40,582 nt of DNA from Gammaproteobacteria bacterium (lineage in GTDB: Bacteria > Pseudomonadota > Gammaproteobacteria > Natronospirales > REEB76). How positions within the stretch are numbered: position 1 is the first letter of the stretch; each line of letters begins with the position of its first letter. The notes below the pieces were generated by a model that worked only from the letters and a program-made list of their open reading frames with translations, had not been told where the DNA came from and did no database searches. A program made the translations under genes and the position numbers. Shown here piece after piece: positions 1-40,582 of this stretch. The DNA lies in NCBI GenBank assembly GCA_036383255.1, contig DASVOS010000002.1, positions 1-40,582 of the forward strand. Direction: 5' to 3'.

Positions 1-2
1 CG

Positions 3-2234
3 ACGCCCGCCACCGCCGCGCCGGCGATGACCGCACCCGAGAGCCAGGCTCCCGCCGAACAGGCGCCAGCGGAAGTCGCCGCTGCGCCGCAAGCGCAGCC
101 GCAAGCAGCCACGCCCGAGCCGACCGCTTCGCCGCCGCCCGCACCCGCGCCCTCGTTCGAACAGGCGCCCGCACAACGGGCGCTTGGCATGAATTACGGC
201 CCGATTCATCGCGGTGAGACCCTCTCCAGCATCGCCAAGTCGGTGCGTCCGGAGGGCGTGACGCTCAACCAGATGATGATCGCCATCTACCAGGCGAACC
301 CCGAAGTCTTCATGCGCAACATCAACCGCATGAAGTCGGGCTACATCTTGCGGATGCCGGCTGCGACCGACGTGCAGGCCATCAGCGTCGCCGACGCCAA
401 CGCCGAAGTGCGCGAGCAGATGCAGGCCTGGCGCGAGAACCGCATCGCGGCGGCGCCGTCGTCCGCCGCGCCCGCCACCACTTCGCCGGAGCTGCAGATC
501 GTGGCCCCGGGTTCCGCCGCCGAGAGCAGCGCAGAGGTGCCGGGTGCCGAGCAGCAGGGCAGCGGCACCGCGCCTTCCAGCACCGGCAAGCCGGGCACGG
601 GCAGCGCGCCGTCCGGTGGCCTGACGCCGCCCGCACCGACGCCCGCCAACCAGGCGCCGCTGTCGGTCAACAGCAACTCCTTGGCGAACGTGCAGCAGCA
701 GGCCACGCAGCAGAACGCCGCGCCCAGTCTGCCGACGCCGCCCGCCGCCACCAACGTGCCGCTGCCCCAGGCGGCGCAGTCCACGCCTGCCAAATCCAAG
801 CCCGCGCCGCAACCGGTGCAGGAGTCCGGCGGCATCCTGGACATGGTGTTCAGCCTCTACGGCATCATCGCCCTGATCGTCATCGCGATGATCGTGCTGG
901 CGGTGGTGATCATCAGGAAGCGCAAAGCTGCTGGCGGCGGTTCCGGTGCCACCGCCAAGGGCCCGGGCCGCATCAAGGCCGACTGGATGAAGCAGGAGAG
1001 CGTGGATTCCGGTGACGACACCGCCGCGTCCTCCACCACGCGTACCCGCAACCGCAAGAAGATCGCGGCTTCGGAAGACGTGCAGGAGAAGACGGTGCTG
1101 GCCGAGCCGCCGAGTGAGCTCGGCGACAGCGACAAGACCATGCTCATGGCCTCGCCTCCGCCGATGCCCTCGGGCGGTGACACCATGATGGGCGGCGCCG
1201 CGACCGGCGGCTCGCAGCTCGACGTGTCCGATCCGATGGCGGAGGCCGACTTCCACATGGCCTACGGCCTGTATGACCAGGCCGCGGACGTGCTGCGCAA
1301 GGCGTTGCGCCAGGATCCGAACGCGCGCGCGGTGCAGGTCAAGCTGCTGGAGGTGTTCTTCACCGCCGGCGACAAGGACAACTTTGTCAACGAAGCCAAG
1401 AAGCTGCGCCAGTCCATGGGCGGCGCGCCGGACAAGGACTGGGAGAGCGTCGCGATCATGGGCCGCCAGGTGGCCCCCGACGAGCCCTTGTTCAGCTCCG
1501 GAGGCGGCGCCGTCACCGGCGCGGTGGACCTCGCGCTCGATGGCGGCGGCACCGACACGGTGGTCAGCGACCTGGACGCGCTCGGCGGCGCCTTCACCAG
1601 CGCCGGTGCGGCTCCGATCCCTGAGGCTCCGGCTCCCGCGCCGGCCCCGGCGGCTGACAACAGCATGGATTTCTCGCTGCCGGACATCGAGCCGATGGCG
1701 GCCGAGCCTGCGGCGGAACCCGTGGCCGAAGCCCCCAAGGCGGCTGAAGGCGGCATGGAGTTCGACCTGGGTGACCTCAACTTCGAGCCCACCCCGGCCA
1801 AGCAGGGCGGCGTCGAGAAGGCAGCCCCCTCGCTCGGCACAGACGAGCCCACAGTGGCCACGGACTTCGGCACGGATTCCCAGGTGGAGTTCGACAAGGC
1901 CCTGAACGACCTGGCCTCGTTCGTGAACACCAACGTCCCGGCCCAGCCGGCGACGGAAGAAGAGGACGATAAGACGCTGGCGATCCGCCCGCCGAAGGCC
2001 CCGGCCCCGGCGGATGACCTCAGCATGGATCTCGGCAGCGTGCCCGCCGCCGAGGACGCCCCTGCCGGCGGCGGCAGCAGCATGAACGAGATCGGCACCA
2101 AGCTGGACCTCGCCCGCGCCTACATCGACATGGGCGACCCGGACGGTGCCAAGAGCATCCTCGAAGAGGTGATCGCCGAGGGCAACGCCCAGCAGAAGTC
2201 GGAAGCCCAGGAGCTGATCAAGCACGTCTCCTGA
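3..2234 (+). CDS. fimV: FimV-like LysM/TPR pole and pilus-assembly protein (5' end cut by window)
   Basis: The frame is open to the left edge, so the N-terminus is missing. Counting from the first visible Met (base 27): a Pro/Ala-rich stretch; a LysM-type peptidoglycan-binding module at about residues 57-112 (YGPIHRGETLSSIAKS); another Pro/Ala/Gln linker; one membrane helix at about 271-296 followed by RKRK; an acidic Pro/Ala-rich cytoplasmic region; and a C-terminal TPR-like motif (LDLARAYIDMGDPDGAKSIL) typical of the FimV C-terminal domain. In Pseudomonas, FimV links peptidoglycan to polar type IV pilus assembly and cAMP signalling. A following truA is the usual neighbour. The low-complexity parts are poorly conserved, so the call rests on LysM, helix, TPR and context. 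Confidence 0.9.
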   Translation, partial: TPATAAPAMTAPESQAPAEQAPAEVAAAPQAQPQAATPEPTASPPPAPAPSFEQAPAQRALGMNYGPIHRGETLSSIAKSVRPEGVTLNQMMIAIYQANPEVFMRNINRMKSGYILRMPAATDVQAISVADANAEVREQMQAWRENRIAAAPSSAAPATTSPELQIVAPGSAAESSAEVPGAEQQGSGTAPSSTGKPGTGSAPSGGLTPPAPTPANQAPLSVNSNSLANVQQQATQQNAAPSLPTPPAATNVPLPQAAQSTPAKSKPAPQPVQESGGILDMVFSLYGIIALIVIAMIVLAVVIIRKRKAAGGGSGATAKGPGRIKADWMKQESVDSGDDTAASSTTRTRNRKKIAASEDVQEKTVLAEPPSELGDSDKTMLMASPPPMPSGGDTMMGGAATGGSQLDVSDPMAEADFHMAYGLYDQAADVLRKALRQDPNARAVQVKLLEVFFTAGDKDNFVNEAKKLRQSMGGAPDKDWESVAIMGRQVAPDEPLFSSGGGAVTGAVDLALDGGGTDTVVSDLDALGGAFTSAGAAPIPEAPAPAPAPAADNSMDFSLPDIEPMAAEPAAEPVAEAPKAAEGGMEFDLGDLNFEPTPAKQGGVEKAAPSLGTDEPTVATDFGTDSQVEFDKALNDLASFVNTNVPAQPATEEEDDKTLAIRPPKAPAPADDLSMDLGSVPAAEDAPAGGGSSMNEIGTKLDLARAYIDMGDPDGAKSILEEVIAEGNAQQKSEAQELIKHVS

Positions 2235-2259
2235 CCGGCCGGTCCGTCCCGACGTACAT

Positions 2260-2290
2260 CTGCGCCGCCTTCGGGCGGCGCAGTCCTTTC
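2260..2290 (+). terminator. Hairpin with UUCG tetraloop after fimV
   Basis: A perfect 10-bp stem (2260-2269 with 2274-2283) closes a TTCG loop in the very stable C(UUCG)G setting, followed by a short pyrimidine run, TCCTTTC. It begins 25 bases after the fimV stop and ends 12 bases before the truA GTG. It probably terminates or attenuates fimV transcription or stabilises the mRNA 3' end. The weak T tract makes full termination uncertain. Confidence 0.6.
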
Positions 2291-2295
2291 AAGCG

Positions 2296-3117
2296 GTGGC
2301 ACGAGTGACCCGTTACGCAGTCGGCATCGAATACGACGGTTCCGCCTTCATGGGCTGGCAGCGCCAGGTCCATCCCGGCCGCACCGTGCAGGCCGCCGTG
2401 GAAGACGCGCTGGCGAAGGTGGCCGACCATGTGGTCGAGGTCACTTGCGCCGGCCGCACCGACGCCGGCGTGCATGCCTCGGGCCAGGTGATCCACTTCG
2501 ACACGGGCGCGAGACGCGACCTGCGCGGCTGGCTGCTCGGCACCAACGCCAACCTGCCGCCGGACGTGGCGGCGGGCTGGGTGATGGAGGTGCCGGAGAC
2601 GTTCCACGCCCGCTTCAAGGCCAACGCGCGCCAGTACCGCTACGTGATCCTGAACCGGGCCACGCGCCCGGCGCTCATGCGCGGCGAGCTCACCTGGATC
2701 CACCGGCCCCTGGACGAGTCGGGCATGGCGGCGGCGGCACGTTATCTCACAGGCAAGCATGACTTCTCCGCATTCCGCTCGGTGGATTGCCAGGCGAAGC
2801 AGCCGGTGCGCACGCTGACGCGGCTCGACGTCAGGCGCGAAGACGAGCGCATCGTCATCGATGCGGTAGCCGACGGTTTCCTGCACCACATGGTGCGCAA
2901 CATCGCCGGGGTGCTGGTGGCGGTGGGCGAGGGCAAGCGCGATCCTGGTTGGGCGCGCGAGGTGCTGGAGGGACGCGACCGCACCCTGGGTGGCGTGACC
3001 GCGCCGCCGAACGGCCTGAGCCTGACCGCGGTGCAGTACCCGCCGGAATTCGGCATCCCGGTCCCGGCCGGCGCGCTCTTTTCTGATACGCTTTCCGTCC
3101 TTCCACGGGAGAGATGA
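2296..3117 (+). CDS. truA: tRNA pseudouridine(38-40) synthase TruA
   Basis: Converts uridines 38-40 in the anticodon arm of many tRNAs to pseudouridine. The protein is 273 residues, close to the E. coli length (270). The catalytic aspartate lies in AGRTDAGVHA (D56), and the N-terminal IEYDGSAFMGWQRQ block and the HHMVRNIAGVL block are also typical. The start is a GTG; an in-frame GTG three codons on (2305) is an alternative, and neither has a strong Shine-Dalgarno sequence. The gene begins 12 bases after a UUCG hairpin and its end carries the ribosome-binding site of trpF, so it is probably translated in the same operon as trpFBA-accD-folC. Confidence 0.97.
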   Translation: MARVTRYAVGIEYDGSAFMGWQRQVHPGRTVQAAVEDALAKVADHVVEVTCAGRTDAGVHASGQVIHFDTGARRDLRGWLLGTNANLPPDVAAGWVMEVPETFHARFKANARQYRYVILNRATRPALMRGELTWIHRPLDESGMAAAARYLTGKHDFSAFRSVDCQAKQPVRTLTRLDVRREDERIVIDAVADGFLHHMVRNIAGVLVAVGEGKRDPGWAREVLEGRDRTLGGVTAPPNGLSLTAVQYPPEFGIPVPAGALFSDTLSVLPRER

Positions 3118-3120
3118 GCT

Positions 3121-3747
3121 TTGCGCGTCAGGGTCAAGGTCTGCGGCATGACACGGAGCGAGGACTGCGCGGCGGCCGCGCGCCTCGGCGTGGATGCGGT
3201 GGGCCTGGTGTTCTATCCCAAGAGCCCGCGCCACGTCGGCGTGGAGCAGGCCCGCACGCTGGTGACGAGCTTGCCGGCCTTCGTCACCGTGACCGCGTTG
3301 TTCCTGGACCCCTCCCGGGAACAGGTGCAGCAGGTCCTGGACAACGTGCGTGTGGAGCTGCTGCAGTTCCACGGCGGCGAGCCGGCGGAGTTCTGCCGCG
3401 GTTTCGCCCGTCCCTACATAAAGGCCGTGCCCATGGGCAGCCAGGCGGACGTGGCGGAGTATGCACACCGCCACGCCGGCGCCGCGGCGCTCCTGCTGGA
3501 CAGCCATGCCGCGGGCCAGGGCGGCGGCACCGGTGTGAGCTTCGACTGGGCCGCGCTGCCCAGGTTCGAAGGACCGCCGCTGATCCTGGCAGGCGGGCTC
3601 AACCCTTCCAACGTCGCTACCGCCATCCGCATCGTGCGGCCCTACGGCGTCGACGTGTCGAGCGGCGTCGAGTCCAAGCCCGGCATCAAGGATGCGGACA
3701 AGATGGCGGACTTCGTGCGCGAGGTGAACGATGCCGCAGACGCTTAA
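3121..3747 (+). CDS. trpF: Phosphoribosylanthranilate isomerase
   Basis: Catalyses the Amadori isomerisation of N-(5'-phosphoribosyl)anthranilate to CdRP in tryptophan synthesis. A 208-residue single-domain TIM barrel; the N-terminal VKVCGMTR carries the catalytic Cys, and [11 protein letters not shown] plus [10 protein letters not shown] form the phosphate-binding end. The start is TTG at 3121, chosen because GGGAGAG about 7 bases upstream is a good ribosome-binding site and upstream in-frame sequence does not extend the family's N-terminus. It starts three bases after the truA stop and its 3' end overlaps trpB by 17 bases, so translation is probably coupled. Confidence 0.96.
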
Positions 3748-4960
3748 GAAGGAAGCGCTCAAGGAGTCGCTGCGCACTCTGCCCGACGCGGGCGGACGCT
3801 TCGGCGCCTATGGCGGACGCTTCGTGGCCGAGACCCTGATGGGCCCGGTCGAACAACTCAGGCTTGCATACGATGAATCCCGCCGCGACGCAGCATTCCA
3901 GGCGGAACTGCAGCGCCACCTCCGGGACTTCGTCGGCCGGCCCTCGCCCCTCTACCTCGCCGAGCGGCTCACCGCCGATGCCGGCGGTGCGCGAATCTGG
4001 CTCAAGCGCGAGGACCTGAACCACACCGGTGCCCATAAGATCAATAACGCGCTGGGCCAGGCGCTGCTCGCCAGGCGCATGGGCAAGAAGCGGCTCATCG
4101 CCGAGACCGGTGCAGGCCAGCACGGCGTGGCCACGGCCACGGTGGCGGCACGCTTCGGCTTCGAGTGCGTGGTGTACATGGGCGAGGAGGACATCCGTCG
4201 CCAGGCCATCAACGTCTACCGCATGAAGCTCCTGGGTGCGACGGTGGTGCCGGTGACTGCCGGCTCCCGCACCCTCAAGGACGCGCTCAACGAGGCGATG
4301 CGCGACTGGGTCAGCAACGTGGATGACACCTATTACGTCATCGGCACCGTGGCGGGACCGCATCCCTATCCCATGATGGTGCGCGACTTCCACGCCTGCA
4401 TCGGCGAGGAGACGCGGCGGCAGATCCTGGCGGCGGAGGGCAAGCTTCCCGATGCGCTGGTAGCCTGCGTCGGCGGCGGCTCCAACGCCATCGGCCTGTT
4501 CCACGCCTTCCTCGACGATGCCTGCGCCATCTACGGCGTGGAGGCGGGCGGCGACGGCCTGCATACCGGAAAACACGCGGCCTCCCTCACGGGCGGGCGT
4601 CCCGGTGTGCTGCATGGCAACCGCACTTACGTGCTGGAGGACGCCGCCGGCCAGATCACCGAGACCCACTCCATCTCTGCCGGCCTCGACTACCCCGGCG
4701 TCGGTCCTGAGCATTCCTGGCTCAAGGACATCGGCCGCGTGAAGTACGAGGTGGTGACCGACGCGGAAGCGCTGGAAGCCTTCCACGCGCTCACCCGCAG
4801 CGAGGGGATCATGCCGGCGCTGGAATCGAGCCACGCCATCTACTGGGCCCTCAAGCTCGCCCCGCTCATGCGCAAGGAACAGTCCATCGTGGTGAACCTC
4901 TCGGGCCGCGGCGACAAGGACATCCACACCGTGGCGGCGCGGGAGGGCATCGAGCTGTGA
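3731..4960 (+). CDS. trpB: Tryptophan synthase beta chain
   Basis: Joins indole and L-serine to make tryptophan, using pyridoxal phosphate, in the alpha2-beta2 complex with TrpA. 409 residues. The PLP lysine is K103 in [13 protein letters not shown], and the phosphate-binding loop is GGGSNAIG. The ATG at 3731 lies inside the end of trpF and is preceded by GAGGTG, a good ribosome-binding site. The stop overlaps the trpA GTG by four bases (GTGA), the usual coupled arrangement that keeps the two subunits in balance. Nothing is missing or unusual in the sequence. Confidence 0.98.
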
Positions 4961-5778
4961 GCCGCATCGCGGAGCGTTTCGCCGCCGTGAAGGCCGCTGG
5001 CCGCAGCGCGCTGGTGCCCTACATCGCCGCAGGCGATCCGGGCAAGGCCGCCACCGTCCCGCTGATGCACGCGCTGGTGGAAGCCGGGGCCGACGCGCTG
5101 GAGCTTGGCGTGCCGTTCTCCGACCCGAGCGCCGATGGGCCCGTGATCCAGGCCGCCTGCGAGCGGGCATTGGCCGCCGGCACCACTCTCAAAGACGTGC
5201 TGGCCATGGTGCGGGAGTTCCGTGCCACGGACCGCGACACGCCGGTGATCCTCATGGGCTACCTCAATCCGGTAGAGGCATTCGGCGCCGAGGCCTTCGC
5301 CGCCGCTGCCGCCGAGGCGGGCGTGGACGGTGTGCTCACCGTGGATATGCCGCCGGAGGAGGCCGCGCCGCTGGCGGGGCTGCTCAAGGCCCGGGGTCTC
5401 GACCCCATCTTCCTGCTGGCGCCCACCACAGACATGGCGCGTGCCCGCCGCATCACGGAAACCGCCTCGGGCTTCGTCTATTATGTCTCCCTGAAGGGCG
5501 TGACCGGGGCCGCGCGCCTGGACTTGGACGAGGTCCGCTCAAGGCTCGGAGCGCTACGCGGCCTGACCCCGCTGCCCGTGGGTGTAGGCTTCGGTGTGCG
5601 TGACGCGGCCACCGCCGCGGCGCTCGCCGGGGTGGCAGACGCGGTGATCGTCGGCAGTGCGGTGGTGAGCCGCGTCGCCGAGCACAGGCATGATGCCGCG
5701 GCCATGACCGCCGCGGTGCAGGAATTCGTGAAGGGACTGCGCCAGGCGATGGACGCGGCCCGCAGGACAGGAGCATGA
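4957..5778 (+). CDS. trpA: Tryptophan synthase alpha chain
   Basis: Cleaves indole-3-glycerol phosphate to indole and glyceraldehyde 3-phosphate; indole is channelled to TrpB. 273 residues. The two catalytic acids fall at E49 ([10 protein letters not shown]) and D60 (PSADGPVIQ), the same numbering as the Salmonella enzyme, which supports the GTG start at 4957. GVGFGVRDA is the phosphate-binding loop. The start codon overlaps the trpB stop. accD follows after seven bases, so amino-acid and lipid synthesis genes share this transcript. trpE, G, D and C are not in the window. Confidence 0.97.
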
Positions 5779-5785
5779 GGATCCG

Positions 5786-6667
5786 ATGAACTGGTTCAAG
5801 AAGCTCGTCCCCTCCCGCATCAACACCGAAGGCCGCGCCAGCCGGCGCAGCGTGCCCGAGGGGCTGTGGACCAAGTGCGACGAGTGCAACTCGGTGCTGT
5901 ACCGCGCCGAGGTGGAGCGCAACCTCTACGTCTGCCCCAAGTGTAACCACCACATGCGCCTGGGCGCGCGCCAGCGCCTGGACTTCTTCCTGGACGCGGG
6001 TTCCGGCGTCGAGATCGGCGCCTCAGTGGAGCCGGTGGACGTGCTCAAGTTCCGCGACAGCAAGAAATACAAGGACCGCATCACCTCCGCCCAGAAGGCG
6101 ACCGGCGAGAAAGACGCGCTGGTGGCCATGAAGGGCCGCCTCAAGGGCATGCGCATCGTCGCCTGCGCCTTCGAGTTCCGCTACATGGGCGGCTCCATGG
6201 GCTCGGTGGTGGGTGAGCGCTTCCTGCGGGCCGCCGATGCGGCCCTGGAAGAGGGCGCGCCGCTGGTGTGCTTCTCCGCGAGCGGCGGCGCCCGCATGCA
6301 GGAGGCGCTGATCTCCCTGATGCAGATGGCCAAGACCAGCGCCGCCTTGGCGCGGCTCGCCAAGGCCGGTGTCCCCTTCATCTCGGTGATGACCGATCCC
6401 ACCACCGGCGGCGTCTCCGCCAGCCTCGCCATGCTGGGCGACGTGAATGTGGCGGAGCCCAAGGCGCTGATCGGCTTCGCCGGCCAGCGCGTCATCGAGC
6501 AGACCGTGCGCGAGACCCTGCCGGAGGGCTTCCAGCGCAGCGAGTTTCTGGTGGAACACGGCGCGGTGGACCTGATCGTGGATCGGCGCGAGATGCGCGA
6601 TAAGCTCGCGAGCCTCCTGGCGATGATGACGCGCCAGCCCGCGCCGGCTGAAGCCGAGAATTCCTGA
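5786..6667 (+). CDS. accD: Acetyl-CoA carboxylase carboxyltransferase beta subunit
   Basis: With AccA it transfers the carboxyl group from biotin to acetyl-CoA, making malonyl-CoA for fatty-acid synthesis. 293 residues. The N-terminal four-cysteine zinc finger (C31, C34, C50, C53) is intact, followed by the crotonase-like carboxyltransferase core with [23 protein letters not shown] and [15 protein letters not shown]. The ATG at 5786 is preceded by a GAGGAT ribosome-binding site. The order trpA-accD-folC is widely conserved in proteobacteria. No biotin-binding site is present, as expected for the beta subunit. Confidence 0.98.
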
Positions 6668-6687
6668 GGCGCTCTCGCGCCCGATCC

Positions 6688-7944
6688 ATGCGCTTCAAGA
6701 CTCTTCCCGAATGGCTGGCCTGGCAGGAGCAACTGCACCCGGACGTCATCGATCTCGGGTTGCACCGGGTACGCCACGTGCTCGCTGCGCTCAAGCTGGA
6801 CCGGCCCGCGTACCCCTTCCTCACGGTGGGCGGCACCAACGGCAAGGGCTCCTGCGTCAGCTTCGCCGAGGCCATGCTCATGACCGCCGGCCGCAAGACC
6901 GGCGCCTACGTCTCGCCCCACCTCCTGCGTTACAACGAGCGCGTGCGCGTGGACGGTGAGGATGTCCCTGATGAAGAGTTCTGCGAGTCCTTCGCGCGCA
7001 TCGACGCGGTGCGCGGCGACCTCAAGGTCACCTACTTCGAGTTCGGCACCCTCGCCGCCATCGATATCTTCGCGCGCCGCGGTGTGGAGGCGGCGGTACT
7101 GGAGGTGGGCTTGGGCGGGCGGCTGGATGCGGTGAACGCGCTGGACCCGGATGCAGCGCTGGTGTCCTCCATCGGCTTGGACCATCAGGATTGGCTGGGC
7201 CCCGATCGGGAGAGCATCGGCCGCGAGAAGGCCGGCATCTTCCGCACCGGTAGGCCCGCGGTGTGCGGTGATCGGGAGCCGCCCGCATCCCTGCGGGACT
7301 ACGCCACGACCCTCCATGCGGATCTAAGACTCATCGGCCGCGACTTCGAGCATCACCCGGCTGGCGGGGGCTGGACTTGGCGTGGACGGGAGGGCAGCTA
7401 TACGGGGCTGCCGGCACCGGCGCTGCCGGGCCGCGTCCAGTACGACAACGCCGCTTCGGTGATCGCCGCGCTGCAGGCCAGCGAGCGACTGCGGGTGCCG
7501 GAAGCCGCCATCCGCCGGGGCCTGATGGAGGCGCGCATCCCGGCCCGCTTCCAGCGCGTGGCGGGGCCGGTGGAGACCGTGTTCGACGTGTCCCATAACC
7601 CAGACGCGGCACGAGTGCTGTCGGAGAACCTGCTGGCGGCGCCGGCGCAAGGACAGAACGTCGCGGTGATGGGCATGTTCAAGGACAAGGCCGTGGAGGA
7701 GGTGGCCCGCGCGCTCGCCGGCCGCTTCCAGCGCTGGTACCTGGGGGGGCTCGAGGGCCCGCGCGGCCAGAGCGCGGCGGCCCTGGCGGCACGCGTGCAC
7801 GCGGCGCTGCCTGAGGCACAGCTCGCGGAATTTCCCTCGGTGCCGGCCGCCTATGCCGCGGCCATGGGAGAAGCCTGTCCCGGCGACCGGGTGGTGGTGT
7901 TCGGCTCGTTCCAGACGGTGGCCGCCGTCCTCAAGGACGCCTGA
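6688..7944 (+). CDS. folC: Bifunctional folylpolyglutamate / dihydrofolate synthase
   Basis: Adds glutamate to dihydropteroate (making dihydrofolate) and then further glutamates to folates. 418 residues, normal length. A Mur-ligase fold with the ATP P-loop GTNGKGS at residues 49-55, the folate-site ..YVSPHLLRYNERVR.. stretch after it, EVGLGGRLDAVN in the central domain, and a C-terminal domain with DVSHNPDA. It lies 20 bases after accD and before a SPOR-domain gene, the same order as E. coli accD-folC-dedD-cvpA-purF. Confidence 0.97.
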   Translation: MRFKTLPEWLAWQEQLHPDVIDLGLHRVRHVLAALKLDRPAYPFLTVGGTNGKGSCVSFAEAMLMTAGRKTGAYVSPHLLRYNERVRVDGEDVPDEEFCESFARIDAVRGDLKVTYFEFGTLAAIDIFARRGVEAAVLEVGLGGRLDAVNALDPDAALVSSIGLDHQDWLGPDRESIGREKAGIFRTGRPAVCGDREPPASLRDYATTLHADLRLIGRDFEHHPAGGGWTWRGREGSYTGLPAPALPGRVQYDNAASVIAALQASERLRVPEAAIRRGLMEARIPARFQRVAGPVETVFDVSHNPDAARVLSENLLAAPAQGQNVAVMGMFKDKAVEEVARALAGRFQRWYLGGLEGPRGQSAAALAARVHAALPEAQLAEFPSVPAAYAAAMGEACPGDRVVVFGSFQTVAAVLKDA

Positions 7945-8000
7945 CAAGCTATACTCCCCCGCGCGCGGCGGTTCCGCCGCTACCGACCGGGAGATCGGCA

Positions 8001-8579
8001 ATGGAGCTCGGACTCAAAGAACGCCTCATCGGCGCCGCGGTGCTGGTGGTGCTGGGCGTGATCATCATCCCCTTCTTCCTCAAGGGCTCGCCCGCGCCGG
8101 ATTCCAGCGTGAACCAGGCGCTGACGCTGCCGCCCTCCGGTTCCACCGCCGTCCAGCAGTACACGCTGCCGCTCGACGCATCCACCGCGCCCGGCGCCGC
8201 CCTGGCGGCGGCACCGGCCACCGCAGCCGCACCCACGGCCGCCACGGCGCCGGTCCTGCAGCCCGCGCCGAAGGCCAAGGCGCCTGTGCACAGCATCGCG
8301 CGCACCCCGGCGCCCAAGCCGGCTCCGGTCGCGACCCAGGCGAACGGCAAGTGGATGGTGCAGGCGGGCAGCTATGGCACCCAGGCCAATGCCGACAAGG
8401 TGGTGAAGACCCTCAAGGCACACGGCATCAAGGCCAGCGTCAGCCGCTTTGCCAAGGCGGGCCACACCTACTACCGGGTGCGCACCGGCCCCTACGCGGA
8501 ACGTTCCGATGCCGACAAGGCGGCCGGCGTGGTCTCCAAGGCGATCGGCGGCAAGGCCAGCGTGGTGCCGAACGACTGA
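8001..8579 (+). CDS. dedD: SPOR-domain membrane protein, DedD-like
   Basis: 192 residues: a short cytoplasmic N-terminus, one membrane helix at about 9-28, an Ala/Pro/Thr-rich periplasmic linker, and a C-terminal SPOR domain at about 114-190 (WMVQAGSYGTQANADKVV..., then YYRVRTGPYAERSDADKA). SPOR domains bind septal peptidoglycan lacking stem peptides, so a role in cell division is likely. The ATG has GGGAG upstream. The 56-base gap after folC holds TATACT at 7950-7955, which could be a -10 but has no matching -35, and a small GCGGCG/CGCCGC hairpin at 7965-7980. Position between folC and cvpA matches E. coli dedD. Confidence 0.9.
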   Translation: MELGLKERLIGAAVLVVLGVIIIPFFLKGSPAPDSSVNQALTLPPSGSTAVQQYTLPLDASTAPGAALAAAPATAAAPTAATAPVLQPAPKAKAPVHSIARTPAPKPAPVATQANGKWMVQAGSYGTQANADKVVKTLKAHGIKASVSRFAKAGHTYYRVRTGPYAERSDADKAAGVVSKAIGGKASVVPND

Positions 8580-8659
8580 TTGACGCCGCCGCGTATGCAT
8601 CCATGCCTTCCGCGGCCCCGACGTTCCGACGCGTCCTCGCCGGTCCGAAGCGTGGGTTT

Positions 8660-8683
8660 GACGCCTCTGGTAAAATAGGCGTC
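8660..8683 (+). promoter_or_regulatory. Extended -10 promoter inside a 7-bp inverted repeat (cvpA-purF)
   Basis: TGGTAAAAT (8668-8676) fits the extended -10 form TGnTATAAT. It is centred in a perfect inverted repeat, GACGCCT (8660-8666) and AGGCGTC (8677-8683), separated by the 10 bases that hold the -10. Transcription would start near 8684-8688, giving a leader of about 32 bases before the cvpA ATG at 8719. No -35 at the right distance is visible. The repeat may be an operator for an unknown regulator; it does not resemble the E. coli PurR box as I remember it. Confidence 0.6.
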
Positions 8684-8718
8684 CGAACGGTTACAGCGGC
8701 ACGCCGCGCGGGGCGCGC

Positions 8719-9243
8719 ATGACTCCAGCCGACATCGCCATCCTGGCCATCATCTTCGTCTCGGCGCTGCTCGGCCTGGCGCGCGGGTTCCTGCGCGAGG
8801 TCGCTTCCCTGCTGCTGTGGATACTGGGCTTCTGGCTGGCGGTGCGCTACGCGGCCCCCATCGGGAACGCTTTCAAGTTCGTGAAGGGCGGAGAGGACCG
8901 CCTGATCGTCGGCTACGGTGTGATCCTGGCGGGCGTGCTCATCGTCAGCACCGTGGTCGGCATGCTACTCAAAAAGCTGGTGGAGAGCTCGGGTGCCGGC
9001 GTCGGCGACCGCTCCCTGGGCACCGTGTTCGGCACCGCCCGCGGCGTGGTGATCGTGACCGTCATCATCGTGCTCGGCAGCATGGCGCTCGTGCCCCAGC
9101 CGCGCTGGTGGCGGGAGTCAAAGCTCATCCCCTACGCCATGCCGCTCGTCAACGTGGTGCGGCGCATGGCCCCGGTGCCGGTGGACTTCCATCCGTTGCC
9201 GGCTCCGGCGGCCCCGGCACCCGCGGAACTGGATCCAGGTTGA
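8719..9243 (+). CDS. cvpA: CvpA family inner-membrane protein
   Basis: 174 residues with four predicted membrane helices (about 5-20, 30-48, 66-86 and 108-128) and a Pro/Ala-rich tail ending with PAPAAPAPAELDPG. The N-terminal pattern ADIAILAIIFVSALLGLARGFLREV is a hallmark of the family. Named for colicin V export; in other bacteria it matters for envelope stress tolerance, and its biochemical role is unsettled. It sits 23 bases before purF, the classic cvpA-purF pair, with its own promoter upstream, so the two are probably cotranscribed. Confidence 0.95.
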   Translation: MTPADIAILAIIFVSALLGLARGFLREVASLLLWILGFWLAVRYAAPIGNAFKFVKGGEDRLIVGYGVILAGVLIVSTVVGMLLKKLVESSGAGVGDRSLGTVFGTARGVVIVTVIIVLGSMALVPQPRWWRESKLIPYAMPLVNVVRRMAPVPVDFHPLPAPAAPAPAELDPG

Positions 9244-9266
9244 TAACTTCACCGAGGCTCATCTGA

Positions 9267-10766
9267 ATGTGCGGCATCGTCGGAATCGTCGGCAGGGGTG
9301 ACGTGAACCAGCAGCTCTACGACGCGCTGCTGGTGCTGCAGCACCGCGGCCAGGACGCAGCCGGCGCCATGACCAGCGAGGCTGGGCACCTGCACTTGCG
9401 CAAGAGCAACGGCCTGGTGCGCGACGTGTTCCACGAGCGCCACATGCTCCGGCTCAAGGGCAACCTGGGCATCGCCCATACCCGCTACCCGACCGCCGGT
9501 AGCCATCATCCCTCCGAGTCGCAGCCGTTCTACACCAACTCGCCCTACGGCATCGGGCTCGCTCACAACGGCAACCTCACCAACGCGCGTGCCCTCAAGG
9601 AACTGCTGCTGAAGGAGGACCTGCGCCATCTCAACACAAGCTCCGACTCCGAGGTGCTGCTCAACGTGTTCGCACACGAGCTGCAGCGGGTGGGCGGCGT
9701 GGAGCCGGACGAGCGCGCCATCTTCAAGGCGGTGAGCGCGGTGCACCGGCGCTGCCGCGGCGCCTACGCGGTCACCGCGCTGGTGGCCGGTTACGGCGTG
9801 GTGGGCTTCCGCGATCCCAACGGCATCCGCCCGCTGGTGTTCGGCAAGCGAGAGACCGAGGCGGGTACCGAATACATGCTGGCTTCCGAGAGCGTGGCCC
9901 TTGACGTGTGCGGCTTCCAGCTGGTGCGTGACGTGGCGCCCGGCGAAGCGGTGGTGATCGACAAGGACGGCAAGCTCTACACCCACCAATGCGCCGAGAA
10001 ACCGCTGTTCGCGCCCTGCATCTTCGAGTACGTGTACTTCGCGCGCCCCGACTCCACCATGGACGACGTCTCGGTGCACAAGGCACGCATGCGCATGGGC
10101 GAGAAGCTGGCCGAGAAGATCCAGCGCGAGTGGCCGGACCACGACATCGACGTGGTGATCCCGATCCCCGATACCAGCCGCACCAGCGCGCTGCAGCTCG
10201 CCAACACCCTCGGCGTGAAGTACCGCGAAGGGTTCATCAAGAACCGCTACATCGGCCGCACCTTCATCATGCCGGGACAGAAGCTGCGCAGCCAGTCGGT
10301 GCGCCAGAAGCTCAACGCCATCGACCTCGAGTTCCACGGCAAGAACGTGCTGTTGGTCGACGACTCCATCGTGCGCGGCACCACCTCGCGGCAGATCATC
10401 CAGATGGCGCGCGACGTGGGCGCCAACAAGGTGTACTTCGCCTCGGCCGCGCCGCCGGTCAAGTACGCGAACGTCTACGGCATCGACATGCCCACCTCCC
10501 ACGAGCTCGTCGCCCACGACAAGACCGAAGACGAGGTGGCCAAGTTCATCGGCGCCGACAAGCTCATCTACCAGGACATCGACGACCTCATCGACGCGGT
10601 GCGCCGCGGCAACCCGCGCATCCAGCGCTTCGAGACCTCCGTGTTCACGGGCGAATACATCACCGGCGACGTGACCCAGGACTACCTGGACTCGTTGGAG
10701 AAGGAGCGCTCCGACGAGGCCAAGCAGAAGCGCAACAAGACCGAACGCCTTGTCAACATCTCCTGA
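9267..10766 (+). CDS. purF: Amidophosphoribosyltransferase
   Basis: First step of purine synthesis: PRPP plus glutamine gives 5-phosphoribosylamine. 499 residues. The protein begins MCGIVGIV, so removal of Met exposes the nucleophilic Cys of the Ntn glutaminase domain and no propeptide is present, as in the E. coli type. [11 protein letters not shown] and AHNGNLTN belong to the glutaminase site. The PRPP-binding motif [14 protein letters not shown] is at 361-374. It has no Bacillus-type iron-sulfur cysteine set by eye. It lies downstream of cvpA and 20 bases before a glycerate kinase. Confidence 0.98.
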
Positions 10767-10786
10767 TCCCGGCCGGCGCCGGAGCC

Positions 10787-12007
10787 ATGCGCGGCACCGC
10801 CTTCCCGCAGGATCTGATCCTCGACCTCTACCGGCGCGCGCTCGCGGCGGTGGAAGGGCGTGACTGCGTGCGGGACTGGCTGCGTGCCCATCGCATGGGA
10901 GAGCCCTACTATCTGGTGGCGCTCGGCAAGGCTGCCGGGGCCATGGCGGCCGGCGCGCTGGAGGTGGACGGCGAGGGCCTGCGCTCGGGCCTGGTCATCA
11001 CCCGTCACGGGCACCTGGACGACGCGGCGGTGTACCGCGACCCTCGCATCCTGGCGCTGGAGGCGGGTCATCCACTGCCGGACGAACACAGCCTCGCCGC
11101 CGGCGCCGCGCTGCGCCTGTTCCTGGAGCAGGCGCCGGACGATGCGCGCTTCCTGTTCCTGGTGTCGGGCGGCGCCTCGAGCCTCGTGGAGGTGCCGGTG
11201 GATGGCGTGTCCCTGCAGGACCTGCGCCAGCTCAACCTGTGGCTGCTGGGCAGCGGCTTGCCCATCGCCGCCGTGAACCGGGTGCGCACCGCGGTCTCGC
11301 GCATCAAGGGCGGGCAGCTGGCGGCGGAACTGCACGGCCGCGCCGCGACTCTGTTGCTCATGTCCGATGTGCCGGGTGACGTGCCCGAGGGCATCGGCTC
11401 GGGTCTCCTGCTGCCATCTGTGCCGCAACCCCTGCCGGAACTGCCGGCACGCTTCGCCGCATTGCCCCTGCGGCGCGAACCTGTCCCTGCAGCCGCCAGC
11501 ATCGATACGCACCTCATCGCCTCAAACCGCCATGCAAGGGAGGCGGCGGCCGGGGCAGCCCGCGCCGCCGGATACGCGGTAGAGGACCATGGCCCGTTCC
11601 CCGAGACGGATGCAGCTGCTTGCGGGCAACGCATCGCACAGTTGATGCTCAAGGCCGGCAAGGGCGTGCATGTGTGGGGCGGCGAGACCACGGTGAAATT
11701 GCCCGAGAACCCGGGGCAGGGCGGGCGCAACCAGCACCTGGCGCTGGCCGCCGCACGCGTGCTCGCAGGCACCGATGGCGTGACGCTGCTCGCCGCCGGT
11801 ACCGACGGCAGCGATGGCGCCAGTGACGATGCCGGCGCGCTGGTGGACGGCGCCACCCTGGAGCGGGGCGCCGATGCGGGTTACGATGCCGCCGACTGCC
11901 TCGCCCGTGCCGATGCCGGGAGCTTCCTGGAGGGCAGCGGCGACCTGGTGCATACCGGTCCCACCGGCACCAACGTCATGGACCTCGTGATCGCCTTCAA
12001 GACCTGA
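10787..12007 (+). CDS. Glycerate 2-kinase (MOFRL/DUF4147 family)
   Basis: 406 residues. The N-terminal part (ALGKAAGAMA, LVSGGASSLVEVP, NRVRTAVSRIKGGQLA) and the C-terminal MOFRL part (WGGETTVKLP, GGRNQHLALAAA, AGTDGSDGASDDAGA, HTGPTGTNVMDLV) match glycerate kinases of the GckA/TtuD type, which phosphorylate D-glycerate, usually to 2-phosphoglycerate, feeding it into glycolysis. The ATG at 10787 begins the family's usual N-terminus, 20 bases after purF; the frame is also open far upstream within purF, but that part is not homologous. It may be cotranscribed with purF and miaE. No glyoxylate or tartrate genes lie nearby, so the physiological substrate source is unknown. Confidence 0.9.
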   Translation: MRGTAFPQDLILDLYRRALAAVEGRDCVRDWLRAHRMGEPYYLVALGKAAGAMAAGALEVDGEGLRSGLVITRHGHLDDAAVYRDPRILALEAGHPLPDEHSLAAGAALRLFLEQAPDDARFLFLVSGGASSLVEVPVDGVSLQDLRQLNLWLLGSGLPIAAVNRVRTAVSRIKGGQLAAELHGRAATLLLMSDVPGDVPEGIGSGLLLPSVPQPLPELPARFAALPLRREPVPAAASIDTHLIASNRHAREAAAGAARAAGYAVEDHGPFPETDAAACGQRIAQLMLKAGKGVHVWGGETTVKLPENPGQGGRNQHLALAAARVLAGTDGVTLLAAGTDGSDGASDDAGALVDGATLERGADAGYDAADCLARADAGSFLEGSGDLVHTGPTGTNVMDLVIAFKT

Positions 12008-12008
12008 T

Positions 12009-12623
12009 ATGCCCGTCACCAAGGAACATCCGAGCCCCGCCGCGATGCTGGGCTGCCCGACTCCCGCCCGCTGGGTGGAGGCGGCGCTCGCGCAGCAGGA
12101 CGTGCTGCTCATAGATCACGCTAACTGCGAGAAGAAGGCCGCCGCCACCGCCTTCAACCTCATGTTCCGCTATGGCGAGCGGTTGCCGGAACTGCAGGAA
12201 GCGCTCTCGCGCCTCGCGCGGGAGGAACTGCGCCACTTCGAGCAGGCGGCGCGCATCCTGCGCGCCCGCGGCATCGAGTACCGGCCGCTCACGGCGGCGC
12301 GCTACGCGGAAGGCTTGCGCGGGCACCTGCGCAAGAAGGAGCCTGAACGTCTCACCGACCTCCTGGTGATCGGGGCGTTCATCGAGGCCCGCTCCTGCGA
12401 GCGCTTCGGCGCCCTGGCGCCGGTGTTGGACGGGGAACTATCGGCTTTCTACCACGGCCTGGATGCCGCCGAGTCGCGGCACTTCAGGCTCTACCTCGGC
12501 ATGGCGGAGAAGTATGGCGCGGGGGATGTGGCGGAGAGAGTAGAGCTGTTCCGGGGCGTGGAAGCGGAACTGATCGGTTCCAAAGACAAGCTATTCAGGT
12601 TTCATTCAGGGATGCCGGTTTAA
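12009..12623 (+). CDS. miaE: tRNA-(ms2io6A37)-hydroxylase MiaE
   Basis: A ferritin-like di-iron monooxygenase that hydroxylates the isopentenyl side chain of ms2i6A37 in tRNAs reading U-starting codons. 204 residues, the short form found in Pseudomonas rather than the longer enteric form. Four helices carry the likely ligands: E41 (CEKKAAATA), E73 and H76 (EELRHFEQ), E126 (IEARSCERF), E155 and H158 (ESRHFRLY). The start overlaps nothing but begins two bases after the glycerate kinase stop. It converges on lpxH; the two stops share the palindrome TTAA at 12620-12623. MiaA and MiaB, which make its substrate, are not in the window. Confidence 0.94.
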   Translation: MPVTKEHPSPAAMLGCPTPARWVEAALAQQDVLLIDHANCEKKAAATAFNLMFRYGERLPELQEALSRLAREELRHFEQAARILRARGIEYRPLTAARYAEGLRGHLRKKEPERLTDLLVIGAFIEARSCERFGALAPVLDGELSAFYHGLDAAESRHFRLYLGMAEKYGAGDVAERVELFRGVEAELIGSKDKLFRFHSGMPV

Positions 12624-13363
12624 TCCGCCTTCCCGTCGGACACGCGCCGGTCCGAGAGCATCCCGCCGCTCTTATCCCAAGTTAATCTGCTGGACTGTTC
12701 GTACCAGTCTCCCAGCACGATGCGCTCCAGGTGCTTGCCGTCCGCTGACGTGAAGCGGTGCACCGCGGGCCGGTGGGTGTGGCCGTGGATGAGGCGCGTC
12801 ACGCCGTGCTGGCGCATCAGCTCCTCCACCGCCTTCGGGTTCACGTCCATGATGTACTCCGCCTGGGTGGCGGTGTGGGCCTTGCTCTGGGCGCGCGCGG
12901 CGGCGGCGATGGCGCGCCGCTCCGCGATGGGCTTGGAGAGGTAATCCTGCTGCCAGGCCGGGTCCCGCAGCATGCGCCGCACCATCTGGTATTCCTTGTC
13001 GTCGGTGCAGAGCGTGTCGCCGTGGACCAGCAGGGTGGGGACGCCATAGAGGTCCAGCACCGTGGGCTCCGGCAAGAGCTCCACGCCGGTCCTGTCCACG
13101 AAGCCCTGGCCGATGAGGAAGTCCCGGTTGCCGTGCATGAGACGGATCGGCAGGCCGGCGCGGGTGGCTCCGCGCAAGGCCGCCATCACCAGCGCCGAGT
13201 GGGCGTCATCGTCGTCGTCGCCGATCCAGGCCTCGAAGAAGTCCCCCAGGATGTAGAGCGCCTGGGCGCGGCGCGCGTCTTCCCGCAGCAGCTTCAGGAA
13301 CGCATCCGTGGTCTCCGGCCGCGACCCATCCAGGTGCAGGTCGGAGATGAAGAGGGTGGTCAT
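12620..13363 (-). CDS. lpxH: UDP-2,3-diacylglucosamine diphosphatase
   Basis: Hydrolyses UDP-2,3-diacylglucosamine to lipid X and UMP, step four of lipid A synthesis, as a peripheral inner-membrane Mn-dependent metallophosphatase. 247 residues. The metal ligands fall at the same numbers as in E. coli: D8 and H10 (SDLHL), D41 (GDFFEAW), N79 (GNRD), H114 (HGDTL), H195 and H197 (HGHTHRP). Its ATG overlaps the stop of the upstream cyclophilin gene (ATGA), indicating translational coupling, as in the ppiB-lpxH pair of other gammaproteobacteria. It shows that the cell makes lipid A. Confidence 0.98.
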   Translation of the reverse strand: MTTLFISDLHLDGSRPETTDAFLKLLREDARRAQALYILGDFFEAWIGDDDDDAHSALVMAALRGATRAGLPIRLMHGNRDFLIGQGFVDRTGVELLPEPTVLDLYGVPTLLVHGDTLCTDDKEYQMVRRMLRDPAWQQDYLSKPIAERRAIAAAARAQSKAHTATQAEYIMDVNPKAVEELMRQHGVTRLIHGHTHRPAVHRFTSADGKHLERIVLGDWYEQSSRLTWDKSGGMLSDRRVSDGKAD

Positions 13364-14109
13364 TGCCTGACGGCACCCGGCAGCGGTTCCAGCGTGACCT
13401 TGAGGATCTTCACCGGCTGCACCGGTACGTCGTGGAACGCATCATCGGGTTTGTTGCCCTTCGGCACCACGGTATGGGTCTCGACGGTGGCGATCTTGCG
13501 CACCACGTCCATGCCTTCCACCACCTGGCCGAACACCGCGTAGCCCCAGCGGTCCGGGCGCGGGTCGAGCTTCCGGTTGTCCTCGAGGTCGATGTAGAAC
13601 GCCGCTTGGGCGCTGTGAGGATAGGCGTCGGTGCCCATGCCGATGGCTCCCGGCTGGTTGCTGAGGCCGTTGCCGGACTCGTTCGGGATGGGCGCGCGCT
13701 TGGGCTGGTGGTACTTGAGCTCGGGCGTGAAATCGCCGCCCTGGATCACGAAGCCAGGGACCACCCTGTAGAAGCCGCTGTTGTCGTAGTAGCGGTCCTT
13801 CACGTAGGCCAGAAAATTCTTCACCGTGAGCGGCGCGCGTTCGGCATTGAGCTGTACCAGGATATCGCCCATGTTGGTCTCGATCTTCACCAGCCGGTGG
13901 TTCTCGTCCACTGGCACGCGCTGCACCGGAGTTGGGGGCGGCGGCGGCAGGTAGCGCACGGGCTGGGCCGGCGGGGGCGGGCAGTCGGCGGCCGCCATCG
14001 TGGCGCCGGCGGGTGCCTGGGTCTGCACCGGTGCCGCCGGGTTCACCGGGGCCTGGCTGCAGGCGGCGAGCATGGCGACGCTCAGGAGAGCGATGAGTGA
14101 TGTGCGCAT
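13360..14109 (-). CDS. Lipoprotein cyclophilin-type peptidyl-prolyl isomerase (copy 1)
   Basis: 249 residues from the ATG at 14109, chosen over an in-frame ATG nine codons upstream because it is preceded by AAGGAA at good spacing and starts a clean lipoprotein signal, with the lipobox ending LAAC (C17). A Pro/Ala/Gln linker follows, then a cyclophilin domain at about 80-245 resembling E. coli PpiB: TNMGDILVQL, TVKNFLAYV, the active-site block GFYRVVPGFVIQGGDF with the catalytic Arg, and WGYAVFGQVVEGMDVV. Cyclophilins interconvert cis and trans X-Pro bonds. The lipobox suggests action at the envelope, unlike cytoplasmic PpiB. It is downstream of a paralogue and coupled to lpxH. Confidence 0.92.
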   Translation of the reverse strand: MRTSLIALLSVAMLAACSQAPVNPAAPVQTQAPAGATMAAADCPPPPAQPVRYLPPPPPTPVQRVPVDENHRLVKIETNMGDILVQLNAERAPLTVKNFLAYVKDRYYDNSGFYRVVPGFVIQGGDFTPELKYHQPKRAPIPNESGNGLSNQPGAIGMGTDAYPHSAQAAFYIDLEDNRKLDPRPDRWGYAVFGQVVEGMDVVRKIATVETHTVVPKGNKPDDAFHDVPVQPVKILKVTLEPLPGAVRQ

Positions 14110-14145
14110 GGCGGTTCCTTGTCGATGATCAATCATATCAAGACG

Positions 14146-14904
14146 TCACGGTTTCCCGGCGCGTGGCATGGGCAGCAGCGTCACCTTGAGGACTTTCACC
14201 GGCTTCACAGGCACGTCATCGTAAGGCGCCACCGCGTTCATCAGCGTCACGGTATGGGTCTCCACCGCGGCGATCTTATCCACCACGTCCATGCCCGCCA
14301 CCACCTGACCGAACACCACGTAGCCCGGGTTGCCGGCGTAGGGAGCGAGTTGCTGGGTGTTGTCCTGCACGTCTATGAAGAACGCGGCGTTGGCGCTGTT
14401 CGGGTCCTGGTCATGCGCCAGTGCGACGCTGCCGCGCTGATGGATCAAGGAGTTCTTCTCGAAGCGCACGGACTTGTGCGTGGGTGGGCGGTAGTCGAGA
14501 CCTGCCGTGTAGTCACCGGCCTGGATCACGAAGCCGGGTATCACCCGGTAGAAACCACTGCCGTCGTAGTAACGTTCCTTGACGTACATCAGGAAGTGCT
14601 TGACCGTGAGCGGCGCCTGGACGGCGTCCAGTTGCAGGGTGATGTCGCCATAGTTGGTGTGGACCCGCACCTCGCGGTGATCCTTGTCCACCGGTACCTC
14701 ATGGGGCGGTGGGGGTGAGGCAGGGGCAGCGGGTGCAGCCGGCTGGACCTGCGGCGGCGGGGCGGCAGCCGGTGCCGGGACGGTGGCAGCGGCGGGCGCA
14801 GGAGCGGCCGCAGGTGCCGGTTGCACCGGAGCAGGCTGCACGGGCGCCTGGCTGCAGGCGGTGAGCAAGGCCAGGGTCAGGAGAGCGGTGAGCGAGACGC
14901 GCAT
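14146..14904 (-). CDS. Lipoprotein cyclophilin-type peptidyl-prolyl isomerase (copy 2)
   Basis: 252 residues. Signal with lipobox LLTAC (C17), a longer Pro/Ala/Gln-rich linker (about 18-70), then a cyclophilin domain with GFYRVIPGFVIQAGDY (the catalytic Arg is kept; the usual GG after IQ is AG), NAAFFIDVQDN and GYVVFGQVVAGMDVVDKIAAVETHT. It clearly arose by tandem duplication with the next gene on the strand: same start, signal, domain order and C-terminus. The loop around NSANAAFF differs and lacks the WGY of copy 1. It is first in the ppi-ppi-lpxH run, 36 bases ahead of copy 1. Different client proteins are possible but unproven. Confidence 0.92.
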   Translation of the reverse strand: MRVSLTALLTLALLTACSQAPVQPAPVQPAPAAAPAPAAATVPAPAAAPPPQVQPAAPAAPASPPPPHEVPVDKDHREVRVHTNYGDITLQLDAVQAPLTVKHFLMYVKERYYDGSGFYRVIPGFVIQAGDYTAGLDYRPPTHKSVRFEKNSLIHQRGSVALAHDQDPNSANAAFFIDVQDNTQQLAPYAGNPGYVVFGQVVAGMDVVDKIAAVETHTVTLMNAVAPYDDVPVKPVKVLKVTLLPMPRAGKP

Positions 14905-14931
14905 GGGGCAGTCCGGGGCTGACGATATCTC

Positions 14932-14937
14932 ATCATA
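14932..14937 (-). promoter_or_regulatory. Candidate -10 for the ppi-ppi-lpxH run
   Basis: Read on the minus strand, TATGAT (five of six to TATAAT) lies 28 bases before the ATG of the first cyclophilin gene, in the divergent gap shared with gltX. No convincing -35 is visible, so this is only a probable site. Confidence 0.4.
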
Positions 14938-14971
14938 ACCAATACCCGGCGGCGGTCCGTGGGTTCGGCCC

Positions 14972-14980
14972 TGATAAAAT
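14972..14980 (+). promoter_or_regulatory. Extended -10 promoter of the first gltX
   Basis: TGATAAAAT matches the extended -10 form TGnTATAAT. It is followed by GCCGCC, a GC-rich discriminator. Transcription should begin near 14986-14989, only a few bases before the ATG at 14991, so the message would be leaderless or nearly so. An upstream in-frame ATG at 14979 overlaps the -10 and so cannot be in this transcript. Confidence 0.65.
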
Positions 14981-14990
14981 GCCGCCAGCT

Positions 14991-16409
14991 ATGGTCACCC
15001 GCACCCGTTTCGCGCCGAGCCCCACCGGCCACCTGCACGTGGGCAATGCCCGCACCGCGCTGTTCTCGGCGCTGCTGGCGGCGCGCGACGAAGGCAGCTT
15101 CCTGCTGCGCATCGAGGACACCGATGCCAGCCGTTCCCTGCGGGCGCTGGAGGACGAGTTGCGGGAAGACCTCGCCTGGCTCGGCATCGCCTGGCAGGAG
15201 GGTCCGGACGTGGGCGGCTCGCATGGTCCCTATCGCCAGTCCGAGCGCGGCGACATCTACGCGGACCATCTCAAGCAGCTCGCCGACAGGGGCAAGGTCT
15301 ATCCCTGCTTCTGCACCGCCACCGAGCTCGAGGTCTCGCGCAAGGCGCAGCTCTCCGCCGGCAAGCCGCCGCGTTACGCCGGCACCTGCGCGAAGCTCGG
15401 TACCGCCGAGATCGAGACGCGGCTCGCCCGGGGAGACCGGCCGGCATTGCGCTTCCGGGTGCCGGAGCAGGGCGAGACCGTGTTCGTGGACCTGGTGCGG
15501 GGCCGGCAGGCCTTCGCCCACCACGACATCGGCGACTTCATCATCCGCCGCGCCGACGGCAGCCCGGCGTTCTTCTTCAGCAACGCGGTGGACGACGCGC
15601 TCATGGGCGTGACCCACGTGCTGCGCGGTGAGGACCACCTGGCCAACACGCCGCGCCAGTTGCTGCTGCTGGAGGCCCTCGGCCTCAAGGCGCCTTACTA
15701 CGCGCATCTGTCGCTCATTGTGGGACAGGGCGGTGCGCCGCTCTCCAAGCGCGAGGGCGGCGGCAGCCTCAAGGACCTGCGGGCCGAGGGCATCCTGCCC
15801 AAGGCGCTGCTCAATTACCTGGCGCGCCTCGGCCACAGCTACGCCGATAACGCGCTGGCGGATTTCGCCACCTTGGCCCGTAGTTTCGATGCCGCGCACC
15901 TGGGGCATTCGCCGGCCCATTTCGACCATACCCAGCTGGAGCACTGGCAGGGAGAGGCGGTGCGCCATGCCTCCAGCGCGGAGCTGTGGGATTGGATGGC
16001 GGTGGTGCATCCTGAGATCGCCCGGCTGGTCCCGGAATCGCGGCGGGAGGCATTCGTGGCAGCGGTGCGGGGCAACGTCACCCGGCCGCTGCATGGCGCG
16101 GAATGGGCCGCAGCGCTGTACGTGGCGAAGGTCGAACCCGCCCAGGATGCCCTGGCCGCCCTGAAGCGGGCGGGCAGGGGCTTCTTCGACGCGGTGCAGG
16201 GCGTGCTGCGCCAGTCTCAGCCTGAGTTCAAGCCCTTCGCCCAGGCGGTGGGCGCCGCCACCGGGTGCTCAGGCAAGGCCCTCTACCAGCCGCTGCGGGC
16301 CGCGCTCACTGGCCGCCTGGACGGACCGGAGATGGAGAAGCTGTGGAAGCTCATGGACCCCAAGCTCATCGAAGCCCGATTTAACCGCGCCGCAGCCGAC
16401 AACCTATAA
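14991..16409 (+). CDS. gltX1: Glutamyl-tRNA synthetase paralogue (GluRS2-like)
   Basis: Class I synthetase charging tRNA with glutamate; 472 residues. HIGH-type motif HLHVG at 14-18, KMSKS-type motif LSKR at 251-254, and a zinc-site pattern C106-x-C108 ... Y129-x3-C133. The C-terminal anticodon-binding part ends with [23 protein letters not shown], as in the shorter, divergent GluRS class. A canonical GluRS is encoded at 38505. The gene lies between the ppi-lpxH genes and cysS, the place of glnS in Pseudomonas. It may charge tRNA-Gln with glutamate for GatCAB, as second GluRS enzymes of some bacteria do; this is inference. The start follows the -10 placement. It runs into cysS with an 11-base gap. 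Confidence 0.93.
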
Positions 16410-16420
16410 CATCAGCCGCC

Positions 16421-17806
<1,386 letters not shown>

Positions 17807-17826
17807 GATTTAAGAGAGTGAAAAGC

Positions 17827-17850
17827 AAAAACCCCCTGACGGGGGTTTTT
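17827..17850. terminator. Bidirectional intrinsic terminator
   Basis: Perfect 10-bp stem, AAAAACCCCC with GGGGGTTTTT, around a TGAC loop. The T run on the plus strand ends cysS transcription; the A run on the left gives a T run on the minus strand and can end the tRNA-Arg-His-Lys transcript. Confidence 0.9.
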
Positions 17851-17860
17851 GTTTAAGGAG

Positions 17861-17886
17861 GAACCCTCTGGTGGGCCGTGTAGGAC
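17861..17886 (-). repeat. 26-bp direct copy of the tRNA-Lys 3' end and trailer
   Basis: These 26 bases are identical to 17962-17987, an offset of 101 bases. On the minus strand they hold the last 18 bases of tRNA-Lys (end of the T arm, acceptor strand, discriminator, CCA) plus eight bases of trailer. The rest of the tRNA is absent, so this is a fragment, not a gene. It could be the remnant of a lost second tRNA-Lys or the scar of an insertion at the tRNA end. Confidence 0.9.
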
Positions 17887-17936
17887 CGGGCGCATGCGCC
17901 CGGCGCTTTGCCATGGATGGCAAAGCCGTTTAGCGC
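17886..17936. repeat. Palindromic module (REP-like)
   Basis: Two adjacent inverted repeats: a perfect 18-bp palindrome at 17886-17903 (CCGGGCGCA and its complement) and a 9-bp stem, GCTTTGCCA at 17905-17913 with TGGCAAAGC at 17918-17926, enclosed by GGCGC/GCGCC-type bases up to 17936. Short intergenic palindromes of this kind are often dispersed in gammaproteobacterial genomes; only one copy is in this window. It separates the tRNA-Lys fragment from the intact gene. Confidence 0.65.
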
Positions 17937-17958
17937 CAGGGAGGGGGAGGAGGCTAGT

Positions 17959-18060
17959 GAAGAACCCTCTGGTGGGCCGTGTAGGACTTGAACCTACGAC
18001 CTACTGATTAAGAGTCAGCAGCTCTACCAACTGAGCTAACGGCCCACCAGAGGGTTCTTC
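17959..18060. repeat. Perfect 22-bp inverted repeat enclosing tRNA-Lys
   Basis: Bases 17959-17980 are the exact reverse complement of 18039-18060. Only the inner 7 bp are the normal acceptor stem; the other 15 bp extend it through the discriminator, the CCA and 11 trailer bases paired with 15 leader bases. The tRNA gene thus forms a 102-base block with long inverted ends. Confidence 0.95.
17970..18045 (-). tRNA. tRNA-Lys (CTT)
   Basis: 76 bases with encoded CCA. Cloverleaf arms are intact: acceptor GGGCCGT/ACGGCCC, D-arm AGCTCAGTTGGTAGAGC, anticodon loop CTCTTAA (anticodon CTT, reading AAG), T-arm GTTCAAGTC. Last of three minus-strand tRNA genes, Arg-His-Lys. Confidence 0.96.
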
Positions 18061-18082
18061 AATCTTCAGACTAGACCAAATT

Positions 18083-18159
18083 TGGGGTGGACGATGGGAC
18101 TCGAACCCACGACAACCGGAATCACAATCCGGGGCTCTACCAACTGAGCTACGCCCACC
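18083..18159 (-). tRNA. tRNA-His (GTG)
   Basis: 77 bases including the extra 5' G that marks tRNA-His and an encoded CCA. Acceptor GTGGGCG/CGTCCAC with one G-U pair, discriminator C, anticodon GTG in loop TTGTGAT. Middle gene of the Arg-His-Lys cluster. Confidence 0.97.
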
Positions 18160-18196
18160 ATAGAAAACCGCGATCGGACCCAGGCGCCTTGCTTAA

Positions 18197-18273
18197 TGGC
18201 GCGCCCGGGGAGACTCGAACTCCCAACCGCCGGCTTAGAAGGCCGGTGCTCTATCCAGTTGAGCTACGGGCGC
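18197..18273 (-). tRNA. tRNA-Arg (TCT)
   Basis: 77 bases with CCA. Acceptor GCGCCCG/CGGGCGC, anticodon loop CTTCTAA (anticodon TCT, reading AGA/AGG). First gene of the minus-strand tRNA cluster, 35 bases after its promoter. Confidence 0.97.
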
Positions 18274-18307
18274 TTCGACGTCTATCTGGGCTCTCTCCGG
18301 GGCGCAG

Positions 18308-18316
18308 ATTCTATCA
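18308..18316 (-). promoter_or_regulatory. Extended -10 promoter of the tRNA-Arg-His-Lys cluster
   Basis: On the minus strand TGATAGAAT, an extended -10, followed by CTGCGCCCC, a GC-rich discriminator typical of stable-RNA promoters under stringent control. The predicted start near 18300 leaves a leader of about 27 bases. The 18317-18475 stretch between this and the tRNA-Pro promoter holds nothing else I recognise. Confidence 0.6.
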
Positions 18317-18479
18317 GACCGGGAAAGCGCTAGCCACGTTTTTGAGGGGAATCAGGGGGTTGGTCGGGGCGACAGGGCAAGGTCGACAGACCGAGCGCCC
18401 GCACAAGGAGGTGCGGGCAGGACATGGCGCCAGGGATGGCACCGTGAAGGGCGTAAACGGGTAGGCTCCGAAAGCAGGC

Positions 18480-18488
18480 TGTTATACT
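18480..18488 (+). promoter_or_regulatory. Extended -10 promoter of tRNA-Pro
   Basis: TGTTATACT fits TGnTATAAT with one mismatch and lies 19 bases before the mature tRNA-Pro. No good -35. The promoter is divergent from that of the Arg-His-Lys cluster. Confidence 0.6.
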
Positions 18489-18506
18489 GCTTCCGTCTTG
18501 TGCGAC

Positions 18507-18583
18507 CGGGGCGTAGCTCAGCCTGGTAGAGCACCTGCTTTGGGAGCAGGGGGTCGCAGGTTCGAATCCTGTCGCCCCGACCA
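18507..18583 (+). tRNA. tRNA-Pro (TGG)
   Basis: 77 bases with CCA. Acceptor CGGGGCG/CGCCCCG, anticodon TGG in CTTTGGG-type loop, discriminator A. No terminator hairpin is visible before folD, 85 bases downstream, so readthrough into folD is possible. Confidence 0.97.
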
Positions 18584-18667
18584 AAATTCGGCTATTTTCC
18601 TCCTAGCGCATGTCCAGGCCATCCGCCGATGGTGGGTCGCTGCCACGCATGCGACAATCCGGCGCAT

Positions 18668-19516
18668 ATGACCGCCCAGCTCATAGACGGTAAAGCCTTC
18701 GCCGCAGGATTGCGCCGGGATATCGGCCGGCAGGTGGCCGCGCGCCAGCGCGCGCCGGGCCTCGCGGTGGTGCTGGTGGGGGCGGACCCGGCTTCGCAGA
18801 TCTACGTGCGCAACAAGCGTCAGGCCTGTGAGCAGGCGGGCTTCGTCTCCAAGGCCTACGACCTGCCGGTGGACACCTCCGAGGCCAGGCTCCTGGGCCT
18901 CATCGACGAGCTCAACGCGGACCCGGCCATCGACGGCATCCTGGTGCAGCTCCCCCTGCCGGGGCACATCCACACCGAACTCGTGATCGAGCGCATCCGC
19001 CCCGACAAGGACGTGGACGGCTTCCATCCCTACAACATCGGCCGCCTGGTCCAGCGCATCCCGCGGCTGCGGCCCTGCACGCCTTTCGGCATCATCAAGC
19101 TCCTGGAGCACTACGGCGAGAAGTTCTACGGCCGCCACGCGGTGGTGGTGGGGGCTTCCAACATCGTGGGCCGGCCCATGGCCTTGGAGCTCTTGCTGGT
19201 GGGTGCCACCGTCACGGTCTGCCACCGCTTCACCGACCATACCGAGCGCTACGTGGGAGAGGCCGACATCCTGGTGGTGGCGGTGGGCAAGCCGGGGCTG
19301 ATCCGGGGCGAGTGGGTGAAGCCCGGCGCCACGGTGGTGGACGTGGGCATAAACCGCATGCCGGACGGCGGCGTGCGGGGCGATGTGGAGTTCGAGAAAG
19401 CCCGGGAGCGGGCCGCTTTCATCACGCCGGTGCCCGGGGGTGTCGGGCCCATGACCGTCACCATGCTGCTCGCCAACACCCTGACCGCCGCCGAAGAGCA
19501 CGACCGGGCCAGATAA
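18668..19516 (+). CDS. folD: Methylenetetrahydrofolate dehydrogenase / cyclohydrolase
   Basis: Interconverts 5,10-methylene-, methenyl- and 10-formyl-THF with NADP. 282 residues from the ATG at 18668; an upstream in-frame GTG at 18629 would add 13 residues with no family match. Catalytic Y46 and K50 (IYVRNK), [19 protein letters not shown] with the key Asp, and the NADP-site [11 protein letters not shown] followed by [11 protein letters not shown]. It supplies one-carbon units to purine synthesis. It follows tRNA-Pro and precedes the tRNA-Leu-tig block, as in Pseudomonas. The 209 bases after it hold only weak hairpins and the tRNA-Leu promoter. Confidence 0.98.
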
Positions 19517-19664
19517 TCCCCCGTTTCCGGAGCCTTGTACCGCTTCCCGCCGCCCATATGTCATGGAAGACATGCGTTTTGGCGTGAAAAGCGTCCTCCG
19601 ACCCCTTCCAGAGCCGGTTTTGCCGAGTCTGACCCCAAAATTCGGGGTTCCCGCCCCTAGCCGG

Positions 19665-19670
19665 TATAAT
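19665..19670 (+). promoter_or_regulatory. Consensus -10 for tRNA-Leu and tig
   Basis: A perfect TATAAT lies 55 bases before the mature tRNA-Leu. No good -35 is seen; an imperfect palindrome, ACCCC..GGGGT at 19632-19648, lies just upstream. Since no terminator separates tRNA-Leu from tig, this promoter probably serves both. Confidence 0.6.
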
Positions 19671-19725
19671 AGTGTCCGGGCAGGCTCGTCCGCGGGCCGG
19701 CCCGCCGGTGACGGCCACTCAAACC

Positions 19726-19810
19726 GCGAAAGTGGCGGAACTGGTAGACGCGCTGGATTTAGGTTCCAGTGGGGTAACCCGTGAGAGTTCGAGTCTCTCC
19801 TTTCGCACCA
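19726..19810 (+). tRNA. tRNA-Leu (TAG)
   Basis: 85 bases with a long variable arm and encoded CCA. Acceptor GCGAAAG/CTTTCGC, anticodon TAG in loop TTTAGGT (reads CUN). It sits 60 bases before tig, an arrangement also known in Pseudomonas. Confidence 0.97.
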
Positions 19811-19870
19811 GAGACCAGTAAGCCTTCCGGGGCTGCGCAACGTTAAACGCATACAGAGGAACGAGTCCAA

Positions 19871-21202
19871 ATGCAGGTTTCACTCGAAAAGTCCGACGGC
19901 CTGGAGCGCCGCATGAAGGTGCAGGTCCCCGCAGAGCGCGTGGAGCGCGAGACGGAGGATCGCCTCAAGTCCCTGAGCAAGCGCGCCAAGGTCGACGGTT
20001 TCCGTCCCGGCAAGGTGCCGTTCAAGGTGGTGAAGCAGCGCTTCGGCGAGCAGATACGTTCCGAGGTGGTCACCGATCTCCTGCAGTCCAGCTTCAACGA
20101 GGCCCTGGCGCAGCAGAAGCTGAATCCCGCCGGCGGCCCGCGCATCGACTCCATCGATGCCGCCCCGGGCAAGGACCTGAAGTTCACCGCGGTGTTCGAG
20201 GTCTATCCCGAGATCAAGCTCAAGGGCGTGGAAGGGATCAAGGTCGAGCGTCCTGTGGCCGAGGTGGCCAAGGAGGACATCGACGCCATGGTGGACAACC
20301 TGCGCCACCAGCGCGCCACCTGGGAAGCCGTGGAGCGCGCCGCGAAGGACGGCGACCGCGTGCTGATCGATTTCGAGGGCTCGGTGGACGGCGTGCCGTT
20401 CCCGGGCGGCAAGGGCGAGCGCGTGCCGGTGGTGCTGGGCGAGAAGCGCATGCTGCCGGACTTCGAGCAGGGCCTGCAGGGCATCAAGTCCGGCGAGTCG
20501 CGCGAGTTCGGCGTGAAGTTCCCGGCGGACTATCACGCCAAGGAGCTGGCCGGTAAGCAGGCCCAGTTCAAGGCCTCCGCCCATGAGGTGGAAGGCCAGG
20601 TGCTGCCGGCGCTGGACGATGAGTTCTGCAAGGCCTTCGGCATCAGCGAGGGCGGCATCGAGAAGCTGCGCTCGGAAGTCGCCGACAACATGAAGCGCGA
20701 GCTGGATGAGACCATCCGCCGCAAGCTCAAGGACCAGGCGCTGGAAGCGCTGCTGAAGGCGAACAAGCTCGACCTGCCCAAGTCGCTGGTGGACGAGGAG
20801 ATCGAGCGGCTGCGCCACGATGCGCTGGTGCGCATCGGCGTGCGCGACGCCAAGAAGGCCTCCGAGCTGCCGCGCGAGCTGTTCGAGGAGCAGGCCGTCA
20901 AGCGCGTGAGCTTAGGGCTTCTGGTGGGCGAGGTCATCAACCAGCAGCGCCTCACGGTGGACCCGAAGCGCGTGGACGAGCGCCTGCAGCGCATGGCCGG
21001 CGAGTACAGCACGCCGGCCGAGGCGGTGCGCAGCTTCCGCGCCAACCAGGACATCATGCGCCAGGTCGAGACCCTGGTGCTGGAGGAGCAGGCGGTGGAC
21101 TGGCTGTTGGGCCAGGCCTCGGTGACCGACAAGCCGACCACCTTCAAGGCCCTCATGAACCTGCACGAGCATGACCACGATCATGACCATCACGACCATT
21201 GA
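19871..21202 (+). CDS. tig: Trigger factor, ribosome-bound chaperone with a His-rich tail
   Basis: Binds near the ribosomal exit tunnel and shields nascent chains; also a peptidyl-prolyl isomerase. 443 residues. Ribosome-binding signature GFRPGKVP at 43-50 (same numbering as E. coli), FKBP-like domain at about 150-245 (DGDRVLIDFEGSVDGVPF), then the helical substrate-binding arms. The extreme C-terminus, after LMNL, is HEHDHDHDHHDH, a run of His and Asp that could bind Ni, Zn or similar ions; I do not recall it in E. coli Tig. AGAGGA upstream of the ATG may serve as ribosome-binding site. First protein gene of tig-clpP-clpX-lon. Confidence 0.98.
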   Translation: MQVSLEKSDGLERRMKVQVPAERVERETEDRLKSLSKRAKVDGFRPGKVPFKVVKQRFGEQIRSEVVTDLLQSSFNEALAQQKLNPAGGPRIDSIDAAPGKDLKFTAVFEVYPEIKLKGVEGIKVERPVAEVAKEDIDAMVDNLRHQRATWEAVERAAKDGDRVLIDFEGSVDGVPFPGGKGERVPVVLGEKRMLPDFEQGLQGIKSGESREFGVKFPADYHAKELAGKQAQFKASAHEVEGQVLPALDDEFCKAFGISEGGIEKLRSEVADNMKRELDETIRRKLKDQALEALLKANKLDLPKSLVDEEIERLRHDALVRIGVRDAKKASELPRELFEEQAVKRVSLGLLVGEVINQQRLTVDPKRVDERLQRMAGEYSTPAEAVRSFRANQDIMRQVETLVLEEQAVDWLLGQASVTDKPTTFKALMNLHEHDHDHDHHDH

Positions 21203-21234
21203 CGCCGCGACCCGGCGAAGGTGACTGAACGAAC

Positions 21235-21855
21235 ATGAATACGGAAACCAAGGCTCTGAACCTCGTCCCCATCGTGGTGGAGCAGACCGCCCGCGGCGAG
21301 CGTTCCTACGACATCTACTCGCGCCTCCTGAAGGAGCGGGTGGTGTTCATCGTCGGGCCGATCGACGACTACGTGGCGAACGTGGTGGTGGCGCAGCTCC
21401 TGTTCCTGGAATCCGAGAACCCGGACAAGGACATCAGCGTGTACATCAACTCGCCGGGCGGCGTGGTGACCGCGGGCCTGTCGATCTACGACACCATGCA
21501 GTTCGTGAAGCCGGACATCTCCACTATCTGCGTGGGCCAGGCGGCCAGCATGGGCTCGCTGCTGCTGGCGGCGGGCGCCAAGGGCAAGCGCTACTCGCTG
21601 CCGCACTCGCGCGTCATGATCCACCAGCCCCACGGCGGCGCCCAGGGCCAGGCCTCGGACATCGAGATCCAGGCCAAGGAGATCCTGTACCTGCGCGAGC
21701 GGCTGAACCAGATCTTCGTGAAGCACACCGGCCAGACCCTGGAGGCCATCCAGCGCGACACCGACCGGGACCGTTTCATGAGCGGCGAGGAGGCGGTGAA
21801 ATACGGCCTCATCGACAAGGTGCTGGAGCGCCGCGCGGTCCTGCCGGCGGCCTGA
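21235..21855 (+). CDS. clpP: ATP-dependent Clp protease proteolytic subunit
   Basis: Serine protease that forms a two-ring 14-mer and degrades proteins fed by ClpX or ClpA. 206 residues. Catalytic triad S105 (GQAASMGS), H130 ([11 protein letters not shown]) and D179 (DTDRDRF), with the E. coli spacing of 25 and 49 residues. The short N-terminal part (about 8-14 residues) is probably processed. tig ends 32 bases upstream and clpX begins 107 bases downstream, with an apparent heat-shock promoter in that gap. Confidence 0.98.
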
Positions 21856-21886
21856 GGGCCTTGGCCCGCGCGGGGCTTGAGGACTA

Positions 21887-21915
21887 TTGAAGGCGGGGCC
21901 CGGGCCCCCCATAGT
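21887..21915 (+). promoter_or_regulatory. Sigma-32-like heat-shock promoter of clpX
   Basis: TTGAAG (21887-21892), a 14-base spacer, then CCCCATAGT (21907-21915) match the sigma-32 pattern (TTGAA - 13 to 15 bases - CCCCATnT). A GC-only perfect palindrome of 14 bp, GGGGCCCGGGCCCC, spans 21895-21908, filling most of the spacer. Transcription would start near 21922; clpX begins at 21963 after AAGGAGG. Confidence 0.6.
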
Positions 21916-21962
21916 GTGTAGAGGCCCGGCCGGGAGGCGGGGCCCCAAGGAGGCGAGGCGAG

Positions 21963-23249
21963 ATGGCGGAAGATACCCGCGGCAAGGGTGAAGACGGCAA
22001 GCTGCTTTACTGCTCCTTCTGCGGCAAGAGCCAGCACGAGGTGCGCAAGCTCATCGCCGGGCCCTCCGTGTACGTGTGCGACGAGTGCGTGGAACTGTGC
22101 AACGACATCATCCGCGAGGAGATGCAGGAGCAGTCCCAGGCCTCGCGCAGCAAGCTGCCGCGCCCGCAGGAGATCAAGACCGTACTGGACCAGTACGTGA
22201 TCGGCCAGGAGCGCGCCAAGAAGATCCTCTCGGTCGCGGTCTACAACCACTACAAGCGCCTCGACGTCCGCAGCGCCCGCAACAAGGACGACGTGGAGCT
22301 GGCCAAGAGCAACATCCTGCTCATCGGCCCCACCGGTTCGGGCAAGACCCTGCTCGCCGAGACCCTGGCGCGCCTGCTGAACGTGCCGTTTACCATCGCC
22401 GACGCCACCACGCTTACCGAGGCCGGTTACGTCGGCGAGGACGTCGAGAACATCATCCAGAAGCTGCTGCAGAAGTGCGACTACGACGTGGAGAAGGCCC
22501 AGACGGGCATCGTCTACATCGACGAGATCGACAAGATCTCGCGCAAGTCCGACAACCCCTCCATCACCCGCGACGTGTCGGGCGAGGGCGTGCAGCAGGC
22601 CTTGCTGAAGCTGATCGAGGGCACCATCGCCTCGGTGCCGCCGCAGGGCGGCCGCAAGCACCCCCAGCAGGAGTTCCTGCAGGTGGACACCAGCAACATC
22701 CTGTTCATCTGCGGCGGCGCGTTCGCCGGTCTCGAGAAGATCATCCGGCACCGCACCGAGAAGAGCGGCATCGGCTTCATGGCCGAGGTGAAGGGCAAGT
22801 CCGAGATCCGCAACGTCGGCGAGGTGCTGCACGAGGTCGAGCCGGAGGACCTGATCCGCTTCGGCCTGATCCCGGAGTTCGTCGGACGCCTGCCGGTGGT
22901 CGCGACCCTGGAGGAGCTCGACGAGACCGCGCTCATGCGCATCCTCACCGAGCCCAAGAACGCGATCACCAAGCAGTACCAGAAACTGTTCGAGATGGAA
23001 GGCTGCGAGCTCGAGTTCCGCGACGACGCGCTGCGCTCCGCCTCCCGCAAGGCCATGGAGCGCAAGACCGGCGCCCGCGGCCTGCGCACGATCCTTGAAT
23101 CTGTCCTGCTCGATACCATGTATGAGCTGCCGTCCATGGACAACGTGTCCAAGGTGGTGATCGACGAGTCGGTCATCAACGGCGACAACAAGCCGTACAT
23201 CATGTACGAGCGCGAGAAGAAGCAACTGGCCGCCTCGGCGCGCGAATGA
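21963..23249 (+). CDS. clpX: ATP-dependent Clp protease ATP-binding subunit ClpX
   Basis: AAA+ unfoldase that recognises tagged substrates and passes them to ClpP. 428 residues. N-terminal zinc-binding domain with C17, C20, C39 and C42; Walker A GPTGSGKT at 122-129; Walker [10 protein letters not shown]; sensor and pore-loop regions present (GYVGEDVEN contains the GYVG pore loop). The IGF-type ClpP-docking loop is likely [10 protein letters not shown] strong AAGGAGG precedes the ATG. It has its own heat-shock-type promoter as well as readthrough from clpP. Confidence 0.98.
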
Positions 23250-23280
23250 ACCGGGAGCGGGGCTTGAGCCCCGCTCCGGT
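23250..23280 (+). terminator. Strong hairpin between clpX and lon
   Basis: A 13-bp GC-rich stem with one bulged G (23250-23263 with 23268-23280) around TTGA, directly after the clpX stop. No T run follows, so it may protect or process the 3' end rather than terminate. lon starts 62 bases further on; I see no clear lon promoter. Confidence 0.5.
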
Positions 23281-23341
23281 GATCCCGCCCGTCCCGCCTG
23301 CGGCGCCCTGACCAAACCCTATTTCCTGACAGGTAAATACC

Positions 23342-25762
<2,421 letters not shown>

Positions 25763-25791
25763 TAAAGTGCGGCCACGTTTTAACTTAAGAC

Positions 25792-25823
25792 GAGAGGCGC
25801 GCCTGACGGCGCGCCTCTCTTTA
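25792..25823 (+). terminator. Intrinsic terminator after lon
   Basis: Perfect 12-bp stem, GAGAGGCGCGCC with its complement, around a TGAC loop, followed by TTTAT. Closes the tig-clpP-clpX-lon unit. Confidence 0.88.
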
Positions 25824-25915
25824 TCCAGCCCCGTCAACCACTTGCCGCCGCCTGTGCGTGAGGCGGTGGACCTGTCCGGAGCCGCCGCGGACGGCCGTTT
25901 GCACGGAGCTTCCGG

Positions 25916-25945
25916 TTGACATGCCTTTTCGGCGCTTGGTAGCTT
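25916..25945 (+). promoter_or_regulatory. Sigma-70 promoter of hupB
   Basis: A perfect -35, TTGACA (25916-25921), and an extended -10, TGGTAGCTT (25937-25945), are separated by 18 bases. Transcription would start near 25952, giving an unusually long leader of about 137 bases before hupB. Confidence 0.65.
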
Positions 25946-26088
25946 GATGCGCGACCCCCCGTGCTTTCAGGGAGTGCGGGGTCAGAAGACGAAGCTCGAG
26001 CCGCCTCCAAGCGGCCGGACGGAAGTATCAAGAGGCCCCCGACAGGGGATACCCATCCAGATCCAGGCAACCCACAAGGTAAATCAAC
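25946..26088 (+). other. Long untranslated leader of hupB
   Basis: Part of the 326-base gene-free gap between lon and hupB. It holds a GACCCC/GGGGTC stem (25953-25958 with 25978-25983), a small CCCC-GACA-GGGG hairpin (26037-26048), and AAGGT shortly before the ATG. I recognise no known riboswitch or ribosomal leader motif. The part before the promoter (25824-25915) shows nothing I can name. Confidence 0.4.
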
Positions 26089-26361
26089 ATGAACAAGGCT
26101 GAACTGATCCACGCGGTGGCGGAATCGACCAAGCTCTCGCAGGCCGACGCGGATCGCGCGGTGCAGGCGGTGCTCGGCGGCATCACCAATGCGCTCGTCA
26201 AGGGCGAGCAGGTGGTGCTCGTGGGCTTCGGCACCTTCACCGTGAAGCAGCGGGCTGCCCGTACCGGTCGCAATCCCCAGACCGGCCAGACCATCCACAT
26301 CGCCGCCAGCAAGGTTCCGGGTTTCAAAGCTGGCAAAGCCCTGAAGGATGCCGTAAACTAG
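26089..26361 (+). CDS. hupB: DNA-binding protein HU-beta
   Basis: Nucleoid protein that bends and compacts DNA as a dimer. 90 residues, the normal length, with the signature [21 protein letters not shown] and the DNA-intercalating P63 at the arm tip. The N-terminal [12 protein letters not shown] is typical of HU rather than IHF. The lon-hupB-ppiD order is well conserved. Two tRNA genes follow, perhaps on the same transcript. Confidence 0.98.
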
Positions 26362-26382
26362 CGCGCTCTCTGACCGGCCAAG

Positions 26383-26458
26383 GGGTGTTTAGCTCAGCTG
26401 GTAGAGCACCGCCCTTACAAGGCGGGGGTCGTGGGTTCGAGCCCCTCAGCACCCACCA
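26383..26458 (+). tRNA. tRNA-Val (TAC)
   Basis: 76 bases with CCA. Acceptor GGGTGTT/AGCACCC with one G-U pair, anticodon loop CTTACAA (anticodon TAC, reading GUA/GUG), T-arm GTTCGAG. It begins 21 bases after hupB. Confidence 0.97.
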
Positions 26459-26466
26459 TCCGCTGC

Positions 26467-26543
26467 GGAGCGGTAGTTCAGCTGGTTAGAATACCGGCCT
26501 GTCACGCCGGGGGTCGCGGGTTCGAGTCCCGTCCGCTCCGCCA
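26467..26543 (+). tRNA. tRNA-Asp (GTC)
   Basis: 77 bases with CCA. GGAGCGG acceptor, GTTCAGCTGGTTAGAATACC D-arm, anticodon GTC in loop CTGTCAC. Only eight bases after tRNA-Val, so both come from one precursor. Confidence 0.97.
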
Positions 26544-26554
26544 TTTGAACTCGA

Positions 26555-26582
26555 GTGAAGGGCGCCGCAAGGCGCCCTTCAC
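26555..26582 (+). terminator. Hairpin with GCAA tetraloop after the tRNA pair
   Basis: Perfect 12-bp stem, GTGAAGGGCGCC with its complement, capped by a GNRA-type GCAA loop. No T run follows, so termination may be partial. It separates tRNA-Asp from ppiD (ATG 32 bases on). Confidence 0.6.
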
Positions 26583-26613
26583 ACATGGGAATCCCGACTA
26601 GAGGTCTGTCTCC

Positions 26614-28548
26614 ATGGTCATCCAGGCACTACGCGACAACATCCCGAAATGGATCACCGGCCTCATCCTGGGGCTCCTGGTGGTGCCCTTCGCCCTCTGG
26701 GGTATCAACTCCTATTTCACGGCCTCGGCCGACAACTCCGCCGCCGTGGTGAACGGCGACGAGATCACGCCCAGCGACTACCAGCGGGCCTACCAGGGCC
26801 AGTACGCGCGTCTCGAGCAGTATTACGGCGAGGCCTTCCGGCCGGAGATGATCGACGAGAAGATGTTGCGCCAGCAGGTGCTGGACAGCCTGGTGAACGA
26901 GACCCTGCTCAACCAGCAGGTGGCCAAGGACCACTACACCGTCGGTGATGCCCAGCTGGTGGACGCCATCCAGAAGATGTCCCAGTTCCAGGTGGAAGGG
27001 AAGTTCTCCACCCAGGTGTACCGCTCCACGCTGGCAGCCTCCGGCCTCACGCCCGAGGAGTTCGAGCGCCGTGACCGCCAGGGCATCGTGGTGGGCCAGT
27101 TCCAGGGCTCCATCACCGACAGCGCCATCGCCACCCCGGCCGAGCTCGCCGCCGCCATGGCCGTGCGCGGCCAGCAGCGCGAGCTGAGCTACCTCCTGGT
27201 GAACAGCAAGCCGTTCCTCGCCAAGGCCCAGGCCAGCGATGCCGAGATCGAGGCCTATTACAAGGCCCACCAGTCCGAGTTCATGACGCCGGAGAAGGTC
27301 ACGCTCGCCTACGTGGAACTCGACGAGGCCGCGCTCGCCAAGCAGGTGCAGCCCTCCGACGCCGAGCTGCAGGCGCTCTACCAGCAGCAGATGGACAAGT
27401 ACCGCCAGGACGAGACCCGCGACGCGCGCCACATCCTGATCGCGGTGAAGGACGGCGATCCCAAGGCCGACGCGGCCGCCAAGGCCAAGGCCGAGGATAT
27501 CCTGAAGCAGCTCAAGGCAGGCGCCGACTTCGCCAAGCTCGCCCGCCAGTACTCCGATGACCCGGGTTCCAAGGGCCAGGGCGGCGACCTCGGCAAGGTC
27601 TCGCGCGGCGTGATGGTGAAGCCCTTCGAGGACGCGCTGTTCGGCATCGCCAAGGTCAATGACATCGCCGGCCCGGTGAAGACGCAGTTCGGCTACCACC
27701 TCATCCAGCTCGAGGGCATCGAGGCGGCGCAGGTGAAGTCCTTCGCCGAGGTCAAACCGCAGCTTCTGGCGGACTACCAGAAGAAGCAGGTCGACGACAA
27801 GTATTTCGCAATGGGCGACCAGCTCGCGAACCTCGCCTACGAACATCCCGAGTCCCTGGACGCGGTGAGCAAGCAGCTCGGCCTGCCGGTGCAGGTGACG
27901 GGCGACGTCACCCGCGATGGCGGCGAGGGCATCGGCGCCAACGCCGACGTGCGCAAGGCCGCGTTCAGCGAGCAGGTGCTGACCCAGGGCGGCAACAGCG
28001 AGCCCATCCCGCTCGGGCCCAACCACGCGGTGGTGGTGCGGGTGAAGGGTCACGTGCCGAGCGAGGCCATACCGCTGGCGCAGGTGAAGGACAAGATCGC
28101 AGGCCTCGTGAAGCAGCAGCATGCCACCGACGAGACCGCCAAGCTCGCCGCCTCGCTGCTGGACAGCCTGAAGAAGGGCACCGATCCCGCCGCCGCGGCC
28201 AAGGCCGCCGGTGCCGGCGTCACCCAGGTGAGCCCGGGTTTCGTCAGCCGCAACCAGCAGGGCGTCGCGCCGGAGATACTCTCCGCCGCATTCGGCGCGC
28301 CGCAGCCGGCTCCCGGCGCCAAGAGCTACGCCAGCGCGCAGCTCGATGGCGGCAACGAGGCGGTGGTGGTGGTGAGCGCGGTGAAGCCGGGTGACACCGC
28401 CAGCATGACCGAGCAGCAGCGCCTGGCCGCCATGCGTAGCCTCTCGCGGCAGGACGGCGATGCCGAGTTCGGCGCCTACCTCGCCTACCTGAAGAAGAAG
28501 GCCGACATCAAGGTCAACACCAAGAACATCGACCAGTCGGACCAGTAA
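26614..28548 (+). CDS. ppiD: Periplasmic folding chaperone PpiD (SurA N-terminal / parvulin)
   Basis: Inner-membrane-anchored chaperone near the Sec translocon that helps exported proteins fold. 644 residues. An N-terminal anchor helix at about 13-33 (ITGLILGLLVVPFALWG), a SurA-like chaperone region, a central parvulin domain at about 268-365 (RDARHILIAV, DFAKLARQYSDDPGSKGQGGDLG, FGYHLIQLEGIE), then a second chaperone half. The parvulin domain looks well kept, although in E. coli PpiD its isomerase activity is weak or absent. No sigma-32 or CpxR site is obvious upstream. Confidence 0.96.
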   Translation: MVIQALRDNIPKWITGLILGLLVVPFALWGINSYFTASADNSAAVVNGDEITPSDYQRAYQGQYARLEQYYGEAFRPEMIDEKMLRQQVLDSLVNETLLNQQVAKDHYTVGDAQLVDAIQKMSQFQVEGKFSTQVYRSTLAASGLTPEEFERRDRQGIVVGQFQGSITDSAIATPAELAAAMAVRGQQRELSYLLVNSKPFLAKAQASDAEIEAYYKAHQSEFMTPEKVTLAYVELDEAALAKQVQPSDAELQALYQQQMDKYRQDETRDARHILIAVKDGDPKADAAAKAKAEDILKQLKAGADFAKLARQYSDDPGSKGQGGDLGKVSRGVMVKPFEDALFGIAKVNDIAGPVKTQFGYHLIQLEGIEAAQVKSFAEVKPQLLADYQKKQVDDKYFAMGDQLANLAYEHPESLDAVSKQLGLPVQVTGDVTRDGGEGIGANADVRKAAFSEQVLTQGGNSEPIPLGPNHAVVVRVKGHVPSEAIPLAQVKDKIAGLVKQQHATDETAKLAASLLDSLKKGTDPAAAAKAAGAGVTQVSPGFVSRNQQGVAPEILSAAFGAPQPAPGAKSYASAQLDGGNEAVVVVSAVKPGDTASMTEQQRLAAMRSLSRQDGDAEFGAYLAYLKKKADIKVNTKNIDQSDQ

Positions 28549-28570
28549 AAGGCTTTCCTTCGAGAAGCAA

Positions 28571-28597
28571 AAAAGGCCCGCCAATGGCGGGCCTTTT
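28571..28597. terminator. Bidirectional terminator between ppiD and fabI
   Basis: Perfect 12-bp stem, AAAAGGCCCGCC with GGCGGGCCTTTT, around AAT, with extra A and T runs on each side. Serves convergent ppiD and fabI. Confidence 0.92.
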
Positions 28598-28615
28598 CTT
28601 TGCACGTCGCCGGAA

Positions 28616-29401
28616 CTATTTGGTGATGTTCATGGCCACGTGGCTGTAGCCCGCGTCCACGTACAGGATCTCGCCGGTGATGCCGGACGCGAGGTCCGAG
28701 CAGAGGAAGGCGGCGGCGTTGCCCACATCCTCCGTGGTCACGTTCCGGCGTAGCGGGGTCTGGCTCTCGGCATGCTTGAGGATGTCGCGGAAGCCGGAGA
28801 TGCCGGCGGCCGCCAGGGTCTTGATCGGCCCGGCGGAGACGGCGTTGACGCGGGTGCCCTCCGGCCCCAGGGCGTAGGCGAGGAAGCGTACGTTCGCTTC
28901 CAGGCTGGCCTTGGCGAGGCCCATCACGTTGTAGCTCGGCAGGGCGCGCACCGCGCCGAGATAGCTCAGGGTGAGGATCGAGCCGTTGCGGCCCTGCATC
29001 AGCGGGCGCGCCGCCTTGGCCAGCGCCGCCAGGCTGTAGGAGCTGATGTCGTGGGCGACGCGGAAGCCCTCGCGGTTCACCACGTCGGCGTAGTTGCCCT
29101 CCAGCTGGTCGCGGGGTGCGAAGCCCACCGAGTGGACCAGGATGTCCAGGTGGTCCCAACGCTGCTTGAGGCCGGCGAAGGCGGAGTCGATCTCGGCGTC
29201 GCTCGCTACGTCCATGGGGAACACGATGTCGGAGCCGAATTCCCGGGCCATCTCGATGACCCGCTCCTTGAGGCGCTCGCCCTGGTAGGTGAAGGCCAGC
29301 TCCGCGCCCTCGCGCTTGAAGGCCTCGGCGATGCCGTATGCGATGGAGCGGTCGCTGGCCAGGCCGACGATGAGCGCGCGTTTACCTGCGAGAAAACCCA
29401 T
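28616..29401 (-). CDS. fabI: Enoyl-[acyl-carrier-protein] reductase (NADH)
   Basis: Reduces trans-2-enoyl-ACP, the last step of each fatty-acid elongation cycle, and is the triclosan target. 261 residues, short-chain dehydrogenase fold. NADH-site [14 protein letters not shown]93 in [10 protein letters not shown] is the residue often changed in triclosan resistance and is wild type here; active-site Y147, Y157 and K164 (SYNVMGLAK). It follows mltD on the minus strand after 42 bases, with a possible own promoter in between. Together with accD it gives two fatty-acid genes in this window. Confidence 0.98.
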
Positions 29402-29429
29402 GGCTGTTCCCCGTATGTCGGAAGGCGAC

Positions 29430-29435
29430 AGTATA
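29430..29435 (-). promoter_or_regulatory. Candidate -10 of fabI
   Basis: TATACT on the minus strand, 28 bases before the fabI ATG and just after the mltD stop. No good -35, so weakly supported. Confidence 0.35.
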
Positions 29436-29443
29436 AAGCAGCG

Positions 29444-30904
29444 TCAGCTGCCGGAGTTGACCCGACGGCCCCCGTAGATCACCAGCCGGTCGCCCTTGTG
29501 CAGGACGTGCCGGGTGGAGATCTTGTTCCACTGGCGGATGTCGTTGACGGTCACATGGTAGTGCTGGGCGATGACCCACAGGGACTCGCCGTCCTTCACC
29601 TTGTGCAGGATGCGTCCGCCCGGCAGGTGCAGGTCTGTGATGCCGGCGATGCGCTGCTGCTGCGCCTGCACGCTGGCGGCGGCCAGCGTCTGGCGCGACA
29701 CCGGCACCAGCAGGGTCTGGTTGACGTGCAGCAGGTTGCTGCGCAGGCCGTTCAGCTCCTTCAACACCGCCACCGTGGTGTGGGCCTTGGCGGCGACGCC
29801 GCCGATGGTGTCGCCCTTGCCCACCTTATGGGTGGCCCACTGGATGCGGTCATGGGGCGGCAGCGCGGCGAGGCCTTCCTGGAAGGTCTCCTTGGAGTCC
29901 AGCGGCACGAACAGGAGATAGGGGCCCGCCGGGTCCGTGGCCCAGCGGCTGTAGCCGGGATTGAGCAGGTACATCTGCTCGGTGGTGATGCCGGCGAGCT
30001 TGGCAGCGGTGGCAAGGTCGATCTGGCCGCCCGCGTCCACCTGCGTCAGGTACGGCTGGTTCGGGATGGCAGCGAGGTCCACGCCCATGTGCTTGGGGTC
30101 CGCCACCAGCTTGCAGATGGCCATGAGGCGCGGCACGTAGGCGCGGGTCTCCGCCGGCAATTCCAGGTTCCAGAAATCGGTGGGCTTGCCGCGGCGCTTG
30201 TTGAGCGCGATGGCGCGCTCCACCGTACCGGGGCCCGAGTTGTAGGCGGCGAGCGCGAGCAGCCAGTCGCCGTCGAACTCGTTGTGCAGGGCCTGCAGGT
30301 AGTCGAGCGCGGCCTGGGTCGAGGCGGCCACGTCACGGCGGCCGTCATACCACCAGTCCTGCTTAAGCTCGTAGATGTTGCCGGTGGCCGGCACGAACTG
30401 CCACAGGCCGGAGGCGCGGCCATAGGAATAGGCGAAGGGATCGAAGGCGCTCTCCACCACAGGCAGGAGCGCGATGTCGAGCGGCATCTTGTGCGCCTCC
30501 ACCTGCTGCACGATGTAGTGCAGGTAGGGGCGGGCGCGGCCGGCCACGCGGTTCAGGTACTCGCCATGGGCGGCGAACCAGGTGAGCTCGCCTTGCACCC
30601 GCGCATCGCTGACGATCCCTGAGCCCTGCAGCGTGAAATGCCGGGCCAGGTAGTCCCACAGGTCGTCGTACTTCGGCTCCTCCGCGGGCGTGAGCGTCAC
30701 ATCGCTCCACTGCACGTCGGGACCGGTGTCGGTGCCGTCGGCGAGGTCCGGGATCGGCGTCGCACTGTCGGTGCCGAGGCCGTAGGTGGTCGCGGCGGCG
30801 GGCGCCATGCTGGTGGCGGGAGCCGGAGCGGTGGCGTCCTGGCGCGGAGCAGCGGCGCAAGCCGCGAGCGAGAGCAGGGCACAGGACAAGGCGAGGCGTT
30901 TCAT
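29444..30904 (-). CDS. mltD: Membrane-bound lytic murein transglycosylase D
   Basis: Cleaves peptidoglycan glycan strands, leaving 1,6-anhydro-muramic ends. 486 residues from the ATG at 30904; an in-frame ATG 13 codons upstream lies within gloB and precedes no signal. Lipoprotein signal with lipobox ending LAAC (C16). SLT domain at about 120-270 with the catalytic E151 in LLPVVESAFDPFAYS and GLWQFVPATG, AAYNSGPG. Two C-terminal LysM repeats at about 340-385 and 425-470 bind peptidoglycan. The order gloB-mltD is conserved in gammaproteobacteria. Confidence 0.96.
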   Translation of the reverse strand: MKRLALSCALLSLAACAAAPRQDATAPAPATSMAPAAATTYGLGTDSATPIPDLADGTDTGPDVQWSDVTLTPAEEPKYDDLWDYLARHFTLQGSGIVSDARVQGELTWFAAHGEYLNRVAGRARPYLHYIVQQVEAHKMPLDIALLPVVESAFDPFAYSYGRASGLWQFVPATGNIYELKQDWWYDGRRDVAASTQAALDYLQALHNEFDGDWLLALAAYNSGPGTVERAIALNKRRGKPTDFWNLELPAETRAYVPRLMAICKLVADPKHMGVDLAAIPNQPYLTQVDAGGQIDLATAAKLAGITTEQMYLLNPGYSRWATDPAGPYLLFVPLDSKETFQEGLAALPPHDRIQWATHKVGKGDTIGGVAAKAHTTVAVLKELNGLRSNLLHVNQTLLVPVSRQTLAAASVQAQQQRIAGITDLHLPGGRILHKVKDGESLWVIAQHYHVTVNDIRQWNKISTRHVLHKGDRLVIYGGRRVNSGS

Positions 30905-30929
30905 CGGGTCTCCGGTCTCGGCAGCAAGG

Positions 30930-31706
30930 CTACTGGAATCCATCCTTCCAACTGCGGATCGCGGCGAACACGTCCACCGGATCCGTCAAAACTCTTCCGG
31001 CCTGTCGCGAGGCCGCTTCCATCACCGCCGGTTCAGTGCAACGCAAGAATGGGTTCACTTGCCGTTCAATGGCGAGCGTCGAGGGGAGAGTGGCTTCACC
31101 CCGCGCGCGTTTCGCCTCGCACTCGGCGGTGTAACGTCGTATCGCCCGGTTGTCAGGCTCCACCGTTGCCGCGAATCGCAGGTTGGCAAGGGTGTATTCG
31201 TGTCCGCAACAGATCCGCGTGTCGGGTGACAGTGCCGCGAGCTTCGTGAGCGAGCCGTGCATCTCCTCGGGTGTGCCCTCGAAGAGCCGGCCACACCCCG
31301 CGCTGAACAGGGTATCACCGCAGAAGATTATACCGCAGCCTTCGAAGGCGATATGTCCCGCAGTGTGGCCCGGTATGTCCAGTACCCGGAAGCGGGCCTG
31401 GAGTCCCGGCAGTTCCACCAGCACGCCTTCGCCCAGGGCGACGGTCACCGCATCCTGCGCCTCGCGGGCAGGGCCGAACACCGGGCAACGATGCCGAACT
31501 GCGAGTTCCGCGGCGCCACCCATGTGGTCGGCATGGTGATGCGTCACCAGCACGGCACAAAGTTTAAGATTCCGTGCATCCACTGCGGCGTTCACCGGAG
31601 CGGCATCGCCCGGATCCACCGCCGCGGCGTTGCCCGCGGCATCCACAAGCAGCCATATGTAATTATCGCGGAAGGCGGGGAGCGCGCTTAGGGTGAGTTT
31701 GTCCAT
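30930..31706 (-). CDS. gloB: Hydroxyacylglutathione hydrolase (glyoxalase II)
   Basis: Hydrolyses S-lactoylglutathione to lactate and glutathione, completing methylglyoxal detoxification. 258 residues, metallo-beta-lactamase fold. Metal ligands H56, H58, D60 and H61 (THHHADH), then [25 protein letters not shown] and [10 protein letters not shown]; the CGHEYT block and the C-terminal NPFLR distinguish GloB from other family members. It is divergent from the methyltransferase gene, with a 78-base gap holding no clear promoter. Confidence 0.97.
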
Positions 31707-31784
31707 GCGGACATCCTAGCGGAGGTGCGGCCAACCAGCCCGCGAATTATGTTACTGTCGCGCAGCAATCAGCCCGGCACAGCG

Positions 31785-32489
31785 ATGGACACGGATCTCA
31801 AGGCCTGGTGGCAGACCAAGACCGGCGCCTACCTGCTGAAGCAGGAGCGCGCCGCCCTGGGCTGCACCTTGCCCACCCAGTTCGGCTTCTATCTGGTGCA
31901 GTCCGGCTGCTGGGGACCGCCCGGCACTCTGCTGGAGTCCAGCCCCATCCGCACCCGGCTGATCGTGGGCGAGTGCGGAGAGGCGGGTGCCGGCGTTTCC
32001 GGCGATCCTTCCTATCTGCCGCTGGCGTCGGATTCCGTGGACACGGTGCTCCTGCCCCACACCCTCGAACGGGTGGCGGAACCGGAGAAGGTGCTGCGCG
32101 AGGCGGAGAGGGTGCTGCACGGGGAGGGCCATGTGGTGGTCCTGGGCTTCCACCCTTTCGGCCCTTGGGGCCTGCTGCGCTACTTCGGCGCACGCCCGCC
32201 CTGGAACGGGCGTTTCCTGAGCGTCTGGCGCCTCAAGATCTGGCTCAGGGTGCTCGGCTTCGAGGTGATCAGCGTGAGGCAGACCCTGTTCCGCCCGCCG
32301 TGGCGCGCGCCCGGCATGCTGCTGCGCAGCGCGTTCCTGGACCGTCTGGGCTGGCGCCTGAGCGCGGGGGGTTATATGGTTGTGGCGCGCAAGCGCGTGT
32401 TCGGCATGACACCGCTGCGCATGAAGCGTGCGCGGCCGCAGCCCGCCTTCAGTGGGGTGGCGAAACCGACGATCCGGAGCATGTCATGA
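31785..32489 (+). CDS. SAM-dependent methyltransferase-like protein (YafS/PA1814 type)
   Basis: 234 residues from the ATG at 31785; an upstream in-frame start at 31725 would add 20 unmatched residues. The class I methyltransferase pattern is visible from motif II on ([40 protein letters not shown]), but motif I is degenerate ([14 protein letters not shown] instead of D-x-G-x-G-x-G), as I recall for this family. Substrate unknown. It always neighbours gloB and rnhA in this order in gammaproteobacteria. Its last codons overlap rnhA (ATGTCATGA). Confidence 0.85.
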
Positions 32490-32935
32490 GCGGGATGGAG
32501 ATTTACACGGACGGGGCCTGCCGCGGCAACCCCGGGCCCGGCGGCTGGGGGGTGCTGATCCGCGAAGCGGGGAGTGAGCGCGAGCTGTCCGGCGCCGAGT
32601 CCGCGACCACGAACAACCGCATGGAACTCACCGCCGCCATCATGGCGCTGCGGGAGGCGCCTGCCGGCAGCAGCGTGGACATCTATACCGACTCGAAATA
32701 CGTGCTGGACGGCCTCAATACCTGGTTGCCCGCCTGGAAGCGGCGCGGCTGGAAGACCGCCGACAAGAAGCCGGTCAAGAACCAGGACCTGTGGCTGGCG
32801 CTGGACGAGGCCAACGCGCGCCACAGCGTGCGCTGGCACTGGGTGAAGGGCCATTCGGGCCACGACGGCAACGACCGGGTGGACCGCCTCGCGAACCTCG
32901 CCATAGACAAGCTGCTCAGCATCGGGGCGCCCTGA
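32486..32935 (+). CDS. rnhA: Ribonuclease HI
   Basis: Degrades the RNA strand of RNA-DNA hybrids, removing primers and R-loops. 149 residues. Catalytic acids D9 ([14 protein letters not shown]), E47 (NNRMELTA), D69 (YTDSKYV) and D133 (NDRVDRLAN), with H123 in KGHSGH. The [16 protein letters not shown] basic protrusion of the E. coli type is present. The ATG overlaps the methyltransferase stop by four bases; an ATG at 32495 is an alternative start. dnaQ follows after one base, the conserved rnhA-dnaQ pair, here in the same direction rather than divergent as in E. coli. Confidence 0.97.
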
Positions 32936-32936
32936 C

Positions 32937-33653
32937 ATGCGCCAGATCGTGCTCGACACCGAGACCACCGGCCTCGAACCGGGGCAAGGCCACCGCATCA
33001 TCGAGATCGGCTGCATCGAGATCCTCGACCGCCGCGTCACGCGCAATTCCTTCCATACCTACATCAACCCCGAGCGCGAGGTGGATCCCGGCGCGCTCGA
33101 GGTGCATGGCATCGACAACCGTTTCCTCAAGGACAAGCGCCGCTTCGCTGAGGTGGCGGGGGAGTTCCTGGAGTTCATCCGCGGCGCCGAGCTCGTGATC
33201 CACAACGCGGCCTTCGACGTGGGCTTCCTCAACCATGAGCTCAAGAGGATGCAGCACGCGGTGCAGGACATCCACGGCGTGTGCGGCGTGCTCGACACCC
33301 TCGAGCTGGCGCGCCGCCAGCACCCGGGCCAGAAGAACAGCCTGGATGCCCTGTGCAAGCGCTACAGCGTGGATAACTCCGGCCGTGAGTATCACGGCGC
33401 GCTGCTGGACGCCCAGCTCCTGGCGGAGGTCTACCTCGCCATGACCGGCGGCCAGGCGGCGCTGGTGCTGGATGCGGAGGCAGCGGGTGCCGCGGGCGCG
33501 GGTGCCATCAAGGTGCGCAAGCTGGACAGGGCCGGCCTCATCCTCATGGTGCCGGCTGCGAGCGAGGCAGAGCGCGCCGCCCACGCCGCCAAGCTGCAGG
33601 AGATCGCCAAGGCCAGCGGCGCGCCCGCGCTTTGGCCGCAGGAGGAGCCTTGA
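32937..33653 (+). CDS. dnaQ: DNA polymerase III epsilon subunit (proofreading exonuclease)
   Basis: 3'-5' exonuclease that proofreads for the replicative polymerase. 238 residues. Exo I D7 and E9 (LDTETTGLEPG), Exo II around HNAAFDVGFLNHEL, Exo III H153 and D158 (YHGALLDAQLLAEVY). A QAALVLD stretch after the exonuclease domain could be the clamp-binding motif, and the C-terminal tail would bind the alpha subunit. It begins one base after rnhA and its TGA overlaps the ATG of the antiporter gene. Confidence 0.96.
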   Translation: MRQIVLDTETTGLEPGQGHRIIEIGCIEILDRRVTRNSFHTYINPEREVDPGALEVHGIDNRFLKDKRRFAEVAGEFLEFIRGAELVIHNAAFDVGFLNHELKRMQHAVQDIHGVCGVLDTLELARRQHPGQKNSLDALCKRYSVDNSGREYHGALLDAQLLAEVYLAMTGGQAALVLDAEAAGAAGAGAIKVRKLDRAGLILMVPAASEAERAAHAAKLQEIAKASGAPALWPQEEP

Positions 33654-34897
33654 TGGCCATGCCCGCCCAGGAATCGTTATCGGCCGCCGCGCCCTTGCTC
33701 AAGTTCGTGACCTTGCTGCTGGCGGCCGGCAGCGTCTCCGGCTACCTGGCGCAGCGCCTGCGGATTCCGGATGTAGTGCTGTACCTGTTGGCGGGAGTGC
33801 TGTTGGGTCCGCAGGCGCTCGGCATCGCGGACTTGCCGGCCGGATCGGTCCTCAACCAGGCCATCCTTATCTTCGGCGCCTCCTATATCCTGTTCGAGGG
33901 CGGCGCCGAGGTGCGGCTTGCCGTGCTGTCGCGCATCTGGCTTGGGTTGACCCTGCTCGCCACCCTCGGCGTGCTGGTCACCGCCGCCGTCACGGCCGCG
34001 GCGGCCCACTGGCTGCTCGGCCTCGCCCCGCTGGTGGCGTTGCTGCTGGGCGCCGTGATCGCCTCCACCGACCCGGCCACCCTGGTACCGGTGTTCAAGC
34101 AGGTGCGGGTGCGCGAGCGCCTGGCGCAGATGGTAGTGAGCGAATCGGCGTTCAACGACGCGGTGGGCGCGATCCTGACCTTCACCCTGCTCGCCATGGT
34201 GAGCGGCACGGACAGTTTCTCTTTGCAGGGTGCGCTCTTCGATCTGGTGCGCCAGGCGGGCCTCGGTATCGCGGCCGGCGTCGGCCTGGGTTTCGCGGCG
34301 GCATTGCTGATGGGGCATGCGCGCTACGGGTTCCTGCGCGACTATGCCCCTCTGGTCACTCTCATGGCCGTTGCCGGTGCCTATCTGGGCGCCGAGAACC
34401 TGCAAGCCAGCGGCTTCATGGCGGTGTTCACCGCCGGGATCATCGTGGGTAACCGCGAGCGGTTCGGGTTCGGGCTGGACGAGCGCGACACGCGCCGCCT
34501 GCATGAGTACATTGGCATAACGTCCCTGGTGATGCGGATGCTGATCTTCATCCTGCTGGGCATGCATGTGGACTTCCGGGCGGTGGGCGCGCACCTCGGC
34601 GGCAGCCTCGCCGTGGTGGCTGTGTTCATGTTCGTCGCCAGGCCGCTGGTGGTGTTCCTGTGCGCCGCGCCGGACCGGCGCGCCCGCTGGAGCCTGAAGG
34701 AGCTCCTGTTCATGTGCTGGACCCGCGAGACCGGGGTGATTCCGGGCGCGCTTGCCGGTATGCTGCTGGCTATGGGTGCGCCCGAGGCCGGCACGATCGC
34801 GGCGGTCACGTTCGTGGCGATCCTTGCCACGCTGCTGCTGCAGGCCACCACCACCCGCTGGCTCGCGGCACGGCTGGAGTTGCTGGAAAAGAACTGA
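33653..34897 (+). CDS. Cation/proton antiporter (CPA1, NhaP-like)
   Basis: 414 residues with about 12 membrane helices. The CPA1 core is visible: ASTDPATLVPVFKQVRVRERL and VVSESAFNDAVGAILTF, which carry the acidic and polar residues of the ion site. Probably exchanges Na+ or K+ for H+ across the inner membrane; the ion is not decided by sequence. The ATG at 33653 overlaps the dnaQ stop (TGATG), with another ATG two codons on. An antiporter joined to rnhA-dnaQ is not part of the order I know from Pseudomonas. Confidence 0.88.
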   Translation: MAMPAQESLSAAAPLLKFVTLLLAAGSVSGYLAQRLRIPDVVLYLLAGVLLGPQALGIADLPAGSVLNQAILIFGASYILFEGGAEVRLAVLSRIWLGLTLLATLGVLVTAAVTAAAAHWLLGLAPLVALLLGAVIASTDPATLVPVFKQVRVRERLAQMVVSESAFNDAVGAILTFTLLAMVSGTDSFSLQGALFDLVRQAGLGIAAGVGLGFAAALLMGHARYGFLRDYAPLVTLMAVAGAYLGAENLQASGFMAVFTAGIIVGNRERFGFGLDERDTRRLHEYIGITSLVMRMLIFILLGMHVDFRAVGAHLGGSLAVVAVFMFVARPLVVFLCAAPDRRARWSLKELLFMCWTRETGVIPGALAGMLLAMGAPEAGTIAAVTFVAILATLLLQATTTRWLAARLELLEKN

Positions 34898-34910
34898 AGG
34901 AGCAGAAGCG

Positions 34911-35504
34911 ATGAACCTGCGTACCCTGGGCCTGCTGGCCGCCTGCCTGATGGTCCCCGGCCTTGCCAATGCCGCCGCCGATGCCACCAATAACGACGTG
35001 TTCGACTACAACGTCCTGCAGGTGGAGCGCCTGCACGAGCATTCCGATTTCTTCGCTGACAGCTCCGGCGGCACCGGTCTGCGCTTCGCCTATGACATGG
35101 AAGGCGGCGTGTACGTGTTCGGCCAGTGGCACAAGCTGGACTTCGACACCCTGGGCGGCGGCCACACCCTGCAGGGCATCGGCGTGGGCGCGCACCAGGC
35201 CTACAGCAGCACCACCTCCTTCTATATAGACCTCAGCTTCATGCGGGACGCGCTGGACTCCAGCCTGGGCGGCGCCGCCGACAACTATTGGCGCGTGAGC
35301 TACGGCTTCCGCAACCATTCCACCGACCTCATCGAGGTGGAGGGCGGCATCTTCACCGAGCGCAATACCAGCTTCGGCGGCCGGCCCTTCGGCGAGCGCC
35401 TGGGGATAGGCTTCGACTTCACCGGCTTCGACCTGAAGGCCGCGGTGGAGCATGCCGCCGACGGAAACAGGACGATGCTCACTCTCAGCTGGAATTATCG
35501 GTAA
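34911..35504 (+). CDS. Small secreted, probably outer-membrane beta-barrel protein, unknown function
   Basis: 197 residues. A clear signal peptide (MNLRTLGLLAACLMVPGLANA, cleavage after ANA). The rest alternates polar and hydrophobic residues in short stretches ending with Phe/Tyr/Trp (GLRFAYDMEGGVYVFGQW, SFYIDLSFM, WRVSYGF, LIEVEGGIF, LGIGFDFTGFDL) and finishes in LTLSWNYR, which suggests eight or so beta strands of a small outer-membrane barrel. I do not recognise a named family. AAGGAG before the ATG is a good ribosome-binding site. It starts 13 bases after the antiporter gene and its end overlaps the hrpB frame. Confidence 0.75.
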   Translation: MNLRTLGLLAACLMVPGLANAAADATNNDVFDYNVLQVERLHEHSDFFADSSGGTGLRFAYDMEGGVYVFGQWHKLDFDTLGGGHTLQGIGVGAHQAYSSTTSFYIDLSFMRDALDSSLGGAADNYWRVSYGFRNHSTDLIEVEGGIFTERNTSFGGRPFGERLGIGFDFTGFDLKAAVEHAADGNRTMLTLSWNYR

Positions 35505-37986
35505 GCCCCTGGCCTCCCTGCCCATCGACGCGCTGCTGCCGGAGATCCGGCGGCAGCTCGGATCCCATACCGCCCTCGTGATCCAGGCGCCGCCCGGCGC
35601 CGGCAAGACCACGCGCGTGCCGCCGGCACTGCTGGACGAGCCTTGGGCCAGGGGCCGCAAGCTCGTGATGCTGGAGCCGCGCCGTCTCGCGGCCCGCGCC
35701 GCGGCCCGCTACATGGCGGAGGAGCGGGGCGACGGCCTCGGCGCCACCGTCGGTTACCGGGTGCGCATGGACACCCGCGTCGGCCCCAACACCCGCATCG
35801 AAGTGGTGACGGAGGGCGTACTCACGCGCCTCCTGCAGGAAGACCCCGCACTCGAAGGCTATGCCGCCGTCATCTTCGATGAGTTCCACGAGCGCAGCCT
35901 GCAGGCGGACTTGGCGCTCGCGCTCTGCCTCGAGTCCCGTTCGGCCCTCAGGCCCGACCTCAAGCTCATCGTGATGTCCGCGACCTTGGATGCGGCGCCG
36001 GTGGCGAAGCTCCTGGGCGATGCGCCCATCCTCACCAGCGAGGGCCGCGCCTTCGAGGTGACCACGCACTACCGTCCGTTGCGCGAACGTGAGCCGGAAC
36101 TGCCACAGGTGCAGTTCGCGGTGGAGCGCGCGCTGCAGGAAGAGAGCGGCAACCTGCTGGTGTTCCTGCCGGGTACCGGCGAGATCCGCAAGCTGCAGCA
36201 GCGCCTGGAGGAACGGCTGCCGCCTGAGGTGCTGGTGGCGCCGCTCTACGGCGACCTGGACAACGCCGCCCAGGACCGGGCCATCGAGCCGCCGCCGCCC
36301 GGCAAGCGCAAGGTGGTGCTCGCCACGTCCATCGCCGAGACCAGCCTGACCATAGAGGGCATCCGGGTGGTCGTGGATACCGGCGAGATGCGCGTGCCGC
36401 GTTTCGATCCGGTGAGCGGCATGTCGCGCCTCGAGACCGTGCGGGTGTCCCGTGCTTCCGCTGACCAGCGGCGCGGCCGCGCCGGCCGCCTGCAGGCCGG
36501 CGTGTGCCATCGCCTATGGAAGGAATCCGAGACCCTCGCGCCCGCCAGCACGCCCGAGATCATGGCGGCGGACCTCTCGGACCTGGCGCTGGAGCTCGCG
36601 CGCTGGGGCGCCGCCGATCCTGGCGCGCTGCGCTGGCTGGATCCGCCGCCTGCCGCGGCCTATGCCCAGGCGCGGGAACTCCTGCAGGAACTGGGTGCGC
36701 TGGATGCGGCCGGGCGCATCACGCCGCACGGCGGCGAGATGCGCGGCCTCCCGCTGCATCCGCGCCTCGCCCACATGGTGTTGCGAGGCAAGGCCTTGGG
36801 GTGGGGCGCGCTGGCCTGCGAGCTCGCCGCGATCCTGAGCGAGAAGGATCCCCTGCGCTCGCCCGGCGGCTTCAATCCGGCGGACGTGCATGCGCGCCTG
36901 GAGCTCATGCGCTCCAACGGCGTGGAGGCCCAGAGGCGCACGCGCCTGATGCGCGCCGTGGCGGCGGACTTGAGACGCAGCGCCGGCGTCGCCGCGCGCG
37001 ACCGGGAAGAAGGGGAGGCGGGCGTATTGCTCGGTTTCGCCTATCCCGACCGGCTCGCCCAGCGCCGCTCCGGCGAGGCGCCGCGTTACCTGCTTGCCAA
37101 CGGGCGCGGTGCGGCGCTGCAGGAGGGCGACGCCCTCGGCAAGTCCGCCTGGCTCGCGGTGGCGCAGCTCGACGGCGTGGCACGGGAGGCTCGCATCTTC
37201 ATGGCGGCGAGCCTCGGCAAGCACGACATCGAGCGGCATTTCGCGGGGCTCATCGAGGAGAAGGAGTCCGTGAGCTGGGACGAGGCCGGCGGCGCGGTGC
37301 TCGCGCGGCGGCAGAAGCGCCTGGGTGCGCTGGTGCTGGAAGATGCGCCGGCCACCGCCATCTCGCCTGAAGCGGTGACCCAGGCGCTGCTGCAGGCGGT
37401 GCGGGAGCGCGGACTCGGCGTGCTGCCCTGGACGCCGGCCCTGCGCAACCTGCAGGCGCGGCTCGCGTTCCTGCGCCGCACCCTGGGACCGGAATGGCCC
37501 GACGCGGGCGACGCGGCGCTGCTCGCGTCCCTGGATGCCTGGCTCGCGCCCTGGCTGCAGGGCATGAGCCGTCTATCCCACCTGGAGCGCCTGCCCCTGG
37601 ACGAGGCCCTGCGCGGGCTCATGGACCACAAGCAGCGGCGCGAGCTGGAGGAACAGGCGCCGACCCACGTCACGGTGCCGAGCGGCTCCAGCATCCGGGT
37701 GGACTACACGGAGGGGGATACGCCGGTGCTCAGGGTGAAGCTGCAGGAGATGTTCGGCCAGGCGGACACGCCGCGGCTCGCCCGCGACAAGGTGCCGGTG
37801 ATGCTGCACCTGCTCTCGCCGGCGCAGCGGCCGGTTCAGGTGACCCAGGACCTCAAGGGCTTCTGGCAGCGCACCTGGCCGGAGGTGAAGAAGGAGATGA
37901 AGGGACGCTATCCCAGGCACCAGTGGCCGGAGGACCCGACCGCCGCCGTACCGAGCCGCACGGGCAGGAAACCCCGCCCGCGCTGA
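35452..37986 (+). CDS. hrpB: ATP-dependent RNA helicase HrpB (DEAH-box family)
   Basis: 844 residues, usual HrpB length. Walker A GAGKTT near 49-54, motif II DEFHERSL at 143-150 (the HrpB variant of DEAH), SATLD (motif III), and QRRGRAGRLQAGVC (motif VI), then the HrpB-specific C-terminal domain. Homology begins at about residue 22 (SLPIDALLPE). The only in-frame ATG puts the first 18 codons inside the preceding gene (53-base overlap); no GTG or TTG is nearer, so a rare start near 35494-35509 or an extended N-terminus is possible. Cellular role of HrpB is poorly known; in some bacteria it affects RNA processing or virulence. Confidence 0.93.
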   Translation: MPPTETGRCSLSAGIIGKPLASLPIDALLPEIRRQLGSHTALVIQAPPGAGKTTRVPPALLDEPWARGRKLVMLEPRRLAARAAARYMAEERGDGLGATVGYRVRMDTRVGPNTRIEVVTEGVLTRLLQEDPALEGYAAVIFDEFHERSLQADLALALCLESRSALRPDLKLIVMSATLDAAPVAKLLGDAPILTSEGRAFEVTTHYRPLREREPELPQVQFAVERALQEESGNLLVFLPGTGEIRKLQQRLEERLPPEVLVAPLYGDLDNAAQDRAIEPPPPGKRKVVLATSIAETSLTIEGIRVVVDTGEMRVPRFDPVSGMSRLETVRVSRASADQRRGRAGRLQAGVCHRLWKESETLAPASTPEIMAADLSDLALELARWGAADPGALRWLDPPPAAAYAQARELLQELGALDAAGRITPHGGEMRGLPLHPRLAHMVLRGKALGWGALACELAAILSEKDPLRSPGGFNPADVHARLELMRSNGVEAQRRTRLMRAVAADLRRSAGVAARDREEGEAGVLLGFAYPDRLAQRRSGEAPRYLLANGRGAALQEGDALGKSAWLAVAQLDGVAREARIFMAASLGKHDIERHFAGLIEEKESVSWDEAGGAVLARRQKRLGALVLEDAPATAISPEAVTQALLQAVRERGLGVLPWTPALRNLQARLAFLRRTLGPEWPDAGDAALLASLDAWLAPWLQGMSRLSHLERLPLDEALRGLMDHKQRRELEEQAPTHVTVPSGSSIRVDYTEGDTPVLRVKLQEMFGQADTPRLARDKVPVMLHLLSPAQRPVQVTQDLKGFWQRTWPEVKKEMKGRYPRHQWPEDPTAAVPSRTGRKPRPR

Positions 37987-38331
37987 CTAATGAAACAACT
38001 TCTTCCAGAGGGGCGTGTCGCCCTCTTTCTTGGGGTTCAGGTTGATGTGGATGAGGTAGCCCGGCTCGGCGCGGGACTCCTCGATGCCGGTGATCACGCC
38101 CGAGAGGTGGTAGGCCTTGCGGTGGCCCTCCAGGTTCAGCAGCACTTCCACGTTGCTGCCGAGCTGCATCTTCTTGCTGGTGCGGATCTTCACGCTATGG
38201 GCGTTGAAGTCCACGGTGGTGCCGTAGAACTTCGAGACCGTCACGTCCTCGCCCCCCACGTTGAGGGTGTGGATGATGGCCTTCTCCTCGGTCTTCATCG
38301 CGTGCTTGACGATCCCTGGATCTGTGAGCAT
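37987..38331 (-). CDS. Small PilZ-like beta-barrel protein, unknown function
   Basis: 114 residues, no signal or membrane segment. The run DFNAHSVKIRTSKKMQLGSN followed by VEVLLNLEG, HLSGVITGIE and GYLIHINLNP has the strand pattern of a PilZ barrel, but the cyclic-di-GMP motifs (RxxxR and D/NxSxxG) are not there, so it may not bind the nucleotide. I am unsure of the family. ATG at 38331 is preceded by GAGG; M12 (38298) is an alternative. Its stop abuts the hrpB stop, and it is divergent from the second gltX. Confidence 0.6.
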   Translation of the reverse strand: MLTDPGIVKHAMKTEEKAIIHTLNVGGEDVTVSKFYGTTVDFNAHSVKIRTSKKMQLGSNVEVLLNLEGHRKAYHLSGVITGIEESRAEPGYLIHINLNPKKEGDTPLWKKLFH

Positions 38332-38364
38332 TGCAGTCAGCCTCGAAATTGACCCCTGGCAGGG

Positions 38365-38373
38365 ATTCTAGCA
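38365..38373 (-). promoter_or_regulatory. Extended -10 promoter of the PilZ-like gene
   Basis: On the minus strand TGCTAGAAT, an extended -10, with CCCTGCC after it. The predicted start near 38358 leaves a leader of about 27 bases to the ATG at 38331. Confidence 0.55.
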
Positions 38374-38467
38374 ACTGGCTCGCGGTGTTCCAGGCGTTCG
38401 TGACATCTGCACTTGCTTGACATAGCGCGGCCCGGAAGAGGATTAAGTGAAATGCCCGGGTCGGCTC

Positions 38468-38476
38468 TGCTAAAAT
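38468..38476 (+). promoter_or_regulatory. Extended -10 promoter of the second gltX
   Basis: TGCTAAAAT fits TGnTATAAT with one mismatch and is followed by CGCCGCC. Leader about 21 bases. A consensus TTGACA at 38417 lies too far upstream to pair with it. Confidence 0.6.
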
Positions 38477-38504
38477 CGCCGCCTTTGGCCCTGCGCGAGC
38501 TTCC

Positions 38505-39908
38505 ATGACCGTCCGTACCCGTTTCGCCCCCAGTCCCACCGGCTACCTGCATATCGGCGGCGCACGCACCGCGCTGTTCTGCTGGCTGTACTCCCGCCAC
38601 CACGGCGGCACGTTCATCCTGCGGGTGGAGGACACGGACCGGGAGCGCTCCACGGACGCCGCGGTGCAGGCGATCCTGGACGGCATGGCCTGGCTGGACC
38701 TCAAGCAGGACGAGGGCCCGTTCTACCAGACCCAGCGCTTCGACCGCTACCGAGAAGTGGCCCAGCAGATGCTGGCGGCGGGCACGGCTTATCACTGCTA
38801 CTGCAGCAAGGAAGAGCTGGATGCCATGCGGGCCGAGCAGATGGCGCGCAAGGAGAAGCCCCGCTATGACGGCCGCTGCCGCGACCGCAGGGAGCCCAAG
38901 CCGGGCGTGACGCCTGTCATCCGCTTCAAGAACCCCCAGGAAGGGCAGACGGTGGTGGAAGACGCGGTCAAGGGCCGCGTGGTGTTCGACAACCACGAGC
39001 TGGACGACCTCATCATCGTGCGCTCCGACGGCAACCCCACCTACAACTTCTGCGTGGTGGTGGACGACATGGACATGCGCATCACCCACGTGATCCGCGG
39101 CGACGATCACCTCAACAACACCCCGCGCCAGATGAACATCCTGAAGGCGCTGGGGTTCACCCCGCCCCAGTACGCGCACCTGCCCATGATCCTGGGGCCG
39201 GACGGCACCAAGCTCTCCAAGCGCCACGGCGCCGTGAGCGTGATGCAGTACCGGGAAGACGGCTACCTCCCCGAGGCGGTGCTGAACTACCTGGTGCGGC
39301 TGGGCTGGTCCCACGGCGACCAGGAGGTGTTCAGCCGCGAGGAGATGGTGAAGCTCTTCGACATCAAGGACGTGAACACCTCCGCTTCCGCCATCAACCC
39401 CCAGAAGCTCTTGTGGCTCAACCAGCACTACATCAAGACCGGCGACCTGAAGCGCCTCGCGGACGAGCTCAAGTGGCATCTCGAGCGCATCGGCGTGGAC
39501 GTGTCCAAGGGTCCTTCGCTCGAGGGCCTGGTGAAGGCGCAGCAGGAGCGGGCCAAGACCTTCAAGGAGATGGCCGAGGGCAGCCGCTTCTTCTTCGAGG
39601 ACGTGAAGGAATACGATCCCCAGGCCGCCGCCAAGAACCTCACGCCGGACGTGCTGCCGGGACTTATGACCCTGCGGGAGAAGCTGGTGGCGCTGCCGGA
39701 GTGGGCAGCCCCGGCACTGCACGATGCGCTCAACCAGACCGCCGAGGGCCTGGGCCTGAAGCTCGGCAAGCTGGCCCAGCCCCTGCGGGTGGCGGTGTCC
39801 GGCGGCGGCATCTCGCCGCCCATCGACGCTACGCTGGAACTCTTGGGCCGCGAGACCACGCTCACGCGCCTCGACCGGGCCGTCAAGCACATCGAGAAGG
39901 CCGCCTAA
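38505..39908 (+). CDS. gltX2: Glutamyl-tRNA synthetase (canonical)
   Basis: 467 residues, full-length GluRS of the housekeeping type. HIGH-type motif YLHIG at 14-18, KMSKS-type motif KLSKR at 236-240, zinc-site pattern C98-x-C100 ... Y121-x3-C125, acceptor-binding DDHLNNTPRQMNIL, and the all-helical anticodon-binding domain ending in VSGGGISPPIDATLELLGRE. It differs clearly from the copy at 14991 and probably charges tRNA-Glu. It forms a single-gene unit between its promoter at 38468 and a strong terminator. The numbers 1 and 2 here follow position, not a published naming. Confidence 0.97.
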   Translation: MTVRTRFAPSPTGYLHIGGARTALFCWLYSRHHGGTFILRVEDTDRERSTDAAVQAILDGMAWLDLKQDEGPFYQTQRFDRYREVAQQMLAAGTAYHCYCSKEELDAMRAEQMARKEKPRYDGRCRDRREPKPGVTPVIRFKNPQEGQTVVEDAVKGRVVFDNHELDDLIIVRSDGNPTYNFCVVVDDMDMRITHVIRGDDHLNNTPRQMNILKALGFTPPQYAHLPMILGPDGTKLSKRHGAVSVMQYREDGYLPEAVLNYLVRLGWSHGDQEVFSREEMVKLFDIKDVNTSASAINPQKLLWLNQHYIKTGDLKRLADELKWHLERIGVDVSKGPSLEGLVKAQQERAKTFKEMAEGSRFFFEDVKEYDPQAAAKNLTPDVLPGLMTLREKLVALPEWAAPALHDALNQTAEGLGLKLGKLAQPLRVAVSGGGISPPIDATLELLGRETTLTRLDRAVKHIEKAA

Positions 39909-39926
39909 GAAAAGCTTTGGGTTCAT

Positions 39927-39957
39927 AAAAAAGCCGCGGCCTAGCCGCGGTTTTTTT
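39927..39957. terminator. Bidirectional terminator after the second gltX
   Basis: A 14-bp stem (AAAAAAGCCGCGGC with GCCGCGGTTTTTTT, one G-U pair) around CTA, with A and T runs that let it work for both convergent genes. Confidence 0.92.
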
Positions 39958-39975
39958 ATGCCTGGAGCGGGGTGC

Positions 39976-40582
39976 TCAGTTCAGTTGCACCCGGAAGGTG
40001 AGGGTGAAGAAAGGGCTGCTCGCGCCGGTCTTGCCGTTCATGAAGGTGCCGGCGGTGAAGGTGGCCTTGATGCACTTCACGTTCGCATCCAGCGTGCCGG
40101 CACCGCCGGTGGGCGAGTAGCTGGTTGTACAGGCGGCGTTCGAGAAGAACGTGTAGGTCGGCGCCGAGAGGCCGCTGCTGGTGGTGCCGTCCGTGAAGCT
40201 CGGGCTGCCGATGATGTAGGTGGTGTTGGTGGGGGTGGCGTCGCTGATGGAGACGCCGTTGGCACGGCCCTTGCCGCCGTTGCTCACCACCACGCTGTAC
40301 TGGCTCACGCTGCCGCTCACGGCGCGGGGCTTCACGCTGCCCAGGGGATCGGAGATCACGCTCACGGACTTCACGATGGTGAGGCTCGGCCGGCGCAGCT
40401 CGAAGCTGCCGTTGGCGGTGTGGGTGACCGTGCCCTCGGTACCTTCGAAGCCCTTGACCGTTGGAGTCCAGAAGCCCTCCGCGACGGTGTCGCCGAGGAC
40501 ATAGCCGATGGTGTTGGTGGGTGAATTGCTGTAGTACTCGAAGGTCTTGGTGTCGGCGCCGGAGTCCGCCACCTGGACCATG
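39976..40582 (-). CDS. DUF11-repeat surface or secreted protein (5' end beyond the window)
   Basis: Only the last 201 or so codons are here; the frame is open to the right edge, so the start and any signal peptide are missing. The visible part has one DUF11-type Ig-like domain (about LTIVKSVSVISDP to DATPTNTTYIIG), with the usual YSVVVSN.G...A.GVSISD pattern, and is rich in Ser, Thr, Gly and Asn, with one Cys pair that may form a disulfide. It ends FFTLTFRVQLN, without an LPxTG or a recognisable sorting domain. Such proteins are large, repetitive and exported. Function unknown. Confidence 0.7.
   Translation of the reverse strand, partial: MVQVADSGADTKTFEYYSNSPTNTIGYVLGDTVAEGFWTPTVKGFEGTEGTVTHTANGSFELRRPSLTIVKSVSVISDPLGSVKPRAVSGSVSQYSVVVSNGGKGRANGVSISDATPTNTTYIIGSPSFTDGTTSSGLSAPTYTFFSNAACTTSYSPTGGAGTLDANVKCIKATFTAGTFMNGKTGASSPFFTLTFRVQLN

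Follow-up and report, generated by a model that had tools for sequence, protein, structure and literature searches.

The window, that is, the whole stretch of 40,582 nucleotides that was analysed, belongs to a genome assembly of 2.59 Mb in 18 contigs, with 100% completeness. It carries two genes for glutamate--tRNA ligase (GluRS), one of which occupies the interval, hereafter called the slot, between a peptidyl-prolyl isomerase (ppi) gene and cysS. The genes concerned are the following:

12620..13363, minus strand: lpxH, UDP-2,3-diacylglucosamine diphosphatase (TIGR01854, 300 bits)
13360..14136, minus strand: second cyclophilin-type peptidyl-prolyl isomerase (PF00160)
14146..14904, minus strand: cyclophilin-type peptidyl-prolyl isomerase, transcribed away from GluRS2 and bounding the slot on the left (PF00160)
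14991..16409, plus strand: GluRS2, second glutamate--tRNA ligase, predicted to glutamylate tRNA-Gln (TIGR00464, 401 bits)
16421..17806, plus strand: cysS, cysteine--tRNA ligase, right border of the slot (TIGR00435, 575 bits)
18629..19516, plus strand: folD, in the wider conserved neighbourhood running from cysS to folD (NF008058, 455 bits)
38505..39908, plus strand: GluRS1, canonical gammaproteobacterial GltX (TIGR00464, 595 bits)

As the original prediction had it, both GluRS genes are full-length and divergent, and their coordinates are right. The products, of 472 amino acids for 14991-16409 (without internal stop) and 467 amino acids for 38505-39908, both exceed the curated cut-off of 290 bits for TIGR00464, the bacterial glutamate--tRNA ligase family, and share 44% identity over residues 1-309. 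For the first gene, the longest reading frame with an ATG start begins at 14979, and a start at 14991 is reasonable because the alignments of relatives begin there. The neighbours are also as stated: lpxH and the ppi genes flank the gene upstream, and cysS lies 11 nt downstream; the family matches of lpxH, both cyclophilins, and cysS are far above chance level. folD is found near cysS in E. coli as well, and the GluRS gene at 38505 is preceded by hrpB. The tandem cyclophilin genes (13360-14904) separate lpxH from GluRS2; relatives carry one or two, which suggests that the second arose by local duplication and is gained and lost at times.

At the position of the HIGH motif, HVGN is found in the 14991 protein and HIGG in the 38505 protein, in line with the HxGN versus HxGG distinction published for GluRS2 and GluRS1 (PMC3927822). 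The zinc motif CxCx20Yx3C, canonical for gammaproteobacterial GluRS2 (PMC4381286), is intact in the 14991 protein (C106, C108, Y129, and C133). A tree built from 62 proteins unites every GluRS2 in a single group (99% SH-aLRT), separate from the GluRS1 clade with the 38505 protein, and places the 14991 protein outside the ordinary GluRS clade. The GluRS2 members of this tree are uncharacterised gammaproteobacterial proteins, including that of Piscirickettsia, and the GluRS2 of Acidithiobacillus ferrooxidans is absent from it. The 38505 protein stands beside gammaproteobacterial GluRS1 in the full tree and beside E. coli GltX in the tree of the catalytic half, and E. coli GltX joins GluRS1 whichever half of the protein the tree is built from. 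These separate clades counter the idea that GluRS2 is a recent duplicate of GluRS1. A topology constrained to unite GluRS1 and GluRS2 to the exclusion of all other sequences could not be rejected (p 0.52).

The predicted structure of the 14991 protein (mean pLDDT 92) is that of a complete bacterial GluRS, with Z scores of 39.6 against the non-discriminating T. elongatus enzyme, 36.4 against E. coli GluRS, and about 22 against GlnRS; such scores confirm the usual fold of a bacterial GluRS and do not discriminate between specificities. Within the HVxRGxDH segment the arginine, a glutamate-binding residue, is conserved, and this fits the activation of glutamate rather than glutamine. An identity as GlnRS was ruled out (42 bits versus a glnS cut-off of 425.8). 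The protein is not a GluQRS (YadB) either, as judged by the family cut-off and by the architecture of that enzyme, a catalytic domain without an anticodon-binding domain; the GluQRS of the genome lies elsewhere.

On the strength of trees over 366 genomes, a chimeric origin has been proposed for GluRS2, the catalytic half and the anticodon-binding half having been gained separately (PMC3927822); such an origin would leave the enzyme's present function unchanged. The anticodon-binding half of the 14991 protein is indeed a weak match to its Pfam model. Nevertheless, both half-trees agree in placing GluRS2 outside the GluRS1 clade and do not reproduce the published signal, which, with such small sampling, is mild evidence, and a chimeric origin seems rather doubtful. 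The gene itself is of a known type: the arrangement of GluRS1 and GluRS2 is that of A. ferrooxidans and Helicobacter pylori, and the enzyme is known biology.

Bacteria without GlnRS reach Gln-tRNA-Gln by GatCAB transamidation (PMC3927822). The source genome, at 100% completeness, contains no glnS above the cut-off and no gene near it, the matches to the GlnRS model being the two GluRS and a GluQRS. gatC, gatA, and gatB are each found above their cut-offs, in one cluster. The absence of glnS, the clustered gatCAB genes, and the separate GluRS2 lineage all point to the indirect route to Gln-tRNA, which the original prediction had put forward and which is well supported. The two outcomes named there as contrary evidence, a glnS gene in the absence of gatCAB and a 14991 protein grouped with ordinary discriminating GluRS, were sought, and neither was found.

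Both tRNA-Gln isoacceptors of the source genome have U1-A72, on which amidotransferases and H. pylori GluRS2 depend (PMC9976931); tRNA-Glu has G1-C72. tRNA-Gln(CUG), at L033:1501-1574 (G000:C10:143936), shares with tRNA-Glu a lengthened D stem and a variable loop of 4 nt, both missing from tRNA-Gln(UUG), and resembles a tRNA-Glu that carries U1-A72 and an anticodon for glutamine. In A. ferrooxidans, according to PMC9976931 and PMC3927822, a tRNA-Gln with such features is charged also by GluRS1. Ten window genes use CAG and CAA 258 and 23 times, respectively, and tRNA-Gln(CUG) may therefore bear much of the load. Among the 37 tRNAs found in the source assembly there is no tRNA-Glu(UUC), tRNA-Ala, tRNA-Ile, or convincing tRNA-Trp; these were probably lost at contig breaks, for example, at rRNA operons. 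A pattern search of 357 genomes of the class for an E. coli-like tRNA-Gln(CUG), using a pattern that fits the E. coli gene, found none. Of the 146 GluRS2 genomes, 96 have the Glu-like form; its presence in 48 of 183 genomes with glnS only, where it may survive from an earlier use of the indirect route, rules it out as a GluRS2 marker.

From gene content, tRNA sequences, lineage, motifs, and predicted fold we infer the charging specificities. GluRS2 at 14991 would load glutamate onto tRNA-Gln, most likely mainly tRNA-Gln(UUG), and GatCAB, recognising U1-A72, would turn Glu-tRNA-Gln into Gln-tRNA-Gln, thereby substituting for the absent GlnRS. GluRS1 at 38505 would charge tRNA-Glu and probably also the Glu-like tRNA-Gln(CUG), a division of labour suggested by the features of this tRNA and by the A. 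ferrooxidans precedent. Overall, it is very likely that 14991 encodes a functional GluRS2 that supplies GatCAB in place of GlnRS, in a slot that has long been GluRS2's.

The nearest known system is the GluRS pair of A. ferrooxidans (Salazar et al. 2003, as reported in PMC9976931 and PMC3927822), likewise gammaproteobacterial, with no GlnRS, with GatCAB, and with two GluRS. Two tRNA-Gln are also described there, the CUG isoacceptor having a tRNA-Glu-like lengthened D stem and lacking nucleotide 47. The parts compared show no difference; charging was measured in A. ferrooxidans and is predicted here. H. pylori shares a second GluRS for tRNA-Gln (predicted here), an HxGN-type motif, and U1-A72 in tRNA-Gln, but has one tRNA-Gln, and the published tree puts the GluRS2 of epsilonproteobacteria on a branch of its own (PMC3927822). 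The gltX gene of Piscirickettsia salmonis (L287) encodes a protein of the same GluRS2 clade, 49% identical to the 14991 protein, and stands in the order lpxH-gltX-cysS; it differs in being plasmid-borne between insertion sequences and in having no ppi between lpxH and gltX. On that plasmid (NZ_CP039041, L287:3110-6808), lpxH, GluRS2, and cysS, normally chromosomal genes, lie between IS481/IS982 and IS30 transposases.

Among 39 near genomes, GluRS2 was found in 24, all of which have gatA (24/24), glnS in 11, and both in 1. The larger sample, 357 genomes of the class with a completeness of at least 95%, has GluRS2 in 146, glnS in 186, and both in 3 (Fisher p 3e-66, with relatedness ignored). GluRS2 and glnS are thus almost mutually exclusive. 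GluRS2 is also far commoner in the class than in earlier counts, which gave 7/80 gammaproteobacteria and 0/43 betaproteobacteria (PMC3927822); the GluRS2 loci named here include MAGs labelled Betaproteobacteria and Burkholderiales. The three dual genomes (G032, G087, and G325) have GluRS2 in the slot by cysS and glnS elsewhere, and are possible intermediates of displacement. One genome of the class, G031 (100% complete), lacks both glnS and GluRS2 at the thresholds applied; it has gatA and one GluRS, a candidate non-discriminating enzyme. Non-discriminating GluRS have been reported absent from gammaproteobacteria (PMC3927822).

These counts bear on another reading of the two genes, in which GluRS2 at 14991 is non-functional or marginal, like the reported T. 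maritima GluRS2, and the GluRS at 38505, a non-discriminating enzyme, glutamylates every tRNA-Glu and tRNA-Gln so as to supply GatCAB. Many bacteria do manage with one GluRS and GatCAB (PMC3927822), as G031 might, and the Glu-like tRNA-Gln(CUG) could be a GluRS1 substrate. However, GluRS2 is retained in 146/357 genomes, hardly ever alongside glnS, and its catalytic and zinc motifs are intact over a large family. Moreover, HxGN is the mark of functional GluRS2, the inactive hyperthermophile type having HxGG (PMC3927822), and the 38505 protein clusters with gammaproteobacterial GluRS1. This makes a marginal GluRS2 very improbable, and a functional one remains the preferred reading.

The slot was compared at 40 GluRS2 loci, nearly each from another family, and 40 glnS loci. 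cysS directly follows GluRS2 in 35/40 loci (median gap 38 nt), and divergent ppi/lpxH lie upstream in 30/40; both sides of the slot are conserved in 27/40 and at least one in 38/40. P. salmonis and several MAGs are named examples of this arrangement. Slot neighbours were found beside glnS in 4/40 loci. The surroundings of cysS in 30 glnS genomes show the slot closed in 19, with ppi or lpxH directly adjoining cysS at gaps of 86-323 nt, and filled by glnS in 1; the slot of E. coli, with the annotated order lpxH-ppiB-cysS, is closed. In all 3 genomes with both genes, the slot is still GluRS2's. With further glnS loci added, slot glnS number 10 and come from six families; those in the Pseudomonas-type order include L231, L302, L303, L225, L298, and L311. 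Mapped on the glnS tree, slot position must have changed 5 times or more, and strong branches make no fewer than 2 of these changes unavoidable; glnS therefore came in more than once or left repeatedly. Such a slot glnS shares with the 14991 gene the location and the end product, Gln-tRNA-Gln, but GlnRS acts in one step and is of another family (42 bits for the 14991 protein against the 426-bit cut-off). Outside the class, the single GluRS gene of Bacillus subtilis lies upstream of cysE-cysS (L290:3989-7792) and a Peptococcaceae GluRS gene (L052) directly upstream of cysS; the linkage of GluRS to cysS may be older than the gammaproteobacterial slot.

Which gene held the slot first can be approached most directly in family f6, where it contains GluRS2 in L295, glnS in L311, and a GluRS2 relic in G020. 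In this last genome, which has glnS elsewhere, the sequence between ppi and cysS (L271:1380-1511, G020:C17) is a stop-ridden GluRS2 N-terminus. It scores 73 without gaps against f6 GluRS2 (400 dinucleotide shuffles: mean 31, maximum 44) and retains the GN of the GluRS2 motif. Relics were thus found in 1 of 19 closed slots, the other 18 giving nothing above background (scores 24-35). In family f50, the same slot holds GluRS2 (L183) or glnS (L206 and L298), in different genera. The f6 relic, the f50 states, and the breadth of GluRS2 synteny together indicate that GluRS2 was the earlier occupant, most directly in f6, and that the slot is probably GluRS2's own, repeatedly emptied or taken by glnS. 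The extension of this order of events to the whole class is our inference.

The converse, that GluRS2 displaced an ancestral glnS sitting between ppi and cysS, draws on the same families, since f6 (L295, L311) and f50 (L183, L298) have either gene in one slot according to genus, and in-place replacement therefore does happen. Yet slot neighbours are far scarcer beside glnS than beside GluRS2, slot glnS are scattered on their tree, the sole relic in a closed slot is GluRS2's, and in the dual genomes it is GluRS2 that is in the slot, glnS lying elsewhere. An ancestral glnS at this position is accordingly quite unlikely. The original prediction was right about the likeness to the Pseudomonas-type order, but in viewing the divergent GluRS as retained at the site of GlnRS in relatives it probably reversed the direction. 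Calling the slot the place of glnS probably does not hold, as the slot is GluRS2's in most GluRS2 families and glnS's in a minority of glnS lineages; the Pseudomonas-type order would have arisen because glnS took over a GluRS2 slot.

The favoured history is, therefore, one in which GluRS2 came first. We consider it likely that the lpxH-ppi/cysS interval is the ancestral home of GluRS2 across the class, beta lineages included, and that GlnRS spread by displacing GluRS2. As part of this history, the slot would have three states: occupied by GluRS2, closed (once with a relic), or with glnS installed, on more than one occasion. Lineages acquiring glnS would have lost GluRS2, their slot usually closing, and in a few glnS would have moved into it. 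GluRS2 distances correlate moderately with cysS distances (r 0.45), and this leaves room for horizontal spread of GluRS2. No account of the slot's history was found in the literature searched.

What is new here is the frequency of GluRS2 in the class, its near-perfect exclusion with GlnRS, and the single slot held by both. A gltX gene by cysS should not be mistaken for a dispensable extra housekeeping gene: these genomes probably cannot decode Gln codons without it. The slot states, the relic, and the genomes with both genes can be arranged in sequence along a tree, and offer a concrete record of the direct route replacing the indirect one. If the slot is indeed the ancestral home of GluRS2, then the GluRS2 route would be ancestral in the class rather than rare, and the dual-gene genomes would represent the intermediate stage.
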